Assembly (NCBI GenBank): GCA_963281255.1
Contig: OY725489.1
Span: 5,332,523 to 5,396,522, forward strand
Length of the DNA stretch: 64,000 nt
Reading direction: 5' to 3'
DNA from: Aphrocallistes beatrix
Taxonomy: Eukaryota > Porifera > Hexactinellida > Sceptrulophora > Aphrocallistidae
This document shows positions 1 through 64,000 of this stretch, piece by piece. How positions within the stretch are numbered: position 1 is the stretch's first letter; the number at the start of each line of letters is the position of its first letter. The position numbers and the translations under genes were made by a program. The notes beneath the pieces were generated by a model. The model did not search any database. It was not told the DNA's origin and saw nothing but the letters and a program-made list of their open reading frames with translations.

Positions 1-254
1 GGGATGATGCATGCAGCAGTACTCTAATTGTAGACTGGTAATGCATCAGGGGAAATTTGAAATATAATATTTTCAAATGTTGTTAAGACGTATTGCGGTG
101 GTAAATAAGCCAAGGATGGTAGCATCCTGATCGTTAAAGAAAATACTGTAGCACTCGAATAATGATTTTGTAAACCTAATTCTTGAACTTTTCTGTCTTG
201 TATCAGTGGAAGAAGCAACTCTTGACGTGTGTCATTGGCCAAATCTCTCTTAAA

Positions 255-453
255 GTATTAATGGCAGCTTGTTCGAAATAACTAGGATATATTGTGGATT
301 GGTATTTCTTAATTTAGAAGTTTAAAAACTCACAATGTGCATGGTCCCCCCTCCACGGCGGGCTCCACGGCGGGCTCCAAGGCGGGCCCCACGGGGCCAG
401 GTATATCCTCCACGGCGGTCTCCACGGCGGGCCCCGCGGGGCCCGGGTTGGCG
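255..453. repeat. Dispersed repeat copy ending in a GC-rich minisatellite
   Basis: A stretch around 265-345 (TTCTTAATTTAGAAG then AAACTCACA) matches two other places in the window, near 20,980-21,050 and 30,360-30,400. At the same relative position each copy runs into a GC-rich simple repeat. Here (344-453) it is built from CTCCACGGCGGG-like 12-mers with GGCCCC variants. The minus strand reads as a collagen-like Gly-Pro-Ala-Val peptide, which I take as a by-product of the 12-mer rather than a gene. The first 250 bases hold nothing I can name. Confidence 0.55.
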
Positions 454-873
454 TGCATAGATATGAGCATGTCACTAGATAAAAAAATGTAATATGCATT
501 AGCAAAAGAAATTTGCATCAACTGACACTCAGTTTATCTATTATTTCAAAAAACGTCTAGTTATAGGAGTTATCCTATCGGTAGACAGTGTATGACATCC
601 GTCTGTTCAGACGTCTTTAATGAAGCTACTAAACCGATTTTGGTCAAACTTGGAAGATAGATTCCTCAAATGATGTAATTTGTCCACCACTGTGATAGTG
701 AGTCCCTCACTTAGTAGAGCTTAGGGATCGCCCGGGAATTCCGGTCTCGCCGGGAATTGGCTATTTTCAGCAGGGATCGTCTAAATTATATTTATATAAG
801 GAAAATCCGCATGAACAATATTATACTCATATAATATTTGGTTACATGTTTTAATTTGCTTCATCATTATTCA

Positions 874-1010
874 TCCTTACAATTAAAACACGATTAATGT
901 ATAAATATATATATATACAAGCACGATTCTCTCGCTTGCGCTACACGACTTGCGGACATTGTGTGTCCGCAAAATCACCCTGCGGGCGCCTGGAGTTACT
1001 CAATCTGACC
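874..1010. repeat. Helitron-like repeat tips, head-to-tail inverted
   Basis: 874-914 is the 5' tip of the family seen whole at 22,256, 43,842 and 44,726 (TCCTTAC.ATTAAAAC.CGATTAATG then a TA run). It switches at about 916 into the reverse complement of a related family's 3' tip: CAAGC, the GCGGACA/TGTCCGC hairpin, then a GC-rich CCCTGCGGG hairpin. A second reversed 3' tip lies at 6,332-6,410. This is a rearranged or nested pair of non-autonomous repeat ends. Confidence 0.45.
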
Positions 1011-1338
1011 AATTTGGAGAATTTCTTTCTATATATAAATATTGTAGACAAAAGTTAACGAATAGTTTATCATAAAGGGTCCGAAAATCTACACCCCTAA
1101 AAACCCCATGTCAACCGTTGGAAGCTAGTCTCTAGCTATTTTTCAAAATTCTTTAAATGGTGTAAAAATATGTATATAAAGGTGTGAAATTATGCACATA
1201 ATCTTTTTTATTGCGATACACAATAATACATTTAAGATATCAAAATAAGTTGTGGCTTTGAAGTATTAATAACAATGACGATATATATGTCGTATAATGA
1301 TTACTATTGTGATAGTGTAGTCCTTTATTTAGTATAGA

Positions 1339-1432
1339 AAAGGTGTGAAAAATTGTTTTCCATTTTTTTGTAGAGGTGTGAAAAATTGTTTAGCCATTTT
1401 TTTGTAGAGGTGTGAAAATTTTGTTTAGATCT
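1339..1432. repeat. 34-bp tandem repeat, about 2.5 units
   Basis: The unit reads roughly GAGGTGTGAAAAATTGTTT followed by CCATTTTTTTGTA and recurs directly. A weaker related AAGGTGTGAAATTATG lies near 1,180. No coding meaning is apparent. Confidence 0.6.
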
Positions 1433-2040
1433 TAGAACTTAATCGTAGTCATATCATTTGACACTTACATACCAATTTTAATATCTTTACGACTTGCCAA
1501 TTCTTCAATCAATTCGGACAAACACACACAAACAAATCTTTTATATATAAGATATATTGTCTGACCAATATATTACTATAAATCCATTTAGAAGATTCCT
1601 ATAGATAATCCTTTCTAAAGGGCAATTACTAGTGCCTGTATCGCCTTGTGCCACTTGTCACCATTATATATTATTGGAACAAGTGAATCAAGGTGGCACA
1701 AGCGATAATAATCCCTTTTAGACATAATTGATGAATAAGAAACTTCTAAACTGAGTAACTCCAGTGTGTAGATTTCGAATTTGATATTAGATTTCAGTAA
1801 ATGTTGTGAGTTTCAATAGCGAGACCATTTTAATATTGTTTATGATGCAAAGCAATATGGTGTTCCAATACTTTTGGCCAGGTAGTAGATTGAAGAAATT
1901 GCCAGGCGCAGAAAGTTGATTTGTGAGAGTATTTTGGCTATGGTTCCACTAAGTTCTGACCTTAGACGAAAATTTCAACTCATCATGCAATTATGACGTC
2001 ATTTTCACCTTTTTTATAATTAGAAATTTCAGTTTTTCGA

Positions 2041-2290
2041 CTCTGCTTGGGTGGTGGTGGTTAGGGCGTTTGAATACCAAGAATTAGGTCGCGGGTTCTA
2101 ACCTCGCTCTAGTCATTTGCATTTTACTCTCAATTACATTGCTTCGGTAATGTATCCTAAGCCTACACACTTGCCAAAACCTTAGTGAGCTAAAAGCACT
2201 AAGGATGTCATCTCGTTTAAAGGTAAAGTCAAGTCAGGTGCTTTCTTGCCTATTGCTAGCCGAGTTTTTCTCTGTAACACGCTATCATAT
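2041..2290 (+). repeat. tRNA-derived SINE (head and body)
   Basis: Positions 2047-2110 look like a degraded tRNA head: an A-box-like GGTGGTGGTTAGGGCG, then about 35 bases on a B-box-like GCGGGTTCTAACCTCGC (consensus GGTTCRANNCC). The order and spacing fit an RNA polymerase III internal promoter. A non-tRNA body follows, then a tail of imperfect CATATGCA/ACACAGACA repeats to about 2340. The B box has mutated positions and no acceptor-stem pairing is evident, so this is a SINE and not a tRNA gene. Confidence 0.5.
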
Positions 2291-2786
2291 GCACACAGAC
2301 ATACCATCATATGCATACAGACACGCCGCATACACACATTCAGCAACTATCAGTGGGTTTAGCACCTCACCCAGATTGTAAACCCCCTGAGAACATATTA
2401 GCACGGATTAAGGGGGTATATAAATCTATAAACTTTAAATCTATATAAATCTATAAACTTTTATAAAATGTGTAAATTAATATAGCTCAGATATGATTCA
2501 ACTATCATCGATAAATGCTAACTCATCATTATGTCTGCTAAAATCCCAGTAAAAATTTTACAATCCTGGATAGATCCCGTCCCAGCAGAAAATCTTATCT
2601 CGGTCGATCACTAGTAGAACTGCATTATCGGTAGGTTGCCTGACATTTACTCTTAATTTAGAGGGTAAATCAACTCAACTCATTATATATGTTGTTGATA
2701 GTTGGAAATCTAGATAAAACAAATATATACACAATTAAACACGGATTTCAAAAAACATAAAATGCTCGGACATATATCGTAGGTAC

Positions 2787-3029
2787 TTACATTGGCGATC
2801 CCAGGCCCCTCCTCAGAAGGTTGAATCTTAGTCTAGAAAATAAAAAATAAATAAGGTTTGCATAGTAATAGAAGTTTATAAGTACCGTATATGCTAGGAT
2901 AGTAGCCGGGGCGATTTTAACTCCATCTACCACCATGAAAATTAATATTTCAGATAGAAGAAAAATTTGAGTTAATATAACCACACGAGTGATTTCGATA
3001 AATTGTGGAAGTGAAGAAGTTGCTGTCAA
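2787..3029 (-). CDS. Candidate short-exon host gene fragment (hydrophobic leader plus 42-nt exon)
   Basis: Unrecognised. On the minus strand an open frame starts without an ATG near 3029 and encodes a hydrophobic stretch (VVILTQIFLLSEILIFMVV) followed by DGVKIAPA. At 2885/2886 it meets a GTACTT donor-like site. A TTTTATTTTCTAG acceptor then precedes an exactly 42-nt open segment (2791-2832), which ends at a consensus GTAAGT donor. A 42-nt segment with the same arrangement lies at 5685-5726 and a 36-nt one at 4554-4589. A decayed paralogue of the first part lies at 34,625-34,790. The leader could be a signal peptide. The phase of the 42-nt segment is ambiguous (phase 0 and phase 2 are both open), so no product is claimed. 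It may equally be transposon-borne or non-coding. Confidence 0.25.
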   Translation of the reverse strand: MTATSSLPQFIEITRVVILTQIFLLSEILIFMVVDGVKIAPATILAYTVLINFYYYANLIYFLFSRLRFNLLRRGLGSPM

Positions 3030-3136
3030 GCTCTATTCTAAGTGGTAGAAAATATTTTGAATGCCCTCTTTGTGGGGAAGGAATATTCAAAGATTGCATT
3101 TGGTCTTTTGTAAATAAAACAAATCAATCCCTTTAA

Positions 3137-4355
3137 GGTTGGTGTTTCCTTCCAGAACTAACTTTTAAAGTTTTCATTATTTTCTTCTGAAATTTTTTGT
3201 GGAAACTATTCTCGTTGAGTTATCTGCAAAAATAAACTTTTCGGGAGCCCAAGAAGTAAGAGAAAAATTATTTTTTTCCCAAATGACCTAATTTATAGAG
3301 GACATTCAAGGAAACTTCAATGCCTTATGCCTCTTTTACTCAATTATTCTTACACAAAATGGTTGAATAAAGAAAATAATAGGAATAGAATTTTCAATTT
3401 TAACCTAAATAATTTTTTCTTTCAAATTTCGTTTATACAAAATTTAGAGGCAGATTTTCGAAAGGAAAAATATTTTAACTTTTTTCTAAAGTAGAATATC
3501 GAAAATCTATCTCTATCATTTTGTTCTACGTGACGAGATCTTTCCAAAACAATCGAGTTTTTTACTCTATGACTTTTGTAACTAGAGATTCCTCCGTTGT
3601 AAAATTGATTTTTTTGAGTGTTAAAAACATGCTACAAAGCAATTTTCTTCGGAAAGGCTTGATTTCCATTTGTTTTTACGGAATTCTGATAATATATAAC
3701 ATCAAAACATCCTCAATCAACAACTTATTGTAGTACTTAACTTCAAAATATGGCATATCAAATATTTTCACATCATGACACCTTCAAAAGTGTGAAAAAG
3801 TTGACAGTTATCACTGGGGGGCCAAAAATGACCATGTTCGATAGTTTCCGCCGAAATCCCATACCTATAACTTTATTTGACTATGCCAGGTCGTTATTTT
3901 AATACTGAGTTCGTACTCAGCACTAAATTTCCAGCAATTTGATATATATATTGACCATATTTGGAAATATTTTTGGTTGCCTTTTCCTAGCAACGGTCAG
4001 GAATGTTAAAAAATTCCTGGCCGTTGCTAGGCACGGTCAAACAAAAATGTTTCCAAATATGGTCAATATATATATCAAATTGCTGGAAATCCAGTGCTGA
4101 GCATGAATTCAGCATTAAAAAGATGATCTGACACTGTTTAAAGAAGTTAGAGCTGTGGGACATTTCGCATTTAAAATGTGTCGTTTTTAGAGCGACACCA
4201 GGTGATACAAGTGGCTCAAAGTGGCGAAATATTGGGGCTGGAGTTATAAAAATCGGGATTATTGTTTAGAACCCCTATAAGGATCTAAAAATGATAAAAA
4301 AGCAATTCGGGCACATTTTTAATAAAAAACAAGTTTCGCATGGGAAACACCAACC
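3137..4355. mobile_element. TTAA-flanked fold-back/MITE-like element, copy A
   Basis: The element begins GGTTGGTGTTTCC and ends GGAAACACCAACC, with TTAA on both sides (3133-3136 and 4356-4359). A paralogous locus at 34,863-34,866 carries a single TTAA with the same flanks (CAATCCC on the left, TTCAGGCTTTACAAA on the right) and no insert, which proves the 4-bp target duplication. Inside, 3931-4086 is a near-perfect hairpin with arms of about 75 bp around a CCTAGCAACGG / CCGTTGCTAGG core. No transposase is present. TTAA duplication is typical of piggyBac, but the termini lack the usual CCY start, so the superfamily is unassigned. Confidence 0.8.
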
Positions 4356-4553
4356 TTAACTTCAGGCTTTACAAAAACAGTGTCATATGCTCCCATAGCA
4401 GAGAGAATCAATCATTTCCCATTCTGAATCAAATTTCCGTTAGAAAACATAAATTTTCACTTTTTTTTTCTATAGAAGTGCTTTCCTAACATAGAAATAT
4501 TACATCTATTATTTGGATTCCTAAGCATGGTCTGTAAAATGTAAAGTACTCAC

Positions 4554-4589
4554 ATTCTCCGAGTAGGTGAACTTTCTCTAGAACTTGAT
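4554..4589 (-). other. Candidate 36-nt micro-exon
   Basis: On the minus strand a pyrimidine-rich TTCTTTTTTGTATAG acceptor is followed by exactly 36 nt and then GTGAGT, a consensus donor. Two of the three frames are open. It resembles in layout the 42-nt segments at 2791-2832 and 5685-5726. Its acceptor AG overlaps the stop codon of the small ORF at 4590-4751. Coding status is not demonstrated. Confidence 0.25.
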
Positions 4590-4751
4590 CTATACAAAAA
4601 AGAATTGTAACAAATGCACTGTAATGTCATCATATTCAAATTCATAGTCGCCGAACTGAGTGGAGCTGGGGGATTTGAGCCCTTTCCTTTTACTAGAACA
4701 CTTGATATAGACTAAAGTGCAGCTGGCGAGTAAAATCGGAAGTATAAACAT
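4590..4751 (-). CDS. Hypothetical 53-residue single-pass membrane or secreted peptide
   Basis: Unrecognised. It starts at an ATG at 4751 and stops at 4590. The first 18 residues (MFILPILLASCTLVYIKC) form a hydrophobic segment like a signal peptide or membrane anchor. A basic patch SSKRKGLK and an acidic, tyrosine-containing tail (FGDYEFEYDD) follow. The hydrophobic-basic-acidic order fits a type of membrane peptide with a cytoplasmic tail, but the frame is short and could be chance. Alternatively a GTAAAA donor after the codons for KCS would splice it to the 36-nt segment at 4554-4589, keeping an open frame. The amino-acid composition is more protein-like than most short frames here. Confidence 0.25.
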   Translation of the reverse strand: MFILPILLASCTLVYIKCSSKRKGLKSPSSTQFGDYEFEYDDITVHLLQFFFV

Positions 4752-4790
4752 GATGAAGGATAGTTAAATTCAGCACAAATATTAATATTA

Positions 4791-4946
4791 CAGTGGAATT
4801 CGCTTATTAACAACTCGAGTTTTGCTCATAAAATGGTTGCTAATAAGATAACATAATTGACACAAAATATTCACCTGGGACCTGAAAATTGGTTGCTAAT
4901 AGAGTAATATTGCTAATAAGGGAGTTGCTAATAACGAAATTCCACT
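4791..4946. mobile_element. pogo/Tc1-type MITE
   Basis: Terminal inverted repeats CAGTGGAATT.CG.TTATTA and its complement, next to TA on the left. The centre is AT-rich with repeats of GTTGCTAATAAG. The CAGTGGAA...GTTATTA style matches pogo/Tigger-type non-autonomous elements. No coding capacity. Confidence 0.7.
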
Positions 4947-5048
4947 ACACTTTTAAATGGGAGATATAAAATCTACAAATATAAAATATACAAAGTCACA
5001 AATCTCATATTAGAATTCATTGTGATCACAAAATCAAATTTAGAAAAC

Positions 5049-5162
5049 TTACGCGGTTGAAATTCCATCGCCCCCCATCACCTCCGCGAGGAGGAGGGCG
5101 TCGATGGCCCGCTGAATTATAGGGAGGATCTCCTCCCTATGCGTGCTGCGGCTGACAGCCAT
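5049..5162 (-). CDS. Hypothetical 37-residue GC-rich ORF or exon
   Basis: Unrecognised. It is markedly GC-rich while its surroundings are AT-rich. The minus strand reads from an ATG at 5162 (MAVSRSTHREEILPII...) into an amphipathic Ala/Leu-rich helix (AIDALLLAEVMGG) and stops in a TAA that is also part of a GTAAGT donor. An AAACTAG acceptor lies 7 nt upstream of the ATG. As an exon it would span 5053-5169, 117 nt, a multiple of three, with one nucleotide before the first codon and two after the last. It may be a captured host exon or a scrap of an unrecognised element. Confidence 0.3.
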   Translation of the reverse strand: MAVSRSTHREEILPIIQRAIDALLLAEVMGGDGISTA

Positions 5163-5189
5163 AAATATTCTAGTTTGATTAAATAATAT

Positions 5190-5260
5190 CAGCATTAAAT
5201 CGTGTGAGTGTAATTAACTATACGTATAATGGTGTGTGAAACAGTTTAAGGTATAGGCAG
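5190..5260 (-). repeat. Arm of an old inverted duplication (partner 7655-7735)
   Basis: The reverse complement of this stretch (ACCTTAAACTGTTTCACACACCATTAT at the core) matches 7660-7735. Together with the paired terminal-exon-like segments at 5547-5610 (minus) and 7401-7470 (plus), this makes an inverted duplication of about 350-420 bp centred near 6.4 kb. The 6514-7066 MITE sits in the spacer. Confidence 0.5.
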
Positions 5261-5546
5261 GCACCAGGTGGATAGCTCAGACAGGCCCGTAAGCTAGGGG
5301 AGCAGGGGAGCTCAACCTACCTGGAAAATTTGGGGCTTCTGAGAAAATTTGAAAAAGATTAATTAATTAAGATAATATTTCAATGGTGACCAGTGAGATT
5401 AACAGGGTTTTTCTTGAAACACAATATAATTTCTTCCAAGCTTGTTATATTTCGCATGCAAATAATGAGATCATCGCTGATAGCTATAATATTTATGGTC
5501 ACAAGTAATAAGCGTAAAATATCAGTGTCTTAATATAATACTATGA

Positions 5547-5932
5547 TTAAATCTTCAACAGTGCTCGGTTGGACCTTAGGAAGTATGCGCTTTTAGTAGT
5601 CAATCTAAGCCTGGAATGGAAAAGAAAATCAAATAAAAAGACTTATTATCAAAGATGACAACACAATACTAACAAATAACTTACATTAAACTTTTCATCT
5701 CTGGGTGTGATATCTTGGGTATTGTACTACAAGAGAGTAAGTAGCGAGCATATGTGAAAAAAGTAACTTGGCTCAATAAATATAACAGAAAGATATTAGA
5801 TACTAAAGAAATGGTAATTAGTAAGTACCCTCTGATGGGGACCGTCGAAATAATGCATGTACTACGGGCATTCAATAAGTAGTCGTTACCATAGTATAGT
5901 TTCCCCAAAACTAGTAATATACTTAATATCAA
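5547..5932 (-). CDS. Candidate spliced short-exon gene (membrane leader, 42-nt exon, terminal exon)
   Basis: Unrecognised. On the minus strand an open frame down to 5829 encodes a hydrophobic segment (LILSILLVLGKLYYG) and reaches a GTACTT donor-like site. A CTCTTGTAG acceptor opens a 42-nt segment (5685-5726) ending in a GTAAGT donor. A TTCCATTCCAG acceptor then opens a 64-nt segment (5547-5610) ending in a stop. The phases agree across all three pieces (two nucleotides of a codon before each intron). The last segment has an independent plus-strand relative at 7401-7470, also placed right behind a TATATTCCAG acceptor. No ATG is visible for the leader. Confidence 0.28.
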
Positions 5933-6513
5933 TGCTGCAATTTCTCGAAATTTGGACCAGTGTACGAATCTTTATATAAGCTCGCTGCTCAATTTTGAAA
6001 ACTGCACTGTCGGAATCCTTAAGATAATTTCAATAAACACTCTAAAATGACTGATTCAGCTCTAACAAAATATCTCCTGCTTTATTTCGTATTGTTTCAT
6101 TTATATTATCATGTACATGCTCATACATATAACGGCTGCTTTGGTTAGCTAAATTCGAATGCCTTATTACTATAACATTCACATTCCACTCATCCCTCTG
6201 AGCGAATATTCCTATGTCCAGAAAGATCAGTCCGGAACTTAACTGTGGCGGTGAGCAGATGTGAATTATCCTAAATTATCTTGAATTATCTTAGTTACGG
6301 GTATTTCAGTAACTTAAATTAGTATTGAGACAAGCTCGCTTCGCTTTCTTGCGCTGGGCGGCTCGCGGACACTTCGTATCTGCAGAATCGCCCTGCAGGG
6401 GCTGGAGTAACTCAATCTAGCCTACTTACCAAATTTGTTTACTTAATTTAGATATTTGTTTACTTTACATAAATATTGTAGACAAAAGATAACCAATAAA
6501 TTATATACGTATA

Positions 6514-7066
6514 TAGGGTGTCTCAAAAGTTCTGCAACAACCAATTTTACTAAGATCACTTGGTTTTATTCCAAATTAGCCTGCATAAATGTAATCTAGC
6601 GCCCTTCTTGCCTAGAAATGAGTTCAACTCATTACGCAAAAGACCTTTCTTATAAAATTTTAAATAATTACATACCATTAACTCCAAAATTTGGAGCTCA
6701 AAAAGCTGTCTATTTTTCTGATGAAATATTTCATCGATCACTTCTATCTTCTGTAATTGATTCATAATACTAAAATAATATTATTACATACTCTTGATTT
6801 ATGTAACGGTAAATAATTTTGAATTATAGCCATAAAATGTACCTGGGATTTGAGTTTTTGTATTGAGAGAAAAATATTATTTACGAGACGACGAAATATA
6901 GGATCCATCATTGCAAATAAATTGAGAAATGCAAGCAATTGGGAATGCAAATTAATTAGGATATCTCAGTCTATTTTTTATTAAAATGAGGTATCGGATA
7001 TTCGATTTATTTATATATGTATAATACATTTAGCAAAATTTGTGGCAGAACTTTTGAGACACCCTG
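6514..7066. mobile_element. Tc1/mariner-type MITE with GGGTGTCTCAAAAGTTCTG ends
   Basis: The left end AGGGTGTCTCAAAAGTTCTG and the right end CAGAACTTTTGAGACACCCT form inverted repeats of about 25 bp flanked by TA. The 553-bp interior has two overlapping minus-strand open frames of 69 and 62 residues with no recognised motif (a Leu/Lys/Glu-rich stretch QLFELQILELMVCNYL). TA target and AGGGTGTC ends fit the Tc1/mariner group. Confidence 0.75.
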
Positions 7067-7400
7067 TAGATCCGAAAACATGATATTTTAAAACTACACC
7101 AGGTTGTGACATGAAGATAATTATATAGTTTTTAATAAGTTACCCACGAAATATTACTTATTCTTAATAAAAAAGCGACTATTGGGTCAAAATCCCACGT
7201 GGGTTAGAATCTCATGCAACAGTCCCATGTAGGAATTTTTCAGAATGTAACTTTATTCAAAATTTTTGCGGAAATTCCTACTTGGCTCGAAACACTAAAT
7301 ATCAAATGAATCATAGTCTAGATAAACGGTAAATGACAGGGCACGCCCCTCTAGATTTTCGAGATTTTGATCTTATATCTATTTTAATTTTATATTCCAG

Positions 7401-7470
7401 GCTTGGATTGGCTACTAAAGCGCATACTTCACACTTGTCCAGCCAGACACTCTTAGAAGATCTAATCTGA
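7401..7470 (+). other. Plus-strand paralogue of a terminal-exon-like segment
   Basis: It follows a TTTATATTCCAG acceptor and encodes about 22 residues (LGLATKAHTSHLSSQTLLED then LI) before a TGA. It matches the minus-strand segment at 5547-5610. The similarity stops soon after the frame on both sides, and there is a one-base difference in an A run. Similarity confined to the segment behind the acceptor is what a shared exon would look like, but both copies are short and may be decayed. Confidence 0.25.
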
Positions 7471-8202
7471 AGATTTCATTATCGAATAATTAGCTAGACA
7501 AAAAAACACTTAATTCTTCAAAAATGGCACAAATCCACGAAAAATCAATCAGAATCAGAAGCGTATGACCAAACTTGTTTTATAGAAGTAATTTAAGTGG
7601 TTAACGAGTGATGAGTAGTTAAATGTTTGTGGTTTTGTGAACACTAATGTCCGTCTGACCTTAAACTGTTTCACACACCATTATAGATGTAGTTTAATTA
7701 CACACACACGAGTATTTGGAAAGACAGAAGTTATATTGATGGATAATTGGACAGCTTGCAATCGAGATACTAATTCTCGATAAATTACTGGTAGGGTTAA
7801 TGCCCTGCCAACCCTACCGGAGCCTACGCCTTTATGTGTATTACAATTTTAATCAAGGGGGTCACTTATGTAATCTGACTCGAGCCCGGAATGCGATTTG
7901 ACATGAGGCCACTCCTGCTCTCGACGGCCCTGGATGTGTAGCCATGACCGGACCGACCTGTCAAAACGACCCTTCGTTCAAATATGTTTCTCTTTTACAC
8001 ACAAATTTATCGATAATCTGTGAATAATTATCTTAGCATTAACATTGCCATACTACAAGTAATATATATACTGCTGCAACTATGGATTAATGCATATTCC
8101 TAAATGTCAAAATAACGACTTGCGACTTGATCAAAGGTAAGTATATACATATAGTAATTATGTCAAAAAAATAGTTCATTTTAGAAAAATAATATCCTAC
8201 AG

Positions 8203-8375
8203 CAGGCGTGTCAAACTGGTGGCCCGCAGGTTGCTCAGAGGTGGCCCGCCATCCAGTTAAAAAAAAATATAATTGAATGAATCAGTAATTAAAATTTATT
8301 CATTTCTATCATGGCCCAGGGAATAGCTGGGGTTATGAAATTGGCCCACTATCCGATTCGAGTTTGACACACCTG
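8203..8375. mobile_element. hAT-type MITE with perfect 8-bp TSD
   Basis: Ends CAGGCGTGTCAAACT and AGTTTGACACACCTG, flanked on both sides by TCCTACAG (8195-8202 and 8376-8383). The CAG...CTG termini, 8-bp duplication and 173-bp length are those of hAT non-autonomous elements. It lies just upstream of the integrase coding region. Confidence 0.9.
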
Positions 8376-8532
8376 TCCTACAGGTTAGGGAAAATTTTCT
8401 AATAGAATTTGAAATACATGATCCACCAACGCTTAGGAACATGTTGAAGAGAAATTAAATCGAAAGATAAGGACTTCATCAATTCTCTATCTGAGAGGCA
8501 AGAATGGCAAAACAAACAAACGTGTAGTAACA

Positions 8533-10236
8533 TTGGAAGATCTTTATGATGCTATTAAGAAGGTTCACATCGATCAAAATCATAGTGGTAGGACTGGATT
8601 GTATAAAATAATTTCATTAGAGCTGCATGGAGTGACAGAAAAGATTTGTCAGCTTTTCGTTTCCCACTGCAGGATATGTCAACTCAAGAAATTGAGGAAG
8701 TCTATTAGATCCCTTGTTATCAAACCAATTTCCTCTTCGTCATATTTATCTCGCGGGCAGATTGACTTGATTGACTTTTCAACGGTATTTCCCGAAGATA
8801 ATGAACCATATAACTGGCTTCTTGTATATCAAGATCATTTTACAAAGTTTGTCCGTCTACGTGCACTAGTGAATAAGTCTGCTGAAAAAGTTGCAAACGC
8901 TCTAATGGATTTTTTCTGCGATTTGGGAGCTCCGCTTATCCTTCAGAGTGATAATGGACGGGAGTTCAAAAATGCACTATTATTTAACATCCTGAATGAA
9001 AACTGGCCGTCAACAAAAATCATTCATGGGATGCCGCGTCATCCTGAAACTCAAGGCTCTGTTGAAAGAGCTAACCAAGACATCAAACGTCACTTCACTG
9101 CCATGTTTGACAACTCTGAGAACTCTTGGGTTAAGTTTGTCCGCCAAGTACAATATAAGAAGAATACCAGCTTTCATAGCACGATTGGAATGACTCCGTT
9201 CCAAGCGCTTGTACATCGTAAATCCCCTCTAGGCCTCACAGAACTCGGCATTCCCATTGAAGCGATATATAATATCTGGAGTGAAGATGATCTAGAACGC
9301 ATCACTGAGGAAATGAATAATCAATCTACTCTACCGAGACCTGAAGTGTATGACAACATCTGTGAAGTCCATTATTATGAGAGACAAGACACAGCAATTC
9401 CTTTGTATTCAGATCAATCTGATATCTATATGAAAGAAATATCACTTCCTCCTTCATCAAATCTTCACGTTTTCGAAGAAAACACTCACCCCGAGAGTCC
9501 AGGAATTTCTAAGTTCCCACCAATAAATAACTCCGATCAACCGCACGCTTCTATTCTACCCCAAGCATCTATAAATGAACCCACAAATTCGATTAGCAGC
9601 GTGCAGTTAGGAATTCATTCGCTTGACACCACCTTCCCATCACAATCTGAGGACACACCAGAATGCGCTGAATGTAACAACGAGACTTCAGGAGCACATC
9701 GTTGTCCAGGGTGCAAACGCTACATGTATGTTATTTGTGGGAGATCCAACGGTGAAGAAGGATTTGGAGCTGGCATATGGTGCAGCAAGTGTGACTTGCA
9801 TCGGTTACAGCAAGAAGGTGAGGTGGAGCGTATCGGAATTAAACGTCGCCAGAGCAAATTTCATAGCAGGATGCTCAAGAGCAGCGCCAGTAAAATGACT
9901 TCTGCCAATGTTGGGGATACAGTCATAATTCCGATAGCTAAACCCGATGTCATGATTCCACTTAGGATCAAAAACTTGATGGGTGTAATAATGGACAAAA
10001 ATGAAGACCTTTATGCAATCGGTACTGATCAAGGAAGGTTGGAATCCAGATATACACACAATCAATTTGATGTTTGTCCGACAAAGTTACATAAAATCGA
10101 TTCTGTTCCTGATTCTGTAATCTCACAGACCACAGCAATGCAGAATGCATCAATGTTTGTCTTGCAATCTTGTACTAGGACGTTCAATAAGTCTTGCGGG
10201 TCATGGTATATTTCGCAGACTATAATAGTAAACTAA
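8533..10236 (+). CDS. Integrase-core protein (KRBA2/Ginger-like, possibly Ty3-derived) fossil
   Basis: Domain order: an HHCC zinc-binding module (HIDQNHSG...CRICQ), then a DDE integrase core with the first Asp in QIDLIDFS, the second in LQSDNGREF and the Glu in HPETQGSVERANQ. A Pro/Ser-rich linker and a CxxC-HxC zinc finger (CAEC...HRCPGC...CSKC) of PHD-like type follow. This layout is known from animal proteins annotated as KRAB-A domain-containing 2-like, which derive from Ginger/Ty3-type integrases. The frame stays open upstream of 8533 without an ATG, so the true start or an upstream exon is not resolved. From 10,175 onward the frame reads through the left end of the mariner inserted there; the last about 20 residues are therefore foreign. 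I see no LTRs. Confidence 0.75.
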   Translation: MEDLYDAIKKVHIDQNHSGRTGLYKIISLELHGVTEKICQLFVSHCRICQLKKLRKSIRSLVIKPISSSSYLSRGQIDLIDFSTVFPEDNEPYNWLLVYQDHFTKFVRLRALVNKSAEKVANALMDFFCDLGAPLILQSDNGREFKNALLFNILNENWPSTKIIHGMPRHPETQGSVERANQDIKRHFTAMFDNSENSWVKFVRQVQYKKNTSFHSTIGMTPFQALVHRKSPLGLTELGIPIEAIYNIWSEDDLERITEEMNNQSTLPRPEVYDNICEVHYYERQDTAIPLYSDQSDIYMKEISLPPSSNLHVFEENTHPESPGISKFPPINNSDQPHASILPQASINEPTNSISSVQLGIHSLDTTFPSQSEDTPECAECNNETSGAHRCPGCKRYMYVICGRSNGEEGFGAGIWCSKCDLHRLQQEGEVERIGIKRRQSKFHSRMLKSSASKMTSANVGDTVIIPIAKPDVMIPLRIKNLMGVIMDKNEDLYAIGTDQGRLESRYTHNQFDVCPTKLHKIDSVPDSVISQTTAMQNASMFVLQSCTRTFNKSCGSWYISQTIIVN

Positions 10237-11510
10237 TCAGTTTTCATCTATAACACAACCTTATATCTTAGCTTGATTTACTGAAAATCTTAGCTTGATT
10301 GAATGAAAATTACAAATTTCTGATCAATTTATTCACACATCATTTCAACATACTGGTAAAATTATGGCTTCCAAGGATGACAATTTTAATCTGAAATGGA
10401 GAGCTTACATTGAGTTTCGCACAAAACTCCGCATCCAGCCGGTACTCATCTACAACGAGTTGCAGGAGGTATTGTGCATGGACTGCCCTTTCAGATCAAC
10501 GGTTGAGCGATGGGCTGCACGATTTCAGTCTGGAAATACAGACGTGTCAGATCTACCTCGATCTGGGAGACCGGTGTCCGTCAGCACCCCAGAGAATGTT
10601 GCTCTAATCGAGAGCAAAGTCAGGGAAGATAAGTGTATAACAATCGAGCAGTTAGAGCAGAGTATGGAGATTTCATCGGGGGCCATTCATTCCATTCTGA
10701 CTACTCAGCTTGGTTTCCGATCCATTCGCGGTAAGTGGGTCCCACATAACCTCGGCGATCAACAAAAGCTCGCACGTGTAAAGACTGCCAAGAAACTCCT
10801 GGAAACCTATGACGGTTGTGATCCTAGACGCCTAGCTGAAGTTATAACCGGGGATGAGACTTGGGTCTATTATTCAACCCCTTACAGCAAGTATAAAATG
10901 CGATCATGGGTGAGAGGGGACGAAAGACCGGCCCAAATTCCTAGGCCCGACTTCAGAAAACCGAAGGTCATGTACCCGATTTTCTTCAATAGTAGTGGAA
11001 TAGTCTTGCAAATACCTTCTGAAAGTGGTAAAACAGTAAACGCAACGTTTTTTACAAAGAAAGTACTTCCAAACCTAATCAAAAACGCGGAAGAGCTCCG
11101 AGCCAAGGCTAAAACGAGGGGAATAAAATTATTGATAGATAATGCTAGCTCCCATACAGCCAAGCTCACTAAAAATTTCTTGGAATCAGAGGGGTTAAAT
11201 TTACTTCCCTACCCACCCTACTCACCAGACCTAGCTCCCTGTTATTTTTGGCTATTCCCCAAGCTCAAAATCTACCTTCAGGCAAGGAACTTGAGCCGAA
11301 ACAAACCCTCGGGTCGGCCCTGTACCACTGCTTCAAATCCATCCCCGAAGAAGAGTACAGAAATGCATTCATAAAGTAGGTGGAAAGATTGAAACGCTGT
11401 GTAGAATTAGGAGGGGGGTATTTCGAATATATAATACATTGAAACATATTCTATGACATTTATTTATTATTTTATGGTATGACCCGCAAGACTTTTTGAA
11501 TGCCCTAGTA
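10175..11510 (+). mobile_element. mariner element inserted in the integrase gene
   Basis: 1,336 bp with inverted ends of about 28 bp (CTAGGACGTTCAATAAGTC on the left, the complement of CTAGGGCATTCAAAAAGTC on the right, then CTTGCGGGTCAT) and the TA duplication at 10,173-10,174 and 11,511-11,512. It lies in the same orientation as the integrase gene it splits. Confidence 0.95.
10364..11374 (+). CDS. mariner-family transposase (inactive)
   Basis: 336 residues read from an ATG at 10,364, close to the 340-350 usual for mariner. The N-terminal helix-turn-helix region leads to the linker motif WVPHNL (family WVPHEL), then the first Asp in ITGDETW, the second in LLIDNASSHTA and the YSPDLAP motif. 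The third catalytic Asp of the DD34D triad, expected after LAPC/S, is replaced by Tyr (LAPCYFWLF), so the enzyme should be dead. The frame shifts near 11,290. The usual C-terminus (YHCFKSIPEEEYRNAF) is readable downstream in another frame, with a stop where a Trp is expected. It would act in cis on the flanking inverted repeats. Confidence 0.93.
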   Translation: MASKDDNFNLKWRAYIEFRTKLRIQPVLIYNELQEVLCMDCPFRSTVERWAARFQSGNTDVSDLPRSGRPVSVSTPENVALIESKVREDKCITIEQLEQSMEISSGAIHSILTTQLGFRSIRGKWVPHNLGDQQKLARVKTAKKLLETYDGCDPRRLAEVITGDETWVYYSTPYSKYKMRSWVRGDERPAQIPRPDFRKPKVMYPIFFNSSGIVLQIPSESGKTVNATFFTKKVLPNLIKNAEELRAKAKTRGIKLLIDNASSHTAKLTKNFLESEGLNLLPYPPYSPDLAPCYFWLFPKLKIYLQARNLSRNKPSGRPCTTASNPSPKKSTEMHS

Positions 11511-11630
11511 AGTGCAAGAATTGCTCAAATTTAAGATACTTGTGTAAAAGAGCGAAGATGAGATGCAATTCGAGGTGCCATGATGGCAAAGCTTGCAAAA
11601 ATAAGCACATAACACCTGTAGTGTAAACTC
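11511..11630 (+). other. Cysteine-rich tail separated from the integrase gene by the mariner
   Basis: Directly past the mariner is a short open stretch rich in Cys and Lys (for example CKNCSNLRYLCKR) on the same strand as the integrase gene. I read it as the far side of the gene the mariner split. From 11,640 to about 11,990 I see nothing identifiable. Confidence 0.5.
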
Positions 11631-11989
11631 TAGAACTAGGTTTTCTAACCAGCAAATAAGTGTGTAATATTATCTATTGTATACTTTCTAGTAATTTACA
11701 GTGGTCTTAAACACCCTCTTGTACTCTCCTCGATTTTTGAAATTTAGTGCGATACAATAATTAGTAGTAAATAATTCGAATTTTTAAAAAAATTATTCAA
11801 GAAAGAAATTCTATATCACTTGTTCTATCTGATCTATCAAGTACGAATCAATGAATTCATATAAGCAAAAAATCTCTAGAATTAAAAAATATTAATACTT
11901 TATTCGGAGCACATTTTAGTATACGATTTGCTATTCTACGAAATATCCTTTCGGTGTCAAGATATATGATGGCGTGAAGATTAAAATAT

Positions 11990-13020
11990 ATTTTTATTCA
12001 ACTCGTAGTATTTCAATTCTCGATAATAATTTACATTACTGAAATAACTAATGCAATAAATAAGATAATTCCCAACCTGTGATTGCGTATCTCTTAACTG
12101 GCAATCGTGTGAAACACGTGGCTGTCTTAGGATGGCTTTTGTCTTGCCACAGGTTTTGTTGGTTCTCTTGCATTTGCTCACTGCCAGAGTCAAGTCATGA
12201 ACTAGATATTTTACTGGACATAATATTATGCGATCAGGGGGAATGGAATGTGAATGTTATACATATAATGTGGCAGTCGAATTTAGCAAATTAAAATTAA
12301 AACAGCTGTGTTATAGGATCAAAAATTAAGTGAGCATGTAAACAATAATAACAAGAACCCCAGTTTGCCTTCACCTTTATCAAGCAGTCGCCAGGCAGGA
12401 GATACAGACAAATGACTACAAGACAATTGACTACAGGACAAATGGCTACAGACAAATGAGTACACGGACAAATGGGTACACGGACAAATGTCAAATAGGG
12501 GATCGATGAACTATGTTTCAAACTTCTCAACTATCTTTTGGTTTCATTATGACACCAAATTGTTTTGTCTATGTGTGTTTATGTGCAAATCAAACATGAA
12601 AATTCTTATTAATAGGAATCAGTATATATAATTGTGTTGAAATCGTACAGTATCCGACCTTATCTGCCGGTAAACAGGTCACACCTTTTGTCGAACTTCA
12701 TTCTTCTTGCACTTTGGTATTTCCGTTATGGAGGAAAATAAATATAGGGAGACAGTCATCTCAAAAGTTGACCACTATACATAGTATAGTCGGCAAACTA
12801 AAATGGAACAATTCAAAATAAAACACTACTTTAACCATCTATTTTCATGTTATTGACATAGTATAAGAATTAATTAATTAATTAATTAAGTAAGTATAAT
12901 ATAAGTAATATAAAGATTCCAGAGCTCCGGAACTAGTCACGTAAATAAAGTAAAATATGCAAGAACACGAATCTTGATGATGATGATGATGATAACATTG
13001 TTATGACTGGTAATCATGGA
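11990..13020. repeat. First unit of an old tandem duplication (partner 13,340-13,950)
   Basis: Blocks recur in the same order 1.0-1.4 kb downstream: CATTACTGAAATAACT...CCAACCTGTGATTG (12,030 vs 13,360), CAGTCGAATTTAGCAAA (12,275 vs 13,630), and CGTAAATAAAGTAAAATAT...GAACACGAATCTTGATGATG followed by AATCATGGAAACAAGCATGA (12,940 vs 13,858). Copies are diverged with indels. Short open frames inside are not conserved between the units, so neither is called a gene. Confidence 0.6.
12405..12492. repeat. Minisatellite, about 5 units of GGACAAATG(A/G)CTACA
   Basis: Direct repeats of roughly 14-18 bp (GACAAATGACTACA with variants) present only in the first unit of the duplication above, so they arose or were inserted after it. 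AATT and GATG runs lie at 12,862-12,886 and 12,974-12,992. Confidence 0.6.
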
Positions 13021-13339
13021 AACAAGCATGAGAAAAACGTTTGATCGCATTGTGCAACAATTGTGCACAGGCATTCGTGATGCGACTAGTCCATCACCGG
13101 AGTCAACAAATAGACAGCTCAACTCGGGGACCATAAATCAGCTTTGTGGGTTGTTCCCGACCTACAAAAAAAATCCTGCCGAGCTCTTATTTGAGAACTG
13201 AACTCCCTTTTTGACCCTTGAGGTATGCCACTGTAGAATACAACAAATATTTCGGTTGTGTTCATGTATGGTTCATAAATATAATTACAGAAAGGAATCC
13301 ATCTAATTTAGCAGTATATATATACCATATTATACGGAG

Positions 13340-13950
13340 ATGGTCGTGTAATACTTCTACATTACAGAAATAACTGAAAAATAAAGGGAAATTTCCAACC
13401 AGTGATTGTGTATATCTTATCCGAGTCTATCTTCCTAATTGATAGATTTCAGCTTTATCACATGCCTCGTAACAGGATTGGGACCCGTGTGATCTTTCCT
13501 ACCTTGCGGTCTTTCCTACCACCAGTTTCCTATTTCTACCGATCTTCGCTTCGGTTATAAGAATATTTACTTGGGAGCGAGTGGAAAGTAAATATGTTAG
13601 GATAACGTCTGGAACTGGAAATATTTGGCAGTCGAATCTAGCAAACCAAAACAGCTGTTGTAAACAAAAGATTCAGTGCACATATATATATATACGTACA
13701 TGACAAATCATATAAAACGGGAAAATGTTTGGATAGAGAACAGAACATAAAATAATGATCATTTTTTCGATATTTAGTGAAATTGTTGAGCTTATTCAGT
13801 AAACTTGCATTTATATATTGCTGCCTATACGGACATTCCAGAGTTTTGAAACTAGTTACGTAAACAAAGTAAAATATTCATGAACACGAATCTTGATGAT
13901 GACATACTTGTACATTGTTATGACAACTCAAATCATGGAAACAAGTATGA
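13340..13950. repeat. Second unit of the tandem duplication
   Basis: Matches blocks of 11,990-13,020 as listed there. It lacks the minisatellite, and its GATG run is shorter. Confidence 0.55.
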
Positions 13951-14364
13951 TACTTGAGTAGAGCAATTTACGAAGTAAGCTGCGTAGATTATTTACACTC
14001 ACTTAATTAATTTAAACGCCACTGCTTTTATTGGATGTATGTCTGGATGGAGATTGCATGATAAAGCTGGAAGCAAACTGGGATAATCAATTAATTAATT
14101 AATATTCGCAAATATAGATCCGTGTAACCGGTTGCTACGTATTAGGCATTAAAATTAATAACAAAAAAGCTAATTTAGTCTAAAAATAGATATATTACAT
14201 CTATAGAACATGTCTAAATTTAGCAACACTCATACACAGCCACACAACGTACAATTACAACTGCAAATGGATAGCTATTAAATAGAGATAAATACAATAA
14301 ATTTGCTCAAATTACGCATCCAGAAGTAAAATAATAAAAGTCATTCTACAAAATAATTCTGAAA

Positions 14365-14873
14365 TTGTCTAATAAAATGTTGGGAAAAATGAGTACACAT
14401 CAACGCGCATGTAACTTCCTCCCTAGTGATGGTATTCAGTTCGTGCCAGGAAAGTTACGGATTGGGGAGTGCAATCAGAACATAATAATTGAGAAGAGAC
14501 CGGCCAAAAGAATATTCACTTGTGCAGAGACGTCATCGAACACATCTGGAGTGGAGGCGAGAGTAAACAGCTCCAGCTTACATTTCGAACAGAACGAAAT
14601 ACTTTGACTACCCATATCAGCCGTAGACGCCATCATTCTGATTATTGGCTGGACATCTTCGCGTCCTACACTGATGAACAATTCATGCAAGAATTTGGAT
14701 GTGACCAGTTTCATGCATACAAAGAGCATGTTAAACAATATGGTAAAGCTTTCCGGTGGAATCCCCCGAAGCTAACATTCGAGCAAAGGGAAGAAAAATT
14801 CAAGCAACAGTATTTGCCAGCAGATAAAATGCTCGACTATCCACAATTAGAGATACTCACTTACTTGGAGTAG
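14365..14873 (+). pseudogene. Unrecognised ORF pair, probably one frameshifted gene
   Basis: Two overlapping plus-strand frames: 14,365-14,607 (80 codons) and 14,520-14,873 (117 codons). The second has the more protein-like end, with aromatic and charged residues in order (HHSDYWLDIFASYTDEQF, then FGCDQFHAYKEHVKQYG and KLTFEQREEKFKQQYL) and a natural stop. A polyadenylation-like AATAAA-poor but T-rich region follows. A single frameshift near 14,560 would explain the pair. No domain is recognised. It may be an accessory ORF of a DNA transposon, given that the whole neighbourhood is transposon debris. Confidence 0.35.
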
Positions 14874-15993
14874 ATTTTGTATGTATGTAACAATCATGTG
14901 ATTCATTGCTATTACTTTACAACTATTAGTACATAGTATAACTATTATTATAATAAAGTACTTGTTGATAAGTTAGTAATAATATCACTAGACGTACATA
15001 ATACCATTTGTCTGCTTCATATATTATTATATTGGATCTATGATCCTATGTAATATTGTAGCACAGTTCTAAAATGAGTGCTGGAGTCCGGCCTGGCGCA
15101 AGTGGCATGCACAGACCTGAGTATAAAAGACATCACTAATTTCCCTGGATTTTCCATGGAATTCGCATTTTAAATCTAGAATATTTTTGAGAGGAGCTTG
15201 TAAGTATACTCGAGTGGTTATACGGGAGGGTTGATTTGAAATTAGTTGATGTATCACACAGTAGTACTCAACATACAAGTATTATCTAGAATAAGAAATA
15301 AAATATTCTATTGATTTCAGATAGAAGATAATTGATGAAATAAAGCATGCGATAAAAACTATTTTTGGGTAAAACTTTCAAAGTCAATTTACGAGATTTA
15401 ATAAACGAGGGAGGGGGGCTAGAAAAAAAACATTAATTAATAAGCGGGGGTCAGTTTATTCGGACACCTAGAGTAGATCCATCAGATATTTGCAGCCACA
15501 AATGCGACAAATGACTTTGAATACAAGTCGTCTTATTCGGCAAACTTAGCCCTCTAGCAACATCATAGCAGCATACGAATGTAACAACATTCCATTCTTA
15601 AAACTTGTTTGAACCCTATCGAGTGATCCTTCATGCGACTCCGCTCGGTCTAAATTTGACAATGATTTGTGAATAGGGTATTTCGTCCAAATAGTAAGAT
15701 TGCAATGATTTGTTTTGATCCACAGGCACAGGGTCGAGAGACTTTCTCAGAATAAATGTCGCCTATTTCAAATTCACCCCTTTTGGTCTACATAATCACA
15801 ACAAAAAACATGCTAAACATGTCCAACCGTGCTCATTTCCCTAAACAATGATCAAAAGTCACTAGACTACAAATGGCGACACATGCATCAACGAGTTTAA
15901 AATTTAGGCGTTTACAAATATAATCAACAAAAATAGATAGATAAATATCCTTGATGGTGTTTGGATTAACAGTACTTTCAACATATTTTATGC
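14874..15993. other. Interval without recognisable features
   Basis: About 1.1 kb of AT-rich sequence. I see short unrelated frames and no convincing inverted ends or tandem repeats. Confidence 0.4.
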
Positions 15994-16194
15994 CAGCGGT
16001 TCCCAAACTGGGGTGCATGAACCCCCTAGCGGTGCACGGGACAAGGATTATAACTGAATATTGAGCATTTTTAACAGAATTATTTTTGAAGTTATATGCA
16101 CATTACTCCTAGAACCTGGCATAAGTCCTGGGGTGCACAAAATAATTTGTAGGTGTCATGAGGTGCACGAAGTAAAAGGGTTTGGGAACCACTG
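15994..16194. mobile_element. hAT-type MITE (CAGCGGTTCCCAAAC) with perfect 8-bp TSD
   Basis: Ends CAGCGGTTCCCAAACTGGGG and GGGTTTGGGAACCACTG, flanked by TTTTATGC on both sides (15,986-15,993 and 16,195-16,202). The GGTTCCCAAAC termini are the widely distributed hAT/Charlie type. 201 bp, no ORF. Confidence 0.92.
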
Positions 16195-16610
16195 TTTTAT
16201 GCGAACAAAAAGGTTCTTTACAGACCACATAAGGGTGCGCGTTATTGGGAGGTCCCCAGTCAAGGCTCCATTTTCCATCCCAGACAACAATATGTCACAA
16301 TAGCAATGCACACATAACAGTAGATATGTAAGCATGTTACAACCAAGTGCAATTGGAATTTAGGTTAGTAAGAATTGAGAAATGCAAACACCATCCATAA
16401 TTGGCAAAATTCTAAAAATATCAACATGTGCATGTGTACTGTACATGGCTAGCTATATTTAGAATTCTGTCACCACATTACAAGAAACTAGTTCTATTAT
16501 TAGCATGTGAGGTGGAACAATTATGGGCAATACAACTGTAGTTAATTTTAACGAGTTACACCAAATCAATATAAATATGGAAATAATTAATGTCATAACT
16601 AATTCAAAAA

Positions 16611-18921
16611 ATGTCTTCTTCAGAACAAGAAACTATTTCTACATTTCGCAGCGCAGATCTCCCGAAGGTTTGCATTCCGGCTGATTTTGAATCTAGCATG
16701 GTCTGACAATGAAGGTGATTTCATATTCAAAGTCCCAACAATCCCAACTGAATTAACACCAGCTACATCCACGCCTACTGAGCTCGGATCTACTCTCTCT
16801 CTCAAGTAGCCCTCTCTTCGCAGACATCCGAAGAATCGGATAACACGGCACCAGCTACTCCAGTTCATACCAAAAAGCAGCGCGGATATAAACTCAACAC
16901 TGGGAGGTTTCGGAAGGGTGAGGGAGTCAAAAGAAAATCTACTTTCACACATCTACCACAAAGCGATTACCCCTTCATACTAGCACTCCGAAATCTAAAA
17001 CACTATTACAGCAAGTGAAGTTTCCTCAGCCCAATAAACGCCTCAGTATTATGGTACAGAAGGATGGAGCTCAATCATTTCGTGATCTCTACGTTCCTCA
17101 TGGCTCGCAAATAATTGATATCGATATACTGAGTACGGTATTTTCTCTATTGAGATGCACTGAGGCACACTGCACTGGTAATTTGAATCTGTATCAATAC
17201 GCTTTTCGTGATGGGTTACAATCATATCTCTTGTTGAAATGCAGTCGCTGCCATCTTGTGCTTGCTGAATTTCGCACATCCTGTCCGGTTAGAATGAAAC
17301 CTAATGAAGCCGTGAACGATCCTCAAATGCTTTGCCGGAAAAAGTCGGAAGTCAACGTTAGAGCTTTACTAGCAGCACACTGTACTTCAATGAGCTGGAG
17401 TGATTTTCTACTGACCTGCAATCTCCTTGATATACAAAATACCTGGCATAGAATGTCCAAGTCTCTACTCGCGCAATTGGTCCTTTCTACAGATAAAATA
17501 TGCCAGCAATCCATGTCCATGACAGCAAAAGAAGTGAGAGCCAAAGCTGAGTCATCTAACATTCCTGGTTGCAAGGTATGCGCGGTGAGCTTTGACGGAT
17601 CTTGGCACAGGCGCGTCATTTTAGTAAGTCAAAACGGGGAAAGTCCTTGACTACGTCCTTTACGAACGCGTGTGTAACAAATGTATCAGATGGACGGAAG
17701 AACGTAAGAAAGAAAACCCAGAGGAATACAGCGAATACTGGGAGAAACATTCGAGCGAATGCCCAGCTAACTTCTCTGGAACAAGTCAGGCGATGGAATC
17801 TTCTGCTGCAATAGAAATCTGGGGTAGATCAGTTGACAAGCATTCTCTAGCCTATACTACATATGTGGGAGATGGGGAGTCAAGCTCTTTCAAAAGGTTG
17901 GAACAAAATAATCCTTACAAAGGAATGGAAGTTATCCGGAAAGAGGAATGTCTTGGGCACACGCAAAAACGATTAAAGAAACACCTCAAAAAGAAGACAA
18001 CTACGAAAACAATGCCCTCCAAGCCAATACCCGCATCAAAGGTCGAGAGAATTGCTCATCTATACGCTCTTGTTATTGGCAAGAAGAGAGGCAGAACACC
18101 ACTAGACATTCAAAACGCCCTTTACACACTGATGAATCATTTGTTCGAGGAGCACGATCGTTGCCCACACTCAAAAGAATCCTGGTGTTACTTTCAAAAG
18201 GGCCTCGCAATTTCAGCTGAGAATACCTCTCATCCACCTCCCATACTCCGACAACCCTATCTGAATAAAGACGAGTATTCGCGCCTGGAAGATGTTTTCA
18301 AGAAATTTGCAAGCATTGAAATGTGTTCCGCTCTGACAATGGGATTAACACAGAACTGTAAGAGTCGCTACATTCAGTTGTATGGCATAATGCTCCAAAG
18401 ACAAAACGTGTAGGACAAAAGTCACTTCAAGCCGCTGCTGCTATTGCTGTGTGCACTTTCAATGAAGGTTCAATGATGCTCGCAGCTATTCTGTCAGATC
18501 AACATGTACAATGTAGCCGTATAACTCTTGAACACCTAGCATCGATGGATAAAGAAAGGAACCGCTGTAAACTTAAAGCCGTTATGCTACTCAAAAGAGG
18601 CGTCGGAGAGTTCTCAAATCCCAATTCATAGCAGCAGAATCCTCCAGGCATAGACGTGAAAAGGATACTATGACCTATAAATCTGGAGGTTTTGGTACTG
18701 AGCTCAACCCTGATGACTCTGAAACTGTTTGCGAGGAATGTAAACAACACGACTGCCCAACCGGGGGAAAGAGGGCGAATGATGACTGGTTAGGTTGTGA
18801 GTTCTGCCTGAGATGGTTTCACTGTGGATGCGTCAATACCAGTCTAAAGGACATGGGAGATGATCCTTATATCTGTAGGAAATGTGACTTGGAATTCGAG
18901 TCCTGTGTAGAAGCTGTATAA
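16611..18921 (+). pseudogene. Mutator-like (MULE) transposase with C-terminal PHD finger
   Basis: Reads from an ATG at 16,611 (MSSSEQETISTF) through at least four frame breaks to a stop at 18,921. Parts in order: a low-complexity Thr/Pro N-terminus (16,611-16,990); a region with C-x2-C CSRCHLVLAEF (17,235-17,270); the first catalytic Asp in VSFDGSWHRR (about 17,600), where a short deletion removes residues normally present before GKVLDYVLYERVCNKC; the second Asp in VGDGESSSF (about 17,870); KEECLGHTQKRLKKHL and ESWCYFQKG; and NESLHSVVWHNAPK with the catalytic Glu in a new frame at about 18,355. The last 80 residues form a PHD finger (CEEC...WLGCEFCLRWFHCGC...YICRKC). This arrangement is known from invertebrate Mutator-type transposases. 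Terminal repeats were not located. Confidence 0.88.
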
Positions 18922-19156
18922 CTATCATTTCTGTAGTAGCATGCCACCATTAGAATAGTATGATATACTTGTTTGCTCATTTATACTATAATAAATATCT
19001 ATGCATTAATCTAGCCAAGGGAATTTGAAACTACGTCACTAATATTAAAAATATCGGTCGACATACCGATAGAAAAGCACCACAAAAACAGTCAATAATA
19101 GTATCGAAATTGGAAAAATACAGTTAGGGTCGCATATCATTATGAACCCCATGGGG

Positions 19157-19213
19157 ATCCAAAATATTTTCACAATAGAGAGAGTCTCTCTCTATTGTGA
19201 AAATATTTTGGAT
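19157..19213. repeat. Perfect 57-bp palindrome
   Basis: Two 28-nt arms (ATCCAAAATATTTTCACAAT then AGAGAGAG, and the exact complement) separated by one T at 19,185. No mismatch is present, so the palindrome is young or maintained. From 18,922 to 19,156 I see nothing else. Confidence 0.9.
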
Positions 19214-19620
19214 TCCAGAACTGGCAAAAAAAAAGTTGTACGTATTTTTTTGGCCCACCGTTTACTTGCTACTTTATTTTTTCCTCCATTTTAGATTTAG
19301 TTTTACTCACTCACTACTTTTTTTTACTTGCTACTTATTTTTTGACCGACATTTAGTTGGCGTGAGGAGAAAAAATTATTGATTGTACAATATATGACAG
19401 AAACGAGGGTGCATCGAGGGATTTGCAGGAATATTTGAGTATTTCAGAAACAGAATTTTCTTAATTTAACCATGTCTTTTTCATCAGGGTGTCCGGGAAA
19501 TTTACTTGCTACTTTTTTTTTGCTCGCAATCCAGAATATTTACTTACTACCTTTTATTTTTCTCCAAAAAAATAAAAAGGTAGTAAGTAGCAAGTAAAAA
19601 AAAAGTAGCAAGTAAATCCC
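19213..19620. repeat. Dispersed repeat with reiterated TTTACTTGCTACTTTTT motifs and a hairpin
   Basis: TTCCAGAACTGGCAA...AAAAGTTGTA followed by CGTTTACT (19,213-19,270) recurs at 48,858-48,916. The TTTACTTGCTACTT motif is reiterated at about 19,260, 19,325 and 19,500, then in reverse complement at 19,580-19,617. ACTACCTTTTATTTTT/AAAAATAAAAAGGTAGT (19,545-19,583) forms a hairpin. Confidence 0.6.
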
Positions 19621-20875
19621 TGGAGAGAGAGTCATACATAGTAAGCGAAATCGAAATAATAGAAATTCTATAGAACCGGTCAAATTGGGACCCAGAGGAT
19701 TTGTTCATAATAAGCGACTCTGAATGTACATATTGATATATGTTTGCTATTGCACCATTCAATTTTGATATCAACATTTTACAAGTGCGAATATCGAATT
19801 CTACTTTTACTAAATTACAATACAGGCTTTATTAGCCCGTTGAGATTTGTTTTCTCTGGCGGAAAATACACGTCTACATAAAAAGGTGTGAACATATGAT
19901 TAAATTTTAAGATATGATAAGCAGACGTGCGTTCAACACCGTCCATACAATAAAGAATCTCCTATAATAGGAGCTGCACTAGAAATGAGAATTCTCAAAA
20001 CAATACAAATGCATCACAACAGCAGGAGGGCGCAGGGGGGAGGATTGTGATTTTTGTGATTTTCCTGTACAGAATTCAAACATTTTAGAAAGTAGCATCA
20101 GAATGTATTTGTGGAAACGAATATCTCTAACATTGGAATTTGTCCTAACATTGGAATTGGGGATTTTTTCAGTACACATAACAATTGTTTTATTAATAGA
20201 TTAAGCTTACGTTCTTGCTAGTAGGTGAAGTAGGCAAGTCACAGGTGTCCAAGACATAAAGTGATCGCTTTCATTTACTTTTCTGGATCATAGCAAATTG
20301 ATACAGCGAATTAGCTAATTGTTGAATCCTGGTGACAGAGAAAGATTACAACTATATACTATCTACATATCTATTTATGTGTACGTATATACAGAAAATA
20401 TATAGTTTTAAGTTACGCACATATGTTAAAATAGGCATTGAAATGGCGTAAACCAAGTTCAAATGGGAGAATTTACATTCTGGATTTCTAATTTTCAACC
20501 TCAACTCGGAAATTTGGAAAATATGGAACCAGGAGCACATGGTTGTGAAACAAGACTCCCCAATAAACCCCATTTCGAATGAATACAGTAGACATTGGAT
20601 CCTTGTATAAATGTAATGCCGATTCTTGGTAAAACTCGATCTGCTATATACTTTTTAGCCTCAAATCGCATGTGCGTATGTGCGTTTACTTTCAATACGA
20701 TCTTATTACCAGAGGTTTCTGTATAATATATTAATTAGAAAAATTAATATGTGACTAATTTGAATGCGTATTATTCGAATCTGTAATCCAATTAGCTATA
20801 TCCCATACCGTTTAGAAGTAACCGTCTTCATGAATAGACACATTTTAGCATTATTTGTATGGGAAAGAATCAAGT
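19621..20875. other. Interval without recognisable genes
   Basis: About 1.25 kb, AT-rich. A motif CCTATAATAGGAGCTGC near 19,962 resembles one at 30,565. The short open frames have no recognisable content. Confidence 0.35.
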
Positions 20876-21100
20876 GTTGAAATACTTTTGTCCGCTTAGT
20901 GTATATGGCCCAAATTAGTTCAATATAATTTCCAACAACGAGTGAAGAACGACGTTCCATATTGCTCATGACAACTACTATACTAGGAGTTGCAGTAAAA
21001 TATAAAATTTATTGCTTAATTTAGAAGATTAAAACTCACATTCTTCCCCTCCTCCTCCCCTCTGCCCCTGCATCTAACGCCCCCGCCTCTAAAAACAGCA
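20876..21100. repeat. Dispersed repeat copy (partner 30,205-30,500)
   Basis: TTGAAATACTTTTGTCCGCT..., then ACGAGTGAAGAACGACGTTCC, ACTATACTAGGAGTTGCAGT and TTATTGCTTAATTTAGAAG are shared with 30,212-30,400. Here the copy runs into a CCTCCTCCCC-type pyrimidine tract. Confidence 0.65.
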
Positions 21101-21295
21101 AGAAAATTTAAATTGAATTCTTGTAATTTATTAAGTATACAATTTTGCTGACGTCATATTTAAATGGCGCCAAAACCGCAAAACCACAAGTCTGTCGATC
21201 TCAAAAATGGTCCCTATGGATTCCCCATATCTGAATACCCTAATAAAGCATAAATTGTAAAAATATAATGGATACTTTTCCCAAAAATTGGGAAA

Positions 21296-21345
21296 GCGAA
21301 GTGGCCTTCTCGGTGACATATTTAGCCGTATATTAAGTAGGCCTT
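21296..21345. repeat. Short dispersed repeat (inverted partner 61,930-61,985)
   Basis: GGCCTTCTCGGTGACATAT followed by TTAGCCGTATATTAAGTAGGCC is present in reverse complement near 61,935-61,975. The surrounding 21,100-22,255 holds open frames with no recognised content. Confidence 0.55.
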
Positions 21346-22255
21346 GCCTCAACTCATTCAATTCAAAAAATGAGTTGTCTACAGCCCACTCATTTTCGGA
21401 ATGATGCATTTGTAATAAATGAACTGGTTTCAACAATTCATTTTCATAAGACTGCTATAATCAACTCATTGATATGATTTTCCCAACTCAAAATGTCTTG
21501 TTACCGCCCTAACCTCAGTAACCAAACTTGGTGGAACCGATCAGGAAATTACGGATGATTAATTACATTTCTACTATTAAGTTCCAATTTATACATACAT
21601 ACGGACGAGATACTTCCTCCATGCTATAAGATCATCTCCCTACTGGTGCTGCACTGAAATTGTATTACGCATATTCATACTTTTCTTCCAATGTCCAATT
21701 TTAGATATAAAACGATTGTAATTGAGTCATATTTGCGACTATGATTTAGGTTTTGGCAAATTTTCGCAACGCATACATCTGAACACTCAACTCCTGGGGT
21801 CTTCTGGGGAGGCAGGCCTAACTTGCGTACTGATTTGGTGGATTGTAGTATATGCTTCTGGGCATGTTGATTTACACCTACTATTGTTTTATTCTCAGCC
21901 TTCAATGACCAAAATTGGCTGAGTGTGCAAAACTGAAATTTCTAATTGTATAGACGTGGCAATGACGTCTCAATCTCGTGGCCTTTCAACATTTTCGTCT
22001 TTGGTGTCTGAACTCAATGGAACCATACCTTAAACTATGGATAACAATATTCGCATTAGAAGTTTATATTCACTTTTCACTGATTTTAATTGTACCATGC
22101 ATGGATCAGAATGTAAGAGTCCGAAAAATTTGTGGTAAATGCTTACATGTTTATTTTTCACAATTCAGACTTTTTCGTGCAGAATAATTGGTTGAAAAGT
22201 TTGAAATTTTCACATATAATAACATGTCGGATTGATTATTGAACGACTATATATA

Positions 22256-22798
22256 TCCTTACTATTAAAACTCGATTAATGTTTGTATATATATATATAT
22301 GTAACGAATTGATTGAAGAAACTGCCAGGCGTAGAAAGCTGATTTTTGGAATGTGGGAGTCTTTTGGCTATGGCTCCCTCCAGTAAGTTCTGAGTTCAGA
22401 GCAAAATGTTGACTCATCATGGAATTATGACGCCATTGTCACATTTTTAAAAGTTAAGCAACACAGTTATTCGGGCATAACTCAGCCATTATAGGAGATA
22501 GAAGGCTGAAATTTTAATAGAATCTGTATACTAACATACCTCACATATGATACGACTTTCATCAAAAAATGATGACTCATCACTTTGTCATGACGTCATC
22601 ATTACGCATCAAAAATTTTAAAATTGACAAATTTGGTGATTTTTCGAGTGAAATCGATTTTAACACTAAGATGGACTTATTTAGAGAGGTTATCTCTCTT
22701 ATAATTAACCAATGTGACCCCAGGCGACCGAAGGGAGCCTACGGCGGACACGAAGTCTTCGCCAGCCGCGCAGCGCAAGCAAGCGAAGCGCGCTTGTA
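22256..22798 (+). mobile_element. Helitron-like non-autonomous repeat, full copy
   Basis: Starts TCCTTACTATTAAAACTCG after an A and ends ...GCGAAGCGCGCTTGTA before a T. There is no inverted terminal repeat and no target duplication. Close to the 3' end lie GC-rich hairpins: a decayed GGCGACC/GGGAGCC pair and CGGACACG...GTC, then GCGCAAGC/AGCGAAGCGCGC. The same ends define copies at 43,842-44,376 and 44,726-45,266, and a 5'-truncated one at 33,852-34,310. The TC start, A/T insertion and 3' hairpin suggest Helitrons, but the terminus is not the canonical CTRR. Confidence 0.55.
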
Positions 22799-23224
22799 TA
22801 TATATATATTTCAATCAATTCCAAAATTGATCATAATGAATTTATATTGTTAATATAAATTTAATATTGTTTTGAAACATGGATAAATGACTTAATGTTG
22901 TATGCGGTCTTCACTTATAGTTAAAATGACAATCCTCACAAACTTTTATAATTTCGTTCTCAGAATTTGTTCATTCTATAAACTTTATGCTACCATAATA
23001 TAAGCTCTAATGCTTTAAATATTATCGTACATATTTTAAAATTGATTACCCTCTTCAAAGTTTTAGATGAAAACGTCAAAAAAAAGACAAAAAATATGTT
23101 AAATTTGGAATAAATTCATTAAATCAGGTGGCAAAGAAAAATTTGCTTTTTAACAAAAACGCTCGGTCGAAATTAAGGATATATATCAATTAAGAGATAT
23201 CTCATGTCAAATGAAGTTTCTTAA

Positions 23225-23577
23225 GGTTGGCCTTCCTAAGGGCATTTGTTTTTTATCAAAAATTTGCCAAAGGACCTGTTTAATCATTTTTAAATCTATA
23301 AAGGGTTCTAAACATTAATTTCGATTTTTTGAATTTCAAAACTAATATTTCGTCACTTAGAGCCACTTGTACCACCTGAGTGTCGGCCAAAAAAGGACAC
23401 ATTTTAGGAACGAAATGTCTCATATGCATAACTTCTTCAAACAATGTCAGATCATCATTTGAATGTGAAATTCGTGCTTAGCACTAAATTTTTAGCAATT
23501 TGATATATATATTGGACACATTTAGAGAAATTCAAAAGTTAAAAGTCAAAAGTTAGCTATTATAGGAAAGGCCAACC
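23225..23577. mobile_element. TTAA-flanked short element, copy D
   Basis: GGTTGGCCTTCC... to ...GGAAAGGCCAACC between TTAA at 23,221-23,224 and 23,578-23,581. 353 bp, internally deleted relative to copy C (31,802-33,598), whose left end it shares. No ORF. Confidence 0.75.
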
Positions 23578-23780
23578 TTAAGATACCAAATAGTTGAATT
23601 CGAGGAAAGTTGAAGTATTATTACCTATAGCAATGGAGATTTTGAATTTTAAAAAATACATTGGGTTTAAATAGTGATGTCACTGATCAGTGGCGTCAGG
23701 TTGACCAAAAAAGCGGGGGGGCCAGCCGGCCAGGCCGTTGTACTAGTACTTTTATACTAAATGCACTCAATATGTCAATA

Positions 23781-23948
23781 CAGTAAACCCTTGCTAATCA
23801 GAAGTCCGAACGGAGGAGTTCCGATTCAAAAGATATCTGTTACGATTATGGTATATATTCCAAGTTATTTTAATATGAATTTGAGAATGAGATGTTCGGA
23901 TTTGCGAGGGATCGGAGTGCCAAGGTTCTGAAAAGCGGGGGGCTACTG
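23781..23948. mobile_element. pogo-like MITE inside hAT copy 1
   Basis: CAGTAAACCCTTGCTAATC at the left and the complement of CAGTAGCCCCCCGCTT at the right, flanked by TA. It is also present in hAT copy 2 (about 39,205-39,372), so it entered the hAT before the two copies separated. Confidence 0.6.
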
Positions 23949-24140
23949 TACATAAAAAAATGAATAATTGTATCAATTTTATATTCAATACTTTCAGGTT
24001 GGTATTTTATATTTGATCAATTAAAGAATCATTATTTCACGTTGTTTTTTAATTGAACAATGGAAGTGTCTATACTCTATAGTGCTAATAATATACTACA
24101 CTGAATGTGTTTCCAACCATAAATAACAAACAAATCAAGA

Positions 24141-24172
24141 CACAGTGGTTTGGGGCACGTATTTGGTAAAAA
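24141..24172. repeat. Left terminal inverted repeat / RSS-heptamer-like end
   Basis: CACAGTGGT is exactly repeated at the right end in complement (27,462-27,470). Beyond that only scattered positions match (GGCA, TTTGG/TTTAG), so the true repeat is short. No good match to the RSS nonamer ACAAAAACC is found at a 12- or 23-base spacing. Confidence 0.9.
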
Positions 24173-24805
24173 AATCTTGAACTCAGAAATACATTTACAT
24201 ATGATAATTAGCTTCCTAGATGTCTAAATATTATGTGTATCAAATATTGAGTGTATTGGAAGCCTAAATTTACAATACGACATTAAAGTATGTAGTCGAT
24301 TTTGACTGTAGCTGAATACATATTTTGCGGTTTGAAAATATCAAAAAAATAAACATTCCTGATTTTGCTTTTTGAGTAAGATAGGATCGTTTCAACTTCA
24401 ATAATATACAATACTCATTCAAATTGTTACATTTTAAGACTAAAACGACTGATTTTTTAATGTAGATTGTAATTTTTTGACTTTCCTTTTTGAGTCGAAA
24501 AAAGATACAGTTAATATAATTTTTACGTTTTGAAAATGGCCGCAAAAGTAAAAACCACCAAATACCAGTTGGAAATTGAGTATACTTACTCTCTAATGTC
24601 ATATAGCCAACATGTTAGAATTATAAGACCCGATTCAATGCGCAACTTGATCAAAGTTGCTACATTCCATTGTCTATTATTCGTTGCTAGGTTTCAACAA
24701 ATTAGCCTACATATGCATCAATAACATATTTCTTATATAATACCATTTATATATTTGAAATAATCGATTACAACGTAATTTATACTTGAAAATCTACACA
24801 AGAAC

Positions 24806-26317
24806 ATGGCTGAAGGTCCCATTCTGAAAACCCGTCGTGATTTAGCGCAGATTTTGGCTCAGAATGAGTTCAACATTACTGTCACAGCTTCTAAAGTTTT
24901 AGAGCTGTTGAATCTTGACGAAACGAAACTTGTGACAATCACTTCTTTATTGAGTAAGATCAAAATGAACATCAAAAGGTACAAAAGAAGTGTTGATTCA
25001 CTGAATTCTGAGTGGTGGAATCACGAAATTCCATGGGAATCAAATCCCATACAAATTACCACTTCTGTTTCGATAGAATCGAAAGTAAAGAAGAACCTAT
25101 TTTCTCTCCAATTGCAACAACAACGAATTAGGCTATCTTCTATCCTGGAACAGATTCGGGAAACGGCTATTATGGAGGGTTCTACTCCTCTAGAAATAGC
25201 AGCGTTGGTATTGCAACTGCTTGCTAATGAGTGCGATAATCGCAAGATTGCTAAGCTAGCAAAGGAGGTTATCAGTAGTGGAGGTTTTAGTGGAATAACT
25301 TTGAGTTATGTACCCGTTGACAAGGCGATATTCTTACTTGACATGCTTGAAATGGGAAGAAGGAAATACGCTCAACTTCGCCAAACTTTATTGGCAGAGA
25401 ATATACACTCTCCCTCTCACAGTAAGGTCTTAGATCTGAGGAATGTCTTGGTATCAAGTGATCTGATACAACTCTATCCTAATCCTCATCAACCGATTGG
25501 TGTACAAACCCCCTACTACCTTCAAGTGCAACAAACTCTTGAAAGAATTCTTACAACATTGAGTCCACTTGATCCTGAAGAATTTCCACTCCAATTCCGG
25601 ATAGCGGATGGTTTGGATGGTAGCGGTTGTCATACCATATACAATCAACTTCACACTAACACCAATACTAAGAACTATATCCTCTTCTGTTTCAAACCAA
25701 TATCTATTTCTACAGCGTCAAACAGAATTATTTGGCAAAATCAATACCCTAATTCGCCTTTCTCACAACGACCAGTATTTCTTTGCGCTGCTAAAGAATG
25801 CGAAAAAAATATCCGGTTATTTATGGAAGATTTAATTAACCCAGATACCGAAAAATTACAAAATGGAATCACTTTACAGAATGGTGTTGTTAAGGTGGAA
25901 ATTGTCCGATCAATGTTCGACGGGAAGATGTCTGCTATATTATCTGGTGCAGGGGGAGCCAGTTGCCAAATGTGCACTGCCACTCATGACGATCTGAAAG
26001 ATCGTGATTTAATTGAAGACGGCTTCCCCATAAATAGAACAATTACAGATGCGATTCAGTTATTTGGAGAGCTTGAAAATGTTGAAGAATTCTTTGCACT
26101 TCCATCAAATGAGCGTTACAATATAACCCATCAACCTATTTCTAAAGTTAACATCATTGCTGCTTCTCCACTCCACTCTTACACCTGCATTCTTAAGTGG
26201 TTCAATCTTCTGGTATACCATTTGCATATTGGAAAATTGAAATGGTCCACGACTACTACAGATATCAAAGATTCCATGAGAAACGTGCAGAAGATTGTAC
26301 AAGAAAAGACAGGTTGA
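24806..26317 (+). CDS. RAG1/Transib-like transposase, N-terminal and catalytic part
   Basis: 503 residues from an ATG at 24,806. Residues 1-200 are helical and charged, where RAG1 has its dimerisation and pre-catalytic regions; I see no RING or nonamer-binding motif. The first catalytic Asp is D268 in RIADGLDGSG (RAG1 D600 in SCDGMGD). YILFCFKPISI and PNSPFSQRPVFL follow the RAG1 order (FSFTVMRI, PNSELCCKPLCL). The second Asp is D372 in SMFDGKMSAIL (RAG1 D708). C387/C390 in CQMCTAT match the RAG1 zinc ligands of CTLCDAT. The frame ends in a shift at about 26,311, after which the protein continues in the next frame. It should cut at the CACAGTG ends and join with a 5-bp stagger. The single frameshift may be real decay or a sequencing error. 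Confidence 0.92.
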   Translation: MAEGPILKTRRDLAQILAQNEFNITVTASKVLELLNLDETKLVTITSLLSKIKMNIKRYKRSVDSLNSEWWNHEIPWESNPIQITTSVSIESKVKKNLFSLQLQQQRIRLSSILEQIRETAIMEGSTPLEIAALVLQLLANECDNRKIAKLAKEVISSGGFSGITLSYVPVDKAIFLLDMLEMGRRKYAQLRQTLLAENIHSPSHSKVLDLRNVLVSSDLIQLYPNPHQPIGVQTPYYLQVQQTLERILTTLSPLDPEEFPLQFRIADGLDGSGCHTIYNQLHTNTNTKNYILFCFKPISISTASNRIIWQNQYPNSPFSQRPVFLCAAKECEKNIRLFMEDLINPDTEKLQNGITLQNGVVKVEIVRSMFDGKMSAILSGAGGASCQMCTATHDDLKDRDLIEDGFPINRTITDAIQLFGELENVEEFFALPSNERYNITHQPISKVNIIAASPLHSYTCILKWFNLLVYHLHIGKLKWSTTTTDIKDSMRNVQKIVQEKTG

Positions 26318-26940
26318 AAATTGACCTACCAGATGCAAGTGGTGGAACAACTTCGACGGGAAATGTTGCAAGAAGGGTTTTTTCAGAAGATTCGAATTTT
26401 ATTGAATGTGTTCTATCAATGATAGCTGGCCAACACCGTCCTGCGTTATTAAAGGTACATACTCAACTATCTGCGATATTGAGGATTTTCAATTCAGGTC
26501 TATTAATTAACTCCTCAGATTTAGGAAAACTGTGTAAGGAAACATATATTTTAGTGCTAGATTCATTTCCATGGGCGAGCATCACGCCTACCTTACACAA
26601 GCTTCTAGCACACTCGGAAGAACTTATTCGAGAATATAATTCAGGATACGGATTGAAATCTCTTTCAGAAGAAGGCTCAGAAGCCTGCAACAAATTAGTG
26701 AGGAGATATCGAGAGAAGTTATCCCGTAAAAACAGCTTTGGATGCAATACCATCGATATATTTGTGAGATTGTCGTCACAAAGCGACCCTGTATTGGTAG
26801 GCTATCGGAGGCATCTATCTTGTGTAAGATGTGGCCAATCAGGGCATACGGAGAGAAGTAAATGCCATGTTGAGAGCCAACAAACTTCAAACATAGAGGC
26901 TCTCATTTCTTCATTGACAATTTCCAATATTGAAGATTAG
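26311..26940 (+). CDS. RAG1/Transib-like transposase, C-terminal part
   Basis: Continues the previous entry after a one-position frame change; the conserved protein runs from KIDLPDASGG to a stop at 26,940. HKLLAH (from 26,596) keeps the two zinc-ligand histidines of RAG1 (HKTLAH), and SEEGSEACNKLVRRYR contains the catalytic Glu (codon at 26,680) aligned with RAG1 E962 in ASEGNESGNKLFRRF. The tail carries a CCHC zinc knuckle, CVRCGQSGHTERSKC, near the C-terminus. RAG1-like transposases of invertebrates are known to carry Cys/His motifs in their C-terminal tail, which vertebrate RAG1 has reduced. Apart from the frame change all metal- and zinc-binding residues expected are present. Together the two parts give about 710 residues, a usual Transib length. 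Confidence 0.9.
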   Translation, partial: RLKIDLPDASGGTTSTGNVARRVFSEDSNFIECVLSMIAGQHRPALLKVHTQLSAILRIFNSGLLINSSDLGKLCKETYILVLDSFPWASITPTLHKLLAHSEELIREYNSGYGLKSLSEEGSEACNKLVRRYREKLSRKNSFGCNTIDIFVRLSSQSDPVLVGYRRHLSCVRCGQSGHTERSKCHVESQQTSNIEALISSLTISNIED

Positions 26941-27547
26941 GTAAATATTCGTAAGAATTTATATTCCAATAAAGTAACTTGCTCAGTAATTTATACTCCA
27001 AATAAACAGCGCTTATTTTCAAAGTGACCCATGCGGTTTAGTCACCATTTAAACTATGAATTTCATTTAACAAATTGTCAGAAATTTGAAAGGATCACTA
27101 ATAGTTCACGGTTTGTAAATATTGTATGATAATGAATCATGATCATGATGACGTCAGCATCCTAAGATTGGTTAGCATTATTGTGAAAAAAATAGTGTCA
27201 CAACATAACTCACATTTAGAGCAACCACTCTGTCAACTTTCAAACATATATGTCCCATATTGGCTAAGTAGCCACCTATTTTGCAAATTTTGATAAAATC
27301 CTGAAAGGTGACAAATACGTCATAACTCTAAAAATAGAAGATATATCAACTTTTAAAAATTTTATATCGATTCACAAGTATTGATAACCCATATGTAAAT
27401 AATACATTATTAGTCGCTAGGATATACCTAAATACCTAAAGTTTGCTAAATGCCATTTTGGACCACTGTGCAAGATTCTAGTAATTCAATAAATTTTAAA
27501 ATTACCAATTTCTGATTTCGATCTACATTTATTCTTGAAAATAATAA

Positions 27548-28522
27548 ATGTCTTCTTCTGAGAGTTCAGCTAAAAAGCCTAAGTTTGCACAGCCGATATT
27601 AAGCCAATTTTTCCAAGCAGAATCAAGTCTATCAACACTCACTTCTCCTGACTGCGATCCAGGTTCTCAGTCCCCTGAGAGCCCAAATGAATGTATTACC
27701 CTCTCACAACAGGAATCTGCAGAACAACAGCAAATTACGCCACAAACACCAGTCCAAGTCGGACAAGATTTTAACCCATATCTAGTAGGTAAAGAAACAC
27801 ACTGTCATGGCAATCAGAAGTTTAATAAAGCTTGGCTTGCCGAAATTCCCTGGCTACGTTACGATACAAATTTGGATTTGTGCTGGTGCTCTGTTTGTGT
27901 CTGGGGTTTGAATGCTGACATGTTACCAGCTAGTGAGAACAAACACAGGTTTGCAGAGAGCAGCTTTATCACTGGATGGAATAATTGGCATGATGGCAAG
28001 TCGAAGCTTCTGAGACATACAGGAGCTGATGCCGGTACGCTTAAGCATAATGTACATCATTATTTGGCAGGTGTCAAGGCTGCTCACGAGAATCAGCTAA
28101 CGATTAGGGCCCAAGTAAGCAGCACGAAGAAACGGGAAATGCAAAGGAATAGGATTGGGCTTGATGCTGTTATTTCTAGCATACAACTCTTGGCTAGACA
28201 AGGAATGCCGCTACGAGGCCTTGGCGAAGAAAAAGATACAGCAAATATCTGGCAGGAAGTTAAACTAATTTCAAATTTCAATGAGGATGTAAAATCATAC
28301 TTTAATTCGTCTGGATACAAGTTTATGTCGGTACCAATACAGAATGAGTGTCTCAAGATGTTAGGTGATAGTGTACTGGATATAATTGTTGAGAAGATCA
28401 AGAGGTCTGTTTGGTTTACATGTATCATGGATGAGACTCAAGACATCCCAACCCTTGAGCAAGTTTGCATCTGTATGAGATATGTAGACGATTCAGATCT
28501 AGTGTGCGGGAAGATTTTTTAG
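27548..28522 (+). pseudogene. hAT transposase (DUF4371 family), N-terminal part, copy 1
   Basis: ATG at 27,548, 77 bp after the end of the RAG1-like insertion, so the host hAT lost its promoter-proximal leader continuity but not its start. Ser/Gln-rich leader, a TTF-type zinc-finger region (WLRYDTNLDLCWCSVC, SFITGWNNWHDG), the DUF4371 helices (GLDAVISSIQLLARQGMPLR) and the first catalytic Asp in FTCIMDETQDI. The frame breaks at about 28,500. The protein is identical in copy 2 (37,966-38,940), including this break. Confidence 0.92.
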
Positions 28523-29364
28523 GATTTCATAACATAGTTGGTACTACAGCAGTAGAACTCTACAAGATACTTACCAAGACGATAAAACCTCTTGGTCTTG
28601 ACATGGAGAATTGCCGAGGTCAGGCATACGATGGGGCCTCAAATGTTTCTGGTTTGCAAACATTAGTTAGGAATCATCATCCAAAAGCCCTGTATTCCCA
28701 CTGCGCTGGCCATAATCTTAATTTGGTGCTGAATGATGTTGCAAAGGAAGTTCGCCAGTGTTATCATATCGTGACTCTCGTAGGTAAGATCGGGATATAT
28801 GTGAAGGATTCAGCGAAAAGAAAAGCATATTTCGATCAGATACGAGTTGCAAACTCAGAAGACGGTAAGATAAGCAACTCAAATATCCGTCCCATATGTC
28901 CAACAAGATGGATTCTAAGATACCCTGCAGTCAATGCTATTTTAGAAAATTACGAGGATCTTCTTGACTTCCTGTGCTCCTCAATTGATAACGAAAAGAA
29001 GGCTCAAGGATATGTTAGAGAACTTCAACGCTTTGAAGTCTATTTTGGAGTACGCATTCTACATCGTATCTTTGGTCAAGTTCACCCAGTTCACAATGCA
29101 ATCCAATCAGAATCTATGTCACTGGGGGAGTGTTCAAGTATAATAACTGCACTCACTGCTGCATTGAGAATAGTCGGAGAATCTGTGGTCATTTTTAGCG
29201 TTTTCATAACTAGCTGTAAGTCTTCGGCATTGGCTATGAGTATTGATTTGCCTGTAGTTCCTCGAGGTCTCGCGAAAATGGTGAATAGAGGAAATAGGGT
29301 TGAATGGGAAATTGATGACATCGTTGTCAATAACTATTATCATGGTATTTGGACAAAGATGTAG
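28465..29364 (+). pseudogene. hAT transposase, central catalytic part, copy 1
   Basis: Homology starts at about 28,502 (REDFLGFHNIVGTTAVELY). The second catalytic Asp lies in CRGQAYDGASNVSG, followed by HCAGHNLNLVLNDV and PTRWILRYPAVNAIL, all standard hAT RNase-H-fold motifs. A stop at 29,362 interrupts the protein before the dimerisation domain. Residue-for-residue identical to 37,124-38,023 on the minus strand. Confidence 0.9.
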
Positions 29365-29442
29365 TATAGTTCTTTAGTAGGTTCGCTGACAAAGCGTTTT
29401 CAAGGAAAGGCAATTGACATTGCACGGGATTTTCAAGACATT

Positions 29443-29925
29443 TTGTATAATATGAGCGAAGATTCTAGTTATGAATTCTCTAGCATGAACTCGCTCATGG
29501 AGCTCTACAATACTGACATTAATTGGAAACTGTTGAAGTTGGAAATGATACAATGGGATCGTGTTAGTAAGATATCCAACCCTACCAAACACACGACTGA
29601 TATGAAGTACCTTCACAAGTATCTTTCTGAGAAGTCTGATCATCGTCTAATGTGGCCTAATTTGGTGTTATTTCTTAAGCTCTACCTTCTTCTTCCTTGT
29701 ACATCTTGCTTTGCCGAACGTGGATTTAGCTGCTTAAAACGAATAAAAACATATCTGCGCAACACAATGACAGAAGACAGACTAAATGCATGTGCATTAT
29801 GCAATGTACATCATGAAATATTGGACAAATTGGATATTGGCAAAATTACTGACGGTTGGATTAAGATGAGTGAGGTCAGGATGAATAGATTTGTGCTAAG
29901 TAAAGACAGCTTAAGGGATTACTAG
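29443..29925 (+). pseudogene. hAT transposase, C-terminal dimerisation part, copy 1
   Basis: Open frame resuming after the preceding stop (residues from about 29,365 onward remain readable). The motif CFAERGFSCLKRIKTYLRNT with TEDRLNACAL is the hAT C-terminal dimerisation signature, and its Glu is the third catalytic residue. Identical to 36,563-37,045 in copy 2. Confidence 0.9.
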
Positions 29926-30204
29926 AATAAAATTTATGACATTTCTTTGCTTATAATTTACCTATAATAGCGTACAATAGCAATAAAACAATAAAATGTC
30001 ACAGAATCAATAATATTTAGGATTAATATTTCACACAGCATATTATTTACAGGTACATTGAGAAACTAGTATCAAAATACCTTCAAAATGAGCATCATTT
30101 TTGAGAAAACCGGGGGGGCGGCCCCCCAGGTTTTTGGCTTTTTTCAAAACCGGGGGGGCAAGCCCCCCGCCCCCCCTGAACCTGACGCCACTGTATTACA
30201 GCAA

Positions 30205-30500
30205 GTGTTATAGTTGAAATACTTTTTCCGCTTAGTGTATCTGGCCCAAATTGGTCCAAATTAAATAGTTCAAAATAGTTCAATATTATTTCCAATAACG
30301 AGTGAAGTACGACGTTCCATATTGATCATGACATCTACTATACTAGGAGTTGCAGTAAAACTATCTAATTTATTGCTTAATTTAGAAGAATAAAAAGTCA
30401 CATCTTTCCCCTCCTCCTCCTCTGCCGCCTCTCCCGCTTCTGCCACCTCTGTCACCTCTGCCACCTCTGCCTATGCCGCCCATCCTCCTGCCACCTCCCT
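30205..30500. repeat. Dispersed repeat copy with CTCTGCCACC minisatellite
   Basis: Shares blocks with 20,876-21,100 and ends in a pyrimidine-rich simple repeat (CTCCTCCTCTGCC, then CTGCCACCTCTG units, 30,410-30,500). It lies inside the segment inferred to be inverted. 30,500-30,990 has one further match: TGCATTATCGGTA...TTTAGAGG at 30,781-30,826 recurs at 2,631-2,670. Confidence 0.6.
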
Positions 30501-31801
30501 CCCCAATTTCAAGAATATGTTTCTAGACAAAAAAATAAATATTTAATACGGAATAGCAAGCAAATTATAGGAGCTGCTTTTTCAGGATGGACGGTGTACG
30601 GCGCCCATGTGATCCATATTTTATGATAGAAATGATAAATCAATAGTTCATGTAATAATGCACTTCATCATGTGTAAATTTTAAGATCCATACTTAGAAT
30701 GCTCTAATATTAACATTTCTCAATTGTCAAAATAATAATGGAGTTTTGTATCCCTCTAGTGAGTCCTGCACGTTTAGAGCTGCATTATCGGTATGTATAC
30801 TGATATTTATTCTTTATTTAGAGGATAAATAAACACAATCGTTTATGAGCAGTGGTAGCAGTGGTTAAGAACTCTTCTCTATCAAACGCACACAGTTTCT
30901 ATTTCAATTAACTATGGATTGTTACCAGGTTACTTATTTTCAAGTTACCAAGTATTAGTCCTCATATCTATGGAAAATAAATACCACTTTAAGGTTGGTG
31001 TTTTCCATGGGACACTTATCTTTTACTAAAAATTGCTTTTTTTATAATTTTTAGATCCTAATAGGGGTTCTAAACAAGATCATCTTCTTAATGTTGAATT
31101 CATGTTCAGCACTAAATTTCCAGCAATATGATATATACGTATATTGAACATATTTGGAAAAAATTTTGTTTGACCGTGCCTAGCAACGGGCAGGAATTTT
31201 TAAAAATTCCTGACCGTTGCTAGGCAAATGCAACCAAAAATGATTCCAAATATGTATATACGTATATCAAATTGCTGGAAAAATTTAGTGCTGAGCACGA
31301 ATTCGGTATTAAAATAACGACCTAACTTAGTCAAATGAAGTTATAGGTATGGGATTTTATCGGACATGGTCATTTTTGGGTCCCCAGTGATAACTGACAA
31401 CTTTTTCACACTTTTGAAGGTGTCATGATGTGAAAATATTTGAAATGCCATATTTTGAAGTTAAGTACTGCTATAAGTTTATGATTTAGGATGTTTGGAT
31501 GTTATTTATTATCAGAATACAATAAAAACTAATGGAAAACAAGCCTTTCAGATGAAAATTACTTTGTAGCCTGTTTTTAGTTACATAAAAAAATCAATTT
31601 TACAAAGGAGGAATCTCTAGTTACAATGGTTGTTGGTAAAAAACTCGACGGTTTTAGAAAGATCTCGGCACGTAAAACAAAATGATAGAGACAGATTTTC
31701 GATATTCTACTTTAGAAAAAAGTTAAAATATTTTTCCTTACGAAAATCTGCCTCTAAATATTGTAGCAACGAAATTTGAAAGAAAAAATTATTTGGGTTA
31801 A

Positions 31802-33598
31802 GGTTGGCCTTTCCAATAATATCTAACTTAAAAGGGATTTTTTCAATTAAGGCTAGAGTAGCCAACTATTGTATTAGGCTGTTTAGGTAATATACTAGTA
31901 CAGTATACATGAATCCTTACTATAGTCGTTACATGGAATAAGAATGAATGTAATTCTGAATGCCTTAAGACTTATTAAACCGATTCATTTAATTTTTTCA
32001 GTGCAGATTTGAATCGCTGAGTTATCTGTAAAACTACATTAATAATTGAAATATTGCTAAAGATTTTTTTTAAAAATTTGGTCATTTTACAAGAAAGAAA
32101 TCAGACAGAATGTGCTTACAATCCTTTCGAAACTTTTCAAATTCATTCATAAATCGATAATCTAACTAATGAACAGACAGATTTTTGAAATTTTGAAAAT
32201 TGTTAAAAATTCACACCAAAACACCCGAGGAATTTTATTTTTAGTAATTTTGACGCTATTTTTTTGATAATTCTCTTTTTATTCTTAGTATCAAAATTAT
32301 GTCTGTTCATTATGTTCTACTCTTCGAGATCTATCAAAAACCATTGAGTTTTCGCCCCTATGTTTAATTTACAAAAAGTTATCACCTTTACAATTGCTGA
32401 AAAAAAGTCTCAGAAAATAGGATTTTAAAAATATTTATATAAGTCCCTCAATTTCCATTAGTTTTAACTGCTTTGGGATAATAAATAACATGCAAATATC
32501 CATATTCGACAACTTATAGCAGTACTTAACTTCAAAATATGGTACATCAAAATTTTCTACCATCAAAAGTGTGAAAAACTGGTTATTGATGACTGGCCAC
32601 CCAAAAATAACCACATTCGATAGTATCCGCCGGAATCCAAGATCAATAGCTTCTTTGAACCATGTCAGATCATCATTTTAATGCTGGAATCGTGTCCAGC
32701 ATTGAACTTCCAGCAATTTGATATACCGTATTTCCCTGAATAAGCGCCGGGGGCTTGAATAAGCGCCGGTTTGAATAAGCGCCGGGGGCTTGAATAAGCG
32801 CCGGTTTGAATAAGCGCCGGGTCTAAATGGTGAGCGAAATAAATAAGCGCCGGGGCTTGAATAAGCGCCGGGGCTCGAATAAGCGTCGGACGCCGGGGCA
32901 TTTTAGTTCTCTGAAAATCATATCAAACTAGTATTCTCAGTAGTGGCATATATAGAAGTGCTTTTTGAAACATTACATTATCCTTTTTTAATAGAACTAA
33001 CATTCTCAGTTGTGGCAAAAATAAAAGTGCCAGTCAATGTAGTAAACAAAAAAAAGAGCGCCGGGTCAAAATAGCGAATGAAAAAAATAAGCGCCGGGGC
33101 TTGAATAAGCGCCGGTTTGAATAAGCGCCGGGTCTAAAGGGTGCACGAAATAAATAAGCGCCCGGGCGCTTATTCGAAGCAATACGGTATATATTGACCA
33201 TATTTGGAGAATTTTTTGGATGTCCGTGCATAGCAACGACCAGGAATTTTTTCACATTCCTGGCCGTTGCTAGGAACCAGCAGCTAAAGAATTTCTCCAA
33301 ATGTGTCCGATATATAAATCAAATTGCTGGAAATTTAGTGCTGAGGACGAATTTAGCATCAAAATAATGATCTGACATGGTTCAAAGAAGTTATAGATAT
33401 GAGACATTTCGGTTCAAAATTGTGTCCTTTTTTGGGCGATACCAGGTGGTACAAGTGGCTCTAAGTTGCGAAATATTAGCATTGAAATTATAAAAATCGA
33501 AATTAATGTTTAGAACCCCTTTAGGGATCTAAAAATGATTAAAAAGGTCTTTTGGCAATTTTTTGACAAAAACAAAATGCCCATAGGAAAGGCCTACC
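31802..33598. mobile_element. TTAA-flanked element, copy C, nested in copy B
   Basis: GGTTGGCCTTTCC... to ...GGAAAGGCCTACC with TTAA at 31,798-31,801 and 33,599-33,602. The uninterrupted site is visible in copy A (reverse complement of about 3,395-3,405) and in the partial copy at about 45,767, where a single TTAA joins the same flanks (ATT.GG then AATTGAAAAT). It holds another nested element at 32,726-33,187. Confidence 0.85.
32726..33187. mobile_element. TA-flanked element built of AATAAGCGCCGGG repeats, nested in copy C
   Basis: CCGTATTTCCCTGAATAAGC... to ...GCTTATTCGAAGCAATACGG, with TA on both sides. It interrupts the hairpin stem (TTTGATATATATATTGACC in copy A) exactly at a TA. Both ends are arrays of a TTGAATAAGCGCCGGG(GGC) unit, about ten in all. 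About 150 bp of unrelated AT-rich sequence lies between. This CCGTATTTCCC...AATAAGCGCC type is a widespread non-autonomous family in animals. Confidence 0.75.
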
Positions 33599-33851
33599 TT
33601 AAAATTGAAAATTCTATAATTTTCTTTATTCAACCATTTCGTGCAGGAATAATTCAGTAAAAGAGGCATAAACCATTGAAATTTCTTTGAATGTCCTCTA
33701 TAAATTAGGTGATTTTAGAAAAAAAAATTTTCTTGCTTCTTGAGCTTCCGAAAAGTGTATTTATGCAGATAACTTATCGAGAATAGTTATCACAAAAGAT
33801 TTCATGAGAAAATAATGAAAACATAGTTCTGGAAGGAAACACCGCCCTTAA

Positions 33852-34310
33852 GAAAGCTGATTTTTGGCATGTGGGAGTCTTTGGCTACGGCTCCACTTAG
33901 TTCTGAGCTCAGAGCAAAATGTCGACTCATCATGGAATTATGACGTCATTGTCACATTTTTAAAAGTTAAGCAATACAGTTATTCAAGCATAACTCAGCT
34001 ATTATACGATATAGAAGGCTGAATTTTTAATATAATATGTATATTAATATCCCTCACATATGACCCAACTAATATAAAAAATGATGGCTCATCACTCTGT
34101 TATGACGTCATCATTACACATCAAAATTTTAAAAATGGACAATTTGGTGTTTTCTCGTGCGGTATCGATCATGAAAGTAGGACCGGCGTATTTAGGGATG
34201 TCAACTCTCATATAATTAACCAATGGTAACCACAGGCGCCCAAAGGGCGCCTCCCGCGGACACAAAGTGTCCGCCAGCCGTGCAGCGCAAGCAAGCGAAT
34301 CGCGCTTGTA
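33852..34310 (+). mobile_element. Helitron-like repeat, 5'-truncated
   Basis: Begins in the middle of the family (GAAAGCTGATTTTTGGCATG) directly after copy B and ends in the family 3' tip: GGCGCCCAAAGGGCGCC hairpin, CGGACACAAAGTGTCCG hairpin, and GCGCTTGTA. Confidence 0.6.
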
Positions 34311-34624
34311 AATATATAAGTACCGTTTTAACAAACATCATATTATGCATCAACTAATCGTTTGAAAATGGTTCTATTTGATAATCCGGTCCCTATTATT
34401 ACATAAACAATTTACTTTTTCGTTAGATTGTTTCACAAGTAATTACATGGTTTTCAGTATAAACATAAATTTCAAGGCAATATTACAATAGAATAAGTAC
34501 TTACATTGTAAGATTAACTCCGTGTAGTAGAATAGAAAAAAAAATTTGCCTAATAAAGTAAAATTTGCCCAAAAAAAATATAATTTGCCTAATAAACCAT
34601 TTTTTAAAAAAGTACAAAAATTTA

Positions 34625-34985
34625 CAGTACAGTATATCGTAGAATAGTAGCCGGGATGTTTAGCCCCATCTACCACCAGATTAAATTTGATATTTCAGAT
34701 TGAAAAGACTTTTCAGTTAATGATACCACTCGAGTGATTCGACAAATGGTAGAAGTGAAGATATAGCTGTCTGATAGTAAATAATTTGAGCGCCCTTTTG
34801 GCGGGAAAGAAGTTTTCAAATATTTGGTAGTATATAAAGAAAAAATAAACAAACCAATCCCCTTAATTTCAGGCTTTACAAAGATCCGTGTCATATTCTC
34901 TCATGGCAGAGAGTATCAACGATTACCCATTCTGAATAAAATTTCCGTTCAAAAGCATAAATATTACTTTTTTAAACATTTCCGG
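34625..34985. repeat. Paralogue of 2,890-3,132 plus 4,356-4,460, with the empty site of TTAA copy A
   Basis: AGTAGCCGGG...CCATCTACCACCA, GAGTGATT.GA.AAAT..T and CAAACCAATCCCC are shared with 2,905-3,132. The sequence passes through a single TTAA (34,863-34,866) straight into TTCAGGCTTTACAAA, which in the first locus lies on the far side of the 1.2-kb insert. The reading frame seen at 2,787-3,029 is not preserved here. Confidence 0.75.
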
Positions 34986-35119
34986 AACGACCAGAACGTT
35001 TCAGAACGAATATATACGACAAGTTTAAAAGAGAGGGTATTAAAGAACTTTCCTGCTCTCCATGCAAGTATAAAAGTTTCAAAATACAATCAAAATCTAC
35101 AACCTTAAATCATATTTGC

Positions 35120-35525
35120 CAATCAGTTGAAGCTAGTCTCTACTATATTTTTCAAAATTCAAGAGAAGAATGGTGTTGTTCTAGCTCATCTAAAACGTTC
35201 TCTACCTTTTTAATGCTTGATTTGTTTAGAGAATAACAATACGAAGGCTCTAATCCAAAAAATCTCAAAATTGAAATTGGAATGTCTATGCATTCCTTAG
35301 TTGCTATGGAAACAAAAAATTGAATGTTTTTCCTTAAAATACATAGATCTAGACACAGAGCTTATACCATTCAATCCGCAACCCATCACTTCCTATATTA
35401 AAATAATACTTTCACGTGTCTATTTACGATATTTTCATTTGTTATCTAGGATTTTATCACGATCTTTAGAGAAGTAATGAAATGTGACAAAATCGTAGAT
35501 AAATCAGAAAATATTGAAAAATATT
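35120..35525. repeat. Partial fold-back element (one arm and loop)
   Basis: Matches the left arm and centre of the fold-back at 62,045-62,913 (CATTCCTTAGTTGCTATGGAA, ATTTTATCACGATCT.TAGA and GAAGTAATGA.ATGTGACAAA). The second arm is missing after about 35,520. 35,130-35,160 (GTTGAAGCTAGTCTCTA) also matches 1,118-1,150. 35,715-35,850 (TATAGATAATCCTTTC, CACTTGTCACCATTATATA, ATCAAGGTGGCACAAGCGAT) matches 1,600-1,710. 35,860-36,242 holds nothing recognised. Confidence 0.55.
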
Positions 35526-36562
35526 TGTTTGATTAATTATAAAACCAGAAAAAACTTTGAGGGACCCTGTATATACGCTACCTGGCTAAAAACACGATAT
35601 TGCTTTGCATCATTAGTAATAATAAAATGGGTCTATCTATGGACGCTAATCATTTATATGTTAATGAAATCTAACATCAATTTCGAAATATACACACTCG
35701 AATAAATCAATCAAGAAGGATACTATAGATAATCCTTTCCAAAACATAATTACTACTATCTGTACCACATTGTGTCACTTGTCACCATTATATATTATGG
35801 AAACATGTAGATCAAGGTGGCACAAGCGATATTAATTCCCTCTAGACAATGCTCAGGGTAATGCTACAATGCTCAGGGTAATGAAGCAAGACCTTGGAAT
35901 GTTTCCCTATAGAATCCAGACTGTTCTAAGGCTGACAGCGGGAGACAAGAAGGTAGAAAAATGTTTTAAATTTTTCATGTAATGTTGCTACTTTCCAGCC
36001 ATGCTATGGGAGCACATTTTACTCAGTTGAGGTGATATCTTGAAAACTGGGATAACAATGCATTCAAATTGTTCCTTTTTGTTAGCCAGTATACTATAAG
36101 TACATCCCATTAACGCTTCCGTATACATCCATTGTATTACGTATGAATGGAAAAATGGTTTGTGCTCAATTATTATCATAAACTGTAATATATGTCAACT
36201 CGGGTATATTAATATAGTTAAATGAGCGTTTAACATCAGTGACAGTGGCGTCAGGTTCTATAACTCTCTTTGGTTTGCTTTGGTTTTCTTTTCTTTTTTC
36301 GCTTCGCTTTGGGGGGGCGGGGGGGCTCGCCCCCCCGGTTTTGAAAAAAGCCAAAAACCTGGGGGGCCGCCCCCCCGGTTTTCTCAAAAATGATGCTCAT
36401 TTTGAAGGTATTTTGATACTAGTTTCTCAATGTACCTGTAAATAATATGCTGTGTGAAATATTAATCCTAAATATTATTGATTCTGTGACATTTTATTGT
36501 TTTATTGCTATTGTACGCTATTATAGGTAAATTATAAGCAAAGAAATGTCATAAATTTTATT

Positions 36563-37045
36563 CTAGTAATCCCTTAAGCTGTCTTTACTTAGCACAAATC
36601 TATTCATCCTGACCTCACTCATCTTAATCCAACCGTCAGTAATTTTGCCAATATCCAATTTGTCCAATATTTCATGATGTACATTGCATAATGCACATGC
36701 ATTTAGTCTGTCTTCTGTCATTGTGTTGCGCAGATATGTTTTTATTCGTTTTAAGCAGCTAAATCCACGTTCGGCAAAGCAAGATGTACAAGGAAGAAGA
36801 AGGTAGAGCTTAAGAAATAACACCAAATTAGGCCACATTAGACGATGATCAGACTTCTCAGAAAGATACTTGTGAAGGTACTTCATATCAGTCGTGTGTT
36901 TGGTAGGGTTGGATATCTTACTAACACGATCCCATTGTATCATTTCCAACTTCAACAGTTTCCAATTAATGTCAGTATTGTAGAGCTCCATGAGCGAGTT
37001 CATGCTAGAGAATTCATAACTAGAATCTTCGCTCATATTATACAA
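36563..37045 (-). pseudogene. hAT transposase, C-terminal dimerisation part, copy 2
   Basis: 160 residues identical to 29,443-29,925 of copy 1, with the CFAERGFSCLKRIKTYLRNT dimerisation and catalytic-Glu motif and a natural stop. The upstream stop shared with copy 1 separates it from the central part. Confidence 0.9.
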
Positions 37046-37123
37046 AATGTCTTGAAAATCCCGTGCAATGTCAATTGCCTTTCCTTGAAAACGCTTTGTC
37101 AGCGAACCTACTAAAGAACTATA

Positions 37124-38023
37124 CTACATCTTTGTCCAAATACCATGATAATAGTTATTGACAACGATGTCATCAATTTCCCATTCAACCCTATTTCCTC
37201 TATTCACCATTTTCGCGAGACCTCGAGGAACTACAGGCAAATCAATACTCATAGCCAATGCCGAAGACTTACAGCTAGTTATGAAAACGCTAAAAATGAC
37301 CACAGATTCTCCGACTATTCTCAATGCAGCAGTGAGTGCAGTTATTATACTTGAACACTCCCCCAGTGACATAGATTCTGATTGGATTGCATTGTGAACT
37401 GGGTGAACTTGACCAAAGATACGATGTAGAATGCGTACTCCAAAATAGACTTCAAAGCGTTGAAGTTCTCTAACATATCCTTGAGCCTTCTTTTCGTTAT
37501 CAATTGAGGAGCACAGGAAGTCAAGAAGATCCTCGTAATTTTCTAAAATAGCATTGACTGCAGGGTATCTTAGAATCCATCTTGTTGGACATATGGGACG
37601 GATATTTGAGTTGCTTATCTTACCGTCTTCTGAGTTTGCAACTCGTATCTGATCGAAATATGCTTTTCTTTTCGCTGAATCCTTCACATATATCCCGATC
37701 TTACCTACGAGAGTCACGATATGATAACACTGGCGAACTTCCTTTGCAACATCATTCAGCACCAAATTAAGATTATGGCCAGCGCAGTGGGAATACAGGG
37801 CTTTTGGATGATGATTCCTAACTAATGTTTGCAAACCAGAAACATTTGAGGCCCCATCGTATGCCTGACCTCGGCAATTCTCCATGTCAAGACCAAGAGG
37901 TTTTATCGTCTTGGTAAGTATCTTGTAGAGTTCTACTGCTGTAGTACCAACTATGTTATGAAATCCTAAAAAATCTTCCCGCACACTAGATCTGAATCGT
38001 CTACATATCTCATACAGATGCAA
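37124..38023 (-). pseudogene. hAT transposase, central catalytic part, copy 2
   Basis: 299 residues identical to 28,465-29,364. Carries AYDGASNVSG (second Asp) and HCAGHNLNLV. Ends at the same stop as copy 1. Confidence 0.9.
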
Positions 38024-38940
38024 ACTTGCTCAAGGGTTGGGATGTCTTGAGTCTCATCCATGATACATGTAAACCAAACAGACCTCTTGATCTTCTCAAC
38101 AATTATATCCAGTACACTATCACCTAACATCTTGAGACACTCATTCTGTATTGGTACCGACATAAACTTGTATCCAGACGAATTAAAGTATGATTTTACA
38201 TCCTCATTGAAATTTGAAATTAGTTTAACTTCCTGCCAGATATTTGCTGTATCTTTTTCTTCGCCAAGGCCTCGTAGCGGCATTCCTTGTCTAGCCAAGA
38301 GTTGTATGCTAGAAATAACAGCATCAAGCCCAATCCTATTCCTTTGCATTTCCCGTTTCTTCGTGCTGCTTACTTGGGCCCTAATCGTTAGCTGATTCTC
38401 GTGAGCAGCCTTGACACCTGCCAAATAATGATGTACATTATGCTTAAGCGTACCGGCATCAGCTCCTGTATGTCTCAGAAGCTTCGACTTGCCATCATGC
38501 CAATTATTCCATCCAGTGATAAAGCTGCTCTCTGCAAACCTGTGTTTGTTCTCACTAGCTGGTAACATGTCAGCATTCAAACCCCAGACACAAACAGAGC
38601 ACCAGCACAAATCCAAATTTGTATCGTAACGTAGCCAGGGAATTTCGGCAAGCCAAGCTTTATTAAACTTCTGATTGCCATGACAGTGTGTTTCTTTACC
38701 TACTAGATATGGGTTAAAATCTTGTCCGACTTGGACTGGTGTTTGTGGCGTAATTTGCTGTTGTTCTGCAGATTCCTGTTGTGAGAGGGTAATACATTCA
38801 TTTGGGCTCTCAGGGGACTGAGAACCTGGATCGCAGTCAGGAGAAGTGAGTGTTGATAGACTTGATTCTGCTTGGAAAAATTGGCTTAATATCGGCTGTG
38901 CAAACTTAGGCTTTTTAGCTGAACTCTCAGAAGAAGACAT
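37966..38940 (-). pseudogene. hAT transposase, N-terminal part, copy 2
   Basis: 324 residues identical to 27,548-28,522, starting at an ATG at 38,940. It has the TTF-type zinc-finger region, DUF4371 helices and first Asp (IMDETQDI), and overlaps the central frame by the same shift as copy 1. Unlike copy 1, its upstream region is uninterrupted back to the element end at 39,465. Confidence 0.92.
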
Positions 38941-39473
38941 TTATTATTTTCAAGAATAAATGTAGATCGAAATCAGAAATTGGTAATTTTAAAATTTATT
39001 GAATTACTAGAATCTTGATTTGTTTGTTATTTATGGTTGGAAACACATTCAGTGTAGTATATTATTAGCACTATAGAGTATAGACACTTCCATTGTTCAA
39101 TTAAAAAACAACGTGAAATAATGATTCTTTAATTGATCAATTATAAAATACCAACCTGAAAGTATTGAATATAAAATTGATACAATTATTCATTTTTTTA
39201 TGTACAGTAGCCCCCCGCTTTTCAGAACCTTGGCACTCCGATCCCTCGCAAATCCGAACATCTCATTCTCAAATTCATATTAAAATAACTTGGAATATAT
39301 ACCATAATCGTAACAGATATCTTTTGAATCGGAACTCCTCCGTTCGGACTTTTGATTAGCAAGGGTTTACTGTATTGACATATTGAGTGCATTTAGTATA
39401 AAAGTACTAGTACAACGGCCTGGCCGGCTGGCCTCCCCGCTTTTTTGGTCAACCTGACGCCACTGCTGTAATA

Positions 39474-40722
39474 TGATAACCTTTTAAACCTCGATCACTC
39501 ATAAGTAACGGTTCCTGTTTATACTAATGGGAACTTCCAATACATCAACTTGTAGTAACTGCATTGTTCTTCCCGCCGGCGTATTTATCAGAGGTGCCTT
39601 AATAGAGAGAGGAAATTTTGCCCGTTCGCACACCTCACACGAGGCCACATATGCCTCATCTCAAACATCCGAATTTATTTCGACCCAATATGCCACTCAC
39701 TTTAATCTACTAAGGGTTCTCTCAGCGCCTTGATGACCCGCTTCTTCGTGGGCTTGAAACAACATCACGACTTTTCTGCTATCCGGTACTACGATAACAC
39801 TATTGCATTGTGAAAAGGCATCTACCTTGTAGGTACGCTCTAATATCCCATTCTTAATCTGCAACTGTGTTCTAATCTGCTTTTATCTGATTAGAATTGA
39901 ATTTTCCTTCCATTCGACTCCAGAAAATTGCAAATCTGTTGGTATTGTTTCCATTTCACGAATAATCTTACCAATAAATTGATCATTAAGTTGGCATCGT
40001 CTTAATTCTTCTTTCAAAATTTGGTAGCGAAGTAATTTCCGTAACTGCGATTCTATCGTTAACGGCAGAAAGAGTTCCCATGATCAATTTACAAGTGTTA
40101 GCCTCTAAATCGTCTTCATCTGGCATTTCCACGCGTCTGCATTATCGTTGAACTAATATACTACTCTAAAATCAAACCCTTGGATGATAATTGCCCATCT
40201 CCACAGTTTGCCAATACGTTTCTGACTCATAGCCACTCCAATGGTTTGCGATATGTGATGATTCGAAATTCCCTCCCTAATAAATAATGCCTAAACCGTT
40301 TTAATGACTCAACGATTCCTAAACATTCTAGCTCCACTGTACTATAGCGATTATTAGCCCCTCTTAAGGATCTACTAAAATAAACGACTGGATGACCTTC
40401 TTGTTCTAGGACAGCCCCCAAGCCCGTACCACTTGCGTCTGTACATAGGGTAAAAACCTTTTCGAAATCGGGACATACTAAAACAGGATCGGATGATAAT
40501 AACTCTTTCAATATAGTAAATGCTGTTACTTCGCTTTCTTCCCAAGTAAGAGCGTTGTACTTTCCTAAAAGACGATTAAAAGGGTCTGCGATTGATGCTA
40601 AGTTCTTTATATATCTCCTATAGTAGCTCGCCAGTCCCAAAAATTGCTTAACATATTTTTGACATTTAGGGCGGGGCCAGTTCAGAATACTGTCAATCTT
40701 TGAAGCATCCGGTGACATCCCT
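39474..40722 (-). mobile_element. Ty3-type LTR retroelement pol fossil (fragment)
   Basis: Minus-strand remnants of a Ty3/gypsy pol: the end of the reverse transcriptase with the thumb-like FLGLASYYRRYIKNLA, an RNase H region (LCTDASGTGLGAVLEQEG, PVVYFSRSL), and further on the HHCC zinc-binding part of integrase (39,600-39,780). It is truncated at both ends: on one side it meets the PHD region of a MULE gene at about 40,722, on the other hAT copy 2 at 39,465. No LTR is present in the window. It has several breaks and is clearly an old fragment. Confidence 0.85.
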
Positions 40723-42610
40723 TCTACAATGTACCATTTGTTACAAACATCACACTGAATCCAATTTAAATGATCGCCATCAATTACAATGTTCAGCTGC
40801 AAAATTGTACCGTCATCTTCTGTCCCCCACAAATTCTACATTTTTCAACATCACCCTGGGAAGATGTAGGAACTATGGGAGCTTTAAATGTCGGACAAGT
40901 TGGTAATAGCTCGTCTTCGACTTGATCCTCAGGGTACTCAACATGGGAATAACTGAATTTTCCACTACTATATCCTTCCCCAAATTTACGGAGGTTCACA
41001 TCACTTTTTTGCCTGCGCTTAAGACAGGTTCGAAATCGCCTACGTTGCTTATTAACTAGTTTTCACTGGCCTCAACTCGGTTCTGATCTAAACTAGTTAG
41101 CAAATCAATGAGGCTAGGGTGAAAGGTAACTTGCAACTTTTGGGGAATTTCAGTTATTGCCATATATCCTTCATTATACCGTATCACGGTAAGGGCACTC
41201 CCCAATCTCATAAGATCTAGACAAACCGCATCAGTCTTGCGCACCATTGAAAATAAAATGTTATGGATTGCCTCATTGTGGTTACTAGTTTGTCCCTGCG
41301 CTATTTGACCAACGAATTCTTCTGTATTATATCGGTATTTCGTGAATACAATTTGTACCAGAGTAACAGCCTCTGGACTCAAACACTTGGGGTGCTTAGG
41401 GGGAATCTGGTCGTGAGAAATAGCATTTTGGTATCGGCACAATGAATCTTTCCCCTTTGGGCAATTTTGGTGATTTATTTCAGCATTTTTATCATTGGCG
41501 CCAAGATGGAAAGGGATAACTTTGATTGATTCTAAGCTCAAAATTGAGTTCCCTAAACTTTGTCTTACTGCAAGTGGGTAAAAAGATGTAATTAGAGCGC
41601 AGATTTCATTAGTAAGGAATTGAATTTGAGTAGAGTGACTTTTCACCTTCGGAACATTTTAGATAGTAATTTGGTGGAAATATGAACCTCAGGATTGCAT
41701 CATACTGACCACGGGGAATATTTTACGGGTTGTTTTCCCGTGGTATTCTTCATCGACCTGTTTTTTTGGCCTTTGATGTATCCATGCCTTGCTTGACAAG
41801 ATATTTAAGTTCAAACTTTTTACTTGCACGGGCCTGTTTCAGCTGATCCTTTTGATGCTCTATCAAATGTGAATTCATGCGCTTCCCTACATGGGCTAAG
41901 CACTCGAATCTGTGGATGGTATGTTGAGGAACTGTGTCTGCATAGGGAATAGAATTGCTTATCTTAGTAAAGGTTTTCGTATCCCCATCACAAATAAGAC
42001 CATCGAAAATAACGCCCCGCTCAAGTGCCTGTATTAAAATGGATGGTGCCAGTTCGCTCTCTAATGACACGCTAGAATATTCACCATACTTTGCGGGGAA
42101 GGTGGTTTTATGGGAATCGACCAATTTGTCAAATTCCTGTTGTTCTATTCTATGTTCCACTAACTGTTCGAGTCCTTAAGGAACAGCTATTACAGGCCAC
42201 GTCATAAGCAATTATTTTTCCAAGGCTCATGGAAACCACAGATCCAAAACAGTACCGGGAATGACCACCGACGCCTCTGTTGGATCTTTTTTGGTACGCC
42301 CCATCGAAGGAACCAATCTCATGGACTAAACCATATTCATCTTGCCAAATTTTACAGCTAATTGACTCGCAGCGTGCATCATTGTATCACGGGCAATGGA
42401 CTCCGCCACAATCAATAGATCTCTTTGCGTCTCAGCATAATGTCTAGGCGAGAGTTCAATACCGATCATTGAGTGATAAATATCTAGGCCAAGGCGACCA
42501 GCAAGGATAGTCTGGTAGATAGAATCATCGCGTTTGCTGACTGATTCGATACTGGAATCATAATTGAGAATTTGCCCGATAGAGTCCAAAAATCCTTCCC
42601 TGAACCACAA
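40722..42610 (-). pseudogene. Second Mutator-like (MULE) transposase with PHD finger, minus strand
   Basis: Pieces in order on the minus strand. 42,610-42,326: YQTILAGRLGLDIYHSMIG and a helical region typical of the pre-catalytic part. 42,330-42,180: the first Asp in FDGAYQKRSNRG, then GKIIAYDVACNSC. 42,160-41,750: the second Asp in FDGLICDGDTKTF, then FECLAHVGKRM. 41,646-41,056: NCPKGKDSLCRYQNA, then the catalytic Glu in TSNHNEAIHNILFSM. 40,999-40,725: a PHD-type finger CRICGG...WIQCDVCNKWYIV, cut off by the Ty3 fragment. At least four frame breaks. It is of a different subfamily from the plus-strand MULE at 16,611 (sequence similarity is limited to the motifs) but has the same domain plan. 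Confidence 0.85.
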
Positions 42611-42879
42611 AAATCACAACGCAGTGTTAGAAAATATGCAAAACAACTGCGAGTACCTTACTCCAAATATGCATCATACCGTTACGACATACAGCACATA
42701 GTATAACGCAACATAATAGAGAAGTCAATACATCAATATCGATAACTAAATTAGATCTTACCTTAGTTACCTCTACAACTTTCTCCTTCAGCTCCGGGTC
42801 TCGCACAGTGATTTCAAAGGTAGTACCTTGAAAATATTTACGAGATTTATTTTTTTATTGTTTTGTTTTATTGGCCGAT

Positions 42880-43841
42880 ATGGATGTTGACGATGGGAGG
42901 TTACAAGTTAGAAATCGCGCTATTTGGATGTTACTCGCTGGTTCTACTCAGATTTTTCTTGCAAAGGAACTTGGGAAGGATATTAGAACAGTTCGAAGAT
43001 GGTGGACAAGATACAATTTTCAAAAGATCTTCAGCATGTGAAGGGGGCTGGAAGGCCAAAAAAAGCTGAATCGGCGGTCTAAGATCATGATCGCAAAATC
43101 TCTGGGAAAGCAACACAAATCTACGCGATTAATTGCTACACAAATTACGAGGACATGTGTACCTGTCTCGAAAGACACTGTCCATCGCTATTTGATGAAA
43201 GATTTGCAAGTTCGACCCTATAAGCGACCAAAACAGCCCAGATTTTCCTAAAAACAGAGAGAAAACAGATTAAATTTCTCTGGCAAAGGAGAACAGGACT
43301 GTCGCTGACTGGAGAAACATCCTTTGGTCTGATGAGTCTTCATTTGAGCTATTTCATTCTACAAATCGTCAAAATGACAAGAGGCTTGGGGATGATGAGC
43401 TTTCGAGCGATCTCTAAATTGCACTTTACCCTTCCCAAACAAACAGTAAATACAGCCTACTACATAGATGAAATCCTAGCAAAGTCCTGTTTGGAGACTC
43501 TTCACAGAACCCTTGAAAATGGATCTGTTTTGGATAGAAAAATGCTCAAAAAACATGTCAAAAGCTGTTTTTATGCAGGACGGTGCCCCTACTCACGTCC
43601 ACAAAACCAAGATTGGTGCAAGAGGAACCTAGCAAACTTTTGGGATAAACCACAATGGCCAGGCAACTCTCCTGAATTAAACCCAATTGAGAACATGTGG
43701 AAATATCTTCAGGAAGAGCTAAACAAGATGGACACCGCCAAAAGTATTTGTGACCTAAAAATACAGCTCAAATCGGCCAAGTCATCCATAAAACCAAATT
43801 ATCTACAAGCTCTGATAGATGGAATGCCCGAGAGGATAAAA
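42880..43841 (+). pseudogene. Tc1-like transposase
   Basis: ATG at 42,880 opens a helix-turn-helix region (AKELGKDIRTVRRWW) that breaks after about 50 codons. The sequence reads on in other frames through a GRPKK AT-hook-like motif (about 43,050) and LWSDESSF (first Asp, about 43,325) to the last frame, 43,332-43,841, with QWPGNSPELNPIENMWKYLQ carrying the catalytic Glu and ending DGMPERIK, where the Helitron-like repeat begins at 43,842. DD34E Tc1 type. The right terminal repeat lies at about 44,455-44,482 (ATAATTTTTAGACACCCTG then TA). No matching left repeat was found, so the left end is probably lost. Confidence 0.85.
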
Positions 43842-44376
43842 TCCTTACTATTAAAACTCGATTAATGTGTGTGTATGTCACGAATTGATTGGAAAAACTA
43901 CCAGGCACAGAATGCTGATTTTTGGCATGTGGGAGTCTTTTGGCTATGGCTCCAGTAAGTCCTAAGCTCATAGCAAAATGTCGACTCATCATATAATTAT
44001 GGCGTCATTGTCACATTTTTAAAAGTTAAGCAATACAGTTATTCGAGCATAACTCAGCCATTATTACATTATAGCAGATAGAAGACTGAAATTTTAATAG
44101 AATCTGTATACTAACATCCCACATATGATGCAACTATCATCAAAAAATGATGAGTCATTACTTTGTTATGACGTCATCATTACTCATCAAAAATTTTAAA
44201 AAATGATACATTTGGTGATTTTTCGTGCGATATCGATTATAACAGTAAGGTAGACGAATTTAGAGATGTTATTTCCCATATAATTAATCAATGTGACCCC
44301 AGGTGCCCAAAGGGCGCCTCCGGTGGACCTAAAGTGTCTGCTAGCCGCGAGTGCAAGCAAGCGAAGCGCGCTTGTA
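43842..44376 (+). mobile_element. Helitron-like repeat inserted at the end of the Tc1 transposase
   Basis: Starts TCCTTACTATTAAAACTCG directly after GAGAGGATAAAA of the Tc1 gene and ends GCGCGCTTGTA before TTAAACTAG, so it lies between A and T. Its 3' region has the GGTGCCCAAAGGGCGCC-type hairpin and an imperfect CGGTGGAC/GTGTCTG pair. No duplication of the target is seen. Confidence 0.6.
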
Positions 44377-44725
44377 TTAAACTAGATGGAAATTATAATA
44401 TCCAAATGACCGTTCAAATATCTCTCTATTCTAATATTTTATTGATAGAAATACAATAGGGCAATAATTTTTAGACACCCTGTAGTATAGTTGGAAATAA
44501 GGAATAGCATGGAATAAATCGGATTTGATAGATATCGTTAGAAAATAGCAGATCGATAGGTAGGATGGAAAAGTGATGAATAAAAGAGAAAATAATTAGC
44601 TAGAATAATGAGGACTAAAAAAAGATGTAAAAAGGGCAAAAGTCAATAAGAAACGAATGAAATGAAGCTACAATAATATACATGGGCTAGAAAACTGTTA
44701 TGATAATTTGAATAAAAGGAGTAAA

Positions 44726-45266
44726 TCCTTACTATTCATACTCGATTAATGTGTGTGTATATATATATATCTGTAACGAATTGATTGAAGAAACTGCCAG
44801 GCGTAAAAAGCTGATTTTTCCATGTGGGAGTATTTTGGTTATGGCTCCGCTAAATTCTGAGCTCAGAACAAAATGTCGTTTCATCATGGAATTATGACGC
44901 CATTGTCATATTTTTTAAAGTTAAGCAACTGAGTTATTCGAGCATAACTCAGCCATTATAGAAGATAGAAGGCTGAAATTTTAATATAATCCGTATACTA
45001 AAATGCATCACATATAATGCAACTATCATCAAAAAATAATGACTCATCACCTTGTTATGACGTTATCATTACGTATCAAAAAATTTTAAATTGACAAATT
45101 TGGTGATTTTTCGAGTGAAATCGATTATCACAGTAGGACAGACATATTTTGAGATACTATCTCCCTTATAATAAAACAATGTGACTCCAGGCGACCGAAG
45201 GGAGCCTCCGGCGGACACAAAGTGCCCGCCAGCCGCGTAGCGCAAGCAAAGCGAAGCGCGCTTGTA
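44726..45266 (+). mobile_element. Helitron-like repeat, second adjacent copy
   Basis: Same ends and orientation as the copy 350 bp upstream: TCCTTACTATTCATACTCG after A, ...GCGCTTGTA before G. It is about as diverged from the neighbour as from the 22.3-kb copy. 45,270-45,425 has no recognised feature. Confidence 0.6.
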
Positions 45267-45425
45267 GATAGTATAAAGAAGATATGGTTCAATATAAACC
45301 AGTACTCACGTTGGGGTGAGGCTGCATCTTTAAAGCAATTTTTTTCTTTTAAAATTTTTTATTTCTGATTTATTTTTTTTCAAAAATTTAGATTATGATA
45401 TAAATTTTTTTATATGACTAAGAAA

Positions 45426-46025
45426 TGGGTGGATATTTAATATTAGCGTATTATTACATGATTTAGATGTTATGTAATACTAGGATACAGTGAAAACTAA
45501 TGGAAATCAAGCCTTTTAGTAGAAAATTACTTTGTAGCCTGTTTTTACCACTTATAAAAAATCAATTTTACAAAAGAGCAATCTTTAGTTACAAAGGTCG
45601 TAGTGTAAAATCTCGACGGTTTTGAAAAGATCTCGTCACGTAGAACAAAATGATGGAGACAGATTTTCGATATTCTTCTTTAGGAAAACGTTAAAATATT
45701 TTTCCTCACGGAAATCTGCCTCTAAATATTGTAGCAACGAAATTGGAAAGAAAAAATTAATTGGGTTAAAATTGAAAATTATATTGCTATAATTTTCTTG
45801 ATTCAACCATTTCGTGCAAGAATGATTGCGCAAAGGAGGCATGAACCATTGAAGTTTCCTTGAATGTCCTCTATAAATTAGGTGATTTGGGAAGAAAAAT
45901 TATCTTGCTTCTTGAGCTCCCGAAAAGTGTTTTTGCAGATAACTCATCGAGAACGGTTTCTACAAAAAATTTCATGAAAAAATAATGAAAACATTTTGAG
46001 TTAGTTCTGGAAGGAAATACCAACC
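45426..46025. mobile_element. Partial TTAA-type element, copy E
   Basis: Right end GGAAATACCAACC followed by TTAA (46,026-46,029). The interior corresponds to 31,480-31,798 plus 33,603-33,847 of copy B without the copy C insert, so 45,767-45,770 shows the unoccupied TTAA. The left end is missing. 46,030-46,800 has no recognised genes; TTTTAAATGGCTATAATTAT is duplicated at about 46,615-46,660. Confidence 0.65.
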
Positions 46026-46827
46026 TTAACTATTCTTTTGATATTTTGTATGCATTATTAAGTATTAAATAATTCAACTATGTGCATTAAAAACCAAATA
46101 ATATACCTCATTTCAATTGTTCTGATATAATAGTTAGTTTGTCAGGATGGGTGAATGCCTAAATTAATAGAAAATTGAAATATCTACAATATCAAAATTA
46201 TTGGTTTTGAAGTATTTAACCAATCCATGGTACTAATTTTTTGGTGAGTGCCATTGCCTTAGTATATAGAATGCTATGGTTGTAATTTAACAGCAAAAGA
46301 ACTGATGTAAGCCATGAAATTTACCAGGAAGATTGTACATATATAGAGCAAAATTGAAAAGTAAATAGGCAAATTCTAAACCATTGGAGACATGAAGAAT
46401 TATTATTTTGAAATTTTTTGGATAAATTGAAGAAAATATATATTTAGATAAGAATTAAATCTAAACTAGGCAATAAGAATATCCAATACAATTAGGAATA
46501 TTAGGTAACTATATGATTAACAGCCAGTAAAAAAATTGGACATCTAAGTTAAGAATTGAAATACTATATATGTGACATTGGATTAAGGGGCCTCTAAAAC
46601 AAAAGTGTCCGAACTTTTAAATGGCTATAATTATAATTTTAAATGGCTATAATTATAAAACCAAAAGATATTGAAAGCTGATATTGTACAAATAATCATT
46701 CACTAGTAGTATGCAAAACTTACAGCCAAAATTCCAAAAAATTCTGAGATGCTCGACATGGAACAGTTGGTCGAATTGGAATAGAATAACCCATATATAT
46801 ATACAGATAATATATCAATATCTACAG

Positions 46828-48062
46828 ATGTTGGGACATTCACGCGATAGAATATGTCCCAAGATCAACAATATTGCAATGCTCATATATTTCACCAGCC
46901 GGTGAAATTTCCAAAATCTAGCTGTAGTAGGGTATCTGACGTTAAACCTGTCCCAGTACTTGTAAAGAACCTTCGCAGATTTGAAAATAATAGGCATTCT
47001 TTACTATACATCATCTATCGGGATGTCCCAATATCAGTAGATGTTGGGACATTCACGCGATAAAATTTGTCCCAAGATCAACATTATTGCAATGCTCATA
47101 TATTTCACCAGCCGATGAAATTTCCAAAATCTACCTGTAGTGGGGTATCTGACGTTAAACCTGTCCCAGTTCCTGTAAAAGAACCTTCGCAGACTTGAAA
47201 ATAATAGGCGTTCTTTACTACAGGGTGGCTCATAAGTTCTGTGACAAGCTTCATTGGGTATAAAATTTCTTATACTCAAATAATCTAGCTATTATGGTCT
47301 TTAGAGATTCTAAATCGAATATTCTCAATGATTTTAGAAGACTTTTCCAGTCTAAGACCTGGAACTGTAATTTTATATGATGATTTTTATGGGGGGAAAA
47401 TGTGTCCTGGCACGCAGCGAAAATCGAGTATCAGGACCCACTGCTTTTCAAATGATCTTTCTAGAGTCTTCAAATGCTACGAAAAGTTGGCTCTCACATT
47501 TCCCTCGAACACTCTAAATTTGTAGAAATATAGAATGTTTATATCAGTGCATATTGAGAACCATTTGAATCAGATTTTTGGAGATGTGAAAAAAGTGCAA
47601 TTTTGGGTGATTTTAGAAAATGTACCTAATTTGATCTCGTGAAATAATTCTCTCATTTCTGATAATGAAATAAATGGATTTATGAAATATTTCCATGATG
47701 AATGAAAGGTATCTGGTGCTAAATCGTCATAGGACATCGTTGATAAAGACATTTTTTACAGGAGTAGTGACCTTGATTCTCGATTTTCGCTGCGTGCCAC
47801 GACACATTTTCCCCCCATAAAACTCACCATACAAAACACAGTTCCAGGTTTTAGACTGGAAAAGTCTTCTAAAATCATCGAGAATATTCGATTTAGAATC
47901 TCTAAAGAACATGATAGCTAAGATTGTTTGAGTATAAATCATTTTATACCTAATGAAGCTTGTATCAGAACTTATGAGCCACCCTGTATACATCATCGAT
48001 CGGGATGTCCCAATATCGGTAGATGTTGGGACATTCACGCGATAAAATTTGTCCCAAGATCA
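46828..48062. repeat. 213-bp tandem repeat, about 2.2 units, split by a fold-back element
   Basis: Units start ATGTTGGGACATTCACGCGA at 46,828, 47,041 and 48,023. The second unit is interrupted at 47,220 and resumes at 47,987. With the insert removed its length is again about 213 bp. 213 is a multiple of three and minus-strand frames run through parts of it, but stops differ between units, so I do not call a gene. Confidence 0.8.
47221..47986. mobile_element. Fold-back TIR element with about 240-bp arms, TA target
   Basis: CAGGGTGGCTCATAAGTTCT at the left, and in complement CAGGGTGGCTCATAAGTTCT at the right. The similarity between arms continues for about 240 bp (GATTTTAGAAGACTTTTCC and AAATGTGTC.TGGCACGCAG both present). 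Flanked by TA. The uninterrupted unit at 46,994-47,015 (CTTTACTATACATCATC) is its empty site. The CAGGGTG end resembles Tc1/mariner ends in this window. No transposase. Confidence 0.88.
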
Positions 48063-48849
48063 ACATTATAGCGATACTCATTTTTTCAATAGTCAATGTA
48101 ATTTCAATTTCTGCCTGTCCTGAGGAATAACAAGAAATCATTTCAAGTAAGTTGTCGTAAACCAGCATGTGCAGGCGAAATAATGGTCCCCGTAAATATG
48201 AACCTGGAATCTGTTTTCCAATATGAATACGGATTTGACAATGATAAACGAATGATCATTCTTTCAACACCCAAATCTCTGTCACTTCTCCAACAATCTA
48301 ACACATGGCATGCTGCCTGACACAACAAGCCAGGCAAGAGCAATCATGGGTCGCTTCAATGAATACTGTCCAGGGCGCCTAAATCCTTTGAACAGAATTT
48401 TTTATTTTAACTCTCCAAACATTTGGTAAGATAGATTGCTGCTTAAAGCAAATTCCGAATGAGTGAAAAATTTCAGCGAACATAGGACAAAGAAATCTAT
48501 CCTAGGTAATATACTGTGTCTAACGAAAGTATTGGAACATCATTAAGTTTGTAGCACAAGTGGCATTGCAAGATAACGATATATTAAAAATGTATAAACT
48601 TCATCAATATTTTGTACGAAATATTGATCTGAAATTGTTAAAACAAATTTATGATACTACCCAAATACATGTAGCCAGGCAGTGTATACTAGCTCAACTA
48701 ATACTAGTATTTCCTTTCAGATGACAAAATTTCAAATTTACAAGTATAATAGAGAAGTAACCAAGAAGTTGTAAAGTTGCGATCTAAATTACAAAATACA
48801 GTACATATTATATTGCTTTACGCAAATACTTGAGTGATTCAGATATACT

Positions 48850-48925
48850 CTGCAGGGGTTCCAGAACTGGCAATAGAAAAGTTGTATGGATTTTCTTTTG
48901 CCAAACGTTTACTCAGGGCCGTAGC
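48850..48925. repeat. Dispersed repeat match to 19,213-19,270
   Basis: TTCCAGAACTGGCAATAGAA then AAGTTGTATGGATTTTC and CGTTTACT correspond to the stretch next to the 57-bp palindrome. 48,063-48,850 holds no recognised gene. Confidence 0.5.
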
Positions 48926-48954
48926 AAATTGTCAGGTTTCAACCAGACCAACTT

Positions 48955-49756
48955 TCAGAGCAGATTAAAGCTGATCAGGTTAGGCAGGTTGTTCCTGAGA
49001 AAAGTCTCCCACTCTTTCAATATGGCATCTTTTAATTCCGACAAATAGTGTTCTGTTGAGAGACGCTGCTTTAGGACTCCCCAGAGGTTCTCAATTGGAT
49101 TAAGATCAGGGGAATTGCTTGGCCAAGCTAATTGAGCAATGTTTCTGTCGGACTTCCATGCTTTACTGAGGCTTGAAGTGTGAATTGGCGAGTTATCCTC
49201 CTGTAGTACACAGCCTTCAGCATAGAAAAAATCTGCAATTTCTAGCAGGCATTCATCTAGAGTATCAATGTAACAACCGAAGTTAAAATTTCCTTCGAAA
49301 ACCTTCAAAATAGTTGTTCCGCAAGCCGAAATGCCACCCCAGATGTGAATCTTCGCTGTGTCGTGTGTTGGGGGATTTTCTGAAATGTAGTTTGTGTTCC
49401 CTTGGTCCAGAATCGAGAACAATTCCGGTTTAACCAAACTGAGCACTCGTCTGTGAAGATAACTCTTTCTCAATCCTGTTTATGATTTTTAGCCCAAACA
49501 ACTCTTTTCGGCAGTTAAAGGTGTGACGAATGGCCCCCTGATAGGTTTCATCGATTTGAAGCCGGATTTTAGAATAGTCCTATAAACGGTAGCAGTCGAA
49601 GGTGCATTGGGATGAGTAGCTGCTAATTTCCCTCTCAAATTACGAATAGACATCGTCGGTGAGCATTTTAGAGTAGTAATTAAGGATTGTTTCTGCCAAA
49701 AAGTGATAGTCGAAGGTCGACCTGCTCCCTGTTTATGCTGAAGTGAATTATTCTCG
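48955..49756 (-). pseudogene. Tc1-like transposase, main part
   Basis: Minus strand. 49,756-49,489 encodes a helix-turn-helix region with the AT-hook-like GAGRPSTITFWQKQSL, then TVYRTILKSGFKSM (DNA-binding linker). 49,473-48,955 continues through HIWGGISACGTTIL, the second Asp in VLQEDNSPIHTS (family QDNAPIH) and the catalytic Glu in SNSPDLNPIENLWGVLKQRL. The first Asp region is readable in another frame near 49,440, so at least one frameshift. The extreme N-terminal part continues beyond 52,276, separated by the hAT element inserted at 49,765. Confidence 0.88.
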
Positions 49757-49764
49757 CGAATAAG

Positions 49765-52268
49765 TAGGGATTCCAATCCCGGGGCATTTTCTCAATCCCG
49801 GGATTTCGGGATTGAAATATTGTTCAATCCCGAGATTGAACATGCTGAATTAATACATTCAAAATTTTACTACTATAGGCATATACAATATGTTGGACGA
49901 ATTATTGTTTGTAATAGTTGCAAGCCATTTACTTGCTTTCATTGTACGGCGATTATTAATGAATTTATTAACGTTCTTCCATACTGTATTTAATTTAAAG
50001 TGAATGAGAAAACCAATGTAATAATTAAGGAGCATAGAAACAAATGGAAATACGGCAAAGTATCACGATTCGTTTCCCAAAGCGTATACTATTACAAAAT
50101 ACTGATGTTATTCCTATTAAATACCAAAACATCTATTATTTCATCGCTGAGCCTACTTCTAAACCTATTGCATAGGTACGCTGCTGAAGAGAATATACGT
50201 TCAGCCTCTGCTGAAGTTGGTGGGATGATGTAGAACATTTGATAAATTTCTTCTAAAAGATTTCCTCTTTTCCCTGTCTGTTAAGTGGTTGTTAACTCAT
50301 ACTTTAGAAGAGTTGATAGTGGTAAGGTTTTTGGGGAACTCTCTTGAGTATCTTTGAGAAGCATCTATTGCAATTTGGAGCTTCTCTTGGACGGATATAT
50401 TTTCTGAATCTGAATATTCACAATTATTTCCTAATGTGGTTGTGGATTGTGCTTCCTTCAAATTTTCTTCAGCATCTACATTTGCACGAATTCTTGAGAA
50501 TAATTCGCAACAAATCTGTTAATTGTTACTTTTTTCTCAATTTGCGCTTGAGGATTGTGGAGATGTTTGATTAACAACCGATGCATCGATATATCTCTCT
50601 TGAATAATTAGCTTGTCAATAACTTCCAAAATTTGATTATTGAAATATGAAGGAGACATACTGAGCTCATTTAATAGAAATTTTATTGTTGCTTCCGCAG
50701 TTATCAAATTAGCATCACGCCTACATAGAGCTTCCACTGCAATTTTGATTGGCGTGAGAGCTTTAGCAATTGATTCAATCTTGATGAAATCATGATCGCT
50801 TAGATCCACACTTTCCTCGAGGTCTAAAAGAGCATTTTGATCCGGTAGCTTAAGTTGAATAATTCTTGATAACATATCTAGTAGAGAACTCCATCGAGTC
50901 TTACAATCAAGGATTAAGTTTAATCCATTGGGATGGGTTTCTCTGACATATTTTTGGAGTGTTTCATTTTCAATGGTGATCGCTTGTACTGTTTCACAAT
51001 TCCACGTATTTTGGCCGCTGTGTCATTAATATCGTCGCAAAGTTCTATAGAATTCTCCTGTTCAGGGGTATTTAAAACAATTAAACCACCACTTTCTTCA
51101 TCATTATCCAAAGATTCTTCCTCTTCATCAGAATCAGTAGTAGAAAAGATTAATTCTTGGGTTTTAGGCTTGCTTCGATAGAATATGTCTTGTATGACTA
51201 GCTGGAGTCCATGTGCGTAACATAATTGTTGGAATAGAGGTATTATTCTACCTAGTTTTTTCATCATCGCACAACCATCTGTTGTGATTTCAACAATATC
51301 TGTACGAACATCTAAACCAAATTCACTTAGCCTATTAGATATTGCATCAGAACAAATTTCTGCACTGAAACTTTTTATTTGCACTAACCCAAGATTTAAA
51401 AGATCACCCTTTCCATGTACATTTATACTCAAGTATCTTCTATTTCCTAGTGATGTCCATTCATCCAATGTAAGGGCAAATTTGTTTCCTTCTAATTTAA
51501 GATTAGCTAACTTTCGGATGCGTTTTTGGCGGATTTGTTGACCGTATTGTATTACTAATTCTCTAATACTGGTGATAGATTTAGGTACAGAGTGTCCTAG
51601 TACGGTAAGAGATTTCCGTAACTCTTGCGAAGTAATAAATATTTTTTTTAAGAATGGCCGTCACAAGCTTTCATTCTGGCCAGTACAACTGGAAGGCTTG
51701 CGTCATTCATATAATATTTCAATTTCTTTTCTGTGTTTCAATTGGATTTTTGTTTTTTGTGTTATTGACATCACTCTCTAAAATATCACGTTTTACTAAA
51801 TCGACATTATGACAAGATTTAAGGTGGACATGTAAACCTTTGGTCGATCCTCCATGACACTTTAAATTCTTCTTACAAATGTTGCATTCTGCAAGGTTTC
51901 CACATGATGATCGCTTATAATGTGTCCAAATTGGTGCACCTTCAAATTCTCGAAATCTAACATTGTTCACTGCCATATACCCCAAAATAACAATATCGAT
52001 TCAGTTAAGAATGTAATATGTATACGTTATGTGAATGCATTAGCAATATATGTATGCATGTTAAAATTCAGATACTCATTGTTATATGTGGATAAGGATT
52101 CCCAAATAAACTTTCTGCAGCTTCATAATTAGCTAGAGGTGATAAGTATTATCGTATTAGTCAATGGAAATCATTTTTGGAGTGTGATCAACAAATTAGT
52201 ATATTCAATCAATCCCGGGATTGAATCCCGGTTGAAAAAGTTCCGGGATCCCGGGATTGGAATCCCTA
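49765..52268 (-). mobile_element. BED-finger hAT element inserted in the Tc1 gene, perfect 8-bp TSD
   Basis: Ends TAGGGATTCCAATCCCGGG and its complement, each followed by further CCCGGGAT/ATCCCGGG hairpin-forming sequence. Target duplication CGAATAAG at 49,757-49,764 and 52,269-52,276. 2,504 bp with a full set of hAT transposase parts on the minus strand. Confidence 0.96.
50110..51985 (-). pseudogene. ZBED-type hAT transposase
   Basis: Pieces on the minus strand. 51,985-51,719: a BED zinc finger (WTHYKR, CNICKKNLKCHGG, LHVHLKSCH). 51,468-50,920: the catalytic core with MDEWTSLGNRRYLSI, DIVEITTDGCAMMKK (the Asp, in place of the usual TDNASNM) and LCYAHGLQLVIQD, then an acidic insert (TDSDEEEESLDNDEE). 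50,875-50,537: the helical region. 50,240-50,110: the dimerisation motif TSAEAERIFSSAAYLCNRFR with LSDEIIDVLVFN. Three or more frame changes. The intact ends and TSD but broken gene suggest moderate age or trans-mobilisation. Confidence 0.88.
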
Positions 52269-52276
52269 CGAATAAG

Positions 52277-52450
52277 TTTCAAAGTGCGAAAAACAGTCAT
52301 TCTAGGGATGTCTGTTCTTCGGCAATTTTCTGCTTGAAGCATTTTCACGAGGAGGACGTCTTGTTTAGTCACAAAGTACCAAACGGTGACGAAACATTCA
52401 CAGACATTCCCCGCGCCAAGCCAATGCTCAGGGATGGCGCCATTCCTTGA
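52277..52450 (-). pseudogene. N-terminal remainder of the Tc1 transposase
   Basis: Past the hAT element the minus strand reads RTDIPRMTVFRTLKLIREN in the same sense, fitting the helix-turn-helix that precedes 49,756. Upstream the frame is broken and no start codon is assured. 52,450-52,640 contains only a charged, Glu-rich frame (SLQSEEEEKEKFKSEQ) of unknown origin. Confidence 0.55.
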
Positions 52451-52658
52451 TTACTGCCTGGTTGTCCATCTTACTATTCTATTTCCACCTCTAAGCGGAC
52501 TCGTCTGTCATTCGACGCAAAAGAGGAAGATTTCATAACTGAGGCTTTACATCTTAGCTTACAGTCTGAAGAAGAAGAGAAAGAGAAGTTTAAGTCAGAA
52601 CAATACAGGATCTAAAAGATAGTTGAAATTCATTTCTATACCCGCCAATTAGGCTATA

Positions 52659-55600
52659 TTGTATCCCGATGACCATTGTGTTAATTTTGTCCATACTGAA
52701 ATTGTCAACTATACCGTTTGTGCTAACATATATCTAACTATTGACATGAACTTGAACACAGCTGCCTATGTCTATGGTAAAAATGTTTCATTGTCACTTA
52801 ACAGCATAAATCATATTCGACAAGTTGAATCAATTTTGTCTGAAATTGCTCTTATATTTACACACAATGGAAGTGATTCCAAGCGTTCATTTCACTTAAC
52901 CCGAGCTAAAGAGCACATTCAAGAAATAATGAATGATTTGTCATTAACTACTAATTTTGATGAAAATACTGGTACGAACTCAACCGATTTAGGTCGTCTA
53001 CAATTTATTTTGCGTCTGCTTGAGAATTGTTTTATCTCCAAAACACGACGTAGATATAATGTAATTACACAAATTATTCGTTAAAAACTCATCTAATTTC
53101 ACCATCTTGTTATAACTACCTCCAAAGTTAAGATTATATTTCTCTTCCACATTATCACACTTTAGATAAACTTTATTCTTCATTTGGCCTTGAAAATGAA
53201 TTCACTGCTTATCTTATTCAGGCTACCTCCTTTTTTTTCTCCTCAACAAAAAAATGTGATAATACAAATGGATGAAATAAAAATAAAATCAGACATTTCT
53301 TATAAGGGTGGTAGGATTTTTGCCCCAAATATAACCCCGGAAGATCCGACAAAGACTGTTTTTGCGATTATGGTGTCAAGTTTACATAAAAAATGGTCTT
53401 GCATCGTTCGTTTACTACCGTGTGGATCAATAACTGCTGAAATAATGTTCCCAATCATTAAGTCTTGTATTATTGATATTGAAAATTGCGGTTTACGGGT
53501 GCAAGTTATCTCAACAGACAATACCTTTTAAACGTGAATATTTTTAAACTTTTTTCTCCATGCGGTAAGTTAGAAACACAAGTTCCGCACCCTTATGATG
53601 AAGAAAGGATACTATTTCTTACTTTGACTTCGTACATATACTTAAAAGTATTCGTAATAACTGGCTTAATCAGAAAAACTCGTACAAAACGTTCCAATTC
53701 CCAGACCTAGGAAATTTTAAGCTTGATTGTTGTAACTTTTCACTTACACTTTGTTCAGCATCCCTTGAGGATGTACGGCTTCTCTATAATTCCGTGCGCG
53801 AGAGTTTAGCTAAATTAGCTCCTCATTTGACGGTAAAATCGTGTTACCCTTCGAGCATTGAACGTTAAAATGTGAAATTAGTCTTGAGGGTCATCAACGA
53901 ATTGACATGTGCTGCATTAAAAATAGAGAACGAACAGCGTAATCATGAATTCAAAATTGTACATCAGAGTTTGTGAGTATTCTTCTTAATATCTGGAAAA
54001 TTTTTAATGTATATACACCATATAAAGACATACGTTTGAACGATGATTTTTGGCGACCTTTGACTTATAATGATGATCGCTTTACTTATCTAACTAAAAT
54101 AGTCTTTTGGTTGGATGCTTTGCAAGCTTTAACTCCCAAAGTTGGGAAATTAAGCAAACATACTTTTACCAGCTTTAGACATGCGTGTATTGCTTTACAA
54201 GAGATTACTAACTATCTAACAGGATCTTGTGGTTTTAATTACTTATTGACTTCATTTTTACAAACATATCCATTAGAACATCACTTTGGACTTTACCGAA
54301 TGATGTCTGGATCAAATTTTCATATTTCCTATCTGCAAATTCTTGAGACTGAATGCCGGATTAAGGTTTCTAGAATCTTAAGTATGCTTTCAAGCCAACA
54401 TCTATCTAGCCAACAATCCAGTAACACTTTTATCCAGTCATTTTCTTCTTCAAGCTGTACCACCAACGATCAGTTCTGCTTGGATCCATTCCTAAACGGC
54501 ATTCCTGACCTCTCAACCATACAATGGAGTAGTCAAGTTATCCAATCGTTAGCCTTTATTGCTGGTTATTCCACGCATCAATACCTTAAACGATCTCAAA
54601 CCTGTGATGTTTGTATTGATTTCCTAACAATAGATTAAACCATAGCCTACTCTAATAATGCCTCACAGTAAAATAACCAAGGATGCGGTAATAGCCGAAT
54701 GGATTAATACACGATTAGCCTAAAGTCGTCAACCATGTAGGATAGGCATTAAGAATGTATTACCAGCATAAATAAACATGGCATCAAATAACATATATCC
54801 GTTGTCAAAATTTCGATTCGTCATCATATCATTGCGCAACAGGTCATTTTAAGCACGATTTTGGCAATTTTCTAAGCTGTTTTAACCCTATTTCTAAATG
54901 ATATTAAGGTGTGATTTTTGTGTAGAACCAAGATTAGTACGAGTTGATTTGAAAAATTTGGAATTTTTCAATGGGATGTTGCTACATTCCTGCGTTGCTA
55001 TGGTAAAGCATTTTGGTCAGTTTGGGCCATATCCTGCAAACTGTAAGAACTAGGTCTTCAAATTTGATCGTGTTTGAAAGACAATTGGCTACTTCCTATT
55101 AGGTAGTAATACAATTTAAACTTCTAAATTCACAGACTATAGAGTTATGAGACAATTTAGTGTTTTGGTCACATTCTTAAAACAACCCATAACTCAAAAC
55201 TCGTTGAATTTAGAAGTTCAAGTTGTATTAACACCTAATAGGAAGTAGGCCATTGCCTATCAAACACGATCGAATTTGAAGATCTAGCTACTACAGTTTG
55301 CACGAAATGGCCCAAACTGACCAAAATGCTTTACCATAGCAACGTAGGAATGTAACAACATTCCATTGAAAAATTCTAAATTTTTCAAATCAACTCGTAC
55401 TAGCCTTGGTTCTACACAAAAACCACACCTTAATACCGTTTAGAAATAGGGTTAAAACAGCTTAGAAAATCGCTAAAATTGTCCTTAGAATGACCTGTTG
55501 CGCAATGATATGATGACTAATCGAAATTTTTCCAACGGATATATGTACTTTGATATCATGTTTATATATGCTGGTAATACATTCTTAATGCCTATTCTGC

Positions 55601-55946
55601 ATGGTTAACGATTTCAGGCTAATCGTGTATTAATCCATTCGGCTATTACTTCATCCCTAGTCCATGATTTTCAGTCTACTGTGAGGCATTATTAGAGTAG
55701 GCTATGATTAAACATTACTCATTGATGGACTTTCTCATACTGATTCTTTTAGAGTTGGCATTGCTTGTCGATGGGCCAGCTAGGAATATCTTGGTTGAGC
55801 TCGCAATGATTTATATAGAAAATAGTTGTGATTCTGATGTCTGGATATCTAGCTGTCCTAAATGTAATATTCTTAAACAGACTAATCTATGGAAACTAGT
55901 TTTTGCTGCGGCTAACTGTTTTGTTGCGAATAAGGTCAAAAATTAG
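52659..55946 (+). pseudogene. P-element/THAP9-like transposase, split by a fold-back
   Basis: Plus-strand pieces. 52,659-53,084: coiled region and RRRYNVITQII, the pre-catalytic segment. 53,184-53,531: VIIQMDEIKIKSDISYKGG with the first catalytic Asp, then GLRVQVISTDNTF near the second. 53,540-53,700: VPHPYDEERILFLT and FVHILKSIRNNWL. 53,973-54,638: FWLDALQAL, then PLEHHFGLYRMMSGSNFHIS and IAGYSTHQYL...CDVC. 55,704-55,946: the C-terminal piece with SCPKCNILKQTNLWKLV. These motifs in this order are those of P-element transposases and THAP9. No THAP zinc finger is visible at the N-terminus. At least four frame breaks. Confidence 0.87.
54641..55706. mobile_element. 1,066-bp fold-back element in the P-like gene
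   Basis: Starts CATAGCCTACTCTAATAATG and ends in its complement. The arms pair over nearly the whole length, centre about 55,170. ATTAAAC flanks it on both sides (54,634-54,640 and 55,707-55,713), an apparent 7-bp duplication. Related right ends (GAGGC.TTAT...AGTAGGCTATG) occur at 56,391-56,413 and 58,540-58,562. No ORF of substance. Same construction as 62,045-62,913. Confidence 0.88.
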
Positions 55947-56469
55947 AATTCTATGGTAGTTGCTAAAACTTGTGAGAAACGTAGATTGAAAAAGTTTAGC
56001 CAATAATTATGTTGTACTATTTCTAAGGATTTCGTTAATTTCTACACATAATAAGTAGTCATTCTTTGTGTCCTCTATTTTAACATCCTATTATTTGTTT
56101 TTGTTTTTAGAATGCGGCAGTCTTAGTGACAGTCACTATGAATGCAGAGGAATTTTTCAAATTCTTTTAATATATTGTCAGTGCTCTTGTTAATGTCTTT
56201 GTATGTAATATTATTATTGTATTAGTTGATCAAGTACACTATTAAAACATATATGAGTTACTTTTGACATTGTTTAAATATATTTCAACACCAAAACAGG
56301 TAAATCTTAAAATATTTAACAGCTAGTAATATTAGCATAATTATTGATAATCCATCTACTAACGCATACATGGTACATTTATAGTCAGGCCTTATGTAGA
56401 GTAGGCTATGATTTAACCTGAGTGTAGCTTGGTTAGAATAATCTAGTTAAAGAGAAGAACAGATGAAGT

Positions 56470-58363
56470 ATGGCAACATTTGACGATTTTCCCAATGAAC
56501 CACACCAACCAGCAAACTTCAAATTTCCTAAACGTCAATTTGGGGCTAAGAAAATTGTTTATTGTTCTTTCCAGGAGAGATGGTTTGCTCAATGGCCGTT
56601 TCTTCACTACGTTGTAGCAGATGACATTGTATTCTGTAACACATGTGTGGTAGCTCTCCGACGTAATCATATCTAGTCCAGCAGAGCTGACCCTGCCTTT
56701 GTAAGTATAGATTTGATAAATATAATAGAGTAATACCTTTCTTATCTTATTCTTCCAGTTACCAGTTAGGTTACACGCAGGTTCTCAAATTGGAAAGACG
56801 CTACCCTATCTTTAAATAATTACGCAAAAAAATGTAAGTCACACGATGATGCTTTTGAAGTCTTGTTTACTCTACCTTTAACTACAAAGAATATCGGTGA
56901 GCAGCTTAGCTGTTCAAAAAGAAAAAATAGACAAGCACTGTTTCAGATCATGTCAACACTAAAATATTTAGCTAGTCAAGACCTTGCAATTTGTGGAAAT
57001 GGTAACGAGACGGATAGTAATTTCAATCAGCTCCTTTGTATGAATGCTCAGGAAGACTCCAACTTGGTTGGATGGTTGAAGAGAAAAGAGAATGTATATA
57101 CCAATCCCACTATATAAAATGGATTGAGAAAATCTATGGGGGTTCAAGTACTACGTAATATTGCTCTAGACCTCCAATGTTCTCCTTTTTTAAACATAAT
57201 GGCAGATGAAACAACCGATATATACATCTAAAAGAGATCAAGTCACATTAATTCACCGCTGTGTAACAGAAGATTTGGAAGTACATGAAAAATTCTTAGG
57301 TCTGTACACTGTTTCTACGATTGATGCAGCTACCCTTACGAGTTTTATAAAGGCTGTACTTTTAAGTACAAATATTTCCTCCGAGATGTTAAGGAGGCAA
57401 TGTTATGATGCCGCAAGTGCAATGAGTAGTGCTAAAAATGGAGTTTCAAACTGATCAGTGATATTGAACCCAGAGCAATATTCTGCCATTGTTACGGCCA
57501 TGCTCTAAATTTGACGGCAAATGATACTCTTAAAAAATGTCCATTAATAATGGATGCACTAGACCTGATAATAGAAATTTAAAAAATTGATAAAGTATTC
57601 GAAAGAGAATTTTTGAGCATTTACGCACATTGGATGAAAGATCACAAGGCATTAGAGTACTGTGTCCTACCAGGTGGACGGTCCGAGCTGATCCACTCGC
57701 AAGTGTCATTTCTAACTATAACGCTTTGCAAAGTGCATAGGATGATGCTGTTACTGTCGTTCGAGACAGTGAAACTGAAGCAAGGATTCGAGGTGTGTCA
57801 GTTCATATTAAATAATTTATTGTTTTATTTGGCAATATTATTGGCGAGCACATTTTAAAACATATATATAATTTAAGCAGTTAATTTCAAAACCAATCAA
57901 TCTCTGCTACAGAAGGTCAACATATTGCTCTAATGATCATTGATACACCCCCCTATCAATACGAAATGAGGAATCATTCTACCTCGTCTGGGAAAAACTC
58001 ATTCTTAAGGTGTCAGCTCTAGTTGTTGATGAGTCTCAATTACCTAGACTTCAATGGTGAGTTTTCAAGTGACAATTTTCATCATGACAATCCAAAGACC
58101 TATATTAGGCAGATTTACTTTGAAGCAGTTGATTGTGCGATAAAATGTATTCGAAATAGCTTTGATCAACCAGGATATTGGAGCGTTTGGAAATATTCAT
58201 CAGGAAGGCTTGTAAACAAGAGGAATTTGAAGATCTCCAATCAGTTTCCAAGTTCTACAAAACTGATTTTGACGAAAATCTTCTGCGTGCACAACTCAAA
58301 ACATTTGGTATCTACTTTCGGAGCGTAAGAGAGGTCAGAACAATAACGATCTTAAATTTATAG
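56470..58363 (+). pseudogene. hAT transposase (TTF/DUF4371 family), third copy type
   Basis: Pieces. 56,470-56,676: a TTF-type zinc finger (NEPHQPANFKFPKRQFG, then WFAQWPFLHYV and VFCNTC). 56,863-57,117: the DUF4371 helices with LKYLASQDLAICGNGNETDS and NLVGWLKRKENVYTNP. 57,200-57,560: MADETTDI (first Asp), RRQCYDAASAMSSAKNGVSN (second Asp), then CHCYGHALNLTAND. 58,070-58,200: TYIRQIYFEAVDCAIKCIRN of the C-terminal part. At least five breaks. Different from the 23.7/36.2-kb hAT pair. Terminal repeats are not identified; fold-back-type right ends at 56,413 and 58,562 bracket it, but both point the same way. Confidence 0.85.
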
Positions 58364-58660
58364 TGATCATATTTGCGAAATATAAATTCCATGAAAAAAA
58401 TCCAAATTTTCTGTATTCGCCCATTCACATCTCAGTTCTAAGTTAATAATCTTACAATAAAAACACTTAGAAGTGCCCTTAATGTATTAGTTCAACCATC
58501 TTCTACCGCATCCCTAGTCCCAAATCCGCATGTTATTGTGAGGCCTTATATACAGTAGGCTATGCTTTAACGAATAATTTGTTCGGCCGGTTAACTAATA
58601 AATATAAATAAATTAATTGTAAATCAAGACAAATAAATACATATGTGCGTGTATAGATAT

Positions 58661-58834
58661 AGTAGAACTCGGTTAGTACGTACTCGGGATAATACGTACT
58701 TCGCCTTTGTACGTATTCATTTAACTGAAAAAAATTCAAATAATATTATAGAGATTCCTATATATGTAATATCAACTCGGTTAGTACGTTAATTTTCCAC
58801 TTCCCGGAGGGTACGTTTTATCCAAGTTCTACTC
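58661..58834. mobile_element. pogo/Tigger-like MITE
   Basis: AGTAGAACTCGGTTAGTACG at the left and the complement of AGTAGAACTTGGATAAAACG at the right, next to TA. CTCGGTTAGTACGT is repeated inside. Typical non-autonomous pogo form, 174 bp. Confidence 0.75.
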
Positions 58835-58849
58835 TCTATTTGAAATTAT

Positions 58850-61727
58850 CTACAGTACTACATAATGCCCGAATTATTCGGCTTAATTGGTATTTGGTAG
58901 GTTTCACACTTGGTAATTATACACTAAATATCTATTGGCAGAGAAATCTTGATACAAGAGGTGTCAAATGTTATAAATTTATTTGTGTAAACATATCTAT
59001 ATTTATGTTATACAAATGATTTAGTTGGGCCAATCAGTTTCCAGTATCAGAGAATCATAATGACGGTTGCTAAAACCTTGACAATTGAATGGTCAACACA
59101 TTTCAACACATTTCTTGGAAAAGTACGAGAATATAATAAATCGTCACCCGAGATGCACATTTGCACCATCTAAGGGATCTTCAGTCCAAATTTTGTATAA
59201 ATCGGTCAGCTAGATATTTCAAGTTCGCATGGACGGCCGGATCGACGTAGTACACCATGCATACCAAATGGCATCTTCAATATGAGCTGCACAACAAATA
59301 GTGTCAATGTGGACAATGGATCAAATTTACTAAACATCTTTCATTATGGCGTTTAATACTATGTTTGAGTTACAAAGTGCCTAGTATCTTGTAGTGATCC
59401 AAAGCACTTTAAATGATCAGCTTTTCGATGCTAATGCTAAATTCGAGGCACAAAGTGACGAGTATACGGCCATTGGGCTACAGCTATCTAGCAAAACGGG
59501 ATAGTATGAGCAAATACCTGTTTACAGTGGTAAGTTGAACCAAAAGTAGGAAGCAATGCAAAGAATTTATATACAAATCTCACTTGGCGCACCCTCCTCC
59601 ATTTCTGGTTCAATTCAGTGTGCTATCTATCTCGTGCTCGCAATCAGTGCTATCGCAGATACGAAAAAGTATTTTGAATATGTTCTCATTTAGGTTGTCA
59701 TTTGTCCGATTACATTTCCTCCATGTTGGCATTTGTCTGACTACTCCGATTCTAAGTATTTGATGTTTTTACTCTACACACATATTTGTTCATATTGTTT
59801 CGGATATCTTGCACTAGTTCAACAACTCCAATTCAAACGATTTGATGTTTTTATCAAACACACACACATTTTTATCCATATTGAAGTTAATAGAATCAAC
59901 ATACAGTGACACTTTAACTCATTATAGACAAATGTGGTCAATATATCGATGCCACAAATATCTTATATCAAGAAGGGAAGGTGATCAAATCTACTTTTGC
60001 CCTTCTTGCTACTAGACATGATTTCGTTAACGGTATCCCTTAAGAAAAAATGAGTATATTTTCTTAAATATTCTTTTTTTTCTAGGAAAAATAATTAACT
60101 TGTAAACACGCACATGGACCATGTCGATCGAATGTATTTGGTTTTGAGTCTTTCAACTAATATTTTCAGACTAATGGCCGATTTTGTAGAGCGAATTACT
60201 TAAGTATCGTTTTTGTACGGTTTTTTCACTTCCAAAGTATTAAACTGTTGTCATAATCAACCCTAATACTCATTTTGGTGATCTATACAAAATGGTATAT
60301 TATATCATGTGTTTATCTCCAAAACTGATTCTTTAAAATATTTCGAAACAGAAATATGTAAAAGTAATGACCCATCTTCCCTCTTCGGCTTACAATTTCT
60401 TACCTACTCCAAAGGAATTCATTCTATACATAGATAATACATTAGTAAACAAAACACACCGTTTAACAAATGACAATATATGGTTATAGAAAATGTGTCA
60501 ACTTTTAACCCACGCTTGCCACAGGAATGTGTTGCGTCATTTCCGGTTTAAGCCATTTTAATGGCGAAGCCATACAAATTTGGGGTTACTACTATAAATA
60601 GAAAAATCCCAAATGCTTTCAAGGGTTAATTATATAGCAATTTTATACTTCCTAAACTAGAGACACTATAGCCTCTCTCTGAAAGTCTAATAAAATCCAT
60701 AAACCATTTGAGTTCCCTTATTTAGTGGAACTAACTTTAACTATGCCATCTATGTTAGTTCTCAAGTTTCTTCCAATATAATACAGTATAATTCGGATAG
60801 TATAGTATACTACTGGACTATCATTAATACCGAAAAATTATGAACATAATAACAATAAAATGGGATGCAGGAGGTGGAGCTGAAACAGTGGAGCTGAAAA
60901 AGTTTTCAACTAACAGTGGCCTAATGAATTTGCTATTAACACACGTTTATGATGTTTGTTCCATATTTGACTGAACTTTATTTGTATAATAATATGGATT
61001 ATTTTCAAAATGCATTATGCTTAAATCATTACTAAGAAAAAGGGAGGAAAACCCCTGAAAAAGTTGTGAGGTATTTCTGTACGTACAATAGCAAGTTGAG
61101 GTGTTAGATGACAGTTTACGTGAAAATATTATAATTTGTATCAGACAAACATTTATCAGCATGCATCCAGTGATCGTCAATGTAAATGATACCTTAAGAA
61201 TATAAAAAAGTTTAAAATACTATAATTGTAATTTGTTATCGATTTAAATATTTATTTGTACGAATTGCGGTAGGATTGTTACATTTAAAAACGTATAGTA
61301 TGTGTTCGAAAATTCTGGTTTTTTAATTCGTTAGTTTTAATCACAAACAAACACCTTCTGCTTAAAGACATGAATTTAGCTGAAATTGAGGAGTAAATGT
61401 CTAATTGATCAATTCTACTAATACATAATTGTAACTGTCACGCCGTAGATGGTTAGCTGGTGGACAATCTCCTGCAGTTGTGGATGGTATCCCCTATTGA
61501 TATTACATGAAATGTGCACGTCACCTTGTCTATGCATTTTTATTAGGTTCTCTCAATCAATCTATTGGACACTACTGTTAGTAACAATAATGTATCAAGA
61601 GAATCATCAATAGAAACAAGAAAAACAATAAAGATAAATAATAAAGAGGGACAAAGAAAAAATTTTCGAAGATACGATTAAGGTTTGTTGCAAAGCAGAA
61701 TGCCAGATTCATTAATTAATTTGTGAC
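58850..61727. other. Interval without recognisable features
   Basis: About 2.9 kb of AT-rich DNA with only short frames, the longest being 77 codons on the minus strand at 60,947-61,180 with no recognised motif. GGAGGTGGAGCTGAAACAG with a partial repeat lies near 60,872. I see no paired ends, tandem arrays or splice-flanked exons I would defend. Confidence 0.4.
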
Positions 61728-61871
61728 ATGGTAGCATACAGTGAATGTAAACACTGGGATCATGTTCACTACTCTACAGTACCTAAAGAAGCGCTTGAAG
61801 ATATGAAAGTGAGATGGCTGTGTGAAGAATGTCACAAAACAAAAATTAACGCTATTAACGGCTATATTTGA
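61728..61871 (+). pseudogene. PHD-finger fragment, 47 residues
   Basis: ATG at 61,728 to TGA at 61,869-61,871. YSECKHWDHVHYST...VRWLCEECHKTK resembles the second half of a PHD finger (C-x2-W...HYxC...WxCxxC) as found at the end of MULE and integrase proteins in this window; one ligand position is changed. Probably a scrap of a transposon gene. 61,930-61,985 after it is the inverted partner of the repeat at 21,296-21,345. Confidence 0.5.
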
Positions 61872-62044
61872 TCACTGGTATTCTTGCATGTAAACATGTA
61901 ATCACTTCCCCATACTTATTTCACATCCAAGCATGGCCTACTTAATATACGGCTATATATGTCACCGAGAAGGCCATAAAACGAAGAGGCCAGTTTTAAC
62001 AAAGTCAAAATTTAATTAGACCGATAAATCAAAAACCGCTTCCG

Positions 62045-62913
62045 ATAGACATTTGAAACGTATTATTACCATATACAAACATTATATCAGAGTATCCAAT
62101 TCCGCTGTCAAAAATTTTATATGTCATTATGTGTTTGCGCAATTGGCTCTTTTTTGAGCGGAGAATGTTGCTGTTCCAGGTCATATTAAACATCGTTATC
62201 TGCATTTATAATGCTTAATTTTTTGATAAAGCAACAATAGGAAGACCTTAAGCCAAAAAATCTGAAAATTTTAGTTGGAATGTCAACGCAATCCTCAGCT
62301 GCTATGGAAACAAAAAAATTACATGTTTAAGACATAATTCGAAAAGTGTAGATCGTAGACACTAAGAAATTATACCATTTAATCCATAAACTACTACTTC
62401 CTATATGAGAATAATACTATTCACATGCCTATTTTCAATAAGTTCTGAGTTATCTGGGATTTTATCACGATCTATAGAGAAGTAATGAGATGTGACAAAA
62501 TCCTGATAACTCAGAACTTATTGAAAATAGACATGTAAATAGTATTATTCTCATATAGAAAGTAATAGTTTATGGATTAAATGGTATAATTTTATAGCGT
62601 CTACGATCTATTCTTTTCGAGTTATGGCTTAAACATGTAATTTTTTGTTTCCATAGCAACTGAGGAATGCATAGATATTCCAACTAAAATTTTCAGATTT
62701 TTTGGCTCGAGGTTTCCTATTGTTGCTCTATAAAAAAATCAGGAATTAGAAATGCAGGTAACGATGTTTAATATGAGCTGGAACAGCAACATTTTCCGCT
62801 CTAAAAAGAGTCTATTCCGCAATCACATCATGACATATCAAATTTTTGACAGCGGAATTGGATACTATGATATAATGTTTGTATATGGTAATAATAGGCA
62901 TCAAATGTCTATC
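62045..62913. mobile_element. 869-bp fold-back element
   Basis: GATAGACATTTGAAACGTAT at the left pairs with ATAGGCATCAAATGTCTATC at the right. The arms pair along about 400 bp each with scattered mismatches, centre about 62,479 (ACGATCTATAGAGAAGTAAT in the loop region). Partial relative at 35,120-35,525. No target duplication is obvious at the limits I can set. Confidence 0.85.
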
Positions 62914-62949
62914 TTTCTTGTAAGTATACATATTCGTCATCCTCACTGA

Positions 62950-63552
62950 GAACACAATCTTTCCATGATAATGAATTAGACTGATTATCTTTCTCGATCT
63001 CGTCAACTGGATCAAAAGTGTTTGGGGTATGATCAGCGGCTTCAAAATTTCGTAGATCTAGAACATCTTTAGCTAGATACTTAGCCTTTGCTTAGCTCTT
63101 TCAGCATTTTCTTTCTTTTGGAAATTCATCCCTTGTATCGTGGGTCTAGTAAGGTTGCAAATGTATGGAGATCGCTTGTTTCAACATTGACAAAATGGGC
63201 TCTGGTATCGCCACCCTCTAAATACTTATGTATGTTTTCTAATAATTTACCCTTCAACGTTCCTATACCAAATTCGTGTGCCTGTTCGAGCTTCATTTTC
63301 ATCCGTTTAGTGATAGGAATAATATCTGAAATTGAAGCTTGGTCACCTTCAACAGATAAAGTAGCAGCGAAAATGGGTTTAAGGAGGTTCGTTACTTTCG
63401 GGACAAGATCCTAGTCACTGAGGGTCAATTTCCAATATGTGGAGATATTTAGTTGAACATCATCTTCAGCGGCTATAATGGCGAGTTTTAGTTCGAAAGC
63501 CCTTTCAAACATCAAGTAGTCACTATTCCATCTGGTTTCCACACAAATAATA
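62950..63552 (-). pseudogene. BED-type hAT transposase fragment
   Basis: Minus strand from 63,552: VETRWNSDYLMFERAFELKL, IIPITKRMKMKLEQAHEFG, then DLHTFATLLDPRYKG, the order and motifs of the helical and late catalytic region of ZBED-type hAT transposases. One stop in the first half, and frames change towards 62,950. Cut at 63,555 by the end of a PIF/Harbinger-like element and bounded on the other side by the fold-back at 62,045-62,913. Confidence 0.8.
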
Positions 63553-63555
63553 TGC

Positions 63556-64000
63556 GGCCGTATTCACTAAGAACTTAAGATCGATCTTAAGATCGATCTT
63601 AGTGCTTAAGTCTTAAGTTCGATCTTAAGTCGTTTAGGTTGGTCCATTTTTTTCTGATATCCTCTACAGCTCTGCTATTGCCATGTACTGAGTTGAGTTT
63701 GGCTGCGATGTCTCTCTAGATTTGTTTCCTCCTTTTGTTTTTGTCGGCAGAATTTCCTGACCCTCTCAATATATCACCTGCTGACTCAATTTCATTAATG
63801 AGACTGCACTCTTCTTCTCTGGTCCAATTTGCTTTTCGTGTTTTTTCCATTTGTTTCGGTATTGTTAATGCAAGTACTCAGCAGCAATTTATATACACGG
63901 GAGGACGCCGACTTACCATAACCACTAATGACACCATTTATTTTCGTAACACCAAATGACGCAGAAATCTTAACGTCGATATAGTTAAATTTATTTTACT
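63556..64000 (-). mobile_element. PIF/Harbinger-like element, one end, running off the window
   Basis: Begins GGCCGTATTCACTAAGAAC and continues into repeated CTTAAGATCGATCTTAAG palindromes (63,573-63,640). GGCCGTATTCACTAA-type ends are seen in Harbinger/ISL2EU-like elements. The other end lies beyond 64,000, so the target duplication cannot be checked. Confidence 0.55.
63599..63850 (-). pseudogene. Myb/SANT-like DNA-binding protein of a Harbinger element
   Basis: From an ATG at 63,850 the minus strand encodes a Myb/SANT-like domain of the MSANTD type: NWTREEECSLINEIES, then KRRKQI and RDIAAKLNSVHGNSRAV with EDIRKKWTNL. The conserved aromatic after KRRKQI is a TAG stop where the family has Trp (QIWRDIA). 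The frame ends in the palindromic end sequence at 63,599. In Harbinger elements this second ORF brings the transposase to the nucleus and to the ends. The transposase itself is not in the window. Confidence 0.75.

Follow-up and report, generated by a model that had tools for sequence, protein, structure and literature searches.

A probable young Transib transposon from a glass sponge, with exact RSS heptamers, unlike ends and a putatively bound box at the right end

The element at positions 24141 to 27470 of the window (the whole stretch of 64,000 nucleotides that was analysed) is probably a young Transib cut-and-paste transposon with unlike ends, a putatively bound box at its right end and features of Subgroup I Transibs. 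On sequence grounds it is best read as a Subgroup-I-like Transib lineage in which only the right end would carry a second recognition site. Its host is a glass sponge close to Aphrocallistes. It has long been asked how equal transposon ends gave rise to the unequal 12/23 signals used in V(D)J recombination, a question mostly linked with RAG2. The present relative lacks RAG2, is young as judged by the identity of its copies, and combines exact RSS heptamers with sharply unequal ends. With such ends the origin of unlike end signals can be put to the test, and intact copies with known ends allow the role of the second site to be tested directly. A literature search over titles and abstract openings found no Transib paper on Porifera. 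The features are collected in Table 1.

Table 1. Features of the element, its target site and the empty site (window coordinates).
Feature	Position	Strand	Remark
Target-site duplication CAAGA, left copy	24136..24140	.	matched by empty site
Transib element (family A), 3,330 bp	24141..27470	+	other copies and target-repeat comparison
Left inverted repeat CACAGTGGT	24141..24149	+	heptamer 24141-24147
A-rich nonamer-like stretch AAAAAAATC	24168..24176	+	20 bp past left heptamer
Transposase, first open frame	24806..26317	+	503 aa, TGA stop
Stretch aligned by family profile with mouse RAG1 GGRPRQHLLSL...	25088..25237	+	
Catalytic Asp 1 (GLDGSG)	25616..25618	+	
Catalytic Asp 2 (SMFDGK)	25919..25921	+	
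Zinc ligands CQMC	25964..25975	+	
Stretch of 47 residues in zinc-binding region	26021..26161	+	candidate alpha11-alpha12 region
Second open frame	26197..26940	+	coding from about 26315, C-terminal third of transposase
Single frame step	26310..26317	+	coding resumes in another frame
Zinc ligands HKLLAH	26596..26613	+	
Catalytic Glu	26680..26682	+	E of SEA in SEEGSEACNK
C-terminal zinc knuckle CVRCGQSGHTERSKC	26821..26865	+	CTT1/CTT*-like
Right-end subterminal block	27311..27415	-	common to families A-F
Right-end box GTATTATTTACATATGGGTTATC	27383..27405	-	begins at base 66 of right end
Right heptamer CACAGTG	27464..27470	-	
Target-site duplication CAAGA, right copy	27471..27475	.	matched by empty site
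Empty site, single CAAGA	39013..39017	-	uninterrupted inverted copy of target repeat

The element carries CACAGTGGT in inverted orientation at both ends and is flanked on both sides by CAAGA. Because CACAGTG is frequent in the window, with 5 occurrences against 4.15 expected, the heptamer alone is no proof of an element; the boundaries are established by three copies with other duplications and nine repeat copies with a 5-bp overlap. The three further genomic copies of this family (family A) possess both ends, are 1,880-1,987 bp long and are flanked by ATAGG, TAGTG and AGAAG; they are non-autonomous and show 16-20 mismatches per about 1,870 bases compared. The insertion sits inside a repeat, of which nine other, uninterrupted copies can be matched to both flanks as far as the junction, the two flank matches overlapping by exactly 5 bp in all nine. 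In a tenth copy (C3) the match to the right flank starts only at base 91; the remaining matches are partial or diverged and do not extend to the junction on both sides. Among the empty sites, only the one at 39013-39017 of the window, with its single CAAGA, was read base by base. A 5-bp duplication was found in all four family A copies with both ends and in four of five family B copies whose ends were both set by homology (L027 differs); the count is confined to these families, as C, D and E had been found by requiring equal duplications. The preliminary description had placed the ends at exactly these bases with a CAAGA duplication, and both the empty sites and the other copies, which end at the bases corresponding to 24141 and 27470, bear it out. 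The target repeat encodes a predicted protein with a DUF4371 domain. The inverted repeat seen in the window represents two copies of this repeat, and a segmental duplication was rejected.

The A-rich stretch at the left end is reminiscent of a published Transib nonamer; family B has AAAAAAATA at the matching position. CACAGTG is present at 24 of 26 ends and CACARTG at all 26 (13 elements), so that the exact RSS heptamer is the usual end in this genome. As a review notes, heptamers and nonamers that equal the canonical RSS ones occur in some Transibs (PMC8355894). Taking both together we rejected the heptamer as a surprising feature: its identity with the RSS consensus, noted earlier, stands, but the weight given to it is not supported. 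A literature search on heptamer spellings found no Transib paper. The right-end box, the feature which sets these ends apart, had been overlooked.

The transposase is encoded in two overlapping frames. Since intact relatives run across the junction uninterrupted, we count a single frame step and about 711 residues in total, in agreement with the single gene of about 710 residues and the one frameshift described before; an intron at this place was rejected, because the same relatives read straight through. The catalytic D, D and E and the CxxC and HxxxxH zinc ligands are all found, as expected of a Transib. The RAG1 landmarks named earlier are thus present, but the catalytic residue of RIADGLDGSG is its second Asp (codon 25616): the first is His in the relative P0043, while the second aligns with HzTransib GFDGAS and mouse RAG1 CDGMGD. 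The mouse RAG1 stretch listed in Table 1 is that of the nonamer-binding domain. The 47-residue stretch is mostly missing from HzTransib and present in ProtoRAG RAG1L. Neither a second gene nor RAG2L was found in the element, whose other open frames reach at most 114 aa. As its gene is broken, the element is complete, as it had been called, in structure only. Given this frame break, autonomy of the window copy is improbable, and it most likely relies on transposase from another copy. A related family with intact frames exists, its copies being 99.3-99.8% identical.

The closest solved structure is the HzTransib transposase, with E-values of 9.8e-8 for the first and 1.2e-15 for the second frame; the second frame also matches ProtoRAG RAG1L (2.7e-7) and vertebrate RAG1 (7e-4). 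With the family profile HzTransib scores 169.7 bits, ProtoRAG RAG1L 82.8 and vertebrate RAG1 about 66, and no family scored better than Transib/RAG1 in the searches run. These comparisons support the assignment of the element to Transib and uphold the Transib/RAG1-like identity proposed at the outset. In the tree the element families form one glass-sponge clade, from which RAG1L and RAG1 are set apart with 100/100 support, under a long-branch warning. Identity to the first frame of the window copy is 55% for family B, 45% for C, 42% for D and 50% for E (over 239 residues). The transposase searches, with about 8,000 candidates scored each, returned Oopsacas minuta as the sole named source. The Oopsacas proteins bear transposase or RAG-type database names.

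Subgroup I Transibs have been placed nearer to RAG1L than the others (Tao et al. 2022, PMC9435367), and our protein appears to agree with the features given there for this subgroup. The zinc-domain stretch fits the description in length and alignment. The distance from GFP to SPLH is 51-53 residues in 11 of 20 long proteins, the pattern being absent from the other nine. The knuckle of the window copy reads Cx2Cx3GHx5C against Cx2Cx3GHx4C for the CTT1 of Subgroup I; a loosened motif, Cx2Cx3[GN]Hx3-6C, is found in 13 of 20 proteins of at least 650 aa, and Pfam zf-CCHC in three of six, only below its cut-off. The termini are asymmetric, as past base 12 same-side comparisons gave p<0.05 in 8 of 20 cases (uncorrected) and opposite-side comparisons in 0 of 25; left-end likeness between families is weak past base 12.

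The box (GTATTATTNACNTATRGGTTATC) is present on all 13 right ends with 0-2 mismatches, starting at base 66 in 12 and at base 58 in one, and the ends of these 13 elements had been set without using it. Over the leftmost 400 bp of these elements the best matches show 7-9 mismatches, as most shuffled DNA does, and no block comparable to the right-end subterminal block was found at the left ends. Genome-wide there are 114 box sites against two for the reversed pattern; they are not independent, since at 75% identity six right ends out of the 16 sampled fall into one cluster with family D. From the 82 sites outside known loci 20 were drawn at random, and 16 of them have an exact CACAGTGG upstream, at exactly 65 bp in 12 and within one base of this in 14; because the sample was chosen by the box, its conservation at the box is partly by choice. 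Among the remaining four sites, three can be aligned over 228-245 bp with right ends of family C or D, and one looks by eye like L057. Exceptions to the 65-bp spacing are family E (57) and two sampled sites (60 and 45). In nine representatives with 65-bp spacing the mean information is 1.76 bits for bases 1-8 of the right end, 0.44 for 9-30, 0.62 for 31-60 and 1.36 for 61-90. L042, detected through its protein and independently of the box, carries CACAATGG and, at base 66, the box with three mismatches; its contig, which thus shows the same spacing, is probably from another glass sponge. An exact scan of viral contigs found no box, and the literature search found no published report of it.

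By analogy with HzTransib and RAG, the RAG1-like DDE transposase would nick beside CACAGTG at both ends, and the excised element would be joined to its target with a 5-bp stagger. The ends are unequal, with the heptamer on both and a second conserved site on the right only. This site is a box of 23-27 bp that starts at base 66, roughly six turns of the helix from the end, and the spacer in front of it is fixed in length and variable in sequence. The transposase or a partnering host protein may bind the box and thereby pair the left with the right end. Only tentatively, and with somewhat less than even confidence, do we propose as a rule that synapsis or cleavage needs the right box about 58 bp past the heptamer, so that only left and right ends recombine. 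If true, a logic of heptamer, spacer and second element like that of 12/23 would exist across hexactinellid orders in a Transib without RAG2.

The box could also belong to an ordinary Transib as a cis-regulatory or 3'-processing module of transcription with no part in end pairing, which we hold to be rather unlikely. The block lies downstream of the transposase stop, families B and E have it twice, and it contains GATA-, forkhead- and CRE-like sequences (the last being TGACGTCA), so that a regulatory role is possible. However, the distance between box and transposon end is nearly constant despite the variable spacer, copies in which internal deletions have removed much of the gene still keep the box, and neither an RNA family nor a consensus RNA structure was found in the block, for which reason a known or structured RNA was rejected. 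A conserved small protein was rejected too, as inspection by eye shows early ends of the reading frames in families A, C and D. Should the box only regulate transcription, these Transib families with their exact RSS heptamers would still be of use as a set. That the right block was simply inherited from a common ancestor, and is alike only because the families are young, would suit families within one glass-sponge clade but seems highly improbable: the proteins are as far apart as given above, the sole listed A-B match of more than 100 bp falls in the coding part, bases 9-60 have diverged while bases 61-90 have not, and the left ends share no such block.

Concerning the protein, it is rather unlikely that the frame break stems from faulty sequencing and that the window copy itself is autonomous. 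The insertion is young, the break is single, and family B copies with intact frames exist; against this, the database protein P0024 (from a 369,001-base contig) has 503 aa and the same stop, although it may share the same reads. The three other family A copies are without the frame-step region and thus uninformative. A transposon of the RAGL (ProtoRAG-like) kind, or else a domesticated RAG1 gene, in place of a Transib would account for the zinc-domain stretch and the putative zinc knuckle common to the element and RAG1L (for the RAG1L motif see PMC7204232), but was rejected on profile scores and tree, as HzTransib outscores RAG1L and RAG1, and these branch separately, albeit under the warning mentioned. 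The small size of the other open frames (at most 114 aa), the heptamer CACAGTG instead of CACTATG and the mobility of a family with many copies make it extremely improbable.

The glass-sponge element shares with HzTransib (from Helicoverpa zea; PDB 6pqn; a Subgroup II Transib in Tao et al. 2022) the single gene for a RAG1-like DDE transposase and, as with Transibs in general, ends with heptamers starting with CAC and 5-bp duplications. A region of 12 residues in HzTransib corresponds to 48 profile positions in the glass-sponge proteins, and, in contrast to HzTransib, the elements possess a CCHC-like C-terminal knuckle, asymmetric ends and the right-end box. Zinc-domain stretch, asymmetric ends and, putatively, the CTT1-like knuckle are shared with Subgroup I Transibs (Hydra, ctenophore and other members; PMC9435367), the main text on which does not mention a box about 60 bp in. 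ProtoRAG and RAGL, according to PMC8289069 and PMC7204232, likewise have heptamer-like ends, 5-bp duplications and a C-terminal tail of the Cx2Cx3GHx4C type, and the ends of ProtoRAG are bipartite and asymmetric like those of the glass-sponge element. According to the same papers, however, they carry RAG2L, which the glass-sponge element lacks, the ProtoRAG heptamer is CACTATG with the second element after 27 or 31 bp at both ends, and protostome RAGL ends are CACTWMC. Compared with the V(D)J RSS, heptamer and box are separated by 58 bp, and this at the right end only, and the box is by eye unlike the nonamer ACAAAAACC, while both have the exact CACAGTG and the same order of heptamer, spacer of fixed length and variable sequence, and second conserved element.

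The preliminary description was correct as to the element itself, which had been proposed as a complete Transib with inverted ends and a 5-bp CAAGA duplication and was borne out by identical heptamers at both ends and the duplication beside them (see table). Because CACAGTG, the V(D)J RSS heptamer, occurs five times in the window and 4.15 times are expected by chance, the heptamer alone is weak evidence. The window itself appears rich in mobile elements, judging by eye from open frames that look integrase-like, mariner-like and polyprotein-like (8437-10236, 10307-11374, 40227-42175 and 48955-49479).

Features of the Transib copy and its target repeat (window positions)
Feature	Position	Details
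Transib element	24141-27470	CACAGTGGT at either end, CAAGA on both flanks
First frame of transposase	24806-26317	503 aa
Second frame, overlapping the first	ends 26940	
Right-end box	27383-27405 (-)	starts at base 66 from the right end
Repeat copies, inverted, nearly identical, about 3.2 kb	23688-30193 and 36312-39465 (-)	first holds the Transib; second without right end
Empty site	39013-39017	single CAAGA; the sole empty site read base by base

The searches for further copies covered the whole genome (100.5 Mb in 28 contigs), and all their counts are minima. The first 200 bases of the element find matches in at least three other places. Its last 200 do so there as well, and also in a copy without the left part of the element (L024) and in at least three weaker relatives. 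The three copies with both ends (1,883, 1,880 and 1,987 bp) and with 5-bp duplications of their own, different from that in the window (ATAGG, TAGTG and AGAAG), also bear out the proposed element; they show 16, 17 and 20 mismatches to the window copy in about 1,870 compared bases. Because one internal deletion (element bases 898-2348) is common to all three, they are non-autonomous derivatives of this family, termed family A. At its right end (C3:2318159) the family A derivative L023 carries CACAATG in place of CACAGTG, yet is flanked by a perfect 5-bp duplication.

Empty target sites are likewise present. An inverted copy of the flanking stretches 23688-24140 and 27471-30176 lies at 39465-36312, with no Transib between them, and at nine other genomic places matches of at least 95% run from both flanks right to the junction, the two overlapping by exactly 5 bp in all nine. 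At a tenth place (on contig C3) the right flank was matched only from base 91, and further flank matches on contigs C1, C9, C19 and C20 were partial or diverged and stopped short of the junction on at least one side. The target repeat has the ends CAGTGGCGTCAGGTT in the window copy, and its first predicted protein contains a DUF4371 domain.

Together the two frames of the transposase encode about 711 residues, and full-length relatives read through their junction without a gap. Searched separately, both pieces have the Transib transposase of Helicoverpa zea (HzTransib) as top match (9.8e-8 for the first, 1.2e-15 for the second), which supports the assignment to RAG1/Transib; the second piece also matches ProtoRAG RAG1L and vertebrate RAG1. 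In Pfam the first frame has no match and the second reaches RAG1 at 19.4 bits, under the 25-bit cut-off; five of six relatives match Pfam RAG1, two above, one at and two below the cut-off. The motif RIADGLDGSG, in which a catalytic Asp had been claimed, is present, with the catalytic residue being the Asp of GLDGSG.

At least 90 stretches of the genome match the first frame at E <=0.001, and four more families with both ends and duplications were found: B (L025, L026, L029, L030), C (L032, L036), D (L033) and E (L037). Equal duplications were a requirement of this search, so in C, D and E they cannot count as independent support. The B copies L026, L027, L029 and L030 are 99.3-99.8% identical to L025 over the full length, and open frames of 734 codons are present in L025, L027 and L029. 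Both ends of L027 are there, yet its two 5-bp flanks differ. A non-autonomous family D Transib is nested within a family B Transib in L031 (about 1754-2885). The window element is probably now served in trans, and since A and B have their first 11 left bases in common, a B-type transposase is perhaps the supplier.

The COX1 gene on contig C28 resembles those of glass sponges. Translated by table 5, it shares 95% identity with Aphrocallistes beatrix; under the glass-sponge code (TGA=Trp, AGR=Ser) identity is 95.1% with A. vastus, 97.5% with a further protein and only 87.0% with the A. beatrix record, for which a different code may have been used. All named transposase matches come from Oopsacas minuta. 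These matches place the host among the hexactinellids, close to Aphrocallistes. A tree built from 34 proteins pairs the window protein with P0017 at 100/99 among glass-sponge sequences; P0009 joins this pair weakly (81/75), RAG1L and RAG1 split from the rest at 100/100, and the HzTransib branch is long and uncertain. Tao et al. 2022 (PMC9435367) divide Transibs into Subgroups I and II, the former being marked by an alpha11-alpha12 region, a CTT1 tail, asymmetric ends and a position nearer RAG1L. Judged by sequence, the features of the glass-sponge family would fit Subgroup I: two stretches of its profile that align with HzTransib are 48 positions apart, against 12 residues in HzTransib, and the alignment of ProtoRAG RAG1L runs on through these 48 positions. 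Twenty proteins are 650 aa or longer; of these, 13 have a loosened knuckle motif, and in 11 a pattern detects the zinc-domain stretch.

The two ends of these elements are unequal. Over positions 13-50 of families A-E, eight of 20 same-side comparisons gave uncorrected p<0.05 (10,000 shuffles), against none of 25 opposite-side comparisons, own left versus own right included. Likeness reaches far deeper inward among right ends, where ten family pairs average 14.5, 21.5, 17.7 and 15.6 matches per 38 bases in blocks 1-4, than among left ends (15.2, 12.6 and thereafter 10.8-12.8); left-right pairs give 9.8-10.4. The right ends align over a block of about 100 bp with the core GTATTATTNACNTATRGGTTATC. 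A second copy of this block lies further inward in family B (L025, 5131-5235), and a partial one in family E (L037, about 1505-1545).

Within this block lies the box. In 13 elements whose ends had been set without using it, all 13 right ends carry it within 0-2 mismatches of the pattern, at base 66 in twelve and base 58 in one, while the left ends show 7-9 and the middles 7-8 mismatches; of 300 shuffled right ends 285 had 7-9 mismatches, twelve had 6, two had 5 and one had 10. The family A right end is the sole box in the window at up to 3 mismatches, and genome-wide there are at least 114 sites versus two for the reversed pattern. From 100 listed places among these, 18 in known loci were removed and 20 of the remaining 82 drawn at random. 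Sixteen have an exact CACAGTGG upstream of the box, twelve at exactly 65 bp and one each at 64, 66, 60 and 45; because six of the 16 cluster with family D, these copies are not independent. Of the other four (L043, L050, L054, L059), three can be aligned with right ends of family C or D along 228-245 bp; the alignment of L043, the fourth, is confined to the surroundings of the box, and by eye it resembles L057. Clustering of 22 right ends left 15 representatives, nine with the box start at 66 by simple pattern; in these the mean bits are 1.76 at bases 1-8, 0.44 at 9-30, 0.62 at 31-60 and 1.36 at 61-90.

The box is thus found on the right only, at a nearly constant distance behind a variable spacer, and is retained in deletion derivatives. 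We regard it as a putative second recognition site that would be read jointly with the heptamer; about 65 bp correspond to six helical turns, which would leave both sites lying on roughly the same face of the helix. A purely transcriptional role is a different reading, against which the constant distance from the element end argues, and a host factor in place of the transposase could bind the box. The left counterpart of the box may be an A-rich stretch 20 bp past the left heptamer in families A and B (AAAAAAATC, AAAAAAATA).

A similar right end comes from another source. L042 (JABAAK010000070.1, bases 1-300), found by protein and filed under a Candidatus Paceibacter MAG (bin129o), carries a broken glass-sponge-like Transib fragment and the right end CACAATGGCTTAAAATG, with a box at base 66 (3 mismatches; none of 200 shuffles as good). 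It is probably host DNA within a symbiont bin. As a study of Vazella pourtalesii (PMC7426153) reported a Patescibacteria MAG with the number 129, the bin number points to this glass sponge of another order as its probable origin.

The exact RSS heptamer at both ends stands as described but is not new, since such heptamers in Transibs were stated earlier (PMC8355894). The paper on the Oopsacas genome gives 15.44% DNA transposons, and the main texts of both glass-sponge genome papers (PMC10280926, PMC10282587) lack the term RAG1. Among the papers listed on Transibs in connection with sponges or with subterminal sequence, no title or abstract beginning deals with a sponge Transib or such a box, and the passages of PMC13337447 that were read mention neither. 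What is novel is the end architecture, which the preliminary description had missed, in an element otherwise of known kind, and this architecture deserves a bench test. In known systems, ProtoRAG has the heptamer CACTATG and, spaced 27 or 31 bp from it, a second element at each end (PMC8289069), and protostome RAGL ends are CACTWMC (PMC7204232).
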